This document shows, one piece after another, positions 1 through 64,000 of a stretch of DNA of 64,000 nt. A program made the translations under genes and the position numbers. The notes under the pieces are model-generated. The model was given only the letters and a program-made list of their open reading frames with translations. It was not told the origin of the DNA and searched no databases. The DNA comes from Flavobacteriales bacterium. Its GTDB lineage: Bacteria > Bacteroidota > Bacteroidia > Flavobacteriales_F > PHOS-HE28. Numbering within the stretch: position 1 is the stretch's first letter; each line of letters opens with the position of its first letter. The stretch is from contig JAMLHB010000003.1 in the NCBI GenBank assembly GCA_023957375.1, forward strand, positions 317,830 through 381,829. The letters run 5' to 3'.

Positions 1-1
1 C

Positions 2-9
2 TAATTTGG
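2..9 (+). promoter_or_regulatory. weak -7-like box before YD-repeat gene
   Basis: The sequence TAATTTGG resembles the Bacteroidota -7 element TAnnTTTG with one mismatch. It ends exactly 5 nt before the ATG at 15. The same 5-nt spacing is seen at better boxes in this window. The -33 region is outside the window, so this is only suggestive. Confidence 0.3.
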
Positions 10-14
10 CAATG

Positions 15-1103
15 ATGCAGATCGTTCAACGCGGCCTCTTCCCATTCGCCTTTTGTTCAGTGGTACTGTCATGGCAACCCATTTCCGCACTGGCCCAATC
101 AGAGAGACAGCCTAGCTATATCCATGTTTTGGATGAACTGATCCGATCTGAGCATGGGGTATTCCTGACAAACCCTGACACTCTTTTCAAGGATCACCCA
201 CGAACCGTGACGATGCAAGCAATCAACAAGTATGCATCAATTGGGCAGGACGAGTTGAGCAACTGGCGTGAATGGCCCGATAGCCTTTTTCAACCTCAGG
301 AAGGCTATACGCTGGCCTTCGATAACATGGGGCGGCTGATAGGGGCGACGGAACCAAACATCATGTTGTCCTATTCAATCACATACGGCCAATGGGGGAT
401 TGACCAGGTCGTTGAGCCCAATACCGGCATAAAGCGTGTTTATGCATACGGACGGAATGGACATTTGATCACGGTAGAGGAGATCCGGAATGGGTTCATC
501 ACGGGTCGGACGGCACTCACCTATTCCGCAGACCGCCTTGTCCAAGTCCTGTGTACGAGGGCAATCGGCCCGGACACGGCTTCTTGGCAGTTCACCTATG
601 ACGCTACCGGCAACCTTGTTCGGGAAGAGCAGGATCAACCTCTATTGCGCCTCTCAACATCTGTTTATCGGCCAGGCAAGGGTCGTGATAGCACGGTTCA
701 CATTGCCCACATTGCCGAGGAAGTCAAAAGAGACGTCTATGTTGAAGAACGCCACGCGGACAGGACAACGACCGAACAGCGGTATTACAACGGTGAGCTC
801 AATAGCACGACGAAGCGACAGGGTAACCAAGTGCTGCAAATCATCAGCACAGGATGGGACGAGACCTACGCATATAACAAGGATGGGCATTTGATAAGCG
901 TTTTGCGGAAGCCAATTCCCATCAGGCTCATAAATGGGACGTTGATAAAAGCAGGCTCCCGTGCACGTAACGACACATTTCAATACACATTTGATGAGCA
1001 CGGCAACCCTCTCCGAATTATTGCCACCAGCACCGAAACTGATGCCGGTTATACCTACACGAATTTCGAGGGCGCCTGGAGGTTCGAGTACACCTACTGG
1101 TAG
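15..1103 (+). CDS. secreted YD-repeat (RHS-like) protein
   Basis: A 362-residue protein if started at ATG 15; ATG 12 and TTG 6 are in frame alternatives. ATG 15 is preferred because of its spacing from the -7-like box. Residues 1 to about 27 look like a signal peptide ending in SALAQ. The body contains degenerate YD/RHS-type repeats such as YDATGNLVREE, YNKDGHLISV and FDEHGNPLRI, which form beta-strand shells in larger RHS proteins. There is no toxin domain, T9SS sorting domain or RHS core, so it is a small wall-like repeat protein of unknown role. Its base composition is visibly more AT-rich than the flanking genes, a hint of transfer. It is followed at once by an orphan fragment resembling a GDP-L-fucose synthase 3' end. 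Confidence 0.7.
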   Translation: MQIVQRGLFPFAFCSVVLSWQPISALAQSERQPSYIHVLDELIRSEHGVFLTNPDTLFKDHPRTVTMQAINKYASIGQDELSNWREWPDSLFQPQEGYTLAFDNMGRLIGATEPNIMLSYSITYGQWGIDQVVEPNTGIKRVYAYGRNGHLITVEEIRNGFITGRTALTYSADRLVQVLCTRAIGPDTASWQFTYDATGNLVREEQDQPLLRLSTSVYRPGKGRDSTVHIAHIAEEVKRDVYVEERHADRTTTEQRYYNGELNSTTKRQGNQVLQIISTGWDETYAYNKDGHLISVLRKPIPIRLINGTLIKAGSRARNDTFQYTFDEHGNPLRIIATSTETDAGYTYTNFEGAWRFEYTYW

Positions 1104-1110
1104 TTGATGA

Positions 1111-1206
1111 AGAAGAGACCCGAGCTGGAAGCACAGCATCGAACTGCGCGACGGGATTGCGCAGGTGTACGAGGTCTTCAAAAAGTACGAGGGGGAGAAG
1201 GTGTGA
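1111..1206 (+). pseudogene. orphan 3'-end fragment resembling GDP-L-fucose synthase
   Basis: The frame from 1111 to the TGA at 1204-1206 reads RRDPSWKHSIELRDGIAQVY followed by EVFKKYEGEKV. The WKHSIELRDGI...VYEVFKKY pattern matches what is known of the C-terminus of GDP-L-fucose synthase (Fcl/WcaG family), where a GW-x-H/P-x-I-x-L-x-x-GI-x-x-x-Y-x-W/F motif ends the protein. There is no upstream coding sequence: the frame is closed by TGA at 1108, just after the YD-repeat gene stop. An intact gene of this family just left of the window is predicted but not seen. The family call rests on about 25 residues. Confidence 0.5.
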
Positions 1207-1414
1207 AAATCCCGGACCCCCTGCTGTGCCCGCACTTGGTTAGTGTGCCCAATACGCCGCAGCCCATCCCTGTGGAGGCTTACCTCCCCACTATTCCAGT
1301 GGCGTGAAATACTGCCACCCCGATTGCATATGCATACTTTCGGTATCCATTCCTGATGGGATGAAGTCCAAAGCCTTCACTTGTTCCGCACGGCTGGATT
1401 TCGTCCATGGCACT

Positions 1415-1422
1415 TATATTTG
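1415..1422 (+). promoter_or_regulatory. -7 box, TATATTTG
   Basis: A perfect match to the Bacteroidota sigma-ABfr -7 consensus TAnnTTTG, 22 nt before the ATG at 1445. The 238-nt gap from 1207 holds this box and short imperfect hairpins (for example around 1275-1304). No further gene is visible in it. Confidence 0.5.
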
Positions 1423-1444
1423 TTAGGCTGACCGCACCACGCCC

Positions 1445-3544
1445 ATGGATCGCAAGGCGTTCAATTTGCTGCTTTCCGTACTGTTGCCTCTTCTGATATC
1501 TCCGACCTACGCCGGCGCGAAGGAGGTGTGCTTAGGTGGCGTCACCGTCGAGCTTAAGCATGCGGACGGGACATTGGAGTTGTTGAACTGGGGGTGGTAC
1601 CAAACTGTAGAATTGTATGATACATCGATCACCTTGTCCCCCGGGGAGAGCATACGACTTTCAGGGGAGCGTTGGTCCAGCTGTTCGGGCCCCGCAAATT
1701 TGGACGTTCACTTTGCCGCGTTAGGGGACACTGCGAATTGGACCTCTCCCGAGATCGGCGTAGGTGCATCCACTGTAGAGCTCGATCAACCGGGTTCCTA
1801 TTATGCTTTACCGTCAAATGTGGATTTCGGGTTTGGGGCCCGGATCTTCATTGCGGCCCCGCCCCATCCATGCTTGGTGGGGCTTGCCTTCACCCTGCCA
1901 TACCCTCATAACCAGCTGGTGATCGTTCCTCCTGGTGACACGTGCATGGCACCATGCGTTACGGCCTATTTGCAACCAGGCCAGTCGGTGCAGTTACGGC
2001 CCACCTGCGGCGGCCTGGTTCCCCCAGGCGGACATGCCGTGGTCCGTTATGCCCCCGAGGGGGATACCGTGACGTTCGATACGCCTGCCACGCTAATCCC
2101 CTTAGACGAGGGTGGGAGCTATGCGTTCTCTGCGGATGGCTCGTACTTGCTGTCCGTGGAGGATTCAACGTTCTTCACGCCCGCCTACGCCTTTGCCAGG
2201 GTAAGCCACTTGCCCTTCCCGCGCGTGGACATGTCCTTGACCATTGAACGCCTTGATGGTTCCACGGAAGAATTCGCCTATATAAACCCGGATCATGTAC
2301 CTCATCTCAACGTGGCACTGGACTCCGGTGAAGTTCTACGGGCTGAGTACCATGAAATCACCGAACCGTGCGGATCCGTGCGATTGCAGGTGAACCGCAG
2401 TGATGACTGGTCACCAGCGGGCTGGTGGGATACGCTCCTGGTGGACAGCCTGAATCCTGATGCGGGCATCGCCATTGCTGAACCAGGCAGCTATTTTCTG
2501 GCGGAAGTAACGGAGTGCGGGGTCCAAGCAGCACAAGCCCGCGTAACCATCAATGCACCTGATCCGCAACTGGACCTGGTGGTCAGCCTTCGGCACGGCG
2601 ACGGAACGGAAACCGAACTTTTCCGCACCCATGCCTTAGTGTTCCCGCCACCGCACTTGGAGGCCAATTTGGGGCCTGGAGATTCCGTGCGGGTGCATGT
2701 TGAACTCATCCAAGGTTGGTGCTCCATGCCCTTGTTCCAATTGCGGAAAAGTCAAGGCGCCGGCGAAGCAAGCCATTTGGACCCGCTCTCCAGCTACAAT
2801 GGTTACTCTGCATTCCGTGACTTGACCTTTCGCAATGGCGGCAGGCATCTCATTGAATTGAACCAGGCCTTTCAGGATGCCTGCTTTGAAGACCAGGATG
2901 TTTTCCTGGATGTAAACGTGTTCACAGGCCCTCCACCACCCGTGCACATCCTCTTTTCCGTTACCAGGGTGCCGGAATTTGGCCCATTGGAACCGGTGGT
3001 CATGGCCACATCAGCCACCCCGCCCACGGTGGTACAAGTGGAATTGGCAACCCTTGATTCCCTGAAGGTCATCCCCACGTTCCAAGGCGGCTATTGCACC
3101 GGGACCGTCCTCAAGGGTTACCGGTCTGGAGGCGACACGGCAACCACCTTGGACCCCCTGTTCCTGGATGCCCCAATGGTGGATTCCGGTGTGCTTTTCC
3201 ACGCAACCGGCATCCTGCTCCTCACTGTGGAGGACACCTGCGGCGCCATTTCGGCCCAAGCCTTGCTCCATGCCTCGGAAGCGCTCTCCGCAGGCGTTTC
3301 CGGGGGAGGGCAAGCCGGTGCGCAATTCCAATATGCCGATCAACTGCTGCGCGTACATGCTGAACACGGCGGCCTGTTGGTGGTCCGGAACACCATTGGC
3401 CAAGTGCTCCAGCAAGTTGAACTGGACGCAGGTGCCGGGCCCGTCCATGTCCCCGTTCGGCCGGATGCACGCGGCTTGTACATTGCCACGCTGCGCGGCC
3501 CGGCCGGCCTGCAGGTCTTCCGGTTTGTGATGCAGCAACCTTGA
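1445..3544 (+). CDS. secreted protein with T9SS-type C-terminal domain
   Basis: A 699-residue exported protein of unknown function. Residues 1 to about 24 form a signal peptide (LLSVLLPLLISPTYA). The body is cysteine-containing and beta-rich, with repeated approximately 110-residue segments bearing motifs such as SGESIRL/PGDSVRV and GSY-F/L-xVE. The last ~75 residues (LLRVHAEHGGLLVVRN, then GLYIATLRG and FRFVMQQP) fit a type A T9SS sorting domain with the terminal beta-hairpin. It would cross the outer membrane through the gliding/Por secretion machinery and be anchored or released. It has its own -7 box and seems monocistronic. No enzymatic motif was recognised. Confidence 0.75.
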   Translation: MDRKAFNLLLSVLLPLLISPTYAGAKEVCLGGVTVELKHADGTLELLNWGWYQTVELYDTSITLSPGESIRLSGERWSSCSGPANLDVHFAALGDTANWTSPEIGVGASTVELDQPGSYYALPSNVDFGFGARIFIAAPPHPCLVGLAFTLPYPHNQLVIVPPGDTCMAPCVTAYLQPGQSVQLRPTCGGLVPPGGHAVVRYAPEGDTVTFDTPATLIPLDEGGSYAFSADGSYLLSVEDSTFFTPAYAFARVSHLPFPRVDMSLTIERLDGSTEEFAYINPDHVPHLNVALDSGEVLRAEYHEITEPCGSVRLQVNRSDDWSPAGWWDTLLVDSLNPDAGIAIAEPGSYFLAEVTECGVQAAQARVTINAPDPQLDLVVSLRHGDGTETELFRTHALVFPPPHLEANLGPGDSVRVHVELIQGWCSMPLFQLRKSQGAGEASHLDPLSSYNGYSAFRDLTFRNGGRHLIELNQAFQDACFEDQDVFLDVNVFTGPPPPVHILFSVTRVPEFGPLEPVVMATSATPPTVVQVELATLDSLKVIPTFQGGYCTGTVLKGYRSGGDTATTLDPLFLDAPMVDSGVLFHATGILLLTVEDTCGAISAQALLHASEALSAGVSGGGQAGAQFQYADQLLRVHAEHGGLLVVRNTIGQVLQQVELDAGAGPVHVPVRPDARGLYIATLRGPAGLQVFRFVMQQP

Positions 3545-3598
3545 ATTCGCAGGCCGCGCTGGATCGGAGCCGTGCCCGTGCCTTGCCCGTCCCCGGCT

Positions 3599-3618
3599 AC
3601 CTTCGGCCCGCCGAAGGT
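3599..3618 (+). promoter_or_regulatory. hairpin overlapping a TACCTTCG -7-like box
   Basis: TACCTTCG lies at 3598-3605, and an 8-bp perfect hairpin (ACCTTCGG / CCGAAGGT, 4-nt loop) occupies 3599-3618. It ends 2 nt before the ATG at 3621. The stem would cover both the promoter box and the initiation region. Whether it regulates transcription or translation, or simply reflects palindrome-rich DNA, cannot be decided from sequence. Confidence 0.35.
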
Positions 3619-3620
3619 GA

Positions 3621-5201
3621 ATGCCGTTCCATTGTCCCCGCATATTGGTCGTTGCGGCTTGGTTGCTGTGCCTGAAAGGCGCCGTGGCCCAGCAAAACGA
3701 CGTCCCGCTGAACCGCGACATCTATTACGGCATCGACCGCAACGGAGCCCGTGACAGTACCATGCACACGGGCATGCGGCCCATGATCGAAAGCCGTGCG
3801 GACCTGCACGGGGTCATGGGCTTCAGCCCCGACAGCGGCCGGTACTATTACTGGATCACCGAGAAGCTGTTCAAAGAGCACCTGATCCAGGTGAAGGACG
3901 GCGGTTTCAAACTCTCCGTGGACCCCATTTTCCGTTTTGAACTGGGCCGCGAACTGCATCAGGGGCCGAATTACAGGGACCATGTCAACCTGCAGCAGAA
4001 CAGCCGTGGGTTCCGCATCGCGGCGGACCTGGGCCCCACGGTGTCGTTCCAGAGCATGTTCATGGAGAACCAGGCCACCTACGCTCCCTACCTGTACTAC
4101 TATGCCCAGGCACACGGGGTGGTGCCGGGTCAAGGGCGCATCAAGGTCTTCAACGACATGGGGCTCGACTTTGCCTGGGCCACGGGCAATGTGAGCTGGA
4201 CCCCGCGGCCGTGGATCAATGCCCAACTGGGGCAAGGCCGGCATTTCGTGGGCAACGGCTACCGTTCCACGCTGCTGAGCGACAATGCCATGCCCTATCC
4301 GTACGTGAAGCTCAGTGCGCTCACCAACAACAAACGCTTCCAGTACACGGCCATTTTTGCCAAGCTGCAACAGGTGGGCGATGCAAACCGCCTGCCCACC
4401 GGCGATGCGGGCGAGTCGCTCTTCTGGTGGAAACGGGCCACCTTCCTGCACCTGAGCGCAAACCTGGGCCCGTTGCAGCTGGCCCTGTTCGAGGGCACGA
4501 TGTGGAAGACGATCGGACCGGACGGCGTGCTGGCCTTCAACCCGATGCAGATGAACCCCGTGATCGGATTGAACACTGCCGCGAACGGCTTCGGCGGCGA
4601 CAACACACAGCTGCTCGGGCTGGACGCGAAATGCCGCATCAATAACGAGGCCGTCCTTTACGGGCAATACGCGCTTACCGATCCCGGGCGCGGCCGCTAC
4701 GCCTGGCAAGTGGGCCTACAATGGTTCGACCTATTCCGGAAGGACATCCACCTGCTGGCGGAATTCAACCAGGCCACGCCATACGCCTACACGAAGAAAG
4801 ACCCCCGCATGAGCTGGACCCACAACAACCAACCATTGGCTTCGCCGGTGGGCACTGGGTACAGCGAAGTGGTGATCCTGGCGGACTATCGCCTGAAGGA
4901 CCGCTTCTGGTTCCAGGGTGAACTCAGCTGGCTGCACCATCCGGAGGGGCCCAACGCCAGCGGTGTGCCCGGCGGGGACATCTTTGCGGCCACCGGCAGC
5001 GGTGACCCGCCCAGGGACTGGGACTACAAACGGCTGTATGCGGGAGTGAACGCCTCGTACCGGATGAACCCCAAGACCAACATGCAGTTCACCTTGGGCT
5101 ATTCCATGCGCGACCTAACACCTGCTTCGGTGGGCCAGGACAGCGGCTGGCTGTACATCGCCTTCCATACCGGCCTGTTCAACCGCTACTACGATATTTG
5201 A
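3621..5201 (+). CDS. Wzi/RemB-like outer-membrane beta-barrel protein (copy 1)
   Basis: A 526-residue protein with a signal peptide (about residues 1-23, ending VAQQN). Its amphipathic beta-strand-rich body is typical of an outer-membrane barrel. The motif GQGRHFVGNGYRSTLLSDNA followed by YPYVKL is shared in modified form with the gene at 6332 (GKGRNSIGEGYRSMFLSDEA, YPYLRI). It resembles Bacteroidota proteins annotated as capsule-assembly Wzi family or gliding protein RemB. The two paralogues bracket a WecA-type transferase, which suggests a role in surface-polysaccharide attachment. The stop is 12 nt before wecA, so they are probably co-transcribed. The family name is moderately secure; the precise role is inferred. 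Confidence 0.7.
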   Translation: MPFHCPRILVVAAWLLCLKGAVAQQNDVPLNRDIYYGIDRNGARDSTMHTGMRPMIESRADLHGVMGFSPDSGRYYYWITEKLFKEHLIQVKDGGFKLSVDPIFRFELGRELHQGPNYRDHVNLQQNSRGFRIAADLGPTVSFQSMFMENQATYAPYLYYYAQAHGVVPGQGRIKVFNDMGLDFAWATGNVSWTPRPWINAQLGQGRHFVGNGYRSTLLSDNAMPYPYVKLSALTNNKRFQYTAIFAKLQQVGDANRLPTGDAGESLFWWKRATFLHLSANLGPLQLALFEGTMWKTIGPDGVLAFNPMQMNPVIGLNTAANGFGGDNTQLLGLDAKCRINNEAVLYGQYALTDPGRGRYAWQVGLQWFDLFRKDIHLLAEFNQATPYAYTKKDPRMSWTHNNQPLASPVGTGYSEVVILADYRLKDRFWFQGELSWLHHPEGPNASGVPGGDIFAATGSGDPPRDWDYKRLYAGVNASYRMNPKTNMQFTLGYSMRDLTPASVGQDSGWLYIAFHTGLFNRYYDI

Positions 5202-5213
5202 AGGCACCCGGCC

Positions 5214-6335
5214 GTGAGCAACCACAGTTACATATTGTTGATGGGCTTCCTCACCGCGTTCTTCGTGGTGCTGTTCACCATGCCGAGCCTGATCAAGGTG
5301 GCGCGCATGAAACACTTGGTGGACGAACCCAGTGAGGAACGCAAGCTGCACCACCGCAGCATTCCCACCATCGGGGGCATCATCATTTTCGCCGCCATCA
5401 TCTTCAGCTACAGCCTGTGGTTCCCTACGGCCGAATCCACCCTGGGCGCCTTCCTGCCGTCCGATTTCGCCGCCATGTACAAGGAGATGGGGGCTGCCTA
5501 CGCCGATTTCAAGATCGTGATCGCCGCCATGGTGCTCCTGTTCTTCATCGGGGTGAAGGACGACATCATCGGGTTCTCACCGGTGAAAAAACTGGTGGGC
5601 CACTTCGGGGTGGCGTACATCCTGGTGATCATCGGCGATATCCGCATCCACGACATGCACGGCATCCTAGGGCTGTACGAGCTGCCCCACGCCGTCAGCA
5701 TCGCCTTCTCCTTCTTCACCTACATCGTGCTGGTGAACGCCTTCAACCTGATCGATGGCGTGGACGGCCTGGCCGGCGGTGTGGGCCTGATCAGCGCGAT
5801 TACCTATGGCGTTTGGCTGTACTGGGCCGGCGATGTGGCCCTGGCGCTGCTGTCCTTCACCTTGGCCGGCGCCCTGGTGGGCTTCCTGATCTTCAATGCA
5901 CATCCCGCCCGCATCTTCATGGGCGACAGTGGGTCGCTCATCATCGGCGCCATCCTCAGCGTGCTGGCCATGCGCATCGTGGACCACGACATCTCCCGCC
6001 TGCCCGTTTGGCTGCGCACCGTGCCCACCCCCCTCTTTGCCATGGGCGCCATCGCCTACCCGTTGGTGGACACGTTCCGCGTGTTCGTGGTGCGCATGGC
6101 ACGGGGCCGCTCCCCCTTCCACGCCGACCGCAACCACATCCACCACCGGCTGCTGGCGCTGGGGCTGGGCCACCGCGGCACCGTACTGGTGCTCTACGGC
6201 TATTCCATCGCCCTGATCTTGCTGAGCCTGGTGACGCGCGACGTGCAGCCCACCAAGGGCTTGGTGATGCTGGGCGCCGCCGCCTTCGGCCTGGCCCTGC
6301 TGCCCTTCGCCTTCCGCAATCGCGCCAAGGCATGA
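5214..6335 (+). CDS. wecA: undecaprenyl-phosphate sugar-1-phosphate transferase (WecA/TagO/MraY family)
   Basis: A 373-residue polytopic inner-membrane enzyme. It transfers a sugar 1-phosphate (commonly GlcNAc-1-P) from a UDP-sugar to undecaprenyl phosphate, the first step of many O-antigen, capsule and wall glycan pathways. Seen in sequence: about eleven hydrophobic segments; the acidic VKDDIIG loop; NAFNLIDGVDGLAGG (residues about 175-189); the FMGDSGS motif near residue 235; and the cytoplasmic HADRNHIHHRL motif from residue 303. This last motif is typical of WecA-like rather than MraY enzymes. The start is a GTG at 5214. The stop overlaps the next gene start by 4 nt (ATGA), so translation is probably coupled. 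Sugar specificity cannot be read from sequence. Confidence 0.9.
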   Translation: MSNHSYILLMGFLTAFFVVLFTMPSLIKVARMKHLVDEPSEERKLHHRSIPTIGGIIIFAAIIFSYSLWFPTAESTLGAFLPSDFAAMYKEMGAAYADFKIVIAAMVLLFFIGVKDDIIGFSPVKKLVGHFGVAYILVIIGDIRIHDMHGILGLYELPHAVSIAFSFFTYIVLVNAFNLIDGVDGLAGGVGLISAITYGVWLYWAGDVALALLSFTLAGALVGFLIFNAHPARIFMGDSGSLIIGAILSVLAMRIVDHDISRLPVWLRTVPTPLFAMGAIAYPLVDTFRVFVVRMARGRSPFHADRNHIHHRLLALGLGHRGTVLVLYGYSIALILLSLVTRDVQPTKGLVMLGAAAFGLALLPFAFRNRAKA

Positions 6336-7921
6336 TCAGGAACGCATGTGCCGCGGCATTCCTGATCTCCGCACCCGCCTTTGCCCAGCAGGGATGCCTG
6401 CCGCTGTCCCGCACCATGGACGGACCTTACACCGCCCTGATGCACCGCTCGGATGTGGCCGCGCACAGCACCATCCGGCCTTACCTGCGCGAAGACCTGC
6501 GATCGCTGCCCGGTGCGGACACCATCCTGCCCCCGGCCTGGGTAAAATGGCTGGGCCGTGCCGCAGACCCCGCCAAACGCTGGCACGGTGGCCCGCTGGC
6601 CGATGCCATGGCCGGGGCATCATCCGGTGAAAAAGCACCGCTGAAACACCGGACCGGCATCGGCGGATGGCTGGAATGGAATGCCACCCCGCGCCTTACC
6701 CTGGGGGCCGATGTGCAAGGTTGGACCGAAGCACTGCCTAATTACTTGGACCGCTATGCCTATGTGGCCGAAGTGGCGCCCGGTGGGGGGTACGCCCACT
6801 TCACCAACGACCAAGTGCAGCACTACGATTGGAACGCCCATGCCGACTACAAGGCAGGCGAGTATTTCCACCTCACCTTGGGAAAGGGGCGCAATTCCAT
6901 CGGGGAAGGCTATCGCTCCATGTTCCTGAGCGATGAAGCTTACAGCTATCCCTATTTGCGGATCACCACCACGGCTTGGCACATCCGCTACATGAACCTC
7001 TTCGCCATGATGGACAACATCCGGGGGGCGCATGGCAATCCGGGGAATTTCGGGAGAAAGTTCACCAGCATGCACTACCTGAGCTGGAACATTTCCAAGC
7101 GGGTGAACGCCGGGTTCTTCGAGGCCATCGTATGGCAGGACAACGACCCGAAGTACCCGCGCGGCTTCGACATCTCATACGTGAACCCCGTGATCTTCAT
7201 GCGGCCGGTGGAGTACGGCTTGGGCTCGCCCGACAACGCGCTGATGGGTGCAGCATTGAACGTAAAAGTGGGCAAGCAGGCCCAATTGTACTCCCAAGTA
7301 ATACTGGACGAGTTCCTGCTCGGCCATGTGCGGGCTGGCGACGGCTGGTATGGCAACAAACAAGGTTTGCAGGTGGGTGCCGTGGCCCACCATGCATTCC
7401 ATGTGAAGGGCCTGCAGTTGCGCGCCGAAGTGAACTATGCGCGCCCTTTTATGTACGCGCACTACGACAGCCGGCAGAACTACGCCCACCACGGGCAACC
7501 CTTGGCGCACCCGTATGGCAGCGGCTTCCTGGAAGGGCTGGTGCAGGGCGAATGGAGGAAAGGTTCCTGGCTGGTGTCCAATGTGTTCAGCTACGCCATC
7601 ATGGGGCAGGACACCACCTTGGGGCCCGGCGGCAGCTACGGCAACAACCTCTTCCGCTCGGACAGTGACCGGCCGGCCGGCGAAAATGGCCGGGTGCGTG
7701 ACTTCGGCTACCGCCTTGGCGACCCATCGGAGGCCCGGGTGGTGCAGAATGAATTCCGGATCGGGCACTGGCTGGCCCCGCAAAGCGGGTTGATGCTGGA
7801 ATTGGCCTGGACGCTCCGCTCGGAAACATCCGGGCATGCTCCGGACCGGGTGACCAATTACCTGCGCATCGGATTGTCGGCCAACCTGCACCAGCGGCAC
7901 CCCTTCCAGGCCGTGCGCTAA
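6332..7921 (+). CDS. Wzi/RemB-like outer-membrane beta-barrel protein (copy 2)
   Basis: A 529-residue paralogue of the product of the gene at 3621. The same frame is open far upstream, but the real start is ATG 6332, overlapping the wecA stop by 4 nt. It begins with a signal peptide (IRNACAAAFLISAPAFAQQG). The signature GKGRNSIGEGYRSMFLSDEA and the following YPYLRI lie around residues 187-212. A second shared block is HHGQPLAHPYGSGF, which copy 1 carries as HNNQPLASPVGTGY. Repeated aromatic-flanked strands indicate a barrel. Most likely it works with WecA products in surface-glycan assembly, as inferred from its position. Confidence 0.7.
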   Translation: MIRNACAAAFLISAPAFAQQGCLPLSRTMDGPYTALMHRSDVAAHSTIRPYLREDLRSLPGADTILPPAWVKWLGRAADPAKRWHGGPLADAMAGASSGEKAPLKHRTGIGGWLEWNATPRLTLGADVQGWTEALPNYLDRYAYVAEVAPGGGYAHFTNDQVQHYDWNAHADYKAGEYFHLTLGKGRNSIGEGYRSMFLSDEAYSYPYLRITTTAWHIRYMNLFAMMDNIRGAHGNPGNFGRKFTSMHYLSWNISKRVNAGFFEAIVWQDNDPKYPRGFDISYVNPVIFMRPVEYGLGSPDNALMGAALNVKVGKQAQLYSQVILDEFLLGHVRAGDGWYGNKQGLQVGAVAHHAFHVKGLQLRAEVNYARPFMYAHYDSRQNYAHHGQPLAHPYGSGFLEGLVQGEWRKGSWLVSNVFSYAIMGQDTTLGPGGSYGNNLFRSDSDRPAGENGRVRDFGYRLGDPSEARVVQNEFRIGHWLAPQSGLMLELAWTLRSETSGHAPDRVTNYLRIGLSANLHQRHPFQAVR

Positions 7922-8028
7922 GCCGGGCCTTGCCAGGCTGGGTTCCGGGCAACGCCCGAAGGGGGCCATGGCTTACATTCGCACCCGGTTTGAAAACCCA
8001 GGAAGCTTATCGGGCACGCACCGGCGTG

Positions 8029-8886
8029 ATGGCCAAGTTGAAGGACCTGGCCCTGTTGTTCAAGTTGCGCGTCACCTTCTTGGTGGTGCTGAGCGCCATG
8101 CTGGGCTACGGCGTGGGCGTGCCCACCGGTGCGTTCAGTGTGGTGGACCTGCTGGTATTGGGCTTAGGCGGGTTATTGGTCACCGGCTCCTCCACCGCCT
8201 TCAACGAAGTGATCGAGGTGGAGCAGGACAGCCGGATGGCCCGCACCAAGGAAAGGCCCTTGGTGAGCGGTACCATGGGGATGGCCGAGGCCATCACCAT
8301 TGCCGTGGTGGCAGGCGCTGCGGGCACCTTCCTGCTGTGGAGCACCTTCGGCCAGCTCACCGGCATCCTCAGCCTGCTGTCCCTGTTCATCTACGTGGCC
8401 CTGTACACGCCCTTGAAGCGGTTGAGCCCTTGGGCCACCTTCGTGGGCGCCATACCGGGCGCCTTCCCGCCCCTGTTGGGCTACGTGGCCGCAGCGGGCA
8501 GCTTCGGGCTGGCCGGCGGGCTGCTGTTCGCCGTGCAGTTCGTGTGGCAGTTCCCCCACTTTTGGGCCGTGACCTGGGCCCTGCACGACGACTACGCCAA
8601 AGCGGGCTACCACCTGCTGCCGTCCCAAGGCGGCCGCGACCGCTACAGCGCCTTCCTGGTGGCCCTGTACACCTTCTGCCTGCTGGTCACGGGCCTGCTT
8701 CCGTGGGCCTTCGGCATCACCGGCCATTGGTCCGCCCTGCTGGCCCTGGTGCTGGGGCTGGTGATGCTCTTCCATGCCTTGCGCCTGATGCGCACCCTCG
8801 CCCTAGCCGATGCGCGGCGCCTGCTCTTCGCGGGCTTCTTTTACCTGCCGATGGTCCTGCTTTCCTATGTGTTGGACAAACAATGA
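8029..8886 (+). CDS. ctaB: heme O synthase (protoheme IX farnesyltransferase)
   Basis: A 285-residue UbiA-family membrane prenyltransferase. It adds a farnesyl group to heme b to make heme O, the precursor of heme A for aa3/caa3 oxidases. The family signature is visible as NEVIEVEQDSRMARTKERPL near residues 62-81 (normally N-x3-D-x3-D-x2-M-x-R-T-x2-RP). About eight or nine transmembrane helices follow. The frame is open from 7930, but the hydrophilic extension is unlike the family, so MAKLKDLALLFKLR at 8029 is taken as the start. A TACATTCG box lies at 7974-7981. The stop overlaps the next start by 4 nt. Confidence 0.92.
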   Translation: MAKLKDLALLFKLRVTFLVVLSAMLGYGVGVPTGAFSVVDLLVLGLGGLLVTGSSTAFNEVIEVEQDSRMARTKERPLVSGTMGMAEAITIAVVAGAAGTFLLWSTFGQLTGILSLLSLFIYVALYTPLKRLSPWATFVGAIPGAFPPLLGYVAAAGSFGLAGGLLFAVQFVWQFPHFWAVTWALHDDYAKAGYHLLPSQGGRDRYSAFLVALYTFCLLVTGLLPWAFGITGHWSALLALVLGLVMLFHALRLMRTLALADARRLLFAGFFYLPMVLLSYVLDKQ

Positions 8887-9608
8887 GCGACACCGAACAA
8901 CCCGCTGAACGATCCGGCCGGATGAACAAAGCCCGGAAGAACATCACGTACATGTTGTTCTTCTCGATCATCATGTTCTTTGCGGGCCTCACCAGCGCCT
9001 ACCTGGTCAGCAAGGGCGGGGCCACCTATTGGGTCACCTTCCGCATACCCGCCCCCTTCTGGTGGAGCACCCTCTTCATAGTGGCCAGCAGTGCCACCAT
9101 CCACATGGCCCTGACGCAGGCCCGCAAGGACCGGAAAAGCGCCGTGGGCCCGTGGGTGGCCGCCACCTTGGCGCTGGGCCTCTGCTTCAGCTACAGCCAG
9201 TTCAAGGGCTGGAGCCAGTTGTTCGATGACGGGTACGCCCTGGTTTCACGCCTGAAAACCTTGCACGGCAATTACGGCACGGACTATACCGTGCAGCGGT
9301 TGGGCCAAACCTTGGTGAAGCAGGGCGACGAGTATTTCTTGCCGGAAGACACCGGCTTCGAACATCCGCTGAACCCGGAAATGGGTGAAACCTTCAATGC
9401 GGCCAGTTCCTATTTCTACGTGCTCACCTACTCCCACTTCGCCCATCTGGTGGGCGGGCTGGTGGCCTTGCTGGTGATGACCTTCAAGGCTTTCCGCAGC
9501 CGCTACGGCGAAACAGACCACCAGGGGCTGTGGGCCGGCACCTGGTACTGGCACTTTTTGGCCGGCCTTTGGGTATACTTGCTTTTGTTCTTGGCCTACG
9601 TTCATTAA
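8883..9608 (+). CDS. heme-copper oxidase subunit III (first copy)
   Basis: A 241-residue membrane protein of the cytochrome c oxidase subunit III family. It starts at ATG 8883, overlapping ctaB. Five to seven helices are visible (ITYMLFFSIIMFFAGLTSAY, FWWSTLFIVASSATIHMAL, YSHFAHLVGGLVALLVM, YWHFLAGLWVYLLLFLAYVH). The WYWHFLAGLWVYL ending is typical of subunit III. Bacteroidota caa3-type operons commonly carry two subunit-III-like genes in tandem, as here. It stabilises the proton-pumping oxidase in the inner membrane. An in-frame 60-residue loop between helices is hydrophilic. Confidence 0.88.
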   Translation: MSDTEQPAERSGRMNKARKNITYMLFFSIIMFFAGLTSAYLVSKGGATYWVTFRIPAPFWWSTLFIVASSATIHMALTQARKDRKSAVGPWVAATLALGLCFSYSQFKGWSQLFDDGYALVSRLKTLHGNYGTDYTVQRLGQTLVKQGDEYFLPEDTGFEHPLNPEMGETFNAASSYFYVLTYSHFAHLVGGLVALLVMTFKAFRSRYGETDHQGLWAGTWYWHFLAGLWVYLLLFLAYVH

Positions 9609-9630
9609 CATTGCCCACGAAACACATCCC

Positions 9631-10479
9631 ATGTCAGGCGAAGCATCCAACACCTTAAGTCCCGCAGTCGTGTGGGGCGGGGGACGTTCCCCCTTGCATA
9701 CCAGTTACGGGAAGATCATGCTTTGGTTCTTCCTCGTTTCCGATGCGCTCACCTTCACCGGCCTGCTTACGGCGTACGGCTTTGCGCGCCATGCACTGAG
9801 CCCCGGCATGGTTTGGCCCATCGGGGAAGAGGTCTTCAATTCATTCCCGGGGCTCAGCGGCAGCTACCCGCTGATGTACGTGGCCCTGATGACCTTTATC
9901 CTGATCATGAGCTCGGTGACCATGGTGTTGGCCGTGGAGGCCGGCCACCGCATGGACAAGAAGGGCGTGGTAAAGTGGCTTTTCCTCACCGTGGTGGGCG
10001 GCTTTTTCTTCCTGGGTTCGCAAGCCTTCGAGTGGGCGCACTTCATCCACGGAAGCCATGCACGGGTTACCCTGGCCGACGGGCGTACCGCCTATTTGGC
10101 TGAAAACCCGCACCATGGACATGCCATCGATCCGGCCACCTTCACCATGACCTTGGGCGCTCCGCGCTCGGCCGATGTGCTCCAAGGGCCCGAAGCGTAT
10201 GCCCTCTACCAAAGTGCCGTGTCGGTGGTGAGCGGCGCCAACATGACCGAGAACGAGTACGGCCCCACGAGCTATGCGAACTTCTTCTTCTTCATCACCG
10301 GGTTCCACGGCTTCCACGTCACCACCGGCGTGATCCTCAACATCGTGGTGCTCACCATGGCGATCAAGGGCGTCTTCCACCGGCGCGGCCACTATGAAAT
10401 GGTGGAGAAGGCCGGTTTGTACTGGCACTTCGTGGACTTGGTGTGGGTGTTTGTATTCACCTTCTTCTACCTGATCTGA
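9631..10479 (+). CDS. heme-copper oxidase subunit III (second copy)
   Basis: A 282-residue subunit III family protein, divergent from the preceding one. Helices include KIMLWFFLVSDALTFTGLLT, LMYVALMTFILIMSSVTMVL, WLFLTVVGGFFFLGSQAFEW and the FFFFITGFHGFHVTTGVILN/LYWHFVDLVWVFVFTFFYLI pair, which is the strongest subunit III signature. A long extracytoplasmic-type loop (about residues 145-205) separates helices 4 and 5. It lies 22 nt after the first copy, in the same apparent operon as ctaB, subunit IV and SCO. Confidence 0.92.
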   Translation: MSGEASNTLSPAVVWGGGRSPLHTSYGKIMLWFFLVSDALTFTGLLTAYGFARHALSPGMVWPIGEEVFNSFPGLSGSYPLMYVALMTFILIMSSVTMVLAVEAGHRMDKKGVVKWLFLTVVGGFFFLGSQAFEWAHFIHGSHARVTLADGRTAYLAENPHHGHAIDPATFTMTLGAPRSADVLQGPEAYALYQSAVSVVSGANMTENEYGPTSYANFFFFITGFHGFHVTTGVILNIVVLTMAIKGVFHRRGHYEMVEKAGLYWHFVDLVWVFVFTFFYLI

Positions 10480-10528
10480 CCGCAGGGTCCAACGTTCAAC
10501 AGGCCGGTCGGCCACATCAACAGCACAC

Positions 10529-10897
10529 ATGGAACGCGACGACATCATCGAATACGGCCTGCAAGCGGGCCACAGCGAGGAACAAGGGCGCCTGATCCGA
10601 AAGAAGATCTATTTCGTCACCGTGCTGTTGAGCGTGGTGACGGCCATTGAGGTGCTGCTGGGCGTCTTTTGGATGGACTTGTTTCCCGGCTCCTGGCACT
10701 GGGTGAAATGGGTGTTCATCATGCTCACCTTGGTAAAGGCCACCTACATCGTAATGACCTTCATGCACTTGGGTGATGAGCAGCGGAACTTCCGCAGCAT
10801 GATCCTCATCCCATACGGCATCTTCCTGATGTACATCGTCTACATCCTGATCTGGGAGGCGACCTACGTGCACTGGGTACAGAAGATTTTCCTGTGA
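10529..10897 (+). CDS. cytochrome c oxidase subunit IV (prokaryotic type)
   Basis: A 122-residue protein with three hydrophobic segments (IYFVTVLLSVVTAIEVLLGV, WVFIMLTLVKATYIVMTFMH, MILIPYGIFLMYIVYILIW). The KATYIVMTFMHL segment is characteristic of the small subunit IV of caa3/quinol-type oxidases. It overlaps the SCO gene start (GTGA) by 4 nt, so it is probably translationally coupled. It is a structural subunit with no cofactor. Confidence 0.88.
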   Translation: MERDDIIEYGLQAGHSEEQGRLIRKKIYFVTVLLSVVTAIEVLLGVFWMDLFPGSWHWVKWVFIMLTLVKATYIVMTFMHLGDEQRNFRSMILIPYGIFLMYIVYILIWEATYVHWVQKIFL

Positions 10898-11604
10898 ACC
10901 GGCAACCAACAGTGGCCAGCAAGGGCAAGAAGATCATCCTGCTGATCATCCTGCTGGTATTGATCCCGGGCGCCATCCTGCTGGGCCTGGGAAGCAAAAG
11001 CCATTATAGCGTGCTCCCCTATTTGGGGGTCCGCGAAGCGAACGGGCCGGGCGACACCACGTACTTCACGGTCCCCTCGTTCAGCTTCATCGACGAGGAC
11101 AGCCTGCCCTTCACCGACAAGGAGACGCAGGGCAAGGTGCTGGTGGTGGATTTTTTCTTCACCCGCTGCACCACCATCTGCCCGCGCATGAGCGCGCAGA
11201 TGCAGCAACTGCAGCTCAAGCTGGATGAACCCAAGTTCAGCGATGTGTTGTTCCTGAGCCATACCGTGGACCCGGAACACGACACCCCCGCAGTGCTCAA
11301 GGAATACGCCCGCAAGCTGCACGCCGATCCCAAGCGCTGGAAGTTCCTCACCGGCAAGGCGCCCGACATCTACCGGCAAGGCAACCTGGGCTACCTGCTG
11401 AGCGCCGGCACCGATCCCGCCTCGGCCGAGCAGTTCGTCCATTCGCCGCAGTTCGTGCTGGTGGACAAGCAGCACCACATCCGCGGCATGTACGACGGTA
11501 CGAGCACCGATGCCATGCACGAGCTGGTGACCGACCTCAAGCTGCTGCTCCACGAGGAGGAACAGCGTGCGCAACAAGCAGCCCGTACTGGCAACCGGCC
11601 ATGA
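10894..11604 (+). CDS. SCO family copper chaperone for cytochrome oxidase
   Basis: A 236-residue thioredoxin-fold protein that delivers copper to the CuA centre of cytochrome c oxidase. The copper-binding motif is seen as RCTTICPRM with Cys92 and Cys96. The conserved distal histidine lies in LSHTVDPEHD (His123). One N-terminal helix (residues about 8-28) anchors it to the inner membrane, with the chaperone domain facing the periplasm. It starts at GTG 10894 inside the end of the subunit IV gene. The alternative in-frame GTG five codons downstream is less well supported. It is coupled to the DUF420 gene by a 4-nt overlap. Confidence 0.93.
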   Translation: MNRQPTVASKGKKIILLIILLVLIPGAILLGLGSKSHYSVLPYLGVREANGPGDTTYFTVPSFSFIDEDSLPFTDKETQGKVLVVDFFFTRCTTICPRMSAQMQQLQLKLDEPKFSDVLFLSHTVDPEHDTPAVLKEYARKLHADPKRWKFLTGKAPDIYRQGNLGYLLSAGTDPASAEQFVHSPQFVLVDKQHHIRGMYDGTSTDAMHELVTDLKLLLHEEEQRAQQAARTGNRP

Positions 11605-12116
11605 CCAGCGGAGCCCGCAGCGCATGGATATGGGCCGCAAGCGCGGTGTTGGTGGGGGCCATCGTCTTCATCAACCTCGGCCCCAAACTGGTCCACGGCA
11701 TCGGGCTGCCTCCTTCCACGCTGCCCCGGTTCAACGCCATCATCAACGGTACGGCGGTAGTGGCCCTGATGGCCGCCTGGTGGGCGGTCCGCCGGAAGAA
11801 CATCCCCCTGCACCGCAAGCTGATGTTGGCGGCCGTGGGGCTCAGCGTCATTTTCCTGGCCAGCTACGTGGTGCAGCACAGCAGTTTCCCCTCGGTGAAG
11901 TACGGCGGCGCGCTGTCGTGGCTGTATTATCCGGTGCTGATCTCGCACATCACCCTGTCGGCCGTGCTGGTGCCCATGGTGTTGATCACCTTGGTGCGGG
12001 CATTGGGCGCCCGCTACGACCAGCACCGGCGCATCGCGCGCTGGACGCTGCCGGTGTGGCTCTACGTCAGCCTCACCGGCGTGGCCGTGTACCTGTTCTG
12101 CGCACCGTACTACTGA
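11601..12116 (+). CDS. DUF420 family membrane protein (CtaM/YozB-like)
   Basis: A 171-residue integral membrane protein with about five helices. DUF420 members occur in cytochrome oxidase operons, and the Gram-positive relatives CtaM/YozB are linked to oxidase maturation. Histidines are conserved in and near helices (LVHGIGLP, VQHSSFPSV, ISHITLS). It overlaps the SCO stop by 4 nt and lies 7 nt before ccoI, so it bridges the aa3-type and cbb3 gene blocks. Family assignment rests on pattern and context; biochemical role is inferred. Confidence 0.8.
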   Translation: MTSGARSAWIWAASAVLVGAIVFINLGPKLVHGIGLPPSTLPRFNAIINGTAVVALMAAWWAVRRKNIPLHRKLMLAAVGLSVIFLASYVVQHSSFPSVKYGGALSWLYYPVLISHITLSAVLVPMVLITLVRALGARYDQHRRIARWTLPVWLYVSLTGVAVYLFCAPYY

Positions 12117-12123
12117 GCCCCGC

Positions 12124-14559
12124 ATGGGCGGGCTGACTTCGGTCATCCGCCATGCGTCCATTGTTGCCGCTCTTTGCAGCGTGGCCACCCAGGAGCTCAC
12201 CCGAACTGCCTGCTTCCATTGCGGCGACCCCTGTGCGGATGACCACCGCGTGCATGACGGCAAGGATTTCTGCTGCCAGGGCTGCGCCGTGGTGTACGAC
12301 CTGCTGAACGAAGCGGGGCTGTGCAACTACTACGAACTGGAGCGCCGGCCCGGCGTGAAGCAGGCTGCCCCGGGCGAGGAGCAGCGGGCCGAACTGTTCG
12401 CCTTGGAGGAAGTCCGCTCCACGTTGGTGGAGTTCAGCGAGGGCGGCATCACCCGGGCACGGTTCCATGTGCCGCAAATGCATTGCAGCTCGTGCATCTG
12501 GCTGTTGGAGAACCTCGCCCGCATCCACCCGGCCATTATGCGCTCCCGCGTGTCGTTCGCCGACAAGGAGGTCACCATCACCTTCCGCGAGCAGGATCTT
12601 CCGCTGCCCGAGCTGGTGAAGCTGTTGCGCCGGATCGGGTACGGCCCGCAGGTCGGCGCCGGGCGGGCGCGGCAGGGCGGCACGGACCGCATGCTGTTGA
12701 TCCGCGTGGGCGTGGCCGGTTTCATCTTCGGCAACACCATGCTGTTCGCCGTACCGGAATACTTGGGCGCCGACGGCGAAGCCGGGTTGAAGACCGGCTT
12801 CCAATGGCTCACCGTGCTGTTCTCCATTCCGGTGGTGTTCTTCCTCAGCACCGGCTTCTTCCGCAGCGCTTGGGCGGGCATCCGGAGCCGCACCGCCAAC
12901 ATCGACCAGCCCATCGCCATAGGCATCGTTGCCTTGTGGGTGCGCAGCCTCCATGATGTGATCAGCGGTGCCGGACCCGGCTATTTCGACTCGCTCGCCG
13001 GGCTGCTCTTCTTCCTGCTGGTGGGCCGTTGGTACCAGGCCCACACCTACCGGGCGCTCCGGTTCGACCGTACGCTGGACGACTTCCTGCCGCTGGTGGT
13101 GCTGCGCCGCACCGGCCACACCGAGGAACCGGTGAAGGTGGCCGACCTGGTGCCCGGCGACCGGATCGTGGTGCGCGAGCAGGAACTGGTGCCCGTGGAT
13201 GCCATCCTGCGCAGCGGCGCAGGCCACATCGACAACAGCTTCATCACCGGCGAGCCGCTGGCCGTGCGCAAAGTCCCAGGCGACACCATCAAGGCAGGCG
13301 GGCGCCAACGCGGGGCGGCCATCGAGCTGGAAGTGCTGCGCACGTTTGGCGAAAGCAGGCTCAAGCAGCTGTGGGCCGAACAGGAAACCACGCACCACCG
13401 GCCCGCCATGCCACGGCTGATCGATGCCCTGGCCCGGCGCTTCACCATCGCCGTGCTGCTGGTGGCCACCGGGGCCGCGTTATACTGGTGGGGAAGAGAC
13501 CCGGCCCAGGTGTGGCCCGTGGTGACCGCCGTGCTGATCGTGGCCTGCCCGTGCGCACTGGCCCTGAGCATGCCCTTTGCCTACGGCCACACCGTGCGGC
13601 TGATGGGCAGGCGCGGCCTGTTCCTGCGCGGCACCGAGGTGGTGGAACACCTTTCACGCATCGACGCGGTGGTGTTTGACAAGACCGGCACGCTCACCGC
13701 CCGCGAAGCCCACCAAGTGCAATGGCACGGCCCTCCCCTGCCCATGGCCGAACAGGAACTGGTGCTGGCACTGGCCCGCAACAGCACCCACCCCTTGAGC
13801 ACCGTGCTGGCCCATGAACTTCGGGACCTTGCCCCACCGCAAGCCTCGCACCTGCGCGAGCACCCCGGCCATGGCATTGCCGCTATGGCGGGCGGCCGCT
13901 CCGTCCGCATCGGCTCCGCCGCCTTTTGCGGCACCTCCGAAAAACCCCGCCACAACGGCGAGGCCCACGTGCACTTGTCGGTCAACGGGGCGTACCGTGG
14001 CTATTTCAGCATCCTTAAACAAGCCCGCCCCGGCATGGTGGACGCCGTGCACCACCTGCGCAAAGGCCTCCGTACCGCGCTGCTTACCGGCGATGCGCAG
14101 GTGGACGCACAATTGGCCGGTGCGTTCGCCAGAGGCAGCATTACCACGGGATGCTCCCCGGTAGACAAGCAACGGGCCATCCAACAAATGCAGGAGCAAG
14201 GCCACCGCGTATTGATGGTGGGCGATGGATTGAACGATGCCGGCGCCCTGGCCCAAGCCGATGTGGGCATCACCGTCACCGAAACCAGCGCAGCGCTCAA
14301 CCCCGCCAGCGATGCCATTATGGATGCCACTGCCCTGCACCGGCTGCCCGGCTTCATGGCCATGGCCCGCCGTGCCCACCGCATCGTGATCGCCAGCCTG
14401 GCCCTGTCCCTGTGCTACAACCTCATCGGCGTATCGGTGGCCGTGGCTGGGCACATGACCCCCCTTTTCGCCGCCATCCTGATGCCGGTGAGCAGCGTAA
14501 GCGTGGTGGGCTTCGTTACGCTCGGCGCCTGGTGGGCGGCACGGCGAACGATCCGTTAA
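12124..14559 (+). CDS. ccoI: cbb3 oxidase copper-exporting P1B-type ATPase
   Basis: An 811-residue heavy-metal P-type ATPase that supplies copper for the CuB centre of cbb3 oxidase. Domains in order: an N-terminal Cys-rich domain (CFHCGDPC from residue 30, CCQGC); a heavy-metal-associated domain with CSSC at residues 121-124; transmembrane helices; the actuator motif FITGEPLAV (in place of TGES); CPC at 475-477; phosphorylation site DKTGTLT with Asp519; and GDGLNDAGAL. The N-terminal Cys-rich domain is diagnostic for CcoI/FixI over CopA. ATG 12124 is used as the start; GTG 12181 is possible and would lie closer to the Cys-rich domain. It begins a gene order (I, S, NO, Q, P, G, H) that encodes the whole oxidase and its assembly factors. 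Confidence 0.93.
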   Translation: MGGLTSVIRHASIVAALCSVATQELTRTACFHCGDPCADDHRVHDGKDFCCQGCAVVYDLLNEAGLCNYYELERRPGVKQAAPGEEQRAELFALEEVRSTLVEFSEGGITRARFHVPQMHCSSCIWLLENLARIHPAIMRSRVSFADKEVTITFREQDLPLPELVKLLRRIGYGPQVGAGRARQGGTDRMLLIRVGVAGFIFGNTMLFAVPEYLGADGEAGLKTGFQWLTVLFSIPVVFFLSTGFFRSAWAGIRSRTANIDQPIAIGIVALWVRSLHDVISGAGPGYFDSLAGLLFFLLVGRWYQAHTYRALRFDRTLDDFLPLVVLRRTGHTEEPVKVADLVPGDRIVVREQELVPVDAILRSGAGHIDNSFITGEPLAVRKVPGDTIKAGGRQRGAAIELEVLRTFGESRLKQLWAEQETTHHRPAMPRLIDALARRFTIAVLLVATGAALYWWGRDPAQVWPVVTAVLIVACPCALALSMPFAYGHTVRLMGRRGLFLRGTEVVEHLSRIDAVVFDKTGTLTAREAHQVQWHGPPLPMAEQELVLALARNSTHPLSTVLAHELRDLAPPQASHLREHPGHGIAAMAGGRSVRIGSAAFCGTSEKPRHNGEAHVHLSVNGAYRGYFSILKQARPGMVDAVHHLRKGLRTALLTGDAQVDAQLAGAFARGSITTGCSPVDKQRAIQQMQEQGHRVLMVGDGLNDAGALAQADVGITVTETSAALNPASDAIMDATALHRLPGFMAMARRAHRIVIASLALSLCYNLIGVSVAVAGHMTPLFAAILMPVSSVSVVGFVTLGAWWAARRTIR

Positions 14560-14591
14560 TGCCGGGGCGCGCTCCCCTTCCTTCCCGCATG

Positions 14592-14610
14592 TCCCGGCAG
14601 ACTTCCGGGA
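14592..14610 (+). other. small hairpin after ccoI
   Basis: A perfect 6-bp stem (TCCCGG / CCGGGA) with a 7-nt loop lies 33 nt after the ccoI stop and directly before the FNR-like palindrome. There is no U-tract, so it is a weak terminator candidate at best. Confidence 0.25.
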
Positions 14611-14626
14611 GCTGACATTAGTCAGC
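14611..14626 (+). promoter_or_regulatory. Crp/Fnr-type palindromic operator upstream of ccoS-ccoNOQP
   Basis: The perfect inverted repeat GCTGAC-ATTA-GTCAGC contains TGAC-N4-GTCA. This is the half-site layout and 4-nt spacer of Fnr-family operators (TTGAT/C-N4-G/ATCAA). It lies 70 nt before the ccoS start, in the only sizeable gap within the cbb3 gene block (14560-14695). cbb3 operons are widely controlled by Fnr-type regulators in low oxygen, so a role in oxygen control is likely but inferred. Confidence 0.55.
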
Positions 14627-14695
14627 CAACGGCTTAACGGCAATCAATTTCCGGCGCGATCGGCCCGGGCATCTTCGCGGTCCCGGCTTTGCCAC

Positions 14696-14899
14696 ATGAG
14701 CGTCATTTTCCTGCTTCTCACCATCAGCACCCTATTGGCCAGCATGTTCCTGTTCGCCTTCATCCGCGCGGTGCGCAGCGGGCAGTACGACGACGACCGG
14801 TCACCCGCGGTGCGCATCCTGCTGGACGACACTGTGCGGGCCACGCCCGATGACGCCGGGGCTAGTTCCCACCCTTCCTCCGCCACCGAACAACCGTGA
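14696..14899 (+). CDS. ccoS: cbb3-type cytochrome oxidase assembly protein
   Basis: A 67-residue protein with one N-terminal transmembrane helix (VIFLLLTISTLLASMFLFAF). It then carries the family hallmark SGQYDDDRSPAVRILLDD. CcoS is needed for insertion of heme and copper into the cbb3 catalytic subunit. It starts 4 nt after a CGGCTTTG sequence, which has the TTTG half of a -7 box but lacks the TA. It ends 3 nt before ccoNO, so is almost certainly co-transcribed with it. Confidence 0.93.
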   Translation: MSVIFLLLTISTLLASMFLFAFIRAVRSGQYDDDRSPAVRILLDDTVRATPDDAGASSHPSSATEQP

Positions 14900-14902
14900 T
14901 CC

Positions 14903-17032
14903 ATGATCGAGCGCTTCCAGTACGACAACCGCATCGTCAAGAACTTCGTGTTCATCACCATCCTGTGGGGGGTGGTGGGCATGTTGGTGGGCCTTACCGC
15001 CGCCCTCCAATTGGTGGACCCGGCGATCAACATCACCAAGTGGTTCAGCTTCGGGCGCATCCGACCCTTGCACACCAACGCGGTGATCTTTGCCTTCGTG
15101 GGCAACGCCTTCTTCGCCGGGGCCTATTACAGCCTGCAACGGCTGCTGAAGACGCGCATGTACAGCGACGCCCTCGGCAAATTCCACTTCTGGGGCTGGC
15201 AGCTGATCATCCTCGCCGCCGCCATCACCCTGCCCCTGGGCATGACCCAGGGTAAGGAGTACGCCGAACTGGAATGGCCCATCGACATCGCCATCGCCAT
15301 TGTGTGGGTCGCCTTCGGGGTGAACATGATCGGCACCATCCTCAAACGGCGCGAAAGACACCTCTACGTGGCCATTTGGTTCTACATCGGCACCTGGGTC
15401 ACCGTGGCCATGCTGCACATCGTCAACAGCATCGCCATCCCGGTGACCTTGGGCAAGAGCTACAGCTGGTACGCCGGCGTGCAGGATGCGCTGGTGCAGT
15501 GGTGGTACGGGCATAACGCGGTGGCCTTCTTCCTCACCACCCCTTTCCTGGGCCTGATGTACTACTTCCTGCCCAAGGCGGCCAACCGCCCGGTGTACAG
15601 CTACAAGCTCTCCATCATCCATTTCTGGTCGCTGATCTTCCTCTACATCTGGGCGGGCCCGCACCACCTACTGTACAGTGCCCTGCCGGAATGGGCCCAA
15701 TCGCTGGGCGTGGTGTTCAGCGTGATGCTGATCGCCCCCAGCTGGGGCGGCATGCTCAACGGCCTGCTCACCTTGCGCGGCGCGTGGGACCGCGTGCGGG
15801 AAGACCCGGTGCTGAAGTTCTTCGTGGTAGCCGTGACCTGCTACGGCATGGCCACGCTGGAGGGGCCGCTGCTGAGCGTGAAGAGCATCAACGCCATCGC
15901 CCACTACACCGACTGGATCGTGGCGCACGTGCACATCGGCGGCATCGGCTGGAACGGCTTCCTCACATTCGGAATGATCTACTGGCTGGTGCCGCGGCTG
16001 TTCGGCACCAAATTGTACAGCACCAAACTGGCCAACATGCACTTCTGGTTGGGCACCTTGGGCATCGTCTTCTATGCCATACCACTGTACTTCGCGGGCT
16101 TCTTCCAAAGCCTGATGTGGAAGCAGTTCACCCCGGACGGCTTCCTGGTGTACAAAAATTTCTTGGACACCGTGCTGGAGATCAAGTACGCTTACTGGCT
16201 GCGGGCCGTGGGCGGCAGCATCTATCTGGTGGGCGTGTTCATCATGGTGTACAACGTGGTGAAGACGGCGAAGGCTGGCAAGCTGATCGCCAATGAGGAG
16301 GCCGAGGCGCCCGCACTGGAGAAACTGGCGAAGGAGCCCGGTGGCCACTGGCATACCTGGATCGAGCGCCGCCCCATGCAAATGCTCTTCTGGAGCTTAG
16401 TGGTGGTGGCCATCGGCGGCATCGTGGAAATGGTGCCCACCTTCCTGGTGAAGAGCAACGTGCCCACCATCACCAGTGTGAAGCCCTACACGCCACTGGA
16501 ACTGCACGGCCGCGACATTTACGTGCGCGAGGGCTGCTACACCTGCCACAGCCAAATGGTGCGCCCCTTCCGAAGCGAAACCGAACGCTACGGCGAATAC
16601 AGCAAGGCGGGCGAATTCGTGTATGACCACCCTTTCCAATGGGGCAGCAAGCGCACCGGCCCCGACCTGCACCGCGTAGGCGGCAAATACCCCGACAGCT
16701 GGCATTACTACCACATGCTGGACCCCACCAGCATGAGCCCCGGATCGCTGATGCCCGCCTACCCCGCCATGTTCACCGACGTGCTGGACACTTCCACCAC
16801 CCGCAGCAAGATCGAGGCGATGATCACCTTGGGCGTGCCGTATGAAAAAGACTTCCCCGCAGTGGCCAACAAGCACCTCGCCGAACAGAGCGCCAAGATC
16901 GCCGCGGAGCTGAAGAAGGGCGGCATCGAAGCCTTGGCCGACCGCGAGATCATCGCCATGATCGCCTACTTGCAGCGCATCGGCACCGACATCAAGGCCA
17001 AACCCCTCAACACCGCAGCCAGCGCGAACTGA
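14903..17032 (+). CDS. ccoNO: cbb3-type cytochrome c oxidase, fused subunits I and II (CcoN-CcoO)
   Basis: A 709-residue fusion of the catalytic heme-copper subunit CcoN (residues 1 to about 470) with the monoheme cytochrome CcoO (about 485-700). CcoN shows the expected helices and histidine motifs, for example RPLHTNAVIF, WYGHNAVAFFLTTPF, WAGPHHLLYSALPEW and VAHVHIGGIGWNGF. The CcoO part carries heme-binding CYTCH at 545-549, followed by MVRPFRSETERYGEYS. It reduces oxygen to water at high affinity and pumps protons. Fusion of N and O is usual in Bacteroidota. Spacings of 3 nt from ccoS and 7 nt to ccoQ indicate one operon. Confidence 0.96.
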   Translation: MIERFQYDNRIVKNFVFITILWGVVGMLVGLTAALQLVDPAINITKWFSFGRIRPLHTNAVIFAFVGNAFFAGAYYSLQRLLKTRMYSDALGKFHFWGWQLIILAAAITLPLGMTQGKEYAELEWPIDIAIAIVWVAFGVNMIGTILKRRERHLYVAIWFYIGTWVTVAMLHIVNSIAIPVTLGKSYSWYAGVQDALVQWWYGHNAVAFFLTTPFLGLMYYFLPKAANRPVYSYKLSIIHFWSLIFLYIWAGPHHLLYSALPEWAQSLGVVFSVMLIAPSWGGMLNGLLTLRGAWDRVREDPVLKFFVVAVTCYGMATLEGPLLSVKSINAIAHYTDWIVAHVHIGGIGWNGFLTFGMIYWLVPRLFGTKLYSTKLANMHFWLGTLGIVFYAIPLYFAGFFQSLMWKQFTPDGFLVYKNFLDTVLEIKYAYWLRAVGGSIYLVGVFIMVYNVVKTAKAGKLIANEEAEAPALEKLAKEPGGHWHTWIERRPMQMLFWSLVVVAIGGIVEMVPTFLVKSNVPTITSVKPYTPLELHGRDIYVREGCYTCHSQMVRPFRSETERYGEYSKAGEFVYDHPFQWGSKRTGPDLHRVGGKYPDSWHYYHMLDPTSMSPGSLMPAYPAMFTDVLDTSTTRSKIEAMITLGVPYEKDFPAVANKHLAEQSAKIAAELKKGGIEALADREIIAMIAYLQRIGTDIKAKPLNTAASAN

Positions 17033-17039
17033 CCGGGCC

Positions 17040-17246
17040 ATGCTGAAGTTCATCAAACACCACATGGACACCATCGCCGGCATCGGCATCTACCCGGTGG
17101 TGTCCTTTTTGATCTTCTTCAGCGTATTCCTGATCGCCCTGTTGTACGTGCGGAAAGCACGCCGCAGCCACATCGACCACATGTCCGCCCTGCCGTTGGC
17201 GGACGACCTCCCATCCACAGAACAACACGAACATGCCAAGCCGTAG
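17040..17246 (+). CDS. ccoQ: CcoQ-like small subunit of cbb3 oxidase
   Basis: A 68-residue protein with one transmembrane helix (IYPVVSFLIFFSVFLIALLY) and a charged tail (VRKARRSHIDHMSALPL). Size, topology and position between ccoNO and ccoP fit CcoQ/FixQ, which stabilises the complex. The 3' end overlaps the ccoP start by 14 nt. Sequence conservation in this family is low, so identity depends partly on context. Confidence 0.82.
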   Translation: MLKFIKHHMDTIAGIGIYPVVSFLIFFSVFLIALLYVRKARRSHIDHMSALPLADDLPSTEQHEHAKP

Positions 17247-18357
17247 CATGCAACGCCGCACCTTCACCTCCATCGCCGCCGCCGTTGTTGCACTGGGCGC
17301 CATCGCCCAGGACCCCGGCGCAACCCCTGCCGCCCCGGCAGCAGGCAACACCCTGCTGTGGGTGCTCGGCGCATTGGCTATGCTGCAAACCATCATCATC
17401 ATGTCCCTCGCCGGCATCCTCCGCTCATTGGGCGGCATGGAACAGCTTGCAAGGCGCGGCACCGGCCGTGCGCTGGTGGCCGTCCCGCTGCTGCTGGCCG
17501 CCTCCGCCGCACAGGCCCAGGAATACGTGGCGCCCGCCGCAGGCATCACTGAGCAAGCCTCGTTCTGGTGGTTGGTCGCCCTCAACTTGTTCCTCTTCCT
17601 GGTGATCGTCCTGCAGTTGCGATGGACCCACCTCCTCACCACCCTGGTCATCGGCAGCCAACAGGCGGCAACCGCGCCACGATCGGTTCAAAAAGTGGCC
17701 TGGTGGGAAAACCTGGCGGCCAAGCTGAACCGCCAAGTGAAGATCGAGGAGGAGAAATCCATCGAGCTGGACCACGACTACGACGGCATCAAGGAATTGG
17801 ACAACGTGCTGCCTCCCTGGTGGGTGTGGCTGTTCTATGGCACCATCGCCTGGGGCGTGCTCTACATCGTGAACGTGCACGTGATCAAGATCTGGCCCGG
17901 GTCCACCGAGGAGTACCGGCAGGAAATGGCCCAGGCGCAAGTGGACATCGCCGCCTACCAGGCCACACAGACCAATTCCGTGGACGAGAACAACGTGACC
18001 GCCACCGATGACCCGGCGGTGATCGCGGAGGGACGCAAGATCTACGAAGCCAACTGCGTGGCCTGCCACGGCGCCGATGCCTCCGGCTCGGAGTTCAGCG
18101 TGGGGCCCAACCTCACCGACCCTTACTGGCTGCATGGAGGCGGCATCAAGAACGTGTTCAAGACCATCAAGTACGGCGTGCCGGAAAAAGGCATGATCGC
18201 CTGGAAGGCCCAACTGCAACCGGCCGAGATCCGCGCCACGGCGTGCTACATCCTGGCACAGCAAGGCAAGGGTGGTGCCACGCAAAAGGCTCCGCAAGGC
18301 GACTTGTGGAAGGAGGAAGGAGCAACTGCAACAGCGGACACGGTGGCGGCGAAATAG
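17233..18357 (+). CDS. ccoP: cbb3-type cytochrome c oxidase subunit III (CcoP)
   Basis: A 374-residue membrane-anchored cytochrome c that passes electrons to CcoO/CcoN. Three hydrophobic segments occur in the first ~135 residues. The CcoP N-terminal domain follows, with HDYDGIKELDNVLPPWWVWL, a strong family signature, and then WGVLYIVNVHVIKIWPG. The C-terminal class I cytochrome c domain has CVACH at 275-279 and a likely methionine ligand in KGMIAW. Only one CxxCH is present, whereas proteobacterial CcoP has two. The start overlaps ccoQ. The 3' end has a low-complexity Ala/Thr tail. Confidence 0.93.
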   Translation: MPSRSMQRRTFTSIAAAVVALGAIAQDPGATPAAPAAGNTLLWVLGALAMLQTIIIMSLAGILRSLGGMEQLARRGTGRALVAVPLLLAASAAQAQEYVAPAAGITEQASFWWLVALNLFLFLVIVLQLRWTHLLTTLVIGSQQAATAPRSVQKVAWWENLAAKLNRQVKIEEEKSIELDHDYDGIKELDNVLPPWWVWLFYGTIAWGVLYIVNVHVIKIWPGSTEEYRQEMAQAQVDIAAYQATQTNSVDENNVTATDDPAVIAEGRKIYEANCVACHGADASGSEFSVGPNLTDPYWLHGGGIKNVFKTIKYGVPEKGMIAWKAQLQPAEIRATACYILAQQGKGGATQKAPQGDLWKEEGATATADTVAAK

Positions 18358-18400
18358 GCATGGACCCGATCGAAGCAAGAGGCCCAACAGCCATGAACTG

Positions 18401-19828
18401 ATGCCGCCCCAGCCCGCCCATATCAAGCGCGATGCCGCGCGCAGCGAGAGCTTCCGCGACTCCATCAGCACGGTGGACAAGCAGGGCAAGCGCGTGTGGG
18501 TGTATCCCAAGAAGCCCAGGGGCAAGCTCACCAATTGGCGGCAGGTGGTGGCCTATGCCCTGGTGGTGCTGCTGTTCGCCGGGCCTTTCATCCGCATCGG
18601 CGGCGAGCCCCTGTTGCTGATCAACATCGTGGAACGCCGCTTCGTGTTCTTCGGGCAAACCTTCTGGCCGCAGGACTTCCTGATCTTCGTGTTGGGCTTC
18701 CTGGCCTTCATTGTGTTCGTCGCGCTCTTCACCGTGGCCTTCGGCCGGTTGTTCTGCGGCTGGGTATGCCCGCAAACAGTGTTCATGGAACATGTGTTCC
18801 GGCGCATTGAATACTTCATCGAAGGCGACTGGAAACAGCAGCAGGCCCTCAACAAAGGGCCGTGGACAACAAGCAAGGCACTGAAGAAAGCCGCGAAGCA
18901 CGCCATCTTTTTCGCCATCGCCTTCCTGATAGGCAACACCTTCCTGGCCTATCTCATCGGTACCGACGAGCTGTTCCGCATTGTTCGCGAACCGGCGGCA
19001 CAGCACTTGGGCGGCCTCACCGCCATGGTGGTCTTCAGCGGTGCGTTTTACGGCAACTTCGCCTTCTTCCGCGAGCAGGCCTGTACCACGGTGTGCCCGT
19101 ACGGCCGCCTGCAAGGGGTGCTGCTGGACCGCAAGAGCATCGTGATCGCCTACGACCATGTGCGCGGCGAGGCCCGCGGCCTGTTCCGCAAGAACGAGGT
19201 GCGCGAGGAGGCCGGCAAGGGCGATTGCATCGACTGCCGCGCCTGCGTGCACGTGTGCCCCACCGGCATCGACATCCGCAATGGCACCCAGCTGGAATGC
19301 GTGAACTGCACCGCCTGCATCGACGCCTGCGACCACATGATGACCAGCGTGGGCCTGCCCACCGGCCTGATCCGCTATGCCAGCGAGGAGCAGATCGCCG
19401 ACAAGAAGCCCTTCACCTTCAACCTCCGCCTGAAGGCATACAGCGCCGTGCTGGTCGCCATTACCGGGGTGCTGGTGGCGCTGATCGTGATGCGCAGCGA
19501 CGTGGACGGCACTTTGCTGCGCACCCCGGGCATGCTCTTCCAAAAACGCCAGGACGGCCGGGTGAGCAATCTGTACTCCTTGAAGACCGTGAACAAGACC
19601 CGGCGCACCCTGCCCTTGCGCCTCGAACTGATGAACATTGAAGGAGAGATCCAGTTGGTGGGGAGGCCGGTGGAACTGGCACCGGGGCAGATGGCACAGA
19701 CCGAGCTCTTCATCATCCTGGCCAAGGACCAGCTGGATGGCATGAAGACCAAAGTAGTGGTGGGTGTGTACAGCGGCGACAAATTGGTGGACGAGATCAA
19801 AACCTCCTTCCTGGGGCCGATGCAATGA
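18401..19828 (+). CDS. ccoG: cbb3 oxidase accessory polyferredoxin-like protein
   Basis: A 475-residue membrane iron-sulfur protein (CcoG/FixG/RdxA family) that acts in copper handling during cbb3 assembly. Helices include VVAYALVVLLFAGPFIRIGG and FLIFVLGFLAFIVFVALFTV. The family block RLFCGWVCPQTVFMEHVFR and ACTTVCPYGRLQGV are present. Two 4Fe-4S motifs begin at Cys276 (CIDCRACVHVCP) and in CVNCTACIDACDH. A C-terminal immunoglobulin-like domain follows. The frame is open from 18272, inside ccoP, but MPPQPAHIKRDAARSESFRD at 18401 fits the family start. Confidence 0.94.
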   Translation: MPPQPAHIKRDAARSESFRDSISTVDKQGKRVWVYPKKPRGKLTNWRQVVAYALVVLLFAGPFIRIGGEPLLLINIVERRFVFFGQTFWPQDFLIFVLGFLAFIVFVALFTVAFGRLFCGWVCPQTVFMEHVFRRIEYFIEGDWKQQQALNKGPWTTSKALKKAAKHAIFFAIAFLIGNTFLAYLIGTDELFRIVREPAAQHLGGLTAMVVFSGAFYGNFAFFREQACTTVCPYGRLQGVLLDRKSIVIAYDHVRGEARGLFRKNEVREEAGKGDCIDCRACVHVCPTGIDIRNGTQLECVNCTACIDACDHMMTSVGLPTGLIRYASEEQIADKKPFTFNLRLKAYSAVLVAITGVLVALIVMRSDVDGTLLRTPGMLFQKRQDGRVSNLYSLKTVNKTRRTLPLRLELMNIEGEIQLVGRPVELAPGQMAQTELFIILAKDQLDGMKTKVVVGVYSGDKLVDEIKTSFLGPMQ

Positions 19829-19856
19829 GGCTGCAGGGAAAAGAACATCGGAACCA

Positions 19857-20288
19857 ATGAACTGGGGGAAAGGACTGGCGCTGGCGCTGATCGCCTTCGC
19901 AGCGATGATGGCCTGGTTCGTGATCAAGGCTACGCAGCATCCCTCTCCCTTGGTGACCGAGGACTACTACGGGCAGGAACTCAAGTTCCAGCAGCGCATC
20001 GATGAGGCTGCACGCGCCAAGTCCCTCTCGGCCCCGGTGGAAGTGGTGGTGAAGCGCGGCTCGGTGGCGCTGGTCTTCCCTGCGGAAATACAGGGTCGCC
20101 GCATCACGGGGCAGCTGCTGCTGCAGCGCCCCGACGACCCGCAGGCCGACCGCACCGTGGAACTGGCCACCGACAGTGCCCGGTTCACCGCGCGCACGGA
20201 CCTGATGCAGGGCCGTTACAACGCCGCCTTGCACTGGGAGGCCGACGGGGTGAAGTACTTCACGCAGGAAAAGGTGTACGTGCCATGA
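19857..20288 (+). CDS. ccoH: FixH/CcoH family protein
   Basis: A 143-residue protein with one N-terminal helix (GLALALIAFAAMMAWFVI) and the family signature PLVTEDYYGQELKFQQRIDE at residues about 30-50. A small periplasmic beta domain follows. CcoH is required for stable assembly of the cbb3 complex. It lies 28 nt after ccoG and overlaps the TauE-like gene by 4 nt. Confidence 0.92.
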   Translation: MNWGKGLALALIAFAAMMAWFVIKATQHPSPLVTEDYYGQELKFQQRIDEAARAKSLSAPVEVVVKRGSVALVFPAEIQGRRITGQLLLQRPDDPQADRTVELATDSARFTARTDLMQGRYNAALHWEADGVKYFTQEKVYVP

Positions 20289-20986
20289 ACGGTTGGATGG
20301 CCACGGCTTTGGTGCTGGGCATGGCAGGCAGCGCGCACTGCGTGGGCATGTGCGGTCCCATCGCGCTGGCCGTGCCCTCGCCTTCCAACTCCCCTAGCGG
20401 ACGTTGGCTGGGCACCTTGCTGATCAATGGCGGCCGGCTTACCACCTATGCCCTGCTTGGTGCTGCCATTGGCGTGCTGGGGCTGGGCATGCAACTGGCC
20501 GGTCTGGGCCGTGTGCTAAGCATCGCGGGCGGCGTCCTGCTGTTGCTGGGGGTGATCGTGCCGGGGCAGTTGGAGCGCTGGTGGCCTACAGGGCGGCTGG
20601 CCTTGGGTATCGGACGCCTGCGTGGTGTGCTGGCGCGCAACCTCAAGCGCACCGCACCCGAGGCCCTGTTCCTAACAGGCGTGCTCAATGGCCTGCTCCC
20701 CTGCGGACTGGTCTACGCCGCGCTGCTCGGTGCCGCCACCTTGGCGTCACCCGGCGATGGGGCGCTGTTCATGGCGGCTTTCGGGCTGGGCACCTGGCCA
20801 GCGCTGGTCGCCCTGCGCATGGGCAGCGGGCTCCTCGGTAGTGGCGCAAGGGCCTGGCTGCGCAAGGTTTCCCCGGCGCTGATTTCCGCCATGGCCGTGC
20901 TGCTGATCCTGCGCGGGCTGGAGCTGGGCATCCCCTTTGTTAGCCCTGGCCCCATGGTGCCGCACATTGCGGCAGGCTGCCCCTGA
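20285..20986 (+). CDS. sulfite exporter TauE/SafE-like (CcoA/UreH-type) membrane protein
   Basis: A 233-residue polytopic protein with six or seven helices. The N-terminal GMAGSAHCVGMCGPIALAVP motif (HCxGMCGP) is typical of the DsbD-like/UreH-type transmembrane family. This family commonly closes Bacteroidota cbb3 operons and is thought to aid metal or redox steps in oxidase maturation. A second helix pair has GVLNGLLPCGLVYAAL. Conserved Cys and His in the first helix suggest metal binding. The family is clear; the substrate is not. Confidence 0.85.
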   Translation: MNGWMATALVLGMAGSAHCVGMCGPIALAVPSPSNSPSGRWLGTLLINGGRLTTYALLGAAIGVLGLGMQLAGLGRVLSIAGGVLLLLGVIVPGQLERWWPTGRLALGIGRLRGVLARNLKRTAPEALFLTGVLNGLLPCGLVYAALLGAATLASPGDGALFMAAFGLGTWPALVALRMGSGLLGSGARAWLRKVSPALISAMAVLLILRGLELGIPFVSPGPMVPHIAAGCP

Positions 20987-21038
20987 CCGGGGCGGTCGGG
21001 CGCGGTGGCTCCCGCGCCCATTTCACCACCGTGCGTTC

Positions 21039-21046
21039 TACCTTTG
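21039..21046 (+). promoter_or_regulatory. -7 box, TACCTTTG
   Basis: A perfect TAnnTTTG match ending exactly 5 nt before the ATG at 21052. With the usual distance from -7 box to transcription start, the mRNA would begin at or next to the start codon. Confidence 0.6.
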
Positions 21047-21051
21047 CCCTG

Positions 21052-21318
21052 ATGACCACGCGACGGATCTTCCTGCTGCTTGCCGCTTTATCCATTCTAT
21101 TGTTGCCTGCCGACCTGTGGGCGCAGGGATGCGCCATGTGCAAGGCAGTTGCGGCCAGCGAAGGGGACAAGCACGTGTTTGGCGGCTCGCAGGCCATCGG
21201 TGCCGGGCTGAACAGGGGCATCCTGTTCATCATGGCCATTCCCTATATCCTGCTGTTCCTGTTCTTCCGCAAGAAGATCAGCAGTTTCATCCGGGAATTC
21301 CGCAACGCGCAGGGCTGA
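21052..21318 (+). CDS. small membrane protein with CxxC motif
   Basis: An 88-residue protein with a signal-like first helix (RIFLLLAALSILLLPADLWA). It then has QGCAMCKAVAAS and a second helix (GILFIMAIPYILLFLFFRKK). The CAMC motif just outside the first helix could bind a metal or undergo redox. Similar small proteins are common next to respiratory genes in Bacteroidota, but I do not know a function. A GTG at 21031 is in frame, but the -7 box at 21039-21046 lies inside that extension, so ATG 21052 is preferred. Confidence 0.7.
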   Translation: MTTRRIFLLLAALSILLLPADLWAQGCAMCKAVAASEGDKHVFGGSQAIGAGLNRGILFIMAIPYILLFLFFRKKISSFIREFRNAQG

Positions 21319-21368
21319 GGCCCGGCCTACGGCCGTAACCCCGCCCGATGGCGGCCCTGCGGGTTCGT

Positions 21369-24300
21369 TCAGGGCAATTGCCCTTGGCGGATGTTGGAGG
21401 GCGAGGCGCCGACGTTTTGCAGCAAGGCATCGCGGTCGTTGGCCGAGCCGGAGTACTTCACCACGCCGTCCATGTTCACATCAGCGGGCAGGTAGCCGGT
21501 GGCGTTGGCCGTAGGTGAACTGCCACCGATGGCCTGCAGCATGGGCTCGCGGTCGTTGCCCGCTCCGGTGTATTGCAGCCTGCCATCGTGGTTCACGTCG
21601 CCCATCCACAGCACTTGGCGGCCATCCAGTTGTTGTTGGGCCCCGGTGCCATGGGTGGTGGTTGAGCTGGCGCCGAAGTCGACCAGGGGTGCATTGCCAC
21701 CCAAGGCAACCGTACCGGCCGCCATGCAGCCCAAGTGGTTGCGGTGGCGGACGGCCACGTAGTAATCATCCGCCGCCACAGGGAATATCAGCGCTGGTGA
21801 ACCGTCCGCAGCCACCACGTCCCCGTCGCGCTGCAGCAGGGCACATCGGGCGGAGAGGATGGTGCCCGGCGCCGTTTTGGACCGCAGCTCCACCACCACC
21901 CAATCCACGATGGCATTGTCGCCGGTGGCATCCAGAAGGCCCACCGCGACGATTTCACCACCGCCGCCGGGCAGGTTGAAGCCCAGGGCCGTGTACGGCT
22001 CGGTGGCAGGCACCAGGCCATTGGCGCGCAATTGGTCGTTCATGCGGTGATCCGCGCTGTTGTACGCACCACCGAGGTACATGCGCACTGTGGCCGAGGC
22101 TGATGCAGTGCCTCCGGTGATGCCCACATTGTCGAAGTAGAGCCGCTGGCCGTACGCACAAATGCCCGTAAAGCGCACCGTTACCGTTTGGCCGGCATAA
22201 GCATCCAAACTGATGTTATGGGCTTGCCACTGGGCGCAGGCGGAGGGTGCCCAGCTGCTGCTGGTACTGTTCGGCGCGGTGGCCAAGTCCGCCCCCGAGG
22301 CTTGGTACAAAGTGGTCCATGTGCTGCCGCAATCGCTGCTGATATCCACCCGGAAGACATCGGCGGAGTTGTTGTTGTAACGGGTGTAGGCATGTTGGAA
22401 CGTGAGCTCCGCGCCCGGCCCGGGCGGCAATTGCACCGGCGGGGTCAGTAGGCGGTCCTCTTGGCCGTTGGCGGAGTAGTTGTAGTAATTGATCATCCAC
22501 GCCTTGGTGGAGTTGCATAGCGGCCCGTTGGTCACCGCCACGTTCACCCATGTGGTGCTGTTGTCGGGGTTCTCCAAGGTCCAGCCGGCAGGAACTGCAT
22601 CTCCTTCGGCATCGCCCACCAAGGGCAATGGCGCCAAGGCCAGCACGGCGGCATCTCCGTTGCTGGTTCCGGAGTTATTGGCAGGGGCCTGGTCTGAGGC
22701 CAGTACGGCATTCACCACCAAGGTGTAGGCACCGTTGCTGGCGAAAGTGGCCGGCTGGTTGAAGGTGAACTCCTGTGAGGCACCTGCAGCCAGCGTGCCG
22801 GTGAACGTTTCCGTGACGCTGGGCCCGCCGTTCACCGCGTACTGCACGCTAAATCCGGCTTGGGCCTGGGATCCGTCGTTGTGGATGATTGCCGACACGG
22901 TTACCGGATCGGTGCCGCACACCCGCAAGTTGCCCGTTGGGAGGATCGTCCCCACCCGCAAGTCGTTTTGCGCGGGGGTAAACACGTTCACGTTGTCGAA
23001 ATACAAGCGCTGGCCATAGCCGCAGATGCCGGTAAAGCGGATGACCACGGTTTGGCCGTCGTAGGCACTGAGGTCGATGTTGTGGGCTTGCCACTGGGAG
23101 CAGTTTGCCGGTGCCCATGAACCGCTGATGTTGTCCGGTGCCGTGGCCAAGGCGCTGCCGGAAGCGGAATAGAGGCTGGTCCAACTGCTTCCGCAGTCGT
23201 TGCTGACCTCCACCCGGAAGCTGTCGAAGTATGCTGCACTGTACCGGGCGTAAGCGTGCTGGAAGGTGAGGCGGGTGCCGGAGGCTCCGGCTAAGTTGAT
23301 GGCCGGAGTGAGCAGTCGGTCCTCTTGGCCAATGGCCGAATACGAACTGTAGTTGATCATCCAGGCCTTGGTGGAGGTGCACAACGGGCCATTGGCCACG
23401 GTGGCGGTGGTCCAAGTGGTACTGTTGTCCGGGTTCTGCAGGGTCCATCCGGCTGGTACTGCCGCACCTTCGGCATCATCCGCCACGGGGGGGACCATGG
23501 CGGTGGCGGAAGAGACGTCGAGTTGGTTTGTTACCGCATCATCGCCCGTATATTCATCGCCGGCCAATACGGTGCCCACCACCAAGGTATGCGCACCGGC
23601 AGCGTTGATGGTGGCCATCTGCGTAAAGGTGAACGTTGCCGTGGCCCCGGCCGTCAAGGTCCCTGCAAATGATTCCGTTACGTACGGGCCGCCGTCAAGG
23701 GAATAGCGCACGCTGAAGCCGCTTTGGTCTTGAAGTCCGTAGTTCTTTACGGTGGCTTGCACGGTCACGGGCGTTCCCACGCACGCAAATAGGCTGCCCA
23801 CGGGCGTGGCTTGCGCTACGCCAACGGTTTTCTGCAGCGGCATGCCGTAGGATCCGGTCTGGTCGCTGGTGCTGCTGCTGCTGCCTTGGCTGGCGCCGTA
23901 GCCCAGGCCCCGCCTGGCGAAGGCGCCCCAGATCAGGTTCTGGTGGATGCCGCCGTAAACTGCGGCATCCGCGGCCAGAATGGCGTCGCGGCCGTCCACG
24001 AACCCCGGGCTGCATGGCGTGAGCTTCAATCCGTCGATCACCAATTGCATGGCGATGTTGTTGCCGCCGGTGCCGTTGTACAGGTCGGGATCAAAGCCGT
24101 ACTGGTCCACCAGGTCCCAGGTCATTTCCCACAGGATGGTGCACCAAACGAAGCCAATGTCGTGCTCCCCGGACATGCCGTTGGTGCTGCCATAGGTGTA
24201 GTTGTTCACACTGAATGAAGTGTTGTAGGGCGCCGGCCGGATGCCTGTGCCGCTGACCGGTTCGCCGATCACGTACGTGCCGACCCCGCGTGAGGTGGTG

Positions 24301-25715
24301 CGTGTGTCGCCTGCTTTCATGGTCAACATCAGCCCGAAAAAATCGCTCCAGCCCTCGCCCATTTGTTCGGCGTTGTCCAAGCAGTTCACGTTGGAAGGGC
24401 CGCCCACCAAGCGGTTGCTGATGCCATGGCCATACTCGTGCGCGATGATGCCGTTGTCAAAGTCCCCGTCGCGCTGCGGGCTGGTCTGGTTCCAGAGGAA
24501 CATTTGCATGCGCGGGCTGGCACCGTCCGCAGGAGTGGCGAAGTTGGCGTTGTTGCTGCCGCTCCCGTCCTGCGCATCGGCCAGCACGTAATCCGCTCCC
24601 GAACCGCCGCGGCCGTAGTTGTTCTGTTGGAAATTGCCGCTCACCTCGTCGAAGCCGTACTGATACCACACGTCGTGCATCAGGTTATTCCAGTAGAACA
24701 GGTTGGTGATGGCGGCATCGCGGTAAGTGGAAGGGGCCCCGGACAGGTCCAAGGAAAAGTCGAAATCCAGCGTAGACCCACCATCGGGGCTGTATCCGGT
24801 GCCATTGTTGCCGTTGGCATCCTCCTGGGCCCATACGTTGTTCCCCCGGGTAATGGTGTACTCGGCACCGGTCGCCCCGTTGGTATCATGCCAGCCATAA
24901 GGGGAAGCAATACCCGCAGCGGCCCACGGTGCCGTGCGCACGGCACGGCTGCCATGCGAGGGGCTTTCCACGGGCGCCGGGAACACCTTGTAGCTGTTTG
25001 CACCGGCTGGCGCAGGAGCGGGCGGCGCTACCATGGCCGGGGCGGCGGCACCATGCACGGCCTCCTCCTCCCGGTGTTCGCCGAAGCCGCAATGGGCCAC
25101 CCAGTCGTTGCGGTCCAGCTCCTTGCCGTCCACCGCGCTGACCCGGACATTCCACCAGTGGGCATGGTCCGCCTGGTAATGGTTCACGTTCCACACCAGG
25201 CGCAGCTTGCCTTCGATCGGCTGGTACATCAGTTGCACCTTCACCGGCTCACCGCCCAGGGCGCTGCCATCGAAGGTGACCAAGCGGCCCCCATCCTCCG
25301 TTGCCGTGGGCGCGGGTACGCGCACACCCGGCTGGTTCCTGCCCAACACCTCGGCCAGGGCTTGCTCCGCCGTAATGGTGGGGCTGACGGCATCCACGGT
25401 CTTGGCGATGAACGGCCAGGCCCCGTTGTCCATCTTGATCAGCTTGCCGCCGGCGGTACGGTGGATGGCAATGTCACCGTTGAATACTTCAATGCCCTGC
25501 CAGCGTTGCCGCAGGAAGGTGTGTTCCACGCCGGAACGGCTGTCGCGATAATGGTCCTTTACCACCAGGTCCGCCAGGTCATCGGCCTTATACCCATGAT
25601 CCACCAGCCGTTCGCGGGCAATTGCAGCGGCGTCCGTGGGGCGTTGTTGGGCTTGCGCGGGGCCGTGGAGCAGGAATGCAGACATCAGGCACGCAATGAT
25701 CGGTAGGCGTTGCAT
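21369..25715 (-). CDS. large secreted M36 (fungalysin) family metalloprotease
   Basis: A 1448-residue secreted protease. In order: signal peptide (ending HGPAQAQQ); an FTP-type propeptide with YKADDLADLVVKDHYRDSRS; the M36 catalytic domain with zinc motif HEYGHGISNR (HEYGH 426-430) and a downstream GEGWSDFFGL helix that should supply the third ligand; a CARDB-like domain and two near-identical modules (about residues 680-1220), each with a C-x4-V domain then a jelly-roll/MAM-like domain containing AEGDAVPAGWTLENPDNSTT; and a C-terminal pair of Asp-rich repeats (GDVNHDGRL.YTGAGNDRE, ADVNMDGVV.YSGSANDRD) resembling dockerin-type calcium sites. No clear T9SS hairpin is visible after these repeats. 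Its role is probably extracellular protein degradation. Confidence 0.9.
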   Translation of the reverse strand: MQRLPIIACLMSAFLLHGPAQAQQRPTDAAAIARERLVDHGYKADDLADLVVKDHYRDSRSGVEHTFLRQRWQGIEVFNGDIAIHRTAGGKLIKMDNGAWPFIAKTVDAVSPTITAEQALAEVLGRNQPGVRVPAPTATEDGGRLVTFDGSALGGEPVKVQLMYQPIEGKLRLVWNVNHYQADHAHWWNVRVSAVDGKELDRNDWVAHCGFGEHREEEAVHGAAAPAMVAPPAPAPAGANSYKVFPAPVESPSHGSRAVRTAPWAAAGIASPYGWHDTNGATGAEYTITRGNNVWAQEDANGNNGTGYSPDGGSTLDFDFSLDLSGAPSTYRDAAITNLFYWNNLMHDVWYQYGFDEVSGNFQQNNYGRGGSGADYVLADAQDGSGSNNANFATPADGASPRMQMFLWNQTSPQRDGDFDNGIIAHEYGHGISNRLVGGPSNVNCLDNAEQMGEGWSDFFGLMLTMKAGDTRTTSRGVGTYVIGEPVSGTGIRPAPYNTSFSVNNYTYGSTNGMSGEHDIGFVWCTILWEMTWDLVDQYGFDPDLYNGTGGNNIAMQLVIDGLKLTPCSPGFVDGRDAILAADAAVYGGIHQNLIWGAFARRGLGYGASQGSSSSTSDQTGSYGMPLQKTVGVAQATPVGSLFACVGTPVTVQATVKNYGLQDQSGFSVRYSLDGGPYVTESFAGTLTAGATATFTFTQMATINAAGAHTLVVGTVLAGDEYTGDDAVTNQLDVSSATAMVPPVADDAEGAAVPAGWTLQNPDNSTTWTTATVANGPLCTSTKAWMINYSSYSAIGQEDRLLTPAINLAGASGTRLTFQHAYARYSAAYFDSFRVEVSNDCGSSWTSLYSASGSALATAPDNISGSWAPANCSQWQAHNIDLSAYDGQTVVIRFTGICGYGQRLYFDNVNVFTPAQNDLRVGTILPTGNLRVCGTDPVTVSAIIHNDGSQAQAGFSVQYAVNGGPSVTETFTGTLAAGASQEFTFNQPATFASNGAYTLVVNAVLASDQAPANNSGTSNGDAAVLALAPLPLVGDAEGDAVPAGWTLENPDNSTTWVNVAVTNGPLCNSTKAWMINYYNYSANGQEDRLLTPPVQLPPGPGAELTFQHAYTRYNNNSADVFRVDISSDCGSTWTTLYQASGADLATAPNSTSSSWAPSACAQWQAHNISLDAYAGQTVTVRFTGICAYGQRLYFDNVGITGGTASASATVRMYLGGAYNSADHRMNDQLRANGLVPATEPYTALGFNLPGGGGEIVAVGLLDATGDNAIVDWVVVELRSKTAPGTILSARCALLQRDGDVVAADGSPALIFPVAADDYYVAVRHRNHLGCMAAGTVALGGNAPLVDFGASSTTTHGTGAQQQLDGRQVLWMGDVNHDGRLQYTGAGNDREPMLQAIGGSSPTANATGYLPADVNMDGVVKYSGSANDRDALLQNVGASPSNIRQGQLP
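22030..23680 (-). repeat. two near-identical tandem modules inside the M36 protease
   Basis: Two consecutive coding modules of roughly 780 bp encode the same order: DLRVGT/GSLFACVG start, FSVQYAVNGGPSVTETFTGT, then PAGWTLENPDNSTTW, TKAWMINYYNYSANGQEDRL and IRFTGICGYGQRLYFDNV. They are highly similar at the nucleotide level, so intragenic duplication is recent or kept homogeneous. Boundaries are approximate. Confidence 0.7.
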
Positions 25716-25833
25716 CGGGGAGGGGTGGGTATTTTAGGGGCGGCAAATTATTGCGACATGCCGGGGAACGCAAGCCCCTCCCCTATGCCTAATTAGGGTG
25801 ATGCCAACGGGGCGGGTTGCGGCACATGTGCAG

Positions 25834-25841
25834 TACCTTCG
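25834..25841 (+). promoter_or_regulatory. -7-like box, TACCTTCG, upstream of bacilliredoxin gene
   Basis: TACCTTCG lies 67 nt before the ATG at 25909, in the 193-nt divergent gap between the M36 protease and the bacilliredoxin gene. It would give a leader of about 60 nt. No riboswitch-like structure was recognised in the gap. Confidence 0.35.
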
Positions 25842-25908
25842 CCCCCATCATTGGGTGCGTGCACATGCCATTGTGCGTCGTCACGAACCCTGAACAAGTT
25901 TACCAACC

Positions 25909-26322
25909 ATGTACCCGGAAGAACTTACTACACCCATGATCGAGGACCTGACCTCGATCGGATTCACTGAACTGAAAACACCTTCACAAGTGGACGCGGC
26001 CTTCAAGGAGCCCGGCACCACCTTGTGCGTGGTGAACAGCGTGTGCGGCTGTGCCGCGGGCACCTGCCGCCCCGGCGTCAGGGCTTCCTTCCAAGGCGGA
26101 GGCAAGCACCCTGCCCGACTGGTCACCGTGTTTGCCGGTGTGGACAACGAGGCTACGGCGCAGGCGCGCAACCACTTTCTGCCCTACCCGCCCAGCAGCC
26201 CCAGCATCGCCCTGTTGAAGGATGGCAAGCTGGTGCACTTCGTGGAGCGACACCACATTGAGGGCCGGAGTGCCGAGATGATCGCCGCCCACTTGAAGGA
26301 CGTGTACGACGAGTTCTGCTGA
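25909..26322 (+). CDS. brxB: bacilliredoxin, BrxA/BrxB family
   Basis: A 137-residue thioredoxin-like protein. It matches the YphP/YqiW family from its first residues (MYPEELTTPMIEDLTSIGF). The active site is CGC (Cys46-Gly-Cys48) in NSVCGCAAGTCRPG, and SPSIALLKDGKLVHFVERH forms the usual cis-proline and following strands. Family members remove bacillithiol from mixed disulfides, or act as general disulfide reductases in species using bacillithiol; some Bacteroidota make bacillithiol. A/B paralogue choice is arbitrary. It is monocistronic and ends at a strong terminator. Confidence 0.92.
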   Translation: MYPEELTTPMIEDLTSIGFTELKTPSQVDAAFKEPGTTLCVVNSVCGCAAGTCRPGVRASFQGGGKHPARLVTVFAGVDNEATAQARNHFLPYPPSSPSIALLKDGKLVHFVERHHIEGRSAEMIAAHLKDVYDEFC

Positions 26323-26339
26323 ATGCATCCAAGCCCATT

Positions 26340-26370
26340 GAAAAAGCCCCGCCAAGTGCGGGGCTTTTTC
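26340..26370 (+). terminator. bidirectional rho-independent terminator
   Basis: A 13-bp perfect stem (GAAAAAGCCCCGC / GCGGGGCTTTTTC) with a 5-nt loop lies between the convergent bacilliredoxin gene and the MORN-type gene at 26394-27293. It has an A-tract on one side and a T-tract on the other, so it can serve both directions. Confidence 0.92.
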
Positions 26371-26393
26371 AATTCCAGGTACAGAGCTTAAGC

Positions 26394-27293
26394 TCACTTC
26401 TCCATGTCCGTGATAGGTGCTTTGCCCACATACCGCCCATTGGTATACACATCTATCCGGTACAGGATGCCGTTGCTGTCGTAACTATACACCCTGCCGT
26501 TCCACAGGCGGCCTTGGCGGTACTCGCCCTGTTGGCTTAGCCGGTACTGGGCATCGTACAAGGTGTTCCAACCATTGGCACGGAACGGTGCCGCATTGGG
26601 CTTGTCCCCCGCAGGCACGGCCGGGGCAGATACGGCATCGGCCGGCGGCAGCTCTTTGTCCGCCTGAAGCTTCAGCTCATAGGTCCTGGTGGAACCCTCC
26701 TTCATCACGCCGCCGTTGAATTCGGCCGTCTCCTTGAGTTCCCCGGCCCTGGTGAACCGCTTCAACGTTCCCTCCTCGCGCCCCTCGACGACCTTCACCT
26801 CCACGGCAAGATTACCGTTTTCGTGGTAGTACTTCTGATCGCCATTGCGCGTACCATGCTCGTCAAACACGAATTCCTGCATCCGCTTGCCGTTGGCATA
26901 CCAGCGCTGGAAGTTCCCGGTGTTCCGGTCCAGGTTCCATACACCTTGCTCCTCGGGGCGTCCGTTCGGGTAATACAGCGTATACGCGCCCTTGGGCAGG
27001 CCGCGTTCATATTGCACGGCGCTCATGGCCTTGCCATTGGGCCAGTAACGCTTCCAGGTTCCGGAGCGCCTGTTGTCCACATAACGCCCTTCCTCAAACA
27101 GGGCCCCGGTTGGGTACGCCGGCTTGTCCGGAACGGGCGCCATCACCTGCCACCATCCCTGTTTCCGGCCTTGTTCATCCATGCGGTTCAGCGTATCGGC
27201 TTGCATGGCGTTCGCTTGGCCCGCAGTGGCGCTCGCGGCCGACAAGCTCAAAAGCAGCAGACAGAAGGGCGGAATGGCAGCTACGGATCGCAT
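26394..27293 (-). CDS. secreted MORN-variant (YwqK-like) repeat protein
   Basis: A 299-residue exported protein. The frame is open to 27440, but ATG 27293 (MRSVAAIPPFCLLLLSLSAA) begins the signal peptide. Repeats of the G-x-W-K-x-Y/W-x-x-N-G-K type are seen: RSGTWKRYWPNGKAMSAVQY, KGAYTLYYPNGRPEEQGVW and NGDQKYYHENGNLAVEVKV. These are the MORN_2 repeats of proteins annotated as YwqK-family antitoxin, though no toxin partner is present here and an antitoxin role is not supported. A Pro/Ala-rich linker divides the repeats from a C-terminal segment with YSYDSNGILYRIDVYTNGR. Confidence 0.75.
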   Translation of the reverse strand: MRSVAAIPPFCLLLLSLSAASATAGQANAMQADTLNRMDEQGRKQGWWQVMAPVPDKPAYPTGALFEEGRYVDNRRSGTWKRYWPNGKAMSAVQYERGLPKGAYTLYYPNGRPEEQGVWNLDRNTGNFQRWYANGKRMQEFVFDEHGTRNGDQKYYHENGNLAVEVKVVEGREEGTLKRFTRAGELKETAEFNGGVMKEGSTRTYELKLQADKELPPADAVSAPAVPAGDKPNAAPFRANGWNTLYDAQYRLSQQGEYRQGRLWNGRVYSYDSNGILYRIDVYTNGRYVGKAPITDMEK

Positions 27294-27352
27294 GGCGAAT
27301 AATGGTTCGCCCCTGCGAAACGGACAAGGAACCTTGCGGGTTGCGATCGGGT

Positions 27353-28303
27353 TTAATGCACCGCCTTCACCAGCGGCTTTAAGTGGGCCATCATGTCGGC
27401 CACCATGGCGGGCAGGTCGTACTGTGGCTCCCAGCCCCAATCCTTGCGGGCAGCACTGTCGTCGATGCTGTTGGGCCAGGAATCGGCGTAGGCTTGCCGC
27501 TCATCCGGTGCATAGCCCATCTTGAATTCGGGGATGTGCTTGGCCACTTCGGCGGCGATCTCTTCCGGGTTGAAGCTGAGGCCGGCAAGGTTGTAGCCGG
27601 TGCGTTCCTTGATGCAGTCGGCCGGGGCCTCCATCAGTTCAATGGTGGCGCGGATGGCATCGGGCATGTACATCATGGGCAACATGCTCTTGGGCCCCAG
27701 GAAACTGGTGTACTTGCCATGCTTGATCGCCTCGTGGAAGATGTGCACGGCATAATCCGTGGTGCCGCCGCCGGGTGCGCTCTTCCAGCCGATGAGACCC
27801 GGGTAGCGGATGCTGCGGACATCCACGCTGTAGCGCTGGTGGTAGTAGTTGCACCAACCCTCGCCGGCCAGCTTGCTGATGCCGTACACCGTGCTGGGCT
27901 CGGTCACCGTGTGCTGTGGCGTCATGTCCTTCGGCGTGGTGGGTCCGAAAGCCGCTATGCTGCTGGGCCAATAGACCTTCTGCAAGCGTCCTTCACGCGC
28001 CAGCTCCAGGATAATGAGCAGGCTCTCCATGTTCAGCTTCCAGGCGAAGGCGGGATCCTTCTCGGCGGTGGCGCTGAGCAGCGCCGCCAGCAAGTACACC
28101 TCGGTGATGCCGTGCTTGTCCAGAATGCGTTCGATGCCGTGGCGGTCCATGGCGTTCACCATCACGAAGGGCCCGTCCTGCTTCACCTGGGGCTCCTTGA
28201 TGTCGCCGGCCACCACTTGGTCCGTGCCAAAGCGTGTGCGCAAGCCTTCCACGAGTTCGGTGCCGATCTGGCCGGAGGAACCGATGACGAGGATCTTTTT
28301 CAT
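27353..28303 (-). CDS. NAD-dependent epimerase/dehydratase family (threonine 3-dehydrogenase-like SDR)
   Basis: A 316-residue extended short-chain dehydrogenase. The Rossmann motif is ILVIGSSGQIG at the N-terminus, and the catalytic YGISKLAGE (Tyr-x3-Lys) lies near residue 143. PSSIAAFG, IRYPGLIGWKSAPGGGTTDY and MLPMMYMPDAIRAT match the SDR-type L-threonine 3-dehydrogenase/UDP-glucose-4-epimerase-like subgroup. That enzyme oxidises L-threonine to 2-amino-3-ketobutyrate. The start may be ATG 28312, which overlaps the PIN toxin stop by 4 nt (ATGA). ATG 28303 gives the usual length and is used here. It is co-directional with the toxin-antitoxin pair and could be read from its promoter. Confidence 0.82.
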   Translation of the reverse strand: MKKILVIGSSGQIGTELVEGLRTRFGTDQVVAGDIKEPQVKQDGPFVMVNAMDRHGIERILDKHGITEVYLLAALLSATAEKDPAFAWKLNMESLLIILELAREGRLQKVYWPSSIAAFGPTTPKDMTPQHTVTEPSTVYGISKLAGEGWCNYYHQRYSVDVRSIRYPGLIGWKSAPGGGTTDYAVHIFHEAIKHGKYTSFLGPKSMLPMMYMPDAIRATIELMEAPADCIKERTGYNLAGLSFNPEEIAAEVAKHIPEFKMGYAPDERQAYADSWPNSIDDSAARKDWGWEPQYDLPAMVADMMAHLKPLVKAVH

Positions 28304-28308
28304 GCGGG

Positions 28309-28746
28309 TCATGGTCGCCCTTCAAGGGCATCTATGTATTTCAATGCAAACTCCCCGGGCGTCATCACCGGGATCCTGGACTCCTTGAAGCCGGGCACGT
28401 CGTTGGTGACGATCACTTGGACCCGGCCGTATGTCAGAGCGGCATGGTACTGCACCGCATCTTCGAAATCAGGCCAATCGGCGCTTATCGCCCCCTCAAG
28501 CTGGGGAAGGTCCGTACTGGCCGTGGTGCAAAACGAACAGAGCGTGGCCAGGAACGCACGCAGCTTCTGCTTCGGCACGCCCTGCCTGCGAAGGATGTAT
28601 TCCGTGTTTACCAGGCTCAGGCCCGTGAGCACCAGATCCAAGGGTTGTGTTTCCACAGCCTTGAAGATCCTGGTGCTCTCCGCATGGAATGGCCGGTAGG
28701 CATCCAAGACATCAAGCAGCACGTTCGTGTCCAGGAACACCCTCAT
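28309..28746 (-). CDS. PIN-domain putative toxin (VapC-like)
   Basis: A 145-residue PIN-domain protein, a presumed metal-dependent ribonuclease. The acidic residues fit: MRVFLDTNVLLDVL (first Asp), NTEYILRR (Glu), DWPDFEDAVQYHAAL (Asp pair) and VTNDVPGF (last Asp/Asn region). It follows the DUF6364-type antitoxin with a 4-nt overlap, the classic order antitoxin then toxin. It overlaps the downstream SDR gene by 4 nt in turn. PIN toxins of this subgroup usually cut tRNA or rRNA; the target is unknown. Confidence 0.85.
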   Translation of the reverse strand: MRVFLDTNVLLDVLDAYRPFHAESTRIFKAVETQPLDLVLTGLSLVNTEYILRRQGVPKQKLRAFLATLCSFCTTASTDLPQLEGAISADWPDFEDAVQYHAALTYGRVQVIVTNDVPGFKESRIPVMTPGEFALKYIDALEGRP

Positions 28747-29003
28747 AGCCCCTTTCGATAAATGTGGGCCAGGCGGGGGTCCGCATCCAGGTCTGCTGCG
28801 GTAACCTTCCCCGTGAGCATGCCTGCAAACCGATCAATGGCATGCCCTTTTTTACTGTCATGGCCAGCGTGCTTGGCACCCTTGTCAAGCGAATCGATGA
28901 AGTCCTCCACCAATTGGCTCACTGAAGTGCGGTGGCGCGCGCTGTATGCCTTGATGCGCCGAATGCGCCGCTCCGAGATGCTCAGGGTAAGCTTGGTTTT
29001 CAT
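28743..29003 (-). CDS. antitoxin, DUF6364-like
   Basis: An 86-residue protein starting MKTKLTLSISERRIRRIKAY and SARHRTSVSQLVEDFIDSL, a ribbon-helix-helix-like DNA-binding N-terminus common in DUF6364 antitoxins paired with PIN toxins. The C-terminal part (DRFAGMLTGKVTAADLDADP) probably binds the toxin. The frame opens 9 nt upstream, but ATG 29003 sits 6 nt after a perfect -7 box. A 7-bp inverted repeat overlapping that box suggests autoregulation. Confidence 0.82.
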   Translation of the reverse strand: MKTKLTLSISERRIRRIKAYSARHRTSVSQLVEDFIDSLDKGAKHAGHDSKKGHAIDRFAGMLTGKVTAADLDADPRLAHIYRKGL

Positions 29004-29009
29004 CCAAGG

Positions 29010-29017
29010 CAAAGATA
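29010..29017 (-). promoter_or_regulatory. -7 box, TATCTTTG, for toxin-antitoxin operon
   Basis: On the minus strand TATCTTTG reads from 29017 to 29010, a perfect TAnnTTTG match. It ends 6 nt before the antitoxin ATG at 29003. Confidence 0.6.
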
Positions 29018-29039
29018 CGTACGCAGTGACGTGTACGTA
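29016..29039 (-). promoter_or_regulatory. inverted-repeat operator at toxin-antitoxin promoter
   Basis: TACGTAC (29016-29022) and GTACGTA (29033-29039) form a perfect 7-bp inverted repeat with a 10-nt spacer. They overlap the -7 box and the spacer region of the promoter. That is where ribbon-helix-helix antitoxins usually bind to repress their own operon. Function is inferred. Confidence 0.55.
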
Positions 29040-29090
29040 ACTCGTTCGGTTCCCAAGGAAGCCAGTGCCTTAAACCCCGAGGCCCGTCCG

Positions 29091-29098
29091 TAAATTCG
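29091..29098 (+). promoter_or_regulatory. -7-like box, TAAATTCG, before trhO
   Basis: TAAATTCG ends exactly 5 nt before the trhO ATG at 29104. It has TTCG in place of TTTG, a variant seen at several other starts here. Confidence 0.5.
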
Positions 29099-29103
29099 CA
29101 CCG

Positions 29104-30357
29104 ATGGACCCGCACCGCTTGCGCAATCTTCTGCACCCCGACCTGCTCCGCAAGCGGTTGGAACACGAGGGAAAGCCGCGCACCACCCTCTCATTCTACC
29201 GGTACGTGCGGCTGGAGGAAGTTGAAGGCATGCGCCACGCCCTGTATGCCGAATGGCAAGCACTCGGCGTGCTGGGCCGCGTGTACCTCGCGCCGGAAGG
29301 CATCAATGCGCAAGTGAGCATACCCACGGACACCCTGGACCGGTTCCGTTCCGCATTGGACGCAAGGCCGGAATTCCGCGCTGTGCCGTGGAAGATCGCC
29401 GTGGAAGATGACGGCAGGAGCTTCCTCAAGCTCATGGTCAAGGTGAAGAGAAAGATCGTGGCCGATGGCCTTGCCGACGATGCCTTTGATGTGTCGAACG
29501 TCGGCGCGCACCTGGATGCGGAAACCTTCAACCGGAAAATGGAGGAAGGCGCGTTGGTGATCGACATGCGCAACAACTACGAGTGCGCCATCGGGCACTT
29601 TGAAGGAGCCTACCTGCCGAAAGCGGACACGTTCAGGGGCGCGATCGAGGAGGTGGTGGGGATGCTGGGTGAGAGAGTGAGAGGGTGCGAGGGTGAGAAG
29701 AAGAGAGAAAGTGAGGAAGTGAATGGCGAATGGCCATTGGTGAATGGGAATGCAACGAATGTCAACGCGCAACCCGCAATCAAGCAATCCGTAACGCATT
29801 CAACAACCCAACAACCCGAGATCCTGCTCTATTGCACCGGCGGTATCCGCTGCGAGAAGGCCAGCGCTTTTTTGAAACACCACGGCTACACCAACGTGAA
29901 CCAACTGCACGGCGGCATCATCGACTATGCACGGCAGGTCAAGGCGCAAGGGTTGAAAAGCAAGTACCTCGGCCAGAACTTCGTGTTCGACGAGCGGCTG
30001 GCCGAGCGCATCACCGACGATGTGGTGGGCACGTGCATGCAGTGCGGCACGCCCTGCGACCGTATCAGCAACTGCCACGAGGCCACCTGCAACATGCTGT
30101 TGGTGCAATGCCATGCCTGCGCGGAGAAGTACGCCGATTGCTGCTCCCCTTCCTGCCGCGAGATCCATCAATTGCCCATGGAAGCGCAGCGCGCTTGGCG
30201 CAAAGGCCGCAACACCCGCAGCACCAAGACCAAGGCCATTCGCGACCCCGAAGGCTTGCGGCGCCGCATCCGCGAGGAGGAGGAACTGATCGCGCTCCAC
30301 GGCACGCTGCATCCCGAACTGACATCCATCAACCGAAAAGAAGAGGCCAGCGCATAG
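29104..30357 (+). CDS. trhO: tRNA uridine-34 hydroxylase TrhO (rhodanese-like) with internal insertion
   Basis: A 417-residue member of the TrhO/YceA family, which hydroxylates U34 of certain tRNAs using oxygen. Visible parts: the N-terminal acylphosphatase-like domain (FYRYVRLEEVEGMRHALYAE), the VIDMRNNYECAIGHFEGAYL strand, the rhodanese active loop CTGGIRCEKASAF with catalytic Cys244, and a C-terminal Cys-rich zinc-like region (CMQCGTPCDRISNC). The family is normally about 320-370 residues. Here residues about 187-238 are a low-complexity insertion rich in Glu, Arg, Asn and Gln, placed just before the catalytic strand. The frame is intact through it, so the protein may still work. Confidence 0.92.
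   Translation: MDPHRLRNLLHPDLLRKRLEHEGKPRTTLSFYRYVRLEEVEGMRHALYAEWQALGVLGRVYLAPEGINAQVSIPTDTLDRFRSALDARPEFRAVPWKIAVEDDGRSFLKLMVKVKRKIVADGLADDAFDVSNVGAHLDAETFNRKMEEGALVIDMRNNYECAIGHFEGAYLPKADTFRGAIEEVVGMLGERVRGCEGEKKRESEEVNGEWPLVNGNATNVNAQPAIKQSVTHSTTQQPEILLYCTGGIRCEKASAFLKHHGYTNVNQLHGGIIDYARQVKAQGLKSKYLGQNFVFDERLAERITDDVVGTCMQCGTPCDRISNCHEATCNMLLVQCHACAEKYADCCSPSCREIHQLPMEAQRAWRKGRNTRSTKTKAIRDPEGLRRRIREEEELIALHGTLHPELTSINRKEEASA
29663..29820 (+). repeat. translated low-complexity insertion in trhO
   Basis: About 155 nt starting with GTGAGAG-type purine repeats and ending with AACCCGCAA/CAACAACCCGA-type repeats interrupt trhO in frame. The second half resembles the intergenic stretch at 30362-30486. 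Edges are set by where the TrhO family pattern breaks and resumes, and are accurate only to a few codons. Confidence 0.65.
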
Positions 30358-30361
30358 GCTT

Positions 30362-30486
30362 GCACACACGGATAACCCGCAACACGTAACCCGCCAACCC
30401 GCAACCGAACAACCCGAAGGACAAGGTTCGTAGGACGTAGTTGGTAGGGCGTAACCCGCAACAAAACAACCGGTAACCGGAACAAG
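30362..30486 (+). repeat. AACCCGCAA-rich low-complexity spacer
   Basis: The gap between trhO and hmgA is made of imperfect repeats of AACCCGCAAC, GTAACCCGCC and CAACCGAACAACCCG, and then GGTAGGGCGTAACCCGCAAC. It has no clear promoter or hairpin. It shares wording with the insertion inside trhO, which suggests one source or mechanism. Confidence 0.6.
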
Positions 30487-31644
30487 ATGCCCATCTACCA
30501 CACCCTCGGCAATATTCCCCACAAGCGCCATACGACTTTCAAAAAGCCTGACGGCAGCTACTACTACGAACAGCTCTTCGGCACTGAGGGCTTCAGCGGC
30601 ATGAGTTCGCTGCTGTACCACACCCACCGGCCCACCCAGATCAAGAAGATCAACAGCTCCAGGGACATCACCCCCAAGGTGGCCGTGGAGAAGAACATTT
30701 ATGCGCTGAAGTTGCACGGCTTCGAGGTGAAGCCCGAGGCCGACCACATCGGCGCGCGCAAGACCATCCTGTTCAACAACGATGCCTCGGTGATCCTGGC
30801 CGCGCCCACGGCCAAACAGGTGGATTACTTCTACAAGAACACCGATGCGGACGAGATCATCTTCGTACACCAAGGCACCGGCCGGATGCGCAGCGTCTTC
30901 GGCACCCTGGACCTCAAGCCGGGCGACTACTTAGTGATCCCGCGCGGCACCATCTACACTCTGGAGTTTGACACGGAGAACAACCGCCTGCTGATCATCG
31001 AGAGCCACCATCCGGTGTACACGCCCCACCGCTACCGCAACGAGTTCGGGCAACTGCTGGAGCACAGCCCCTTCTGCGAGCGCGACATCCGGCGGCCGCA
31101 CGGCCTGGAAACCCACGACCAAAAAGGCGACTTCCGCATGTTCGCCAAGAAGCAGAACATGCTGCACGAAATGGTCTACGCCACTCACCCCTTCGACGTG
31201 GTGGGCTGGGACGGCTACAACTACCCGTACATCTTCAGCATTTACGACTTCGAGCCCATCACCGGGCGCGTACACCTGCCCCCGCCCATCCACCAAACCT
31301 TCGAGAGCAGCGCCATGGTGGTGTGCAGTTTCGTGCCCCGCCTGTACGACTACCACCCCGAGGCCGTGCCAGCGCCGTACAACCACAGCAACATCGACAG
31401 CGATGAGCTGCTCTATTACGTGGAAGGCAACTTCATGAGCCGCAACGACGTGAAACCCGGTTACCTCACCCTGCACCCGGCCGGCTTCGTGCACGGTCCG
31501 CAGCCCGGTGCCATGGAGCGCAGCATCGGCAAGAAGGAAACCGACGAACGCGCCGTGATGATCGACACCTTCAAGCCGCTGATGATCACCGAGGAGGCCA
31601 TCAAGATCCAAGACCCCGATTATTGGAAGAGCTGGCTGGAGTGA
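30487..31644 (+). CDS. hmgA: homogentisate 1,2-dioxygenase
   Basis: A 385-residue iron-dependent dioxygenase that opens the homogentisate ring to give maleylacetoacetate in tyrosine and phenylalanine catabolism. Family features: MPIYHTLGNIPHKRHTTFKK at the N-terminus, the cupin segment LKPGDYLVIPRGTIYTLEF, and iron-site histidine/glutamate regions in LPPPIHQTFESSAMVV, EGNFMSRNDVKPGYLTLHPA and GFVHGPQPGAMERS. The length is in the usual bacterial range for the shorter Bacteroidota subgroup. It lies in the same direction as hppD, 765 nt upstream with one small gene between, so the two steps of the pathway are clustered. Confidence 0.95.
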   Translation: MPIYHTLGNIPHKRHTTFKKPDGSYYYEQLFGTEGFSGMSSLLYHTHRPTQIKKINSSRDITPKVAVEKNIYALKLHGFEVKPEADHIGARKTILFNNDASVILAAPTAKQVDYFYKNTDADEIIFVHQGTGRMRSVFGTLDLKPGDYLVIPRGTIYTLEFDTENNRLLIIESHHPVYTPHRYRNEFGQLLEHSPFCERDIRRPHGLETHDQKGDFRMFAKKQNMLHEMVYATHPFDVVGWDGYNYPYIFSIYDFEPITGRVHLPPPIHQTFESSAMVVCSFVPRLYDYHPEAVPAPYNHSNIDSDELLYYVEGNFMSRNDVKPGYLTLHPAGFVHGPQPGAMERSIGKKETDERAVMIDTFKPLMITEEAIKIQDPDYWKSWLE

Positions 31645-31779
31645 GACGATCAGATGATCGCTTCCTCAGTCCACTTGTCTTCAATCCACAACCTTGTTGG
31701 CTGATTTCAGGGGTGTTGACCCGGTGAATAATATCTTCACCTCATTGAGCCGTTGCATTTCAACCAACTCAACACCACG

Positions 31780-32244
31780 ATGAAGGCCCCCCTGCTCTTG
31801 CCCGCAGCGCTAGTCGCCATCACCACCAGCGCCCAGGAACCCACACCACAGGCATCCTACACTATGCGCTACCAGCAATGCCCGTGGAAGGATGTGGTGG
31901 TGGTGCGGACCGGCAATCCCGCAGCTGTGAACACCACCACGGTCGGGTTATTCACCCTGCCAAAGACCAGTACGCGGAAAACCTTCACCGACCTGACCGA
32001 AGAGGACCTGAGGAAGGTGAAGAAGGCGGCCCATCGAATGCACACCTGTTTGGTGACCGTGGATGACGATTACCACACGCCCAAGCAGATCAAGGACCCT
32101 GACCTGAAGAAAGAGGCGGAGCTCAACGCCCGGATCCTGTTCTATTTCAATGTCCCCAGCGTGCCGATTGATCAGTACAGCGAGCTTCCTCCTTACCACA
32201 AGCGGGCCCGGGAGAAATGGCAGGCCGTAAGGTCCGCCCAGTGA
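31780..32244 (+). CDS. small secreted protein of unknown function
   Basis: A 154-residue protein with a signal peptide ([20 protein letters not shown]). It is not recognised. The mature part has a possible C-x-W pair ([12 protein letters not shown]), [20 protein letters not shown] and a Tyr/Lys-rich end. An upstream in-frame ATG at 31753 would put nine polar residues before the signal, so 31780 is chosen. It sits between hmgA and hppD with gaps on both sides and has no visible link to tyrosine breakdown. The 135-nt gap before it shows no clear motif. Confidence 0.6.
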
Positions 32245-32268
32245 GCCTGTACAAGTGGCCGGTTCCAC

Positions 32269-32299
32269 CTGTGCAGTCGACCCATTGGGTCGACTACAG
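32269..32299 (+). promoter_or_regulatory. palindromic hairpin upstream of hppD
   Basis: GTCGACCC (32276-32283) and GGGTCGAC (32287-32294) form a perfect 8-bp inverted repeat with a 3-nt spacer, extended by CTGT/ACAG with a small bulge. It lies in the 164-nt gap between the small secreted gene and hppD. No U-tract follows, so an operator is as likely as a terminator. Confidence 0.4.
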
Positions 32300-32408
32300 C
32301 TGTGTCCGACGCGACAGCCTTGCGGAGCCCAACGGCTGCGCGCAAATGCAATGGCCGCTGAAAATGTTCGACCTTTGCACGGATCAATCATTTAGAAAAC
32401 GCAGCACC

Positions 32409-33548
32409 ATGGCCATTGAAAGCGCAACCCCTGAACTGGAAAAAGTAGTTCCCGAAGCACAGGATTTCCTCCCCCTGCTCGGCACCGACTACATCGAATT
32501 CTACGTGGGCAATGCCAAGCAAGCGGCCCACTTCTACAAGACGGCCTTCGGCTTCCAGAGCATGGCCTACGCGGGCCTGGAGACCGGTGTGAAGGACCGT
32601 ACCAGCTACGTGATCGAGCAGGACAAGATCCGCCTGGTGCTCACCACGCCGCTCACGCAGGACCATCCCATCAACGACCACCTGCGCAAGCACGGCGACG
32701 GCGTGAAGGTGATCGCCTTGTGGGTGGACGATGCCACCAAGGCCTGGCAGGAAACCACCAAGCGCGGGGCCAAGAGCTACCTGAAACCCACCGTGGAGAA
32801 GGACGGCGACGGCGAAGTGGTGAAGAGCGGCATCCACATCTACGGCGACACGGTACACCTGTTCATCGAGCGCAAGAACTACAAGGGCACCTTCCTGCCG
32901 GGCTTCAAGCCGTGGAAGAGCACTTACAACCCCACGCCCACCGGCCTGAAATACGTGGACCACATGGTGGGCAACGTGGGCTGGAACGAGATGAACCCCT
33001 GGGTGAAGTTCTACGAGGACGTGATGGGCTTCGCCAACGTGCTGGGCTTCGACGACAAGGACATCAGCACGGAGTACAGCGCCTTGATGAGCAAGGTGAT
33101 GAGCAACGGCAACGGCCGCATCAAGTTCCCCATCAACGAGCCCGCCGAGGGCAAGAAGAAGAGCCAAGTGGAGGAATACCTGGACTTCTACAACGGTCCG
33201 GGCGTGCAGCACATCGCCGTGGCCACGGACAACATCGTGAAGACCGTGCGTGACCTGATGAGCCGCGGCGTGGAGTTCCTCAAGGTGCCCAGCACCTACT
33301 ACGAGGGCCTGCTGGACCGCGTAGGCCCCATCGAGGAAGACCTGGCACCCTTGGCCGAACTGGGCATCCTGGTGGACCGCGACGATGAGGGCTACCTGCT
33401 GCAGCTCTTCACCAAGCCGGTGGAGGACCGCCCCACGCTCTTCTTCGAGATCATCCAGCGCAAGGGTGCCAAGAGCTTCGGCAAGGGGAACTTCAAGGCG
33501 CTGTTCGAGGCGATCGAGCGGGAGCAGGAAAGCCGGGGGACGCTTTAG
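32409..33548 (+). CDS. hppD: 4-hydroxyphenylpyruvate dioxygenase
   Basis: A 379-residue Fe(II) dioxygenase that converts 4-hydroxyphenylpyruvate to homogentisate, the step before HmgA. It has two vicinal-oxygen-chelate domains. The iron ligands are in VDHMVGNV (His), [10 protein letters not shown] (His) and [12 protein letters not shown] (Glu). The C-terminal helix is intact: [20 protein letters not shown]. The frame is open to 32217, but [13 protein letters not shown] at 32409 fits. A GACCTTTG -7-like box lies at 32370-32377. The last ~130 bp are repeated, in frameshifted form, 1.5 kb downstream beyond a Fic gene. Confidence 0.95.
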
Positions 33549-33605
33549 GCGATTCCACGCACATACTTATAAGGGCGTCCAGTGGGCACCCTTCGTCATT
33601 GCATC
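33417..33605 (+). repeat. direct repeat copy A: intact hppD 3' end plus trailer
   Basis: From about 33417 the end of hppD and its trailer (including a GGGCGTCCAG hairpin at 33571-33593) match 34930-35141. This copy is in frame and joined to the hppD body. Together with copy B it flanks the Fic gene. Confidence 0.8.
33571..33593 (+). terminator. weak hairpin after hppD (copy A)
   Basis: AAGGG and CCCTT pair around a 13-nt loop just after hppD. The matching hairpin in copy B has a longer, perfect stem, so this version seems degraded. Confidence 0.4.
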
Positions 33606-33777
33606 AACGCGACCAACGTTTGTTGTTGATCCAAGTCCGACAAGTTCATTTGCCGCTCATTATTTGCAGAATGTTAGCAGCAAAGAATCTTGTTGCGAAC
33701 AAGTACGCGTCAAAATCGTTTGTTGATCACTTTCCAATGATTTCATCCATCAATCCCGTTTATGTTTCATTTTGGCG

Positions 33778-33785
33778 TACTTTTG
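33778..33785 (+). promoter_or_regulatory. -7 box, TACTTTTG, for the Fic gene
   Basis: A perfect TAnnTTTG match 16 nt before the ATG at 33802. The upstream 33600-33777 stretch is strikingly AT-rich for this window, with runs such as TTTGTTGTTGATCC, and looks foreign. Confidence 0.6.
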
Positions 33786-33801
33786 AGAATCTAAATAACC
33801 T

Positions 33802-34914
33802 ATGGATACCTCCAAAGCGGTCCAATACCACTACGACGGATTTCCACCTCAGCAGATCGATTACGAGGTGCTATTGAATCCGCTGCTCCGGGCGGCGGAT
33901 GCGCTGGCCCGATATGACCAGATGCTCAAGGGGCTGCACAATAGCGAACTGCTTCTGGCGCCATTACGGAACCAGGAAGCGGTATTCTCCTCCCGGATGG
34001 AAGGCACCATCAGCACCATGGACGAGATCCTGCAATACGATGCAGACAGCATTGGTGAAGAGTACGTGCCCGGAATGAGGTCGGATGTGTTGGAGACCAT
34101 CCTCTATCGCCGCACATTGATCACGGCACAGGAAGAACTGCAGGAAGGGCGTCCATTCAGCCCGCATCTGATCCAAAGGATGCACCAACAACTGCTCTCC
34201 ATTGGACGCGGTGCCGACAAGGCCCCAGGGCAGTTCAAGGCAGAGCAGAACTACCTGGCCGACAAGCCGAAGCAGCAGATCCTCTTCGTGCCGATCGCAC
34301 CGGAACACCTACGCGGCGGCTTGGAGCGATTGTTCGAATACATGAACGCGGACACACATCCCCCCTTATTACGGGCCGGTGTAATGCACCTCGAATTTGA
34401 GGCGCTGCACCCTTTCAAGGATGGGAACGGACGGATCGGGCGGATGCTCATCACCTTGCACATGTGGCGCATGGGTTTGATCAGCGCCCCGCATTTCTAC
34501 ATGTCCGGTTACTTCGATGAGCACAAGGACGAATACATCGACACCATGCGCGAGGTATCACGGTCCGGGCGATGGGAGGCCTGGTGCGGCTTCTTTTTCC
34601 GTGCCGTAGAGGACAGAGCATTGAAGAATATCGCCACTGCCGAACGGATCAAGACCTTGTACGAGGACATGAAGGTCCACTTCACCGATGCGCTGGGATC
34701 CAAGAGGAGTGTCATGGCGCTCGACCATGTCTTCACAAATCCTGTGTTCAGAAGCAGTCAGTTCCTGAAGAAAAGCGGTATTCCGCCAGCAAGTGCCCGC
34801 CGCTTCATCCGTGTGTTGGCCGAGCGGCAACTGATCAAAACCCTTGCACCGGGCTCAGGCCGTCGGGCGACACTGTACTCCTTCGAGCCATTGATGAAGC
34901 TGGTACGGATCTGA
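33802..34914 (+). CDS. Fic family protein (class II, self-inhibited type)
   Basis: A 370-residue Fic protein, of a family that transfers AMP (or related groups) from nucleotides to hydroxyls of target proteins. The full active-site motif HPFKDGNGRIGR is at residues 203-214, so catalysis should be possible. An inhibitory-helix motif (S/T)xxxE(G/N) is seen N-terminally as SSRMEG (Ser63, Glu67), which defines class II. A Fic_N domain precedes the core, and a winged-helix-like C-terminus follows (ASARRFIRVLAERQLIK). It has its own promoter and lower GC than neighbours. It lies between two copies of the hppD 3' end, so it looks inserted. The target is unknown. Confidence 0.92.
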   Translation: MDTSKAVQYHYDGFPPQQIDYEVLLNPLLRAADALARYDQMLKGLHNSELLLAPLRNQEAVFSSRMEGTISTMDEILQYDADSIGEEYVPGMRSDVLETILYRRTLITAQEELQEGRPFSPHLIQRMHQQLLSIGRGADKAPGQFKAEQNYLADKPKQQILFVPIAPEHLRGGLERLFEYMNADTHPPLLRAGVMHLEFEALHPFKDGNGRIGRMLITLHMWRMGLISAPHFYMSGYFDEHKDEYIDTMREVSRSGRWEAWCGFFFRAVEDRALKNIATAERIKTLYEDMKVHFTDALGSKRSVMALDHVFTNPVFRSSQFLKKSGIPPASARRFIRVLAERQLIKTLAPGSGRRATLYSFEPLMKLVRI

Positions 34915-34929
34915 AGCACGGCGCACGAG

Positions 34930-35141
34930 GTGCCTGTACAGGACCGCCCCACGCTCTTGTTCGAGACCATCCAGCGCAAGGGCGCTGCAGCGCTTCGGCA
35001 AAGGCAACTTCAAGGCGCTGTTCGAGGCGATCGTCCCGTTGTACAGCGGGAGGGAGCAGGAAAGCCGGGGGGACGTTGTGACCCCTGCCTATTGAGCTTC
35101 AGGGAAAGGGCGTCCAGCGGGATGCCCTTTCGCCATTGAAT
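34930..35141 (+). pseudogene. orphan, frameshifted copy B of the hppD 3' end
   Basis: The sequence from about 34930 repeats the end of hppD: DRPTLLFETIQRKGA is read in one frame, then [13 protein letters not shown] in the next after a 1-nt insertion, followed by a short extra block and REQESRG. The trailer hairpin is repeated too. There is no start or upstream part of hppD here, so it cannot encode a working enzyme. It marks the distal edge of the Fic insertion. The intact copy A is at 33417-33605. Confidence 0.85.
35104..35131 (+). terminator. terminator hairpin after orphan hppD end
   Basis: GAAAGGGC (35104-35111) and GCCCTTTC (35124-35131) form a perfect 8-bp stem with a 12-nt loop and a short T run. 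It corresponds to the weaker hairpin at 33571-33593 and probably was the original hppD terminator. Confidence 0.6.
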
Positions 35142-35170
35142 GCTTTCGGTGGCCGTTGAGGTCGTGCTCT

Positions 35171-35707
35171 TCATGCACCTTCCAAGGCATGGCCACGCTT
35201 GAACGCCACAGCATATAACGGCCCGTTGCCGTAATGCGAAGGCCGTTCGCCCAACAGTACCGCATCTTCAAATCCAGCCTTTGCGAACAACGGCACGGCG
35301 GTTTTGCGTGGCAAGGGGAAGGGCACCCAGGGGATCAACGGCCGGGCTGTGTCGTACTCCACGAGCAGCACGGTCAGCGCCACTTGCGCGATGCGGGCCA
35401 GCAGCGCCTCCTTGCCTTCCACGAAGTGCAGTACGTTCGCCAGCAGCACGCCATCCATAGGGCCGGGCAGCGGGTCCTGCACATCGGCGTTCAGTGTGGT
35501 GATGCGCACGCCGTTGTGCGTGGCGGGTACGGCGCTCAACGCTTTCTCATCGCGGTCCACGGCGGTGATGGTGCTTCCGGGCGGTAGCAGTTCCGCCAAG
35601 GCCCGGGTGAAGGTGCCCGTGCCGCAGCCCAGCTCTATCCAGCGGTTGGGGCGGGTGTGAAGAATCGGCGCATGGCCCAACAAGGTGCGTGCTTCGGCAG
35701 TGGTCAT
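35171..35707 (-). CDS. class I SAM-dependent methyltransferase
   Basis: A 178-residue Rossmann-fold methyltransferase. Motif I is ELGCGTGTFTRALAELLPPG near residue 27, followed by the acidic VDRDEKAL (ribose-binding), LNADVQDPLPG and LLANVLHFV. It is short, with little beyond the SAM-binding core, so the substrate cannot be predicted. It lies between the orphan hppD end (plus strand) and the orphan formate dehydrogenase end (minus strand), i.e. between two insertion units. Confidence 0.82.
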   Translation of the reverse strand: MTTAEARTLLGHAPILHTRPNRWIELGCGTGTFTRALAELLPPGSTITAVDRDEKALSAVPATHNGVRITTLNADVQDPLPGPMDGVLLANVLHFVEGKEALLARIAQVALTVLLVEYDTARPLIPWVPFPLPRKTAVPLFAKAGFEDAVLLGERPSHYGNGPLYAVAFKRGHALEGA

Positions 35708-35758
35708 GGGTTTGCTGCAATCCTGCCGAGAGCGACCGCCGCCCTTAAATTCAGATGT

Positions 35759-35985
35759 TCACCCTTTCTCCACCACCTCCCCCGCTTTCCGCATGCCGGC
35801 CTTGCGCGCCTTGCGGATCCTGCAGGTCACCACCTTGTACTCCGGGCATAGTGCCTCATTGTCGTGGATGTCGCTGGTGATGGTATTGAGCATCACTTCA
35901 GGGAAGTGGAAGGTATTGCTGAGGATGCCGGGCTTTACTTCATCGGCAACGCGCGCCTGGATGTCCACCGTGCCGGGCCTTCGGT
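35759..35985 (-). pseudogene. orphan copy B of the formate dehydrogenase alpha 3' end
   Basis: On the minus strand this encodes VDIQARVADEVKPGILSNTF and onward to EVVEKG and a TGA stop at 35761-35759. Of the last 69 residues 62 match the end of the formate dehydrogenase at 36635-39499. The frame is intact over the copied part, but there is no upstream gene body: homology fades near 35985, just after the antitoxin stop at 36003. It therefore looks like the displaced original end, or a duplicate, left behind when the toxin-antitoxin pair inserted. Confidence 0.9.
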
Positions 35986-36002
35986 AGGCGCGCTCCTGAA
36001 GC

Positions 36003-36188
36003 TTATGCGGCCTTCTTGTCTCCTGCCTTCAAGCTCGCTTCCAGCAACTTCGCCCACTTGGCCTTTATACGCTTGAATTCTGCCGGATCGAAGTCCGGGT
36101 CATGCCGCTCGCGATACATGGCCTCGCGGATCTCACGCACCATTTTCACGGCATCGTAACCTTTCTTGGGTCTGGTCGTGGTGTTCAT
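36003..36188 (-). CDS. putative antitoxin of a PIN toxin (second gene of pair)
   Basis: A 61-residue basic/acidic protein (MNTTTRPKKGYDAVKMVREI, REAMYRERHDPDFDPAEFKR). It is not closely recognised, but its size, helical charge pattern and 4-nt overlap (ATGA) with the PIN gene mark it as the likely antitoxin. The order is unusual: toxin first, antitoxin second. There is no separate promoter visible. It is followed within about 20 nt by the orphan formate dehydrogenase end. Confidence 0.6.
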   Translation of the reverse strand: MNTTTRPKKGYDAVKMVREIREAMYRERHDPDFDPAEFKRIKAKWAKLLEASLKAGDKKAA

Positions 36189-36631
36189 GTGATAAGGTCT
36201 CTAGGGCTGCGAATCTCCAGCATCCTGTAGCCGAGCTTCAAATTTACGGCGTTGTACAGCCGAATGCGGTTGTAGTTCACAATGTGCTTGAAGTTCCAAC
36301 TCACCAGCAGGTCCACCTGTGCGATGGTGGCGATGGCGATGTGCTGGGTGTCCAATTCGGATTTCTTGGTGACAATGCGTTCCTTGATATACGCGGCGGC
36401 GAGCGCTTCGGCATCCGGGGAGAGGCGCATCACATCAAGGTGCTTGGACTTCAGTTCCTTCAGCAATTGGCGCACACGCTCCGGCGCTACAGAGAGTTCA
36501 GCTTCACTGATATCGGAAATGACCGCCCGGTGCAGACCGGCCCTGATCTGATCGAAGAGCCCCACTGACCATTCCTCGAACTCCTTATCGAAGCAGCCAC
36601 CGAAGACCGAGGTATCGATGTAAATCCTCAT
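36185..36631 (-). CDS. PIN-domain putative toxin
   Basis: A 148-residue PIN-fold protein, a presumed ribonuclease. It starts MRIYIDTSVFGGCFDKEFEE (first Asp). Further acidic positions are in SDISEAELSVAPERVR (Glu), KSELDTQHIAIATIAQVDLL (Asp) and LVSWNFKHIVNYNRI (the SWN/NFKH signature of this PIN subgroup). ATG 36631 lies 3 nt after the formate dehydrogenase stop; a TTG at 36634 is in frame. It has no obvious promoter of its own, so it is probably translated from the formate dehydrogenase mRNA. It precedes, rather than follows, its presumed antitoxin. Confidence 0.85.
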   Translation of the reverse strand: MRIYIDTSVFGGCFDKEFEEWSVGLFDQIRAGLHRAVISDISEAELSVAPERVRQLLKELKSKHLDVMRLSPDAEALAAAYIKERIVTKKSELDTQHIAIATIAQVDLLVSWNFKHIVNYNRIRLYNAVNLKLGYRMLEIRSPRDLIT

Positions 36632-36634
36632 CAA

Positions 36635-36863
36635 CTATGCCTTCACCACCACCTCCCCCGCCTTCCGCATCTGTCCCTTCCGTGCCTTGCGGATCCTGCA
36701 CGTCACCACCTTGTACTCCGGGCATAGTGCCTCACTGTCGTGGATGTCGCTGGTGATGGTATTGAGCATCACTTCAGGGAAGTGGAAGGTACTGCTGAGG
36801 ATGCCGGGCTTCACCTCGTCGGTGACGCGCGCCTGGATGTCCACCTTGCCGCGCGGGCTTTCC
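36635..36863 (-). repeat. direct repeat copy A: formate dehydrogenase alpha 3' end
   Basis: The last ~228 bp of the intact gene match 35759-35985 at roughly 90% identity. One block of more than 50 nt spanning 36735-36790 is identical. The repeats are in the same direction and flank the PIN pair. Confidence 0.88.
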
Positions 36864-39499
36864 ACGCAGACCATGTCGCCATCGGCGATGCCGTGCTGCT
36901 GCGCGTCGGCGGGGTTGATCATCAGCAGGTCCGAGGTCAGGATCACTTCGTTGCCGGTGCGGCGCGTCATGGTGCCGCTGTTGTAGTGCTCCAGCTCGCG
37001 GTTGGTGGTGATGATGAACGGGTAGTCCTTGCCGTGGGCCTCCACTTCCGGGCTTTCCACCCATGGCTTGAAGATGAAGCGGCCCTTGCCGCGTTTGAAG
37101 GTTTCCGTGTGCAGGATCTTGGTGTCACTGCCGTCGGCCTTCACGGGCCATTGCTTTCCGTTCTCGCCAAGATCCTCCCACTTCACCCCGGCGAAGAAAG
37201 GCACGATGCGGCTGATCTCTTCCAATACCCAGTCCGGATGGTACGTGGTGCTGGCGTTGCCGCTGCGGGTGCCGGTGCGCTTGGCGTAGCGTTCCATCAC
37301 ATCGCAGACGATCTGGCCATCCGACCTTGTGCCTTCCAACGGCGGCACCACTTCGTTCACGCGTTGGATGCGGCGTTCGCCATTGGTGAAGGTGCCGTTC
37401 TTCTCCAGGAAGCTGGCCGCGGGCAGGATCACGTCGGCATACTTGGCCGTATTGGTCATGAAGATCTCCTGCACCACCAGCAGTTCGAGGCTTTCCATGG
37501 CCTTCATCACCTTTTGGGTGTTGGGGTCGGTCTGCACCACGTCCTCACCCATCAGCCACAGGGCCTTCAGTTCACCGTTGATGGCCGCATTGAACATCTC
37601 GGGGATCTTCCAGCCGATGCGCGTGGGCATGGGCACGCCGTAGTGCGCCTCGTACTGCTTGTTCACCGCGCTGCTGGTGAGGTCCAGGTAGCCCGCGCCT
37701 TGGTGGGGCTGTGCGCCCATGTCGGCGGCGCCCTGCACGTTGTTCTGTCCGCGCAACGGGTTTACCCCCGTGCCGCGCCTTCCTACGTGGCCGGTCATCA
37801 TGGCCAGGTCGGCGATCTGCATCACGGCGAAGGTGCCTTGGTAGTGCTCGGTGACGCCTAAGCCGTGGAAGCTCATGGCCGCAGGGGCCTTGGCGTAGGC
37901 GATGGCGGCTTGGCGCACCAGTTCGCGGTCCACGCCGGTCTCGCGTTCCATGGCGGCCATGTCCACGCCGAGCACTTCCTTCCTGAAATCCTCCCAGCCC
38001 TCGGTGCGGGTGTCGATGAACTCCTGCTTCACCAGCCCTTCGTGGATGATGTAGTACAACATCATGTTCAGCAGGGCCACGTTGGTGCCAGGCCGCAACT
38101 GCAGGTGGAAGTGGGCGTAACGGGCCAGCTCGGTGCGGCGCGGATCGATCACGATCAGCGTCTTGCCCTTCATCACGTGCTGCTTGATCTTGGCGCCGGT
38201 AACGGGGTGCGCGTCGCTGGGGTTCGCACCGATCACCAGGATGGCGTGCGTGTCGTTCAGGTCGTCGATGCTGTTGGTGGCCGCGCCGGTGCCGAAGGTC
38301 TCCTGCATGCCGAGCGCCGTTGGGCTGTGGCACACGCGCGCGCAGCAGTCAATGTTGTTGGTGCCCACCAGCGCCCGCATGAACTTTTGCATGAGGTAGT
38401 TCTCCTCATTGGGGCAGCGCGCGCTGCTGATGCCGGCGATGGCATCGGGGCCGTGCGCGTCGCGGATGGCGATGAGCCGGTCCAGCATGAAGTCGTAGGC
38501 CTCGTCCCAGGTGGCGGGTTGCAGCTCCCCGTTCCTGCGGATCAGCGGGGTGCGCAGGCGGTCGGGGTGGTTGTAGAATTTGAAGGCGTAGCGGCCCTTC
38601 AGGCAGGTGTGGCCCTGGTTGGCCTCCGCATCATAAGGCGCGGTGATACCCGCCACGGTGCCGTCCTTCACCTTCACGTCCAGGTTGCAGCCCACGCCGC
38701 AGTAGGTGCAGGTGGTGCGCACCACCTCGTCGGCCACGGTTTCCTTGGCGCGGAACACGTCGGTAATGGCGCTGGTGGGACAGGCCTGCGCACAGGCGCC
38801 GCAGCTCACGCAGTCGCTGTCGAAGAAGCTTTCATCGGTGCCCTTCACCACCACGTTGCCAAATCCACGTCCTGCCATGGTGAGCACCATTTCGCCCTGC
38901 ACTTCGTCGCAGGCACGGATGCAGCGGTAGCAGCCGATGCACGCGCTGAGGTCGCTCACCATGTAAGGGTGGCTGGTGTCCATCGGCGTGTCCAAGTGGT
39001 TCCAGCCCTTGGGGTAGCGCACCGCATCCACGTCCACGCCGAGGCGCTTCACCACATTGTAGAGCTCGTTCTTGCCGTGATCCTCGGTCTTCAGGCGCTC
39101 GGTGTCGTAGTCGGTGAGCACCAGCTCCACGATGTTCTTGCGCAGCCGCTCCATGCGCGGGCTGTTGGTGGTGATGTACATGCCATTGCCGATGGGGCTG
39201 TGGCAGCTGGCCATCACCTTCTTGGGGCCATCTTCCTTGAGCGCCACTTCCACCGAACACACGCGGCAACTGCCGAAGGGCTCCAGGTTGGGCGCATCGC
39301 ACAGCGTGGGCACAGGGTCGGGACCTTTGTGGCGGCGCATGAAGGCGAGCATGGTCTCGCCCTGGATGATCGGGAAGGCCTTTCCGTCGATGAAGGCAGT
39401 GCCCGCGTCGGTGGCGGCCTTGTTGGCGCTGGAGGGCGCGCTGGCTGTGCGCGCGGCCGGTGTAGCGGGCGATCCGTGCTTGGCTTGCGGCGTATTCAT
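36635..39499 (-). CDS. fdhA: molybdenum/tungsten formate dehydrogenase, alpha subunit (NAD-linked type)
   Basis: A 954-residue catalytic subunit that interconverts formate and CO2. In order: a Pro/Ala-rich N-terminus; a 2Fe-2S domain (CDAPNLEPFGSCRVC); a His-Cys-ligated cluster region; two 4Fe-4S sites (CIGCYRCIRACDE, CVSCGACAQACP); the 4Fe-4S site CTYCGVGCNLDV; and the bis-MGD catalytic domain with CCARVCHSPTALG. Cys390 takes the selenocysteine position and His391 is the catalytic histidine. The molydopterin-binding C-terminal domain ends in RKAGEVVVKA. The NuoG-like N-terminus and its partner gene indicate a soluble NAD(P)-dependent complex. Its 3' end is directly followed by a PIN toxin gene, and its last ~70 codons are duplicated beyond that. 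Confidence 0.95.
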   Translation of the reverse strand: MNTPQAKHGSPATPAARTASAPSSANKAATDAGTAFIDGKAFPIIQGETMLAFMRRHKGPDPVPTLCDAPNLEPFGSCRVCSVEVALKEDGPKKVMASCHSPIGNGMYITTNSPRMERLRKNIVELVLTDYDTERLKTEDHGKNELYNVVKRLGVDVDAVRYPKGWNHLDTPMDTSHPYMVSDLSACIGCYRCIRACDEVQGEMVLTMAGRGFGNVVVKGTDESFFDSDCVSCGACAQACPTSAITDVFRAKETVADEVVRTTCTYCGVGCNLDVKVKDGTVAGITAPYDAEANQGHTCLKGRYAFKFYNHPDRLRTPLIRRNGELQPATWDEAYDFMLDRLIAIRDAHGPDAIAGISSARCPNEENYLMQKFMRALVGTNNIDCCARVCHSPTALGMQETFGTGAATNSIDDLNDTHAILVIGANPSDAHPVTGAKIKQHVMKGKTLIVIDPRRTELARYAHFHLQLRPGTNVALLNMMLYYIIHEGLVKQEFIDTRTEGWEDFRKEVLGVDMAAMERETGVDRELVRQAAIAYAKAPAAMSFHGLGVTEHYQGTFAVMQIADLAMMTGHVGRRGTGVNPLRGQNNVQGAADMGAQPHQGAGYLDLTSSAVNKQYEAHYGVPMPTRIGWKIPEMFNAAINGELKALWLMGEDVVQTDPNTQKVMKAMESLELLVVQEIFMTNTAKYADVILPAASFLEKNGTFTNGERRIQRVNEVVPPLEGTRSDGQIVCDVMERYAKRTGTRSGNASTTYHPDWVLEEISRIVPFFAGVKWEDLGENGKQWPVKADGSDTKILHTETFKRGKGRFIFKPWVESPEVEAHGKDYPFIITTNRELEHYNSGTMTRRTGNEVILTSDLLMINPADAQQHGIADGDMVCVESPRGKVDIQARVTDEVKPGILSSTFHFPEVMLNTITSDIHDSEALCPEYKVVTCRIRKARKGQMRKAGEVVVKA

Positions 39500-39529
39500 G
39501 GCGAGTTCGGTTGAAGGCTCAAGGCGGTC

Positions 39530-41236
39530 TTACGGGTTGTTCTTGAAGGCGGGCTGGAGTTCATCGGCGAAGTATTCCAAGGCGTTCTTCACGCCCAGCG
39601 GCAGGCCGCCGCCCAGGGCGCAAAGGCTGCCGATCTCCATGGTCTCCAGCAGGTCGTCGAGGAGCTGCCGGTCCATCAGGCGGCCTTCGGTGGCGCCTTC
39701 GATCAGCTCCTTGCCGCGCACCGAGCCGATGCGGCATGGGAAGCATTTGCCGCAGCTTTCCACGGAAGCGAACTCGAAGAGGTGCTTGAGGTACTCCACC
39801 ATGGGGAAGTTCTCCGGGATGGAGAGGATGCTGGCATGGCCCAGGAGAAAGCCTTCCTGCTGGAAGCTCTCGAAGTCGATGGAGAGCGCGTTCACCTTGT
39901 GCAAGGGCACGATGCCGCCGAGCGGTCCGCCGATGTGCAGGGCTTTCGTTGGACGGGCAAAGCCCTGGCCCAGCTCATCGATCACGCGGGCCAGCGGGGT
40001 GCCGCACTCCACTTCGTACAGACCGGGCCGCTTGAAACCGCTGTCCAGGCACACCAGCTTGCTGCCGTTGCTCTTTTCGCTGCCCAGCTTGGCGAAGGCG
40101 GCACCGCCGTGCTGCACCACCCAAGGCACACAGGCCAGGGTTTCCACGTTGTTCACCACGGTGGGCCTGTTGAAGAGGCCCTGCTGTGCGGGGTACGGCG
40201 GACGCGTGCGCACCTCGCCACGCTTGCCTTCGATGCTGTTGAGCAGCGCGGTTTCCTCGCCGCAGATGTATGCCCCGGCGGCCTTGATCACGCGGAAGCG
40301 CCAGTTGAAGCCGTTGCCCTTGATGTCCTTGCCGATCCAGCCGTTGGCAGCCAGCTCATCGATGGCTTTCAATACAATGGTGCGCGCTTCGGGATATTCG
40401 GCGCGGATGTACAGCACACCGGTATCGGCACCTACGCAATACCCGGCGATCATCATGCCCAACAGCACCAAGTGCGGGCGCTGCTCCAGCAGGTAGCGGT
40501 CGCTGAAGGCGGCGGGATCGCCCTCGTCAGCGTTGCACACGATGTACTTGCGCGGGGTGCCGTTGCCGGTGGTATCCTCCGCGTTCCGGCAGGCTTCCAG
40601 TTTGAAACCCATGGGGAAGCCTGCACCGCCGCGGCCGCGGATGGTGGCCAGCTTGATCTCGTTGAGCACGTCCGCGCTGTCGCTCTTCAGCACCTTCTCC
40701 CACAAGGCATAGAATGCGGGCAGCGAAGGCATGGGCGCGGTAAGGATGGGCTGAGCCATGGAGGTGCCCACGTGATGATGTCCGCCGGCATCCACGGCCA
40801 CTTTCTTCTTCGCCTCCACCTCCTTCACCAGCTCGCCCACCTTTTCAATGGCGCTGCCGCTGTAGTTCAGCCCGCCCACGTTGAAACTGCTGTTCTCGTG
40901 GCAGCGGCCCATGCAGCACATGTGGCCGATTTCCTCTTCCTTGTAGTGATTGCGCAGCTCATCCTGCACGTGCTGCTGCGTGCCCGCCACCAAGCAGGCG
41001 CTGCCGTTGCACACATAGGCTTTCTTGCCCTGGTTCTCCTTGTTCAGGAAATCGTAGAACGAGGCCGCGCCGTAGGTCATGGCCTCGCCGATCAGGAAAT
41101 CCTTGGAGATGGCGGTCAAGGTGGCATCGGTGGGCGAGCCGCCTTCTCGTTCGGCAGCTTGTTGCAGACGGTCCCAGAGGGCGTCGTCCAGTTCCTTGCC
41201 GTCGCGGCCGGAGAGGGAGGTGATGTTCTTGGACAT
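39530..41236 (-). CDS. fdhB: formate dehydrogenase beta subunit, fused NuoE-NuoF-like flavoprotein
   Basis: A 568-residue diaphorase subunit that passes electrons between the alpha subunit and NAD. The N-terminal thioredoxin-like domain binds a 2Fe-2S cluster (CNGSACLVAGTQ and CCMGRC). The NuoF-like part has GRGGAGFPMGFKLEACRN and CNADEGDPAAFSDRYLLEQR (FMN and NADH binding), then SCGKCFPCRIGSVRG for the 4Fe-4S cluster. The frame opens at 41350, but ATG 41236 (MSKNITSLSGRDGKELDDAL) fits. It is the first gene of a two-gene operon, 30 nt before fdhA. Confidence 0.92.
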   Translation of the reverse strand: MSKNITSLSGRDGKELDDALWDRLQQAAEREGGSPTDATLTAISKDFLIGEAMTYGAASFYDFLNKENQGKKAYVCNGSACLVAGTQQHVQDELRNHYKEEEIGHMCCMGRCHENSSFNVGGLNYSGSAIEKVGELVKEVEAKKKVAVDAGGHHHVGTSMAQPILTAPMPSLPAFYALWEKVLKSDSADVLNEIKLATIRGRGGAGFPMGFKLEACRNAEDTTGNGTPRKYIVCNADEGDPAAFSDRYLLEQRPHLVLLGMMIAGYCVGADTGVLYIRAEYPEARTIVLKAIDELAANGWIGKDIKGNGFNWRFRVIKAAGAYICGEETALLNSIEGKRGEVRTRPPYPAQQGLFNRPTVVNNVETLACVPWVVQHGGAAFAKLGSEKSNGSKLVCLDSGFKRPGLYEVECGTPLARVIDELGQGFARPTKALHIGGPLGGIVPLHKVNALSIDFESFQQEGFLLGHASILSIPENFPMVEYLKHLFEFASVESCGKCFPCRIGSVRGKELIEGATEGRLMDRQLLDDLLETMEIGSLCALGGGLPLGVKNALEYFADELQPAFKNNP

Positions 41237-41272
41237 GAGGCACCAAAGTAATGCGGAACGGGTCGGCTCGCC

Positions 41273-41280
41273 TAATTTCG
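41273..41280 (+). promoter_or_regulatory. -7-like box, TAATTTCG, before lipoprotein gene
   Basis: TAATTTCG ends exactly 5 nt before the ATG at 41286. It lies in the 49-nt divergent gap shared with fdhB, so the two promoters overlap. Confidence 0.5.
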
Positions 41281-41285
41281 CGGCC

Positions 41286-41690
41286 ATGCGCACCCTGTCG
41301 CTTTTCGCGGGCATCACGTCCTTACTGCTGGCCAGCACCGGTTGCACCAAGGAAAACCAGGATGACCAAGGCTACAGGCCCGCCGGCATCACCTTCCGCA
41401 CCGACTCCGGATACACCTTCCAGAACGATACCGTGGGCTTGGGCGACACCCTGCGCATCGGTGCCATGGTGGCCAAGGGCTCAAAGGACCTGGACGTGGT
41501 GTACGTGGAGATGCGCGTGAACGGCGGCAACTGGGCCAAGCAGGACACCTTCCCCTTCACGCAGAACCCCATGGCCGTGGATTTCCAAGCCATCATGGGC
41601 AACGAGCCGCATACCGAGGACTGGAGCGTGCTCGCCGTGGAGCACAATGGCGATGCCACCCGCCGCAGCCTCACCTTCACGGTGCAATAG
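41286..41690 (+). CDS. small lipoprotein of unknown function
   Basis: A 134-residue lipoprotein. The signal peptide SLFAGITSLLLASTGC has a lipobox with Cys20 as the lipidated residue, followed by TKENQDDQ. The rest is a single beta-sandwich-like domain (GYTFQNDTVGLGDTLRIGAM, KDLDVVYVEMRVNGG, EDWSVLAVEHNGDATRRSLT) of the kind often found in Bacteroidota surface or periplasmic lipoproteins. The function is not known. It diverges from the formate dehydrogenase operon. Confidence 0.75.
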   Translation: MRTLSLFAGITSLLLASTGCTKENQDDQGYRPAGITFRTDSGYTFQNDTVGLGDTLRIGAMVAKGSKDLDVVYVEMRVNGGNWAKQDTFPFTQNPMAVDFQAIMGNEPHTEDWSVLAVEHNGDATRRSLTFTVQ

Positions 41691-41807
41691 CAGCACCGCG
41701 AGCGGTACTTTCGCGGCGGCCTTTCTGGGTCCTTATTGATTTGTTGATGTACCGCGACAAAAGTGGTGTTTGCACTGAACGCTGACCTGGAATTCACCTC
41801 AACGGTG

Positions 41808-43484
41808 ATGACGAACGAACAAATCCTGCATCTGGTCCATGCGCTGTGTTCCCACGGTGTGGAACAGAGTTGGTTTGAGTTCAAGCTCAACAATAGTGAC
41901 CCCGCCAAGCTGGGTGCAAACTTGTCAGCAGTGGCCAATGCCGCCTGCTTGGCCAGCAAACCCTTCGGCTATGTGGTCTACGGCGTGAACAATGCCGATG
42001 GCCGGATAGTGGGCACCGAATTCCATCACGAGGAAGCCAAAGTAGGTGGGCAAGCATTGCTGCTCTGGCTTGCCAAAATGATCTCGCCTGAAGCGGCACC
42101 AACTGCATTCACAGGGATAACCACCTCAGGGCAGCGCATGGTTGTTTTCCAAGTATGCGCGGCACATGGTTTCCCGGTGAAGTTCAAGGACCAGGCGTAT
42201 GTGCGCATTGGCCCCAACACCACTGCGCTGAAGGACCATCCCGTCCTGGAACGCAGTATCTGGAACAGCGGAGAAGATTGGTCGGCAAAAGTCCACCCTA
42301 CAGCCACCTTGTTCGATCTGGATGAGGATGCGATTGAAACAGCACGCGTTCAGTTCAAGGAAAAATTCCCGGCCAAGGCCAACGAAGTCGATGATTGGAG
42401 CGCGCGTACATTCTTGGACAAGGCGAAGGTGACCGTGCAAGGGAGCGTAACCCATGCATCGTTGCTGCTATTGGGAAGGCCGGAAGCCTCCAGCTTGCTC
42501 AGCCCGGCCATTGCACAGATCAGTTGGTTCCTGCGGACGGACCGGAACGACAGTGTGGATTATGCCCATTTTGGACCGCCCTTCATCCTCTCCGTGGACC
42601 AGGTGTTGGCCAAAGTCCGCAACTTGAAGGTACGTTCGCTGCCCAGCGGCACCCTCTTCCCCAAGGAAAGGGACCGCTACGATCAATGGGTGATGCGCGA
42701 AGCATTGCACAACTGCATCGCCCATCAGGATTACCACCGCCGGGAACGGATACAGGTGGTGGAACGGGAAAACCAACTCTTGTTCGAGAATGCCGGATCC
42801 TTTATTCCCGGACGGGTGGAGGACGTGCTCGCACAGGACACACCACCGTCCAGATACCGGAACCCCTTCCTGGCGCAAGCCATGGTGAACCTCAACATGA
42901 TCGATACCGAAGGTGGAGGCATCCGGAAGATGTTTCTGAAACAGCGTGAGCACGCCTTCGCACTGCCGGATTACGACCTGAGCGAACCCGCACATGTCCG
43001 CGTCACCTTGGAAGGCAGGATCCTGGACGAAGCCTATACGCAACTGTTGCTGGACCGCACGGACTTGGACATCGACATCGTGCTGCTGTTGGACAGGGTG
43101 CAACGCGATCGATCGATCAGCAAGGACGAATACCGCAAACTAAAGTCCTTGGGGCTGGTGGAAGGGAGGTATCCACGGATTTTCGTAGCAGGACCAGTGG
43201 CACGCACCGCCGGGGCAGAGGTGGGACACATCAGAAGCAGAGGGTTGGGCAATGCCAAAGTGCGGGAATTCATCCTTCAATTGATCGAACAGCACCCTGG
43301 AACCCCACGGCCCAAGATCAACGAACTCGTTTGGGACATGCTCCCCTCATCGCTAAATGACGAAACTAGGAAGTCGCGCATCCACAACAACATTCAATGG
43401 TTGGTACGGGAAGGCAAAATCCACAACAAGGGTGGAAGGGGAAAGTCGTCCCGATGGTTTGTCGGCCCAGCCCAGATGAAATAA
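41808..43484 (+). CDS. AlbA_2 (Schlafen-type) ATP-binding/DNA-binding protein
   Basis: A 558-residue protein of the putative DNA-binding AlbA_2 family with a C-terminal GHKL-like ATPase region. The N-terminal AlbA_2 signature is EQSWFEFKLNNSDPAKLGAN, LSAVANAACLASKPFGYVVY and GVNNADGRIVG. AYVRIGPNTTALKDHP follows. The middle part has REALHNCIAHQDYHRRERI, LFENAGSFIPGRVEDVL and DTEGGGIRKMFLKQ, which are the N and G boxes of the HATPase_c_4 domain. A winged helix ends the protein. Such proteins are often called transcriptional regulators and appear in defence or mobile regions, but no function is established. GTG 41763 is in frame; ATG 41808 is preferred. A TACTTTCG box lies at 41706-41713. Confidence 0.85.
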   Translation: MTNEQILHLVHALCSHGVEQSWFEFKLNNSDPAKLGANLSAVANAACLASKPFGYVVYGVNNADGRIVGTEFHHEEAKVGGQALLLWLAKMISPEAAPTAFTGITTSGQRMVVFQVCAAHGFPVKFKDQAYVRIGPNTTALKDHPVLERSIWNSGEDWSAKVHPTATLFDLDEDAIETARVQFKEKFPAKANEVDDWSARTFLDKAKVTVQGSVTHASLLLLGRPEASSLLSPAIAQISWFLRTDRNDSVDYAHFGPPFILSVDQVLAKVRNLKVRSLPSGTLFPKERDRYDQWVMREALHNCIAHQDYHRRERIQVVERENQLLFENAGSFIPGRVEDVLAQDTPPSRYRNPFLAQAMVNLNMIDTEGGGIRKMFLKQREHAFALPDYDLSEPAHVRVTLEGRILDEAYTQLLLDRTDLDIDIVLLLDRVQRDRSISKDEYRKLKSLGLVEGRYPRIFVAGPVARTAGAEVGHIRSRGLGNAKVREFILQLIEQHPGTPRPKINELVWDMLPSSLNDETRKSRIHNNIQWLVREGKIHNKGGRGKSSRWFVGPAQMK

Positions 43485-43620
43485 CAAACAGAACGGGCAA
43501 AAAAACACAATACACAATCGCATGTCTTTGATCCATAGCGTGTTATGAGCGTGTTGTGGACATGCAGTCAACAAACTCCCGACAAACTCTCAACAATCTT
43601 TGCCACCCTCAAATAGTACC

Positions 43621-45435
43621 ATGTACCGTACCCACACCTGCGGCGAGCTCCGCCTTGCCGATGCCGGTAAAACCGTGACCCTCGCCGGATGGGTCCAGCG
43701 CAGCCGCGCCATGGGCGGCCTCACCTTCGTGGACCTGCGCGACCGCTACGGCATCACCCAGCTCAGCTTCAATGCCGAACGCGACAAGGCCCTCTGCGAC
43801 CAGGCCAACGAACTGGGGCGCGAGTACGTGGTAGAAGCCACCGGCACGGTGAAGGAGCGCGAAAGCAAGAACAACAACATCCCCACGGGCGGGATCGAGT
43901 TGGTCGTCACGGAACTGAAGGTGCTCAATGCGGCCAAGACCCCCCCCTTCACCATTGAGGAAGAGACCGACGGCGGCGACGACCTGCGCATGAAGTACCG
44001 CTACTTGGACCTGCGCCGGGCCAACGTGCGCAAGAACTTCGAGCTGCGCCACCGCATGGCCATCGAAACGCGCAACTACCTCAGCGCACAGCATTTTTTG
44101 GAAGTGGAAACGCCCGTGCTGATCAAGAGCACGCCGGAGGGCGCCCGCGATTTCGTGGTGCCCAGCCGCATGCACCAAGGCGAGTTCTACGCGCTGCCGC
44201 AAAGCCCGCAAACCTTCAAGCAACTGCTGATGGTGGCCGGCATGGACCGCTACTTCCAGATCGTGAAATGCTTCCGCGACGAGGACCTCCGCGCCGATCG
44301 CCAGCCGGAGTTCACCCAGATCGATTGCGAGATGGCCTTCGTGGAGCAGGAAGACATCCTGCAGATGTTCGAGGGCCTGGCCAAGCACCTGTTCAAGTCC
44401 GTGCTGGGCAAGGAGTTCACGGAGCCATTCCCCCGAATGACCTACGACGAGGCCATGCGCAGCTACGGCTGCGACAAGCCCGACCTGCGGTTTGGCATGA
44501 AGTTCCAATACCTCACCCCGGCCCTCTCCCAAGGAGAGGGAGGAATGCCCCTCACCCCCGGCCCCTCTCCGGGGGAGAGGGGGGCTGATCTCGCAAGAGG
44601 CCACGGCTTCAAGGTCTTCGATGAGGCCGAATTAGTGGTGGGCATCAACGCCGAAGGCTGCGCGGGCTGGAGCCGCAAGCAGACCGATGCGCTGATCGAC
44701 TTCGTGAAGCGCCCGCAGATCGGGGCCACCGGCATCGTGTTCCTGAAGTGGACCGAAGAGGGCCTGAAGAGCACCGTGGACAAATTCTTCACCCCGGAAC
44801 AACTGCAACAGTGGGCTGAGCGCTGCGGCATGAAACAGGGCGACCTGCTGTGCATCATGGCCGGCAAGGCCGACAAGACCCGCAAGCAACTGAACGAATT
44901 GCGCCTGCACATTGGCGACCTCTGCAACCTGCGCGACCCGTGGACCTTCAGTCCGTTATGGGTAGTGGACTTCCCCTTGCTGGAACAGGACGAGGAAAGC
45001 GGCCGCTGGCACGCCATGCACCACCCCTTCACCGCGCCCAAGCCCGAGGATGCGCACAAACTGGAAAGCGATCCCGGCAGCGTGAAAGCCAACGCCTACG
45101 ACTTAGTGATCAACGGCACAGAGATCGGCGGCGGCAGCATCCGCATCCACGACCGCGCCTTGCAGGAGGCCATGTTCCGCGTGCTGGGCTTCAGCGATGC
45201 CGATGCCCGCGCCAAGTTCGGTTTCCTGATGGAGGCCTTCGAGTACGGCGCACCCCCGCACGGCGGCGCCGCCTTCGGCTTCGACCGCTGGGTAAGCCTC
45301 TTCGGCGGCCGCAGCGACATCCGCGAGTTCATCGCCTTTCCCAAGAACAACGCGGGCAAGGACGTGATGATCGACGCGCCCAGCCCGATCGATGCGGAGC
45401 AGTTGAAGGAATTGGGGTTGGAGGTGAAGGGGTGA
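43621..45435 (+). CDS. aspS: aspartyl-tRNA synthetase with internal palindromic insertion
   Basis: A 604-residue class II synthetase that charges tRNA-Asp. Order: OB-fold anticodon domain ([40 protein letters not shown]), class II catalytic core with motif 2 [18 protein letters not shown], a GAD insertion domain, and motif 3 [20 protein letters not shown] near the end. The start is ATG 43621, preceded by an AATCTTTG box at 43595-43602. Within the protein, after MKFQYLT (near residue 299), about 23 extra residues ([20 protein letters not shown]) are encoded by two palindromic repeat units. The family pattern [20 protein letters not shown] resumes directly after them. Confidence 0.95.
44512..44587 (+). 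repeat. two tandem REP-like palindromes inserted in aspS
   Basis: Two related units each start CTCACCCC(C)GGCCC. The first has stem CCCTCTCC / GGAGAGGG around 3 nt, the second CCCCTCTCC / GGAGAGGGG around 3 nt. They are translated as [11 protein letters not shown] and [12 protein letters not shown]. This wording is known from dispersed palindromic repeats in many bacterial genomes. The length keeps the aspS frame open. Confidence 0.85.
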
Positions 45436-45456
45436 GATTGGCTTTACCGTAAAAGC

Positions 45457-45484
45457 ACGGGCCGCATTGGTGGACGCGGCCCGT
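45457..45484 (-). terminator. terminator between convergent aspS and S74-domain gene
   Basis: ACGGGCCGC and GCGGCCCGT form a perfect 9-bp stem with a 10-nt loop. On the minus strand it is followed by GTGCTTTTAC, a short U-tract, so it suits the minus-strand gene best, but it may serve both. Confidence 0.7.
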
Positions 45485-45507
45485 ACTGTTCAATGACCTG
45501 CCTGTCC

Positions 45508-47511
45508 TTACCGCACCACTTTCACCGCGCGTTTCACTACCACCGCACCATCCAGCATGTACGTGCAGAAATACGTGCCCGAAGCCAGCCTGCTGGTGTT
45601 CCACTCGTATGTGTATGCACCAGCCTCGGCTTGTTCTTCACGCAGGGTGCCCAACGGCTTGCCGTCGCTGGTACTGAATTGAAGGCTTACCATGCCCGCC
45701 TGTGGTACGTAGTAGCCCAGCGTGGTGCGGTCCGTGAACGGATTGGGCTGGATTGTCAAGCGTTGTTCCCGCACGTCTTCCAAGCCCGAGGTGTTCATCA
45801 ACCCCCCTTCGCCACTTCGCCCCATGCCGGGGTGCTGGGTAGCGCAGCACTGGGCAATTTCTTGCTGAAGTTGGCTGATCCTGTCCTGTTGTTGGTCGAT
45901 CATCTGTTGCTGCTGCTGGAATCCAGCCACCAGCAGGGGGATCAAGCCGGTATAGTTCATCGCCTTGAAGGCGAGTTCGGGCTCAATGATGCTTCCCGCA
46001 GTATCCTGTTGGGCCGGGCGGGTCACCTCCTTCACCAGCTGGGGGAATACCGTTTCCACCTCTTGCGCGATCAATCCAAATTGGGGGTCTTCCGGAAAGT
46101 GGAGGTAGGGATACAGGGTGGTGTTGAAGGTATACGACTTGGGGTGCAGGCCCATCAACCCAGCCACCGTTTCCGGCAGGGACAGGTCGGTCATGTTTTG
46201 CTTCAAGTTTTCGTCGGAGTATTGCCACGCGGCCGCACCGAGAAATCCTTGCCCATCAAACCAGGCAGCCCAGTCATTCCCTCCCCCGGCACCGGAGGCC
46301 CTTCCATAGACCCCGATCGTCCTCAAAGCGTTCCCGTTACTGGCAGTTGCCGTACCGCGCACGCCGACCAAGTCTTGCGCCGTGCCCGGGGCATTCACTC
46401 CATTGCTGGATGCGCCTTCCACGCCGTATGCATACTTCCCGTTTTCCGCAATTCCCTGGACCCCCGTCAACACGTTGGAAGAAAAGCTGGTGGACAACGC
46501 AGAACTCGCCGTGCCGCGTACACCACGCCCTCCACTCAAGTCTGACTTGTACCGGCCCACGATCACATCATTACCGAACAAGCCTGGTGAAGTCGTGAAC
46601 ACCTCCAATTTGGCCTTGGGTGAACTGGTGCCAATGCCCACCGCGTCAGTTTCGTCGGGGCAGTCGTTGCTGGTGCCCACTGCCGTGTACACATCATGAT
46701 CCACGCTTGGCCCTGAAACTCCGCTGTTCATTAAGGTCCACTCGCAGCCGTTGGACGGCAAGGAGGAAATTGGCCGCCAATACACCCTTCCATTCGCAGG
46801 GTTGGCCACCAGGAATCTGTCGTAGGTGTCGTTCCGGTACAACGTGGGGTGTACGAAGCTGCGCAGGCGTATCGTTCTGTCCAGCAGGTCCACCCGTTCA
46901 TCCGGTTGCAAACCCACAGCCTGCCAGTCACCTACGCCCAGGAAGCCGCTGGGGTGCATGCGTGCGATCTCGCGGCCGCCCATGGAGTTTGGTCCCGCAC
47001 CGTTGGTATAGTCGGCGGTGAACAGGAACTTCATCACATCGGGGCCGACACCCACCCCTTCATTGTCGCCCCACTGGATCACTGCCGAGGTTTGGTCCGA
47101 GCCCGCCTCCACCCGGTGCCCCACGTACATCTGGTCGCTGTTGGTGGTGAAGGTGATGCCATTGTCCATCCAGGACCGGTAGCTGGCGGAAAGCACACTG
47201 GTGGTGCCATCGTGCAGGTGCAAGCGGCTGAAGGGGCCGGGGCCGTTGGCCCATAGCGTGTTGTTCGGGCTCAGTCCTACTGCACCAAACTTTCCTTGAC
47301 CGGAAAATGAACCGATCGTATAGGTCTGGTTGGCATTGATGCGCAGGCGCTGGGTTGCATTGGTGCGCAGCATCAAGGCATTGTTGTCGGTGGTGCCGAG
47401 ATAGTGGGTCAACGGACTTGTACCACCATTCCCAGGCAGCACCCACGGTGATTGGGCCAATAGGGCGGTGGTCATCATAAGTGTCCCCGCCAAAGTGCTC
47501 GTACGTTTCAT
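45508..47511 (-). CDS. secreted protein with endosialidase chaperone (S74) domain and T9SS type A signal
   Basis: A 667-residue surface protein. A signal peptide (STLAGTLMMTTALLAQS) is followed by a beta-rich, tail-fibre-like region. From about residue 430 comes an intramolecular chaperone/peptidase S74 domain (YSDENLKQNMTDLSLPETVA, GLIAQEVETVFPQLV), which autocleaves and helps trimerise fibres in phage proteins. A coiled-coil with QQQQQMIDQQQDRISQLQQE is next. The end is a type A T9SS sorting domain (IQPNPFTDRTTLGYYVPQAG to ASGTYFCTYMLDGAVVVKRA, with VKVVR last). It lies downstream of the secreted gene at 47543 in the same direction, with a 31-nt gap. Confidence 0.88.
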   Translation of the reverse strand: MKRTSTLAGTLMMTTALLAQSPWVLPGNGGTSPLTHYLGTTDNNALMLRTNATQRLRINANQTYTIGSFSGQGKFGAVGLSPNNTLWANGPGPFSRLHLHDGTTSVLSASYRSWMDNGITFTTNSDQMYVGHRVEAGSDQTSAVIQWGDNEGVGVGPDVMKFLFTADYTNGAGPNSMGGREIARMHPSGFLGVGDWQAVGLQPDERVDLLDRTIRLRSFVHPTLYRNDTYDRFLVANPANGRVYWRPISSLPSNGCEWTLMNSGVSGPSVDHDVYTAVGTSNDCPDETDAVGIGTSSPKAKLEVFTTSPGLFGNDVIVGRYKSDLSGGRGVRGTASSALSTSFSSNVLTGVQGIAENGKYAYGVEGASSNGVNAPGTAQDLVGVRGTATASNGNALRTIGVYGRASGAGGGNDWAAWFDGQGFLGAAAWQYSDENLKQNMTDLSLPETVAGLMGLHPKSYTFNTTLYPYLHFPEDPQFGLIAQEVETVFPQLVKEVTRPAQQDTAGSIIEPELAFKAMNYTGLIPLLVAGFQQQQQMIDQQQDRISQLQQEIAQCCATQHPGMGRSGEGGLMNTSGLEDVREQRLTIQPNPFTDRTTLGYYVPQAGMVSLQFSTSDGKPLGTLREEQAEAGAYTYEWNTSRLASGTYFCTYMLDGAVVVKRAVKVVR

Positions 47512-47542
47512 TGGTTGCGGTTGTTAACGCCCGCAACACCCT

Positions 47543-48484
47543 TCAATCCTTGAAGAACCTTAGATGTTCAACCCTTCCCTCTGCAACAGCATTCACGATA
47601 TAGGTGCCTGTGGGCAACCACGGGGGAATCGCGATGGATTCATGCATGGGAACACGATCATACCGCTGGACCATTCGCCCACAGGCATCTACGATGATTA
47701 TCTGCATCAATGGTGCGATGCCGCTCCAACTGATGTGTTCGCCATTGCAGGTCAAGGCAGGTCCGGAACTTTGTTCAACCACGCCCACCGTAATGTCCTG
47801 CAGTTCCACGCCATCCAGCAGGTAGTACGCAGAAGTATAGTTCGATCCGCTGACTTCCCCCACTGCAACTTGGTCATTCGGCACGAACGAGCCAATCGTG
47901 AGGAAGGCCTCGCCACCCAGTGCCACCATGAATCCTTCCAGCACACCCCAGTCATCCGCTTGATTAAGGAATGGGTCGCCGCTGAAGGTGATCTGGGGCT
48001 CCATGTGGATCATTCCCCAACCATCCAGCGATATGGGGTCTTGGGTGAACAATGCCCCCAATTGGTCCACCGCATACCGGAATGCCGAATAGGCTTGATA
48101 CCGTATTCGCAGCCTATATGTGTGCCCCGCAAGTAATCCCACCAATAGCGGAACAGAGCAATACTCCTTAAGGGTATCACCGTCATTGAATGCGTAAAAA
48201 CCTGCAAACCGATCGCCATCAAACGGCACCCTGAACAATTCGGGATTGATGGGGTCGTCAACTGACAGGGATGTTCCACATTCGGAAATGCTGTCAATAG
48301 TGTAGAGATCAGGTGTCCCGGTACTAGGCGAGAACCACGGGACTGCCAACTCTAGAGCATAGGCCCATGGGGTGCCCACACAACTAGGCGGTTCCTCGAA
48401 GCTCCCATTGGGCACGAGGTTTTGTGCCATCGCCATCCCGGCGAGGGCAAAAAGGTTCAAGGAAAGAAGGAGTGCTTTGGGCAT
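47543..48484 (-). CDS. secreted protein of unknown function (NLVPNGSFEE family)
   Basis: A 313-residue exported protein. The frame is open to 48661, but ATG 48484 (MPKALLLSLNLFALAGMAMA) starts the signal peptide. The mature protein opens with QNLVPNGSFEEPPSCVGTPW, a start common to Bacteroidota surface proteins with galactose-binding-like beta-sandwich domains. A degenerate T9SS-like tail is suggested by MQIIIVDACGRMVQRYDRV, IPPWLPTGTYIVNAVAEGR and the terminal VEHLRFFKD. It probably forms an operon with the S74-domain gene. No enzyme motif is seen. Confidence 0.75.
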   Translation of the reverse strand: MPKALLLSLNLFALAGMAMAQNLVPNGSFEEPPSCVGTPWAYALELAVPWFSPSTGTPDLYTIDSISECGTSLSVDDPINPELFRVPFDGDRFAGFYAFNDGDTLKEYCSVPLLVGLLAGHTYRLRIRYQAYSAFRYAVDQLGALFTQDPISLDGWGMIHMEPQITFSGDPFLNQADDWGVLEGFMVALGGEAFLTIGSFVPNDQVAVGEVSGSNYTSAYYLLDGVELQDITVGVVEQSSGPALTCNGEHISWSGIAPLMQIIIVDACGRMVQRYDRVPMHESIAIPPWLPTGTYIVNAVAEGRVEHLRFFKD

Positions 48485-48612
48485 GTTGTTCTTCTCCGTT
48501 CTTGTTTGCCGCACCATTGGCACGTGGAGGTGTGCCCTCCGCTTCCGGTCCGCCTGCGGCACCGGGTGCTCACCGCCCCGCCCGGCATGCAGCGTGTTAC
48601 GGGCAGGGTCGG

Positions 48613-48620
48613 TACCTTTG
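48613..48620 (+). promoter_or_regulatory. -7 box, TACCTTTG, with no gene behind it
   Basis: A perfect TAnnTTTG match on the plus strand, in a region whose only neighbouring gene to the left is on the minus strand. It is followed 53 nt later by a terminator-like hairpin. Confidence 0.4.
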
Positions 48621-48626
48621 TTCAGC

Positions 48627-48705
48627 TTTTGTTCATCTGCTTTCGCGAGTTGGTGGGACATGAGCGACCAAGGCCCTCGGTGTTCGCAGCACCGGGGGCT
48701 TTATC
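48627..48705 (+). ncRNA. candidate small RNA
   Basis: If the -7 box at 48613-48620 is used, transcription would begin near 48626 and end at the hairpin 48673-48699 followed by TTTAT. That gives an RNA of about 80 nt with no long open frame. No known RNA family was recognised. Support comes only from promoter and terminator spacing. Confidence 0.3.
48673..48699 (+). terminator. hairpin with short T run
   Basis: GCCCTCGGTG and CACCGGGGGC form a 10-bp stem with one G-T pair and a 7-nt loop, followed by TTTAT on the plus strand. There is no plus-strand gene immediately upstream. Confidence 0.5.
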
Positions 48706-48751
48706 GTTGGGGTAACACCATGTGGGGTTACCTTGTCGGCTTTGAAAAATT

Positions 48752-48812
48752 GTGGCCGGTGGCCGGTGGCCGGTGGCCGGTGGCCGGTGGCCGGTGGCCG
48801 GTGGCCGGTGGC
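48752..48812 (+). repeat. 7-bp tandem repeat, (GTGGCCG) about 8.7 copies
   Basis: Eight perfect GTGGCCG units plus GTGGC. Each unit holds the palindrome GGCC. It is non-coding. It is a simple-sequence tract that could vary in length by slippage. Confidence 0.95.
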
Positions 48813-48990
48813 GCTACGCGCAAGCCAAGCAAGGAGGCTATGGAAAGTTGCGCGTTCATGATGGAACGAATGTAACGAATTTTAAGTGGTGTGATGATGA
48901 CCGTTGATAAGTCGTGGCGCAGGGTCCGCTATGGGCCGGAAGTGTTGTAGGCGAGACCAGCGGGAGGGAAGAAAAGTTCTACGGCTACCT

Positions 48991-49109
48991 CATCCCGGCG
49001 CTCGGCTTGGCACGGATGCCAAAATCTGCCGAGTGCCCGGCTCGCCATCCGCCTCTGGCGGGCTCCCGCTGCATTCTCCCACCTTGGGTGCCTGCCTGTC
49101 GCCGGGATG
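48991..49109 (+). repeat. structured palindromic element
   Basis: Outer arms CATCCCGGCG (48991-49000) and CGCCGGGATG (49100-49109) pair perfectly. Inside are CTCGGC (49001-49006) with GCCGAG (49028-49033), enclosing TTGGCA (49007-49012) with TGCCAA (49017-49022), and CGCCA (49043-49047) with TGGCG (49056-49060). Together they fold into a multi-branched structure of about 119 nt. It ends 46 nt before the deaminase gene. It could be a dispersed palindromic repeat or a structured RNA; neither can be fixed from one copy. Confidence 0.55.
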
Positions 49110-49142
49110 TGGGAGCCGTAACTCCGGGAGGCACCTGTTCAA

Positions 49143-49150
49143 TATCTTTC
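49143..49150 (+). promoter_or_regulatory. -7-like box, TATCTTTC
   Basis: TATCTTTC (one mismatch to TAnnTTTG) ends exactly 5 nt before the ATG at 49156. Confidence 0.45.
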
Positions 49151-49155
49151 CACCG

Positions 49156-49632
49156 ATGAACGAGCAAGACGAAAAATTCCTGCGGGAAGCCATCACCATG
49201 GCCCGAGCAGGCATGGAGCGCGGCGATGGAGGCCCCTTTGGTTGCGTGATCGTAAAGGACGGCCTGGTGGTGGGCAGCGGCAACAACCGCGTTACCAGCA
49301 CCAACGATCCCACGGCCCATGCGGAGGTGGTGGCCATCCGTGATGCTTGTGCGAAACTGGGCTCCTTCCAACTGGACGGCTGTACGCTGTATACCAGCTG
49401 CGAGCCCTGCCCCATGTGCTTGGGCGCCATCTACTGGGCGCGTCCGGACCGCATCGTATATGCCGCCACACGGGCAGATGCCGCCGATGCGGGCTTCGAT
49501 GACCAGCTGATCTACGATGAGCTGCCTTTGCCGCCCAACAAGCGAAAGCTCCCCATGGAGCAACAGTTTGGCGCCGAAGCTATGCAAGTGTTCGTGGAGT
49601 GGAAGGGGCTGGAGGGAAAGGTGAAGTATTGA
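49156..49632 (+). CDS. cytidine-deaminase-fold nucleoside/guanine deaminase
   Basis: A 158-residue zinc deaminase. The zinc-binding and catalytic motifs are HAEVVAIRDA (His55, Glu57) and SCEPCPMCLGAIYW (Cys82, Cys85). GGPFGCVIVKDGLVVGSGNN precedes them. The AIYWARPDRIVYAATRADAA segment and the DDQLIYDELPLP stretch match the guanine deaminase (GuaD) subgroup better than the tRNA adenosine deaminase TadA. The enzyme would convert guanine to xanthine. The start at 49156 is set by the family pattern and by the -7 box; an upstream extension to 48904 is non-coding. It stands alone. Confidence 0.9.
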   Translation: MNEQDEKFLREAITMARAGMERGDGGPFGCVIVKDGLVVGSGNNRVTSTNDPTAHAEVVAIRDACAKLGSFQLDGCTLYTSCEPCPMCLGAIYWARPDRIVYAATRADAADAGFDDQLIYDELPLPPNKRKLPMEQQFGAEAMQVFVEWKGLEGKVKY

Positions 49633-49671
49633 GCACAGTGCGGCGATCTGATACTTGGGTCAATGGACTAA

Positions 49672-49724
49672 GATGGACGGGGTGGACCAGGGGCCGAATG
49701 GCACCCTGGTCCACCCCGTCCATC
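49672..49724 (+). repeat. perfect 21-bp inverted repeat (long hairpin)
   Basis: Arms 49672-49692 and 49704-49724 are perfectly complementary over 21 bp with an 11-nt loop, which itself can pair GCC with GGC. It lies 39 nt after the deaminase stop and before the tRNA terminator. It may act as a terminator without a U-tract, or be a small palindromic mobile element. Such length and perfection are unusual for a plain terminator. Confidence 0.85.
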
Positions 49725-49769
49725 AGCCTAGCTTGCCCACACGTGCTGCACGCTTGGCAGCCGCCCAAC

Positions 49770-49792
49770 AAAAAAACCCCGCTCTCGCGGGG
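49770..49792 (-). terminator. rho-independent terminator of tRNA-Gln
   Basis: On the minus strand GCCCCGC-type stem (49792-49787 with 49782-49777, 6 bp, loop GAGA) is followed by seven U residues (49776-49770). It lies 10 nt after the 3' end of the tRNA. Confidence 0.9.
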
Positions 49793-49801
49793 CTTCTTTG
49801 T

Positions 49802-49873
49802 TGGCCGACCAGGGCTCGAACCTGGACTCTTCTGAACCAAAATCAGACGTGTTGCCAGTTACACCATCGGCCA
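49802..49873 (-). tRNA. tRNA-Gln (anticodon UUG)
   Basis: A 72-nt cloverleaf on the minus strand. The acceptor stem pairs TGGCCGA with TCGGCCA. The anticodon arm is TCTGA-TTTTGGT-TCAGA with anticodon TTG at the centre. The T arm is CCAGG-TTCGAGC-CCTGG. CCA is present as the last three bases of the acceptor strand only by chance of the stem; discriminator and tail processing are not resolved. It reads CAA (and CAG by wobble). Confidence 0.95.
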
Positions 49874-49968
49874 ATACCGCTTCCACAGGCAGTAACTATT
49901 CCCCGGCGGAAGCGCGGCAAAAGTAGAAAGTTCCGCAATACGGCAACACCCGGTGATCGGCATGGGGC

Positions 49969-49985
49969 TACTTTCGGTAGTTTCG
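49969..49985 (+). promoter_or_regulatory. two adjacent -7-like boxes before the DUF2723 gene
   Basis: TACTTTCG (49969-49976) and TAGTTTCG (49978-49985) lie back to back, 25-34 nt before the ATG at 50011. Both carry the TTCG variant. Confidence 0.45.
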
Positions 49986-50010
49986 CCGCTTATCGCAGCT
50001 ATCCAACCCC

Positions 50011-53000
50011 ATGAATTTCAAGAAGCTGAACAACCTGACCGGCTGGTTCATTTTCCTGGTTGCCGCTTGGACCTACATCTCCACCATTGAGCCTACGGCG
50101 AGCTTTTGGGATTGCGGGGAGTTCATTGCCACGGCATACAAGCTGGAAGTGGGGCACCCGCCCGGAGCCCCCCTGTTCATGCTATTGGCCCGTTTGGCCG
50201 GTGCCTTTGTGTCTACGGAGAACGTCCCCGTTGCCGTAAACGTGCTCAGCGCCTTGGCCAGTGCCTTTACCATCCTCTTCCTCTTCTGGAGCATCACGCA
50301 CATGGCCTACTACCTGGCCGTTCGCAAGCAGGACGAGGAACTCACCCCGGGCAAGGTCATCGCCATCCTGGGCAGTGGCGTTGTGGGCGCATTGGCCTAC
50401 ACGTGGAGCGATTCGTTCTGGTTCAGCGCCGTGGAGGGGGAAGTCTATGCGCTCTCCTCGTTCTTCACCGCCATCGTGTTCTGGGCCATCCTCAAATGGG
50501 AACGCGAATCGGACAAGCCCCACAATACGCGCTGGCTGATCCTGATCGCCTACCTCATGGGCCTGAGCATCGGCGTGCACCTGCTCAACCTGCTCTGCAT
50601 CCCCGCCATCGCCTTCGTGTACTATTTCAAGAAATACACCGTCACCCGAAAGGGCATCATTTACACCTTCCTCATTTCGGCCCTGATCCTGGGCGCCATC
50701 CAGGCCGTGATCATCCCGGGGATCATCAAGGTGGCCGGCAAATTCGAACTGCTCTTCGTGAACGACTTCGGGCTGCCGTTCAACACCGGCACCTTGGTCT
50801 ATGCCGCCCTTATGATCGCCCTGATCGCCTGGGGCCTGTACCGCACTCAACAAAGCGGAAAAGTGGTGCTCAACACGGTGATCCTCGGCATCACGGTGAT
50901 CTTGGTCGGCTACAGCACCTTCGCCATGGTGGTGATCCGCAGCAAGGCCAACCCGCCCATCGACGAGAACAACCCCGAGAACGTGTTCAACCTGCTGAGC
51001 TACCTCAACCGCGAGCAGTACGGCGACCGCCCCCTGATGATGGGCCAGTTCTGGGGCAGCCAGTTGGCCAACCAGCGCGAGGATGGCAACCCGGTGTACA
51101 CCGCCGTGTGGAAAGTGATGAACGGCAACCGCGTAGACAAGACCTTGTACGATGGGTGGGCGGCGAAGCACTATGTGGAGCAAAGCCCGGACAAGGCCAA
51201 GCTGAAGATCAAGAACGAATACGTGATCACCGATGCGCGCAAGGGCACCGAGCCCGTGTACGACCCGGCCACCACCATGCTCTTCCCGCGCATGTACAGT
51301 TCGCAGGCCAGCCACATCGATGCATACAAGCAGTGGAGCAACTTCAAGGGGGTGGCCGTGCGCACCACCGATCGGGAAGGGAAGCCTACCGTGATCCAAA
51401 AGCCCACCCAGCTGGAGAATTTCCGCTTCTTCACCAATTACCAGGTGAACTGGATGTATTGGCGCTACTTCCTGTGGAATTTCGCCGGCAGGCAGAACGA
51501 CATCCAGGGCCACGGCGGCATCACCGACGGCAATTGGTACACGGGCATCAAGGCCATCGATTCGCAACGCTTGGGCAACCAGGACACCCTGCCGCCGAGC
51601 ATGACCAACAACAAGGGCATGAACAAGCTATTCCTGCTGCCGTTCATCCTCGGGCTGATCGGCCTGGTGTACCAGCTCACGCGCGACGTGCGCAATTGGA
51701 GCGTGGTCATGCTGCTGTTCTTCTTCACAGGCATGGCCATCGTGATCTACCTGAACCAGTACCCTTACCAACCCCGTGAGCGGGACTATGCCTACGTGGG
51801 CTCGTTCTATGCCTTTGCCATCTGGATCGGCCTGGGCGTATACGCGCTATTCGATGCGGCCCGATCCATCACCCGGCGCGAATTGCTCTATGCCGTGGGC
51901 GGAATCTTCGCCATCGCCGCCCTGAAATTCCTGGTGGAAGCCCTCTCCGGCGGAGATCACACGGTGTCGTTCAGCCTGTTCTGGATCGGCTTGGCCAGCG
52001 GGGCCGCCTGTGGCGTGATGTTCTTGCTGCGCAGCCTGCACAACGACCGCGCCAGTGCCGTGGCGGCCACCCTGATCGGGCTGGTGGTGCCCGTGGTGAT
52101 GGTGCGCGCCGAATGGGACGACCACAACCGCAGCAACCGCTTCCCCGCCCGCGACCTGGCGGCGGACTACTTGGAAAGCTGCGCGCCCAACGCCATCCTC
52201 TTCACCAACGGCGACAACGACACCTTCCCCCTGTGGTACGCCCAGGAAGTGGAAGGCATCCGCACCGATGTGCGCGTGGTGAACCTCAGCCTGCTGAACA
52301 CGGACTGGTACATCGACCAGATGCGGCGCAAGGCGTACGAGAGCGACCCCGTGCCCTTCAACATGGACCCCGCCAAGTACCGCCAGGGTACGCGCGACGT
52401 GGTGGCACTGATCCCCAATGAGAAGATCACCGGATACTTAGACCTGAAGCGCGCCATGGAGTTCGCCACGGACGACCGCAACCTGCAGCAGATCTTCCAA
52501 TTGGGCAACAAGGATGCCTACATCCCCGCCCAAAAATTCCGCATTCCGGCCGACAGCGCCTTCTGCTTCGGCCCACAAGGCATGCTTTCCGCAGCGGATA
52601 CCGCCGCCTTCACCGGCGCCTTGGAGTGGACCATCAACAAGCAGTACGTGCTGAAGAACCACTTCCTGATGATGGACCTGCTGGCCAACAATGACTGGAA
52701 GCGGCCCATCTATTTCGCCGTCACCACCGGGCCGGACAGCTACCTGGGCCTGCAGAACTTCTTCCGCTTAGAGGGCCTCACCTACCGCTTGGTTCCGGTC
52801 GCCGAAAAGGCCGCCACCCCTACCACGTATGGCAGCGTGGCCACGGACATCATGTACAACAATGTGGTGAACAAGTTCAAGTGGGGCGGCATGGACTACG
52901 GCCCGGGCGTGTATTTGGACGAGAACGTGCTGCGCATGACCACCAACCTGCGCCTGCAGATCGCCACCCTGGCCAGTGAGCTGGCGGCGGAAGGAAAAAA

Positions 53001-53394
53001 GGCCGAGGCCAAACAGGTGCTGGACCTCGCCCAGGCCAAGATGCCCGAGCACAATGTGCCTTACGACCGCATCATGCTCCCCATCATCGAAGCCTACTAC
53101 CAGTCCGGCGACACCGTCTCGGCCAACCGCCTCAACCAGCGCCTGTTCACCATCATGGACGAAAACATGGCCTGGTACCTCAGCTTGGACCCGGCGTTTG
53201 CCGAGCAGGTGGTGGACGACATGAACATCAGCCAGATGGTGATGGACCGCTTGGCACGGTCCGCGCAGATCAACGGGCAACAGGCCTTGGCCACCAAGCT
53301 CATGGCACGCGCGGCGGAAGTGGATACCCTCTACCAAATGAAGTTGGAGGACATTGCCACGCAGGGTACGCGGACCATCAAGGCGCGGTTCTGA
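50011..53394 (+). CDS. DUF2723 family membrane protein (GT117-like glycosyltransferase)
   Basis: A 1127-residue protein typical of Bacteroidota. The N-terminal DUF2723 domain shows TIEPTASFWDCGEFIATAYK and LEVGHPPGAPLFMLLAR, the signature that links it to protein O-mannosyltransferase-like (GT-C) enzymes. About a dozen helices spread over residues 10-690. A middle hydrophilic part has NQYPYQPRERDYAYVGSFYA and LFTNGDNDTFPLWYAQEVEG. The C-terminal ~170 residues are helical and TPR-like. It probably moves sugar from a lipid carrier in the inner membrane; the acceptor is unknown. It is coupled to the deacetylase gene by a 1-nt overlap (TGATG). Confidence 0.88.
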   Translation: MNFKKLNNLTGWFIFLVAAWTYISTIEPTASFWDCGEFIATAYKLEVGHPPGAPLFMLLARLAGAFVSTENVPVAVNVLSALASAFTILFLFWSITHMAYYLAVRKQDEELTPGKVIAILGSGVVGALAYTWSDSFWFSAVEGEVYALSSFFTAIVFWAILKWERESDKPHNTRWLILIAYLMGLSIGVHLLNLLCIPAIAFVYYFKKYTVTRKGIIYTFLISALILGAIQAVIIPGIIKVAGKFELLFVNDFGLPFNTGTLVYAALMIALIAWGLYRTQQSGKVVLNTVILGITVILVGYSTFAMVVIRSKANPPIDENNPENVFNLLSYLNREQYGDRPLMMGQFWGSQLANQREDGNPVYTAVWKVMNGNRVDKTLYDGWAAKHYVEQSPDKAKLKIKNEYVITDARKGTEPVYDPATTMLFPRMYSSQASHIDAYKQWSNFKGVAVRTTDREGKPTVIQKPTQLENFRFFTNYQVNWMYWRYFLWNFAGRQNDIQGHGGITDGNWYTGIKAIDSQRLGNQDTLPPSMTNNKGMNKLFLLPFILGLIGLVYQLTRDVRNWSVVMLLFFFTGMAIVIYLNQYPYQPRERDYAYVGSFYAFAIWIGLGVYALFDAARSITRRELLYAVGGIFAIAALKFLVEALSGGDHTVSFSLFWIGLASGAACGVMFLLRSLHNDRASAVAATLIGLVVPVVMVRAEWDDHNRSNRFPARDLAADYLESCAPNAILFTNGDNDTFPLWYAQEVEGIRTDVRVVNLSLLNTDWYIDQMRRKAYESDPVPFNMDPAKYRQGTRDVVALIPNEKITGYLDLKRAMEFATDDRNLQQIFQLGNKDAYIPAQKFRIPADSAFCFGPQGMLSAADTAAFTGALEWTINKQYVLKNHFLMMDLLANNDWKRPIYFAVTTGPDSYLGLQNFFRLEGLTYRLVPVAEKAATPTTYGSVATDIMYNNVVNKFKWGGMDYGPGVYLDENVLRMTTNLRLQIATLASELAAEGKKAEAKQVLDLAQAKMPEHNVPYDRIMLPIIEAYYQSGDTVSANRLNQRLFTIMDENMAWYLSLDPAFAEQVVDDMNISQMVMDRLARSAQINGQQALATKLMARAAEVDTLYQMKLEDIATQGTRTIKARF

Positions 53395-54032
53395 TGTTCC
53401 CCGGGCCGGCCCTGCGCCTGCTGGCCAGGTTGGACCGGCGGCTGATCTGGCGCTTGCCTGCGGTGGGCAACAAGGTGTTTCCCACGTTTGACGATGGCCC
53501 GGACCCGCAGGTGACGCCTTGGGTACTGGACACCCTCGCCGCACACGGCGCGCAAGCCACGTTCTTCTGCACAGGCCGGCAAGCCGAGCGCCATCCCGCG
53601 CTCATGGACCGGATCCGCCGGGAAGGGCATGCCGTGGGGCACCACACCTGGAGCCATGCGGATGGCTGGCGCACTTCAACGCGCGCTTGGCAGCGCGATG
53701 TGCTGCGGGCAGCCGGGCACATCGGCGGCGAGCTGTTCCGTCCACCCTACGGGCATCTGCCGCTCGGCCAGACCCGCCCGCTTTGCAAGCGGTTCCGCGT
53801 GGTGATGTGGGACGTGATGGGCTATGACTTCAAGCCGGGACGAAGCGGAGAGGCCTGTGCCCGCCACGTGCTCGGGCAGGTTCGGCCGGGAAGCATCATC
53901 GTGCTGCACGACAATGCCAAGAGCGCCACGTGCCTGCGCGGCGCCCTGCCGACCATCTTGGCGGGGCTCCGCACGAAAGGTCTTCAACCCGCCCCGTTGG
54001 ACGACGGGGTTACAGACCGCTCACAGCGGTGA
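53394..54032 (+). CDS. polysaccharide deacetylase family protein
   Basis: A 212-residue NodB-fold carbohydrate esterase. Motif 1 is TFDDGPDPQVTPWVL (catalytic Asp and metal Asp), motif 2 is VGHHTWSHADG (the two metal His), motif 3 is LFRPPYGHLPL, and the later DVMGYDFKPG and IIVLHDNAKS segments supply the remaining sites. It removes acetyl groups from N-acetylated glycans at the envelope. There is no clear signal peptide, though the first residues may form an amphipathic anchor. It overlaps the convergent OmpA-family gene by 23 nt at its 3' end. Confidence 0.9.
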   Translation: MFPGPALRLLARLDRRLIWRLPAVGNKVFPTFDDGPDPQVTPWVLDTLAAHGAQATFFCTGRQAERHPALMDRIRREGHAVGHHTWSHADGWRTSTRAWQRDVLRAAGHIGGELFRPPYGHLPLGQTRPLCKRFRVVMWDVMGYDFKPGRSGEACARHVLGQVRPGSIIVLHDNAKSATCLRGALPTILAGLRTKGLQPAPLDDGVTDRSQR

Positions 54033-56214
54033 CCTTGTACTCCACCCGCTCGTTCTCGGCATGCTGGGCAGCGGTGCATTCCACTCCTGCACCGCAGGGA
54101 TTGGTCGGCTTTGTGGTGCCATACGCCTGTACCACAAGTTGCTCCTTCCGGATGCCTTTGGCACGCAGGTAGTCTTCGGTCACCTTGGCGCGTGCCTGGG
54201 TCAGTTTCAGTGCCGCATCCGCCCCTAAGCGCGTGTCCGCGTGCACCGCCACTTCAAATTTCAATGCCGGGTTCACCTGCACGCGGTCCGCCAGGGCGTC
54301 CAGTTCGGCCTTGGCCGCGGGGGCCAGGTTGTTGTCGGCACCGGTCCATTTCACATACTTCAACGGCAGCGCGCGCCCCACCTCCACTTCTTCCATGGCC
54401 AAGTCTTCCTTCATCGGGCCCAGTTCAATGATGCCCCGGCTCATGCCCATGGTGGCCACAGGCACGCTGACGGTGAAGAAGCCGGGTTTTTCCAGCATCA
54501 CCTCAAACTGCTCATTGGGCTGCAGGCGGAAGAGGAAGTCACCGCCCGCTTCGGTGGTGCGCACATCGCTGAAGAAGCTGGCCAAGTTCACCACGCTCAC
54601 CTTCACCCCCTCCACAAACCCGATCTTGTCCTTGTACTGCACCGTGCCGCGCAGCCAGATGCCCGCGTCGGGGATCACATGCACATCGCGCGCCACGATC
54701 TGCTGCTGGCCGATGTCTTCGGTGCTGAAATGGACCAGCCCGTCGTAATGGCCGGCCATCCGCGCCCGTATGGCGTACTCCTTGTTCTCCTTCACCGGGA
54801 AGGAATAGCGCCCGTCCGCCGCCGATCGGCCGGTTTCCTCCACGTTCCCGTCGGCATCCAGCAGATCCACCGCTGCATCGGCCACCGGTTGCCCATTATC
54901 ATCGTCCACCACCGTGCCCGTGCACAGGAAGCGCTGCTCCAGCGGGTAGTGCATGGTGAAGGCGTAGAGATCATCGCCACCGGCCCCCCCGGGCCGGTTG
55001 CTGGTGAAATAACCCTTGCTGCCCGCCGGATCGACCACGAAGGCAAAATCATCCTTGGGCCCGTTCACCGGCGCCCCCACGTTGATGGCAAAGGCGAACT
55101 GGCCGTTGGCGCCGCGCTTGGCCGCGAACACGTCCAAGCCGCCCAGCCCGGGCAATCCGTTGCTGGAGAAGTAGAGGGTGCCGTCGGCGGACATGAACGG
55201 AAAGAGCTCGTTGTGCGCGGTGTTCACCCCCGGCCCCAAATTGCGCGGCTCGCCCCATTGCCCGCCCCGGTTCTCGCACACGTAGATGTCCGTGCCGCCA
55301 TAGCCGCCGGGCATGTCGCTGATGAAGAAAAACCAACGGCCATCGGCGGAGATGGCCGGATGGCCGACCGAGCATTCCGGGTTGTTGTACAGGAAGGGGT
55401 CGGACCCCATCCACCCGTCGCCGTCCCGGCGGGCATGAAGGATGCTCAGCCGGTGGATGCCGCTCTTGCCCTTGGCTGCATTGGTGCGCGTGTACCACAG
55501 GGTACCATCCGGGGCCACCACCGCCGGGCCCTCGTGCAGCTTGGAGTTCACGTTCCCCGGCAAGCGCCTTGCGCCAACCAGGTCGCCATCGGCCTGCACA
55601 CCGGCCACATACAGGTCCAGGAAGGGCTGGTGGTCCCACGCGGCGCGCCACTGGATGCCCACGGTGGTATCGCGCGCGGATGCGAAGATCACGCGGTCGG
55701 TGCCGTCCCATGTGGCCGCCAGGTCGTCCATCGGCGAATTGGCCGATACCTGCTTCACGGTAAAGCGGTCCAGGTTGGTGGTGAATTTCCGTGCAAAGTC
55801 CACGATGTTGCTTTTCCTGCCCGCTCCTTCAGGCTGTACCATGCCCAAGTACCGGTCCATCCATTCCTCGGCCTGTTCGTACTTGCCGTTGCCCTTGAGC
55901 GCTTCGGCGTACATGTACAGGTCCTGCGGTTCGCGGTTGAGGAATTTCACCACTTGGCCGTACCAGCGCTCGCCTTCACGGGTGTCCCCCAGCTTCATGG
56001 CGCAGATGGCCAGCCGCTTCACCACGTGCTCGTTCACCGCGCCCAGGTCGGCCGCTTTCATGTACTCCGCCCGGGCTTGTGCATAAGCCATGCGCTGAAA
56101 GTAACGGTCGGCAATGCGCGTGTGTGCTTCCGAATTGCCTTGGGCATGCACGTGTGCCGGGCTTCCCAGGAAGAGTGCCAGCAGCAGCAGGATATGGCCC
56201 AAGTACCGGTTCAT
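54010..56214 (-). CDS. PorE-like T9SS OmpA-family protein (TPR, beta-propeller, CRD, OmpA)
   Basis: A 734-residue envelope protein. It has a signal peptide (ILLLLALFLGSPAHVHA) and then TPR-like helices (ADRYFQRMAYAQARAEYMKA; residues about 30-130). PD40/WD40-type propeller blades follow (SADGRWFFFISDMPGGYGGT, SADGTLYFSSNGLPGLGGLD, GSKGYFTSNRPGGAGGDDLY). Two carboxypeptidase-regulatory-like domains (about 430-610) come next, and a C-terminal OmpA-like peptidoglycan-binding domain (FEVAVHADTRLGADAALKLT, QARAKVTEDYL). This order matches PorE of the type IX secretion system. It follows the PorP/SprF gene with a 1-nt overlap, so the adhesin, SprF-like and PorE-like genes form one operon. Confidence 0.88.
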   Translation of the reverse strand: MNRYLGHILLLLALFLGSPAHVHAQGNSEAHTRIADRYFQRMAYAQARAEYMKAADLGAVNEHVVKRLAICAMKLGDTREGERWYGQVVKFLNREPQDLYMYAEALKGNGKYEQAEEWMDRYLGMVQPEGAGRKSNIVDFARKFTTNLDRFTVKQVSANSPMDDLAATWDGTDRVIFASARDTTVGIQWRAAWDHQPFLDLYVAGVQADGDLVGARRLPGNVNSKLHEGPAVVAPDGTLWYTRTNAAKGKSGIHRLSILHARRDGDGWMGSDPFLYNNPECSVGHPAISADGRWFFFISDMPGGYGGTDIYVCENRGGQWGEPRNLGPGVNTAHNELFPFMSADGTLYFSSNGLPGLGGLDVFAAKRGANGQFAFAINVGAPVNGPKDDFAFVVDPAGSKGYFTSNRPGGAGGDDLYAFTMHYPLEQRFLCTGTVVDDDNGQPVADAAVDLLDADGNVEETGRSAADGRYSFPVKENKEYAIRARMAGHYDGLVHFSTEDIGQQQIVARDVHVIPDAGIWLRGTVQYKDKIGFVEGVKVSVVNLASFFSDVRTTEAGGDFLFRLQPNEQFEVMLEKPGFFTVSVPVATMGMSRGIIELGPMKEDLAMEEVEVGRALPLKYVKWTGADNNLAPAAKAELDALADRVQVNPALKFEVAVHADTRLGADAALKLTQARAKVTEDYLRAKGIRKEQLVVQAYGTTKPTNPCGAGVECTAAQHAENERVEYKVTAVSGL

Positions 56215-57137
56215 CAGAAATAGCGCGGCGATACCATCCGCCCTTTGTTGTACTTGAGGTCGTAGCCCAACATCAGCTCATGCGTGCCCGCATTGTAGGC
56301 GCCCATCCGCGTGGTGGTCATGTCGAAGGCGTAGCCTACGCGCAGTTGCTCGTTCACCTTCAACTGGGCCATCACGCCAAAAGCGTTCCCCCAACGGTAC
56401 ATCGCTCCGAACCAGACCCGTTCGCGCAGCAGGAAATTGGCGTTCACGTCCAGCGAAAGAGGCGCACCCTCCACCGCCCGAAGGGTCAATGAGGGCTTGA
56501 ACTTCAGGTCCTGGTTGACGTCCAGCACATAGCCCGCGATCAGGAAGTAGTGCCGGAATTCCTGGTTAGTGGCCACGGTGCCATCATCGCCGATCTTGTT
56601 CTCCAGCAGCTTGGGGGCGCTTAGGCCCACATAATACCGGGGTGCATGCCAGTACAAGCCGAACCCGAAGTTGGGCAGGGCCTTGCCGCTGATGCTTGCG
56701 TTGTGGGGGTCGGCCTCCACGGTCTTCAGGGCGGCGAGGTCCGCTTGGAAGAAGTTCACGCCTCCGCTCAGGCCGAACGCCAAGCGGGTGCCTGCACCGG
56801 TCTTGATCCGGTAGGCCACGTCAAGGAACGCGCTATTCTGTTTGGCCGGCCCGGCCACGTCGTGGATCAAGTTGCCGCCCAAGGCCAGTTGGTTGCCCGG
56901 GAGCGGGGAATGCACCGATAGTGTTTGCGTGCTGGGGGCACCGGGGAAGCCGAGCCACTGGTGCCTGCTGAGCGCCATGGCCGTCAATACGTCAGCGCTG
57001 CCCGCATAACCCGGGTTGAAGGCCAGCGTGTTGAACATGTATTGGCTGTACATGGGATCCTGCTGGGCGCGCACAACGGGGGCGGCCAGCACCAGGAACA
57101 CCGTGAACAGTGGAATAGGAAGGCTGCGCGGGCTCAT
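56214..57137 (-). CDS. PorP/SprF family T9SS outer-membrane protein
   Basis: A 307-residue outer-membrane barrel. A signal peptide (LPIPLFTVFLVLAAPVVRAQ) is followed by the family start QQDPMYSQYMFNTLAFNPGY, AGS and SRHQWLGFPGAPSTQTLSVH. Closing segments GAYNAGTHELMLGYDLKYNK and VSPRYF fit the family end. SprF-type proteins are needed for secretion and surface anchoring of adhesins with type B C-terminal signals, such as SprB. Its neighbour is just such an adhesin, and their genes overlap by 4 nt (ATGA), so SprF is most likely its dedicated partner. Confidence 0.93.
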   Translation of the reverse strand: MSPRSLPIPLFTVFLVLAAPVVRAQQDPMYSQYMFNTLAFNPGYAGSADVLTAMALSRHQWLGFPGAPSTQTLSVHSPLPGNQLALGGNLIHDVAGPAKQNSAFLDVAYRIKTGAGTRLAFGLSGGVNFFQADLAALKTVEADPHNASISGKALPNFGFGLYWHAPRYYVGLSAPKLLENKIGDDGTVATNQEFRHYFLIAGYVLDVNQDLKFKPSLTLRAVEGAPLSLDVNANFLLRERVWFGAMYRWGNAFGVMAQLKVNEQLRVGYAFDMTTTRMGAYNAGTHELMLGYDLKYNKGRMVSPRYF

Positions 57138-60100
57138 CGGTTCAGGTATACAAAGCCTTTCACGGGTTCGGCGCCATCGCCCAGCTCCAAGATGTAATAG
57201 TAGGTGCCCGAAGAGGCATCGCCCGGCAAGAGTGCTTCAGGCGAGCTGCCATCCCACACCACGCGCACGTTATCGTAACCGGTGGCCCGGTACACTTCGC
57301 CGCCCCAACGGTTGAAAATGACGATGTGGTTGTTGGGGTAGCCCTCAATGCCCGGGATCGTGAACAGGTCATTGACCCCGTCCCCGTTCGGGGTGAAGGA
57401 TTCGGGCACGAACACCGTCTCGGTGAAAGTACATGGCGTGCCGCCCTCCACCGTCACCGGCGCACAGTGGTCGGCATCATCCACCGTGAAGGCATACATC
57501 ACGCTGGTAAGAATGGGTGCACTGGTGAATACGTACGGTGGCTGCGGGCTCAACGTGCCCGCTCCCCCGACCACGGAATACGTGGAGGCAGTGCCCCCGC
57601 TGATGGTGAAGCTCACCACATAGGTGCGGTCCTGTTCATTGCAGGTGCGCTGCACATTGCCCACCTCCACGCCGCCTGCTATGGTGAGCGAAACCAAGGC
57701 ACTGTCCGTCGGGCAACCTGCCACCACCACCCGGTAGCGGTAACGGTATGGGCCGGGCGCAAGGCTGCCGGCATCCACCGATCCGCCTTGCAAGGCGCCG
57801 GAGCCGTCCAGGTCGAGCCAGTCGCCGCCGGACTGCGGGCTGCTCCCCAGCAAGGGGAAGAGCTCCACCATGCCCTCATTGCAAACCCGGGCAGCCCCGT
57901 CCGTTCCGGCATCTGCAGGTTGGTTCACCTGGATGGTGATGTGGGCGGCCGTATCGGCGCAGTACATGCCTCCTTCCAACTGGTAGCTGTACACACCGGG
58001 CGGGTCGGTGGAGGGGTCGAAGAGCGTGTCCGCAGGGGTGCCGTCCGGGGCCAACCAAACACCTCCGCTGTCCGCACCCTGCAGCAGGCTCGCCAGGTCA
58101 ACCGGCAACCCGGTGGCGCACAACGTAACGGTCGTATCCCGGCCGGGGCTGGGATAGGGGGCGATGAAAAGGTCCACGACGCTTTGGATCTGCCCGCAAG
58201 CAATATCCTCCAAGGTATAAACCATGGGGTAGGAGGAGCCGGGCACCAACTGGGTGGCATTGAGGAAGTGGCCGGTGACCGCCCCCACGCCGGTCTGCTC
58301 GCTCCATACCCCGCCGGGATCAGGCGAGCCGCCCAATGACCCGAACAGGTCATATTGTACAAGGGCCCCGCAAATGGTGTCGTTCCCACCGATGCCGGCA
58401 TTGAGCCCCGCGCCGACGTTCACGGTCACGGTGGCCGCTGCCGCGCTGCACGGTGGCGCCCCGGCCACGGTATAGGTGAACACATAGGCCCCCACCGTGG
58501 ATTGGGTGGCATCGAAAAGGCTGTCCGGCAACGGATTGTTGGCGCCGTCCATCCAAGTGCCGTTGGAATCCGCCGTTCCTCCCAGCGCGGCGAACAAATT
58601 CACTGCATCATCCGTGGGGCACACGTTCAGGGTGGCACTGGCGCCTGCTTGCGGGGCCTGTACCTCCACCACCGTGAGCTTAGCCGTGTCATTGGCGCAA
58701 GCACCGGTTCCCAAGCGGATGTACAGGAATACACCGCTGCTGTCAACGGCGGGATTGTACGTGGGCCCGTGCGCCGTGGGCGGCGTGCCGTCCCGCTTCC
58801 ATACCCCACCGTTCTGCGGGCTGCCGGCCAACTGGTCGATCATTTGGAAGGGGCCATCGGCCGAACAGAACGTGTAGCTGTTGTCTTCACCGGCAACTGG
58901 CGCAGGTGCTTCCGAAACGGACACCGTGGCGGTGGCATTGGGACAGGGCGATTGGCCCACGACTGTATACACGTAGCTGCCCGGGGCATCCACTGCGGGG
59001 TTGTAAATGGGGCCGTGGGGCACGGGGTCGCCGGCACTGGGATGGAAAGCCCAGCTACCCCCGGGGTTGGGAAGCCCGCCAAGCCCAACGCCCAAGTTTT
59101 GCGAAGGGCTGTTGGAACAGAACGCCATGGTTCCGTTTTGGCCGGCATTCACGGCGCCAATGATGGAAACATTCACCACTGCGGTGTCCGCCGCACAGCT
59201 GCCAACGGCAGGCACCACGTACTGGTAGGCGCCGGGCGGGGCGGTTTGTGGGTCGATCACGGGGCTGGCCATCGCCCCACCCGCTCCCGGGAAGTACCAT
59301 GTTCCCCCGCCATCATGCACGCCGATGAGCGTGGACAGGTTGATGTTGCCACTGCTGGAACAGGTGGTGATGCTTCCGTCCGTTCCGGCGTTCGGTCCGT
59401 TGAGGATGGACAGCGTGAGGCGGGCGGTATCGGGTGCGCAATTCGCGGAGCCGCTGAGCACGTACTGGAAGTGGAAGAGACCTTCGCCCACTTGCGCCGC
59501 ATTGAGCACACCGTTGAGCAGCCCTGCCTGCGCCGGTGCTTCCTGGGCGGTCCAAACCCCGCCCGGTTGCGGCGTTCCGCCAAGGAGGCCGGTCAGGAAA
59601 ACGTTGCCGCTGGAGCAGATCGTCACCGATGTATCATGACCGGCATCCAGTTCCGGTGTAACGGTCACCGTTACGGTGGCTGTATCACCCGGGCACGGCC
59701 CAACGCCCGCCAGCGTATACCGGAAATGATAAGCTCCTGCCGGTACGCCCGATGGGTTGAACACGCTTCCCGCCAGTTGCCCCGTGCCGTCCACATCGCT
59801 CCAGGCACCCCCGCCCTGCCAGGTTCCGTTGAGGCCTCCGAACAGATTGACCGCCGTTTCGCTGATGCAGGCTGAAAGACTGCCAAATGTGCCCGCGTTC
59901 GGGGGAGGGACCAGGGTGATCTGTACCGTGGCCGATGCCCCCGTGCAGGCCGCGGACCCGGGAACGGTGTACACATAGGCACCGGCAGGGTCACTGGCGG
60001 GGTCGAAGATGGGGCCGTGGGGTACGGGAGATCCGCCGGCTGGCACAAAGGCCCAGTTGCCATTGTTGTCCGGTGTACCGCCAAGCAAGTCCGCAAGCAG

Positions 60101-63100
60101 CACCAATGGGCCGTTTGTACACAACTGCGGGGCTGTGCTCACGCCCGCCACAGGCTTCCTTTCCACGGTGATCGTCACCTTGGCCGTGTCGTTCACGCAG
60201 GGTGCGTCGCCATGCACCACATAGCGGTAAACGTATGTTCCGGCCGTATGCGAACCCGGAGCGAAAATGGAAGACACGATGCTATTCGATGCGTTGATCC
60301 AGTTGCCGGATGCATTGATGCCCGTTCCTCCCAACAAGTTGGACATGTCCAGGTCGGGATCACTGGTGCAGGTTGTTGTGCCGCCGTCCTGGCCGGCGTA
60401 TGCAACCGGGTTTTGAATGATGGTGGCCTGCGCCGTGGCGGATTGGCAAGGAGCCGTGCCCGTTACCGTGTACGTGAAGGTGTGGACCCCCGTACCCTGT
60501 TGGGAAGGCACGTAAATCCCGTTCATGAGGGTCCCGTCCGAGTCCCTCCACGTACCGCCCCACGCGGGGTTGCCGTTGAGCACGGAATTGAGCACCACGG
60601 CAGCGGTGTCGTCGCAAACGGTCAATACGCCGTTGCTTCCCGCAGTGGGCTTCTGGTTCACTGTTACCGATACGGTGGCCGTGTCGTTTGCGCATCCTCC
60701 GGAACCTTGCTTGGTGTAGCGGTAGTTGCCCGGAACATCATTCACGGGGTCGAAGTTGCCGGAATGGCTCGCACCGCTAAAGCTCCAGGTGCCCCCGGTC
60801 TGCGGGTTGCCCGTGAGGGCCGGGAACATGGCCGTGATGCCGTCCGTGGAACAGAGCGGCAAGGGGCCGTCACCCCCGGCCCAAGGTGCGGCGGTCACGG
60901 TGATCGTTAGGATGGCCTGGGCAGGGCTGCACGGTGAATTGCCCGAAGCCTCCACCGTATAACGGTAACTGTACGTGCCCGGTGCCCCCGGCACAAAGAT
61001 GCCGTTGCTGACAGGCCCGGAGGGCAACTGGTACCAGGTGCCGTTCAACGGTGGGACGCCTCCCAAGCTGTCCACCATGGCGAACGGGGGGGCCGTAGAG
61101 CAGACGTTGATGCTCCGGCTATAGCCGGCAAAAGGCGGGAGGGCCACGGAAACGGCAACCGTGCTGCTGTCATTTGCGCAAGGGGGAAAGCCGTTTACAT
61201 GATAGGTGTACGTCCCCGGCGGGGTGCTTCCGGGAACGAAGGTGCCCCCGAAATAACCGTTGGAGGGCGCAGGCCCCGTCCATGTGCCTGACATGTCATG
61301 CGGCCCGCCCAGAACGTTCACCAGTTGCACGCTCCCCGTACCGCTGCAATACACTACGCTGGTATCCCTGCCCGCATTGGCATGCGCCACCTCAAACACA
61401 GTAACGGTGCCCACCTTCATTCCGCACGCCGTACCACCGTCCACCACATAGCGGTACCTGCCGGGTTGGCTGGCGCCAGGTGTATAGTATCCTGTTGAAT
61501 AGAACACGGAATCCGGATCGAACCAAGCACCGCCGGTTTGGGCACCGGTCAGCAACGGGAACAAGGGGAAGCCCGTGGCATTGTCGCAAACGGTGGTGGT
61601 GTTGTCGCCGCCTGCGCGGGGCACGGGAACCACGTTCACCGTGAGTGAACTGGACTTGTCCCCGCACGGGAACGTGCCCGCGACCGTATAGATGTACACC
61701 CCGGCGGAATCCTGGCCGGGCACGAACATGTTGGAGTGGACTTGGTTGTAGGGATCCCTCCACGTGCCGGTCCCTGCCGGGGTTCCGCCCAATGCGGCGG
61801 TCATGTCAAACGACGAATCACTGGCACACTTGGTCACTACGGCCGGGTTTCCGGCATCAGGTGCCGTGGTTTCGCTGACATGCACCACGGCTGTCGCTGC
61901 GCTGCATGGGCCGGTGCCGCTCACGGTATAGGTATAGTCTCCCGGCGCAAAACTGGTTGGCACATAAGTGCCGCTGAACACTTGGTTGCCCGGTGCCGGT
62001 TTGCGCCACGTACCGTTGGCTTGGGCCGGGCTGATGTACGGCAACAGGCTCACGGGGGGGCCATCGGAACAGAACGCGGCCCAGCCCTCATGGCCGGGGT
62101 TCGGTGCCGCTGTCACGTTCACGGTCACCACGGCGGAATCCGAGTTGCAGCCCAACGCACCGGTAAGCCGGTAGCGGAATTGGAAGGTGCCCGCGCCAGT
62201 GCCGTTGGCATTGAAGTACTGGCCGGTCACCTGCCCGGTGCCGTCCAGGTCGATCCAATCGCCGCCCGGCTGCGGCGTGCCGCCGAGCCCGGTGAACAGG
62301 TTCACCTGTGTTTCAGAGCTGCACACCGCCTTGGTCCCATTGTTTCCCGCATCCAAAATGGGAACGATGGTTACCCGCACCGTGGCGGTATCGGCCGCAC
62401 AGGTGCCATTGGCCGGCACCATGTAGCGGAAATCATAGTCGCCCGGCGGAAGTTGCGTGGGCGTGCCGGGATTGAAGAAATGCGAGCTCAGCCGCCCGGT
62501 GCCGTCCAGGTCGAACCACGTGCCGTTCAAGTCCGGCGTGCCGTTGAGCGCGTCGAACAAGTCCACTACGGCTTGGCCGCTGCAAATGGTGACCGTACCA
62601 CTGATGCCCGCATCAGGTGCTTGCGAAACATTGACCGTCACCGTGGCACTGTCCGGTGCACACGGTGCGGTTCCGGTCACTTTGTACTTGTATACGAAAG
62701 ACCCGGCAACAGATGGGATGAACACACCATTGCTTGAGCTTCCCCCCGGGCCCGTCCACGTACCGCCGACATCCGGGGTTCCGTTCAAACTATCAAACAA
62801 GTTTACCGCCGCATCGGTGCTGCACAGCGCAATGGTATTGCTGGTACCCGCCACGGGCCTGCGGTGTTGTGTAACAGTAACCACTGCAGTGGCATTGGCA
62901 CACGGGCTCAAGCCTACCACGGTGTAGGTGTATCCGCCCTGTACGGCCGAAGGCCCCGGAACGTATGAACCATTGTTGGGGGCATTGCTCGGATCCTTCC
63001 AGGTGCCGCCCGCGTCCGGCGTTCCACCGAGTTGGGCAAACAGGTCCGCCGGGGCATCATCACTGCACACGGTAACCGCCCCGTTCGTTCCGGCCTTCGG

Positions 63101-64000
63101 GGCCGTGTTCACTTGAATGGTCACCTTGCCCGTGTCATTTGCGCACGGGGCCAGCCCATTGACGATGTACCGGTACACCCCTGCCGGGGTGGTGCCCGGT
63201 GTGAACGTGGCCGGTACGGTGGTATTGGCCGCATTGATCCATGTGCCTCCCACGTCCACCGGCGCACCAAGGATGGTGCCCATGTTGAAGGGCGGATTGG
63301 TGCTGCACTGCACGGTGTTGCCATCAATGCCGGCGCGCGGGGCCTGGTTCTCCACCACCTGCACAAGGGCGGACACATTGGGGCAGGGCGTATTGCCCGC
63401 CACCGTGTAGGTGTAGTTCCCGGCAGGGTGGGCGGGATTGGCCGGTTGGTAGATTCCTCCAGGCAGGGCACCCCCGCCGGGTTTCGTCCATGTGCCGTCC
63501 GCCTCCGGTGTGCCCGTGAGGTGCGTGAACAGGTCTTCGTTCGGGCTGGTGCTGCAAAGGGTAACGGACCCGTTGCCGCCTGCATCAGCCGCAGCTACCA
63601 CGTTCACCGTAACGGTTGCCATGGCATTTGCACAAGGTGAAGTTCCCACCACCGTGTACGTGTACACCCCTGCCGGGCTGGTTCCCGGCGTGAAACTGCC
63701 TGAAGGGACGGGGCCGCCCGGCCCGGTCCAAGTTCCGCCTACTTCCGGTGTGCCGCCCAACAACGGGAAAAGGGGAAAGGCGGCATCGCTGCTGCACACT
63801 GCATGGGTAACACTGGTGCCCGCCTGGGGGGCGGTGACCACGGAAACGGTAACCGTGGATACCGCCGGGGTGCAGGGCGCAATACCATTGACCGTGTATG
63901 TATAGGTGCCAGGCATGGACGTGCCGGGCACGAACGTTCCCGTTGGGAAAGGCAGGTTCGTGGGGCCGCGCCATGAGCCGCCTGCGGCAGGGCTGCCGCC
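57134..64000 (-). CDS. giant repeat adhesin with T9SS type B sorting domain (5' end outside window)
   Basis: At least 2288 codons, open to the right edge; the true start lies beyond 64000. The visible part consists of about 25 full repeats and one partial repeat of roughly 80 residues. Each repeat follows AG-x-D/N-G-x6-C-S ... L-x-G-x-P-x3-G-x-W ... G-x-F-x-P-G-x5-G-x-Y-x-Y-x-V-x-G-x3-C-x5-A-x-V-T-V. The final ~95 residues (TVFVPESFTPNGDGVNDLF, IVIFNRWGGEVYR, GTYYYILELGDG, KGFVYLNR) are a gliding motility-associated type B sorting domain. This is an SprB-like surface filament for adhesion or gliding. It is translationally coupled to the PorP/SprF gene. Confidence 0.93.
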   Translation of the reverse strand, partial: GGSPAAGGSWRGPTNLPFPTGTFVPGTSMPGTYTYTVNGIAPCTPAVSTVTVSVVTAPQAGTSVTHAVCSSDAAFPLFPLLGGTPEVGGTWTGPGGPVPSGSFTPGTSPAGVYTYTVVGTSPCANAMATVTVNVVAAADAGGNGSVTLCSTSPNEDLFTHLTGTPEADGTWTKPGGGALPGGIYQPANPAHPAGNYTYTVAGNTPCPNVSALVQVVENQAPRAGIDGNTVQCSTNPPFNMGTILGAPVDVGGTWINAANTTVPATFTPGTTPAGVYRYIVNGLAPCANDTGKVTIQVNTAPKAGTNGAVTVCSDDAPADLFAQLGGTPDAGGTWKDPSNAPNNGSYVPGPSAVQGGYTYTVVGLSPCANATAVVTVTQHRRPVAGTSNTIALCSTDAAVNLFDSLNGTPDVGGTWTGPGGSSSNGVFIPSVAGSFVYKYKVTGTAPCAPDSATVTVNVSQAPDAGISGTVTICSGQAVVDLFDALNGTPDLNGTWFDLDGTGRLSSHFFNPGTPTQLPPGDYDFRYMVPANGTCAADTATVRVTIVPILDAGNNGTKAVCSSETQVNLFTGLGGTPQPGGDWIDLDGTGQVTGQYFNANGTGAGTFQFRYRLTGALGCNSDSAVVTVNVTAAPNPGHEGWAAFCSDGPPVSLLPYISPAQANGTWRKPAPGNQVFSGTYVPTSFAPGDYTYTVSGTGPCSAATAVVHVSETTAPDAGNPAVVTKCASDSSFDMTAALGGTPAGTGTWRDPYNQVHSNMFVPGQDSAGVYIYTVAGTFPCGDKSSSLTVNVVPVPRAGGDNTTTVCDNATGFPLFPLLTGAQTGGAWFDPDSVFYSTGYYTPGASQPGRYRYVVDGGTACGMKVGTVTVFEVAHANAGRDTSVVYCSGTGSVQLVNVLGGPHDMSGTWTGPAPSNGYFGGTFVPGSTPPGTYTYHVNGFPPCANDSSTVAVSVALPPFAGYSRSINVCSTAPPFAMVDSLGGVPPLNGTWYQLPSGPVSNGIFVPGAPGTYSYRYTVEASGNSPCSPAQAILTITVTAAPWAGGDGPLPLCSTDGITAMFPALTGNPQTGGTWSFSGASHSGNFDPVNDVPGNYRYTKQGSGGCANDTATVSVTVNQKPTAGSNGVLTVCDDTAAVVLNSVLNGNPAWGGTWRDSDGTLMNGIYVPSQQGTGVHTFTYTVTGTAPCQSATAQATIIQNPVAYAGQDGGTTTCTSDPDLDMSNLLGGTGINASGNWINASNSIVSSIFAPGSHTAGTYVYRYVVHGDAPCVNDTAKVTITVERKPVAGVSTAPQLCTNGPLVLLADLLGGTPDNNGNWAFVPAGGSPVPHGPIFDPASDPAGAYVYTVPGSAACTGASATVQITLVPPPNAGTFGSLSACISETAVNLFGGLNGTWQGGGAWSDVDGTGQLAGSVFNPSGVPAGAYHFRYTLAGVGPCPGDTATVTVTVTPELDAGHDTSVTICSSGNVFLTGLLGGTPQPGGVWTAQEAPAQAGLLNGVLNAAQVGEGLFHFQYVLSGSANCAPDTARLTLSILNGPNAGTDGSITTCSSSGNINLSTLIGVHDGGGTWYFPGAGGAMASPVIDPQTAPPGAYQYVVPAVGSCAADTAVVNVSIIGAVNAGQNGTMAFCSNSPSQNLGVGLGGLPNPGGSWAFHPSAGDPVPHGPIYNPAVDAPGSYVYTVVGQSPCPNATATVSVSEAPAPVAGEDNSYTFCSADGPFQMIDQLAGSPQNGGVWKRDGTPPTAHGPTYNPAVDSSGVFLYIRLGTGACANDTAKLTVVEVQAPQAGASATLNVCPTDDAVNLFAALGGTADSNGTWMDGANNPLPDSLFDATQSTVGAYVFTYTVAGAPPCSAAAATVTVNVGAGLNAGIGGNDTICGALVQYDLFGSLGGSPDPGGVWSEQTGVGAVTGHFLNATQLVPGSSYPMVYTLEDIACGQIQSVVDLFIAPYPSPGRDTTVTLCATGLPVDLASLLQGADSGGVWLAPDGTPADTLFDPSTDPPGVYSYQLEGGMYCADTAAHITIQVNQPADAGTDGAARVCNEGMVELFPLLGSSPQSGGDWLDLDGSGALQGGSVDAGSLAPGPYRYRYRVVVAGCPTDSALVSLTIAGGVEVGNVQRTCNEQDRTYVVSFTISGGTASTYSVVGGAGTLSPQPPYVFTSAPILTSVMYAFTVDDADHCAPVTVEGGTPCTFTETVFVPESFTPNGDGVNDLFTIPGIEGYPNNHIVIFNRWGGEVYRATGYDNVRVVWDGSSPEALLPGDASSGTYYYILELGDGAEPVKGFVYLNR
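57750..64000 (-). repeat. tandem ~80-residue repeats in the giant adhesin
   Basis: About 25 copies of a 220-255 nt unit are visible, plus a partial one at the edge. Copies share the Cys pair, the GGxW and PGxYxYxVxG blocks, but differ in between, so the array is old rather than a recent identical expansion. Boundaries are approximate. Confidence 0.88.

Follow-up and report, generated by a model that had tools for sequence, protein, structure and literature searches.

In E. coli, the icd gene at which prophage e14 lies is intact but closes with an imported 3' end, and its native ending is displaced downstream as the orphan icdC. The prophage brings an integrase gene with it and relies on a single core site. 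The gene-end arrays described here resemble e14/icd in having an imported ending on an intact gene and the native end downstream, but their cassettes carry no integrase. Integron gene cassettes are similar in another respect, as they are tandem small cargo modules which include toxin-antitoxin (TA) pairs and are each followed by a repeat. However, the repeat in our arrays is a protein-coding gene end specific to each target gene. At the fcl, hppD and fdhA sites the repeats between cassettes are coding gene ends, and no adjacent intI-type integrase was found.

C-terminal displacement in rhs genes also leaves an intact gene with a series of older 3' fragments behind it, displaced and variable in length, and homologous recombination with circular intermediates was proposed for rhs tips (Jackson et al., 2009; PMC2935791). 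The arrays share this layout. However, an rhs ending is a variable, selected toxin tip, whereas here the ending is that of a conserved housekeeping gene and the novelty is the cargo behind it. In Vibrio cholerae, T6SS effector-immunity arrays show sequential insertion, a one-sided homologous anchor and older material shifted downstream, and homology-facilitated illegitimate recombination was proposed for the immunity arrays (Kirchberger et al., 2017; PMC5361080). These features would be shared as well, although the Vibrio arrays are limited to T6SS loci and immunity genes, while the docking points here are many unrelated metabolic genes. An intact gene followed by older 3' fragments was found at fcl, mccB, hppD, fdhA, and hsdS, and we would class the arrays as a variant of known displacement arrays that affects housekeeping genes.

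The window is a stretch of 64,000 nucleotides (G000:C3:317830-381829) from a Flavobacteriales genome (G000) of 3.83 Mb in four contigs. At its left edge, the frame at 1111-1206 translates as RRDPSWKHSIELRDGIAQVYEVFKKYEGEKV followed by a stop codon (features are listed in Table 1). The first-pass annotation had read this piece as the C-terminus of GDP-L-fucose synthase (fcl) without an upstream body. A whole-genome search bore this out: window 1124-1206 matches the 3' end of an intact fcl gene (C3:316150-316232) with 84% identity over 83 nt (E 8.5e-19), and it is 88% identical to another orphan fcl end. The intact gene had been predicted to lie directly to the left, in the same direction and with nearly the same ending. 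Strand and ending were as expected; the gene is not adjacent, however, as its stop codon lies 1,598 bp left of window position 1, with one orphan end and two TA modules in between. The annotation had also envisaged a single orphan following the YD-repeat gene. That orphan is real, but it is one of two in tandem, and the insert nearer to it also holds a HepT/MntA pair. The order of the array is fcl, small protein and PIN toxin, orphan end, HepT/MntA pair, YD-repeat gene, and the orphan end in the window. All fcl end copies in G000 share their right border, which is the fcl stop codon, and their left borders vary. The YD-repeat gene is, as first described, a lower-GC secreted repeat gene, with a GC content of 51% compared to about 62% across much of the window and a start that resembles a signal peptide. 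The nearest named relatives of this fcl belong to Flavobacteriales MAGs, and the isolate name of one MAG suggests an origin in activated sludge.

Table 1. Features of the gene-end arrays and integrase genes in G000. Coordinates are those of the window unless a contig is given.
Feature	Coordinates	Strand	Remarks
Intact fcl (GDP-L-fucose synthase)	C3:315294-316232	+	Epimerase family PF01370, E 1e-66
Small protein + PIN-domain toxin	C3:316293-316939		PIN_2, E 6e-27
Orphan fcl 3' end (first orphan)	C3:316945-317043
HepT/MntA-type pair	C3:317053-317674	-	HepT-like, E 5e-28; NTP_transf_2, E 2e-12
YD-repeat secreted-protein gene (cargo)	12-1103	+	363 aa; one YD/RHS repeat; RHS_repeat, E 8e-6
Orphan fcl 3' end (second orphan, third copy in array)	1124-1206	+	Ends at stop codon; no start codon or upstream body
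Secreted 699-aa protein gene	1445-3544	+	No Pfam match
Native right-hand neighbor of fcl	3621-5201	+	51-182 nt after fcl in relatives with empty site
Intact hppD 3' end (gene 32409-33548)	33416-33548	+	Parent of orphan copy
Fic/DOC-family gene (cargo)	33802-34914	+	Pfam
Orphan hppD 3' end	34932-35081	+	Decayed by indels
Orphan fdhA 3' end	35759-35978	-	Frame still open
Small protein overlapping PIN gene (cargo)	36003-36188	-	Putative antitoxin; no Pfam match
PIN-domain (VapC-like) toxin (cargo)	36185-36634	-	Pfam
Intact 3' end of fdhA-like formate dehydrogenase alpha gene (gene 36635-39499)	36642-36854	-
Integron-like integrase, XerA/IntI group	C1:126953-128290
Second copy, same integrase type	C2:310309-313040		Interrupted by IS66-like element
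Third integrase copy	C3:167107-167421		Truncated

Comparison with relatives revealed what the fcl site looks like without cargo. In 11 of 20 other genomic loci, fcl is separated by only 51-182 nt from the counterpart of the gene at window 3621, which we take to resemble a Wzi-type capsule assembly protein; in G000 the distance is 5,218 nt. Because the site is empty in most of the relatives checked, the DNA between fcl and its native neighbor in G000 is, on this sequence comparison, inserted. The secreted-protein gene at window 1445-3544 is missing between fcl and its usual neighbor in the relatives examined, and it is therefore probably further inserted DNA; no orphan fcl end was found after it. 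The gap behind fcl measures 1.3-3.1 kb in four relatives (G002, G012, G022, and G016). In G002, fcl is followed by a HepT/MntA pair and then one fcl end copy. G032 carries three end copies after fcl, and the cargo that separates them consists of a DUF433-containing pair, a HepT/MntA pair, and a cytosine methylase along with its neighbor. Of the six orphan borders at fcl, four are clustered within about 4 nt (-81 to -84). A search of 77 fcl loci with enough downstream DNA, taken from across the Bacteroidota and nearly all from other genera, found no orphan fcl ends.

The case at fcl had been proposed by analogy with hppD and fdhA further into the window, and both of these were found to have matching orphan ends. 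The hppD end (33416-33548) is 81% identical to its orphan (34932-35071), and the fdhA end (36642-36854) is 91% identical to its own (35766-35978). The borders of the fdhA repeats vary. No clear end-replacement breakpoint was found in either hppD or fdhA.

The 3' end of an mccB-like carboxylase gene is a hotspot throughout the genus. At least one orphan end was found in 15 of 18 loci with an intact end, and several loci have more than one. The orphan borders range from -29 to -203, with several near -69 and a second cluster near -171, which may merely reflect poor alignability beyond that point. Further features were observed within these arrays. Y1_Tnp transposase genes (IS200-like/REP-associated type) are present in those of G005 and G027, and a REP-like palindrome, TCCCGCCTTAGCGGGA, immediately precedes the orphan mccB ends in G009, G025, and G002. 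A small antitoxin gene lies beside an orphan end in G022, G012, and one of several arrays in G010; it is called RelB/ParD-like because it resembles the antitoxins that accompany ParE toxins in G005 and G025, and no recognizable toxin gene adjoins it.

About ten more genes with the same arrangement were found in sampled stretches. In G000 the further targets are hisS, a lyase gene (with a 5'-end duplication), hsdS (three copies), a VTT/DedA-like gene, a LytTR regulator, an epimerase (with a PIN-like gene), and an SRPBCC gene, several of them named by eye from the sequence. In several relatives, hisS and the lyase gene are direct or near neighbors. The density of targets is uneven, with about 8 genes in 534 kb of arbitrarily chosen stretches of G000 compared to 1 in 573 kb of G009, G024, and G002 together. 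Of two more distant genomes, the first had one or more comparable repeats in 191 kb and the second none in 126 kb. Confinement to this genus was rejected, as the control genome G054 carries at least one similar gene-end repeat; the process therefore extends beyond the genus. Mobility specific to TA modules was rejected as well, since restriction-modification systems, Fic genes, secreted proteins, an IS, and an integron island have the same flanks. Repeat borders differ between target genes and some are at gene 5' ends. At G000:C1:170473-171376, a HepT/MntA-type pair lies between 47-nt repeats of the 5' start of a gene, not its 3' end.

We consider it likely that the orphans are former native ends, displaced by horizontally acquired DNA which carried a related gene end together with cargo. 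The comparisons demonstrate that DNA was inserted, that the arrays are tandem and recur in the genus, and that lineages have exchanged endings; from this we infer a mechanism that would include RecA-type homologous anchoring and incoming DNA in either circular or linear form. DNA of a related species would arrive with its own version of the 3' end of a gene, followed by cargo (a TA pair, Fic, restriction-modification, or secreted-protein gene), and would recombine at the recipient's gene end via that homology. The incoming ending would complete the rebuilt gene, and the old one would be moved downstream along with anything already behind it. Repeated events would produce tandem arrays of cargo and endings, as at fcl. 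Such recombination within the gene end is the simplest way to account for a rebuilt gene, added cargo, and an old end further downstream. It could be of Campbell type, with one crossover between the gene and a circular molecule that carries cargo and a partial gene end. Alternatively, a homologous crossover on one side could be combined with illegitimate joining on the other. In an E. coli selection for one-sided events, mostly partial gene-end duplications of 109-950 bp were obtained, and these were explained by one crossover with a shortened circle (PMC3240628). G000 is predicted to encode a ComEC-like competence protein. A search of the genome for a Ku gene gave no match; Ku-dependent joining was therefore rejected, and end joining would need another route.

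Displacement by random joining is at odds with the clustering of borders at fcl (-81 to -84 in the four of six) and near -69 at mccB; microhomology, a break hotspot, or a recombinase could account for it. The same repeated use of particular nucleotides speaks for site-specific integration, in which gene ends would serve one or more tyrosine recombinases, perhaps supplied in trans, as attachment sites for non-autonomous cassettes that bring a replacement end, much as icd serves e14. Candidate enzymes are present: the genome encodes an XerA/IntI-group integrase and also contains an IS-broken copy and a remnant of it, two of these three lie in islands bounded by gene-end repeats, and XerC and XerD are also encoded. 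However, no core sequence common to the different genes was found, and no recombinase or integrase was found in the window cassettes, which hold only TA, Fic, or YD genes; for these two reasons site-specific recombination is retained only as a rival. The absence of an integrase from TA cassettes and the spread of borders, from -29 to -203 in mccB and variable in fdhA, also weigh against it, and we regard it as unlikely. The borders at fcl, hppD, fdhA, and the 5' end of the lyase gene had hinted at a Chi-like or GTGGA core, which failed by eye when more borders were included. One of the islands (G000:C1:125470-128290) is integron-like: the XerA/IntI-type integrase is followed by low-GC genes, the whole lies between copies of a 97-nt gene-end repeat, and attC-like sequences ending in GTTAGC or GTTGAGC were seen by eye only. 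In a stronger form, which we hold to be distinctly improbable, a dedicated gene-end-targeting system would exist in this genus, with a recombinase of relaxed specificity (possibly the resident XerA/IntI-like enzyme in trans) inserting small defense cassettes at conserved gene ends. The spare ending of each cassette would repair the target gene, in an integron-like manner with housekeeping gene ends as attachment sites.

Local duplication would require no foreign ending. A mobile-element insertion would have duplicated the gene end in place, in the manner of an exceptionally long target-site duplication, or a tandem duplicate would have lost its body, and the orphan would then have drifted. Some orphans, such as that of G005, are indeed nearest to the end of their own gene, and in a tree of mccB ends the G005 orphan, and weakly that of G000, groups with its own gene. 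The hppD orphan, decayed by indels and without a breakpoint in the gene, would also fit. However, many orphans are nearer to the ends of other species. Displacement is also favored by the 210 differences between intact and orphan copies, of which 118 affect third codon positions (p about 1e-11 compared to one third), a bias that could nevertheless partly come from evolution of the intact gene after local duplication. The evidence at mccB is stronger. There, the identity of orphans to another species' native end compared to their own is 82% versus 69% in G010, 90% versus 79% in G002, 93% versus 80% in G007, and 90% versus 80% in G015. The G027 orphan is also nearer to native ends of other species than to its own, and in the tree a supported clade holds both orphans of G010 while the end of the G010 gene lies elsewhere. 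The nearest neighbors of the mccB gene body and gene end disagree, and synonymous divergence at the end is far above that of the body, with third-position identity of 79-91% over most of the body (70% in one bin) and 50-79% over most of the last ~200 nt. Intact and orphan copies are 75-97% identical and of variable length. At fcl, G000 and its nearest relative G031 are 95.5% identical over the 200 nt before the border and 85.5% over the last 83 nt (9 of 200 versus 12 of 83 mismatches, Fisher p 0.006). The native fcl end of G031 is matched at 76 and 75 of 83 positions by the two G000 orphans, compared to 71 of 83 by the intact G000 end. Because mccB orphans match other species, synonymous identity drops at the mccB end, and fcl identity drops at the border, the sequences indicate that the copies are more than simple local duplications and that endings are exchanged between lineages, most clearly at mccB and more weakly at fcl. 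We therefore give local duplication very little credence. Chance similarity or an assembly artefact has practically no weight, given the E value of 8.5e-19 within the genome and an architecture that is repeated at many genes and in G032 and G002, which are independent genomes.

If displacement by incoming endings is correct, ordinary metabolic genes would be recurrent docking points for TA, restriction-modification, and secreted-protein genes which come without their own integrase, and species would exchange the final few dozen codons of the docking genes in the process. Gene trees or annotations built on such ends would mislead. Orphan gene ends would in turn provide a simple sequence marker for acquired defense genes.

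Follow-up and report, generated by a model that had tools for sequence, protein, structure and literature searches.

In the accessible parts of the published descriptions, REPs sit downstream of genes, in convergent or co-directional gaps and sometimes in ORFs (PMC3733652), and their copy number is usually above 100 (PMC2817692). GTAG REPs are thought to be moved by RAYTs, as stated in the consulted sections of three papers (PMC3733652, PMC2817692, PMC8266576). CGTC REPs and the Rickettsia palindromic elements have no known dedicated transposase and also occur in frame in genes, according to the available part of PMC3733652. The same part reports CGTC repeats in Bacteroidetes, and predicted elements have been tabulated for Flavobacterium species (PMC12306157, available in part). 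The 23S rRNA intervening sequence with its S23-protein gene is presented, in the portion of PMC4990558 consulted, as a small selfish element that RNase III removes from the RNA. REPs in Bacteroidota are thinly described in the literature, and no title on a REP family of the present genus was met. In the accessible portions of the literature on four-helix proteins together with intervening sequences or hairpins, we met no link to palindromes, and we claim no novelty for one. Four-helix-bundle (IVP-like) genes are common, and their role is not settled; a family of palindromes found both next to such genes and on its own would offer them a testable target.

The hairpin described here lies in a 64-kb stretch of DNA from a Flavobacteriales bacterium, analysed at its full length and called the window below. 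We consider this hairpin likely to be a solo member of a REP-like, genus-restricted dispersed family, with a four-helix-bundle gene as partner instead of a RAYT. The features of the locus are:

49156-49632, + strand: cytidine/deoxycytidylate deaminase-family gene (PF00383), with its stop 39 nt before the palindrome
49664-49668, + strand: extra TGGAC word just beyond the left arm, 10 nt from the next word
49672-49692, + strand: left arm of the palindrome, with TGGAC words at 49674-49678 and 49683-49687
49693-49703, no strand: 11-nt loop, with a further 3-bp stem inside as RNA
49704-49724, + strand: right arm of the palindrome, with GTCCA words at 49709-49713 and 49718-49722
49777-49792, no strand: separate short terminator hairpin with T-rich tails, kept in relatives next to tRNA-Gln
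49800-49873, - strand: tRNA-Gln (ttg), convergent with the deaminase gene

The original prediction, made from the window alone, had described a perfect 21-bp inverted repeat, and all 21 positions of the arms indeed pair (21/21, 100% complementary) across the 11 nt between them. The claim that such a structure is rare by chance was borne out as well, with an RNA fold of -57.1 kcal/mol, shuffled sequences averaging -27.6 (z -9; 0/200 as good). The hairpin is the longest of six inverted repeats of at least 16 nt with arms no more than 100 nt apart in the window. Various kinds of long palindrome are common here: 400 kb of this genome's real sequence held 28 inverted repeats of at least 13 pairs (one of them a plain G/C run), against three, none longer than 13, in a third-order Markov simulation of 400 kb. 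An imperfect inverted repeat of the CCCTCTCC type, with 19-nt arms that are 89% complementary, was observed at 44522-44581. In the Rfam search, the only match above the cut-off was the tRNA; the hairpin matched microRNA and other families below the cut-off.

The placement of the hairpin between convergent genes, as first proposed, is right for the deaminase gene (+) and tRNA-Gln (-) but not for the next protein gene past the tRNA, which occupies 50011-53394 on the + strand. The remark that the hairpin lies a little away from the deaminase end corresponds to the 39 nt behind the stop. On the other side of the deaminase gene, upstream of it, we also observed 8.7 perfect copies of the heptamer GTGGCCG (48752-48812).

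This position and the stability of the hairpin would suit a role dedicated to the deaminase mRNA, as its terminator or 3' stabiliser. No U-tract follows the palindrome on either strand, in agreement with the original prediction, so the hallmark of an intrinsic terminator (hairpin, then U-tract) is absent from 49672-49724, and a separate T-tailed terminator follows about 50 nt on. In 13 relatives, one genome per species, we inspected the deaminase-facing flank of tRNA-Gln; the junctions are too diverged to align, and G031 and G002 offered only 127 and 407 nt there, respectively, the G002 stretch with a run of N. A CCCCGC-type terminator was readable beside tRNA-Gln in 13/13, with one mismatch in G028. 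The deaminase adjoins tRNA-Gln in six of them (G005, G011, G012, G017, G022 and G028), and the window hairpin was absent from all six. Other hairpins occupy some of these junctions: an unrelated 18-bp perfect palindrome in G017, an 11-bp palindrome in G022 and, read by eye, CCTCAG...CTGAGG hairpins in G005 and G028. The suggestion of a strong structural terminator was thus weakened, as the relatives with this junction keep their terminators and not the hairpin, and we regard a dedicated terminator or stabiliser as very unlikely. Termination would probably occur at 49777-49792. Transcription of the deaminase 3' region probably yields the palindrome as a hairpin of about 24 bp, which may there hinder 3' exonucleases or reduce read-through. 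A nuclease-processed RNA hairpin at 49672-49724 is a possible candidate.

A search of the same genome with the arms, exact and with up to three mismatches, returned the window site and one three-mismatch match elsewhere, in non-hairpin DNA. This single-copy result is misleading, because a sequence-plus-structure (covariance) model built from 15 aligned copies finds eight places in this genome. The proposed check for further copies of the arms hence gave one copy by plain arm search but a family by the model; the case named as arguing against a mobile element, a single conserved genomic copy, was not found, given these eight related places and a site not conserved in the six relatives. A DNA search with 81 bases against 58 genomes (this one included) also hit similar hairpins at different sites in two other species. 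In the 15-copy alignment, six pairs had at least one change on both sides. Of 45 genomes of the genus, which we take to be PHOS-HE28, 21 contained matches to the model, at 61 places in all. A mirror-word control, made by reversing the strings of the model and equal to it in pairs (19) and information (1.15 bits per position), matched 0/45 of these genomes.

In a class-wide sample of 295 genomes, at least 11 of them genus members, searched under strict filters that scored few candidates per genome, seven genomes matched at E ≤ 0.001, of which six belong to the genus; outside the genus we found one weak match (33 bits), in a genome from another bacterial family. A scan of the whole collection matched the core palindrome in at least 117 stretches, with the records among the matches listed largely from Actinomycetota. 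The arms of the longest stretch run into unrelated sequence, and the collection-wide matches were therefore read as chance convergence. Two simpler patterns were rejected, GGTGGACC-N(0-30)-GGTCCACC and TGGACNGGGTGGAC, as their controls matched as many times as the real patterns in many genomes; TGGACNGGGTGGAC occurred as 10 opposed pairs 26-36 nt apart. Among the origins first put forward, a small palindromic mobile element came closest: the family is dispersed (21/45 genomes) and partly tied to a gene, and its movement is what we infer.

The anatomy and gene context of the repeat were tabulated for 38 of the 61 places. The anatomy table uses 21 of the 23 copies outside the model. G032:C282, probably a second assembly of G032:C177, was omitted from both tables and is counted among the 17 gene-linked places below; G062:C34, not matched by the model, was left out. 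The unit spans about 42-59 bp and reads (G/A)(G/A)TGGAC-NG-G(G/A)TGGAC-NN-GGTG-loop-reverse complement. In most of the 38 copies, the TGGAC words are 9 nt apart in both arms, starting at positions 3 and 12 from both ends. The words are fixed, and the linkers between them are paired but variable, with all four Watson-Crick pairs at positions 8, 9 and 17 and three at position 18. Word conservation is partly built in, because the copies were found by their words; the mirror control matches none, so it is not wholly built in.

TCG lies outside 12 of 76 stem ends (about 1.1 expected) and GTA outside eight (about 0.8 expected), at about five and three loci, respectively. As evidence for the family, these end motifs are weak because of the few loci, because just two copies, orthologous to each other (L240 and L222), carry them at opposite ends and because GTA belongs to a longer stem in L241 and L336. 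The window copy has neither motif.

Such a palindrome could instead have grown locally and without transposition, through slippage and template switching that made a perfect hairpin out of a short run of TGGAC words. That template switching can turn repeats into perfect hairpins is published, according to the available part of PMC8794818. An outer TGGAC-type word occurs in six of the 38 copies, and outer words stand at 9/76 ends against 2-3% expected per end, as local growth would predict. In 12 comparisons taken as orthologous, 24 pairs differ: six changes are doubly compensated, which template switching could have produced and which favours local growth, and one keeps the pair. At the other 17, pairing is lost in one copy (six times in a single comparison with an inserted base), which counts against the dispersed-family reading. 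The same words nevertheless recur at unrelated loci and the mirror words in none of the 45 genomes, which speaks against a purely local origin. Local growth also leaves unexplained the genus limit and the tie to one gene family.

In-frame copies were found in the linker of a PKS/NRPS-aminotransferase gene in the window genome, G019 and G031. This gene is present in 36 of 45 genomes, and its linker carries an ATGGAC variant hairpin in G032 and a tandem 9-nt array in G028, both in keeping with growth in place. Clean insertion at this linker was rejected: in 18 of 30 aligned homologues, an unrelated linker just two residues shorter takes its place, not a 48-bp gap. Taking all this together, we judge local growth improbable as the origin of the family. 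An MmeI-type gene carries further in-frame copies in the window genome and G065. A second in-frame palindrome was observed in the G065 gene (L284:1861-1930), read as HSGLDPESR.

With gene context assigned by a crude codon-usage gene finder, six of the 38 copies fall in genes and 32 between genes. The intergenic copies comprise 12 in convergent, 16 in co-directional and two in divergent gaps, and two with one neighbour unknown; the window copy counts as convergent because of its tRNA, which gives 13, 15 and two (n = 30). Compared with 400 kb of the window genome, convergent gaps are favoured (p 0.008), the nearest gene end is a stop in 24 of 32 copies (p 0.004), and the depletion of divergent gaps is not significant (p 0.10); these p values are too good, because a locus present in several species was counted once for each of them.

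In one flank group of 13 members, the palindrome adjoins a gene of about 200 codons. The proteins match TIGR04258 and TIGR02436 at E ≤ 0.001 in 12 of 12 cases tested, the first of them scoring 52 bits against TIGR04258 (four helix bundle suffix; cut-off 40). Matches to PF05635 (23S rRNA-IVP) were weak where tested, at 22-27 bits and below the cut-off of 33.8. Sequence and profile searches of solved structures with the four-helix protein gave no credible match, and a single-sequence predicted structure was all-helical, poor (pLDDT 55) and not used. Among 48 places examined (47 and the window), 17 in 13 genomes lie 27-83 nt from an aligned four-helix gene; at the other 31, the window copy included, no such gene was found near the palindrome. 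Shared ancestry explains most of this count, as the 17 places fall, by our reading, into about four loci, which we count as about four separate associations. Five genomes (G000, G001, G002, G028 and G031) share one upstream-type locus, situated behind an aldehyde dehydrogenase/MaoC gene, and most of the remaining ones belong to a single downstream-type locus. In G022, palindromes flank the gene on both sides, with the gene at 865-1470 of L222 between hairpins at 732-786 and 1499-1554. A 1.26-Mb sample of the window genome, one part of it chosen to contain the two known gene copies, held no strong relatives of the gene other than those two, which lie beside family members; a related 22-residue fragment was also detected there (E 0.001).

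The palindrome and gene together lie between copies of the upstream gene's 3' end at three loci, in G001, G002 and the window genome. We observed a cassette-like array of small genes behind the aldehyde dehydrogenase/MaoC gene (L328:2285-4458; G000:C1:683284-685457), separated by copies of about 27-30 bp of that gene's 3' end. Four such copies, interspersed with other small genes, were read by eye in the window genome; one of the cassettes consists of the palindrome with the four-helix gene. Similar in kind are repeats of the 3' part of tRNA-Gln with its terminator, seen beside the gene in G005, G017 and G002 (L007, L013 and L025).

The link to the gene allows another interpretation: the palindrome was originally a cis-regulatory or RNA-binding site of the four-helix gene, whose protein binds its own mRNA and other 3' ends, so that mobility beyond ordinary gene-block duplication is not needed. 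Upstream-type hairpins lie 27-79 nt from the aligned gene start and at a near-constant 35-41 nt in six loci, and fixed words with paired linkers suit a recognised hairpin. However, the linked hairpins are upstream of the gene in eight and downstream in nine of the 17 places, and the in-frame copies in the PKS and MmeI-type genes would be odd as regulatory sites. We therefore find a cis-acting origin unlikely.

Y1 transposases were also considered as partners. Y1 hits occur in 33 of 45 genus genomes, and only one of the 61 places lies within 3 kb of any of 111 hits in the same genomes, although contig breaks could hide some; a Y1 partner was rejected. This one place, G065:C290, is inside the MmeI-type gene, and a survey of 66 distinct Y1 neighbourhoods likewise gave one match of the covariance model, in L284. 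Elsewhere in the window genome (G000:C2:169084-172306), a Y1 hit (C2:170026) has palindromes with GCGTCCACGCTCGTGC-like arms on both sides and may be a RAYT accompanied by its REPs. A further candidate REP family consists of GAGACCTTGAGGGA...TCAAGGTCTC palindromes close to Y1 hits in L272 and L301.

Returning to the dispersed family that we prefer, its four-helix-bundle gene may be its partner. Like a RAYT gene with its REPs, gene and palindrome would make up a single mobile unit, or would have done so in the past; copies on their own, the window copy among them, would have been left behind or have spread in the gaps behind genes. Pairing of the arms may be kept by template switching during replication, by selection or by both. 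A more specific proposal, by analogy with RAYTs, is that a TIGR02436/TIGR04258-type four-helix protein works in trans, binding or moving the hairpins of the family, with solo copies non-autonomous. We put this forward tentatively and hold it doubtful; if true, the protein family of the 23S intervening sequence would own dispersed hairpins at gene 3' ends.

Compared with the known systems, the family shares with CGTC REPs and Rickettsia palindromic elements the lack of a known dedicated transposase and the in-frame copies in genes. It differs in its stem and its restriction to one genus, and no CGTC tag was found at the ends of the 38 copies. The likeness to the 23S rRNA intervening sequence (S23p/IVP) lies in the proteins, which match TIGR02436 and, weakly, PF05635. 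The linked copies, however, adjoin protein genes where looked at, not 23S rRNA, and most palindromes are solo; the window copy has no gene, and with PF05635 below its cut-off, we do not assign it to that system. The general features of REP-like elements are all present: a short hairpin-forming palindrome, several copies with a shared consensus and a mostly extragenic position behind genes. REPs generally exceed 100 copies, whereas the present family has few (eight in the window genome). An unpaired GTAG end tag is lacking at the window copy, and GTAG straddles the first stem base in six of 38 copies, from about three loci. Like GTAG REPs with their RAYTs, the family sits behind genes and in convergent gaps, with some copies in ORFs, and part of it flanks a small gene, the others being solo. 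The differences from GTAG REPs are the few copies, arms built of words 9 nt apart and, in place of a Y1 partner (RAYT), a four-helix-bundle gene.
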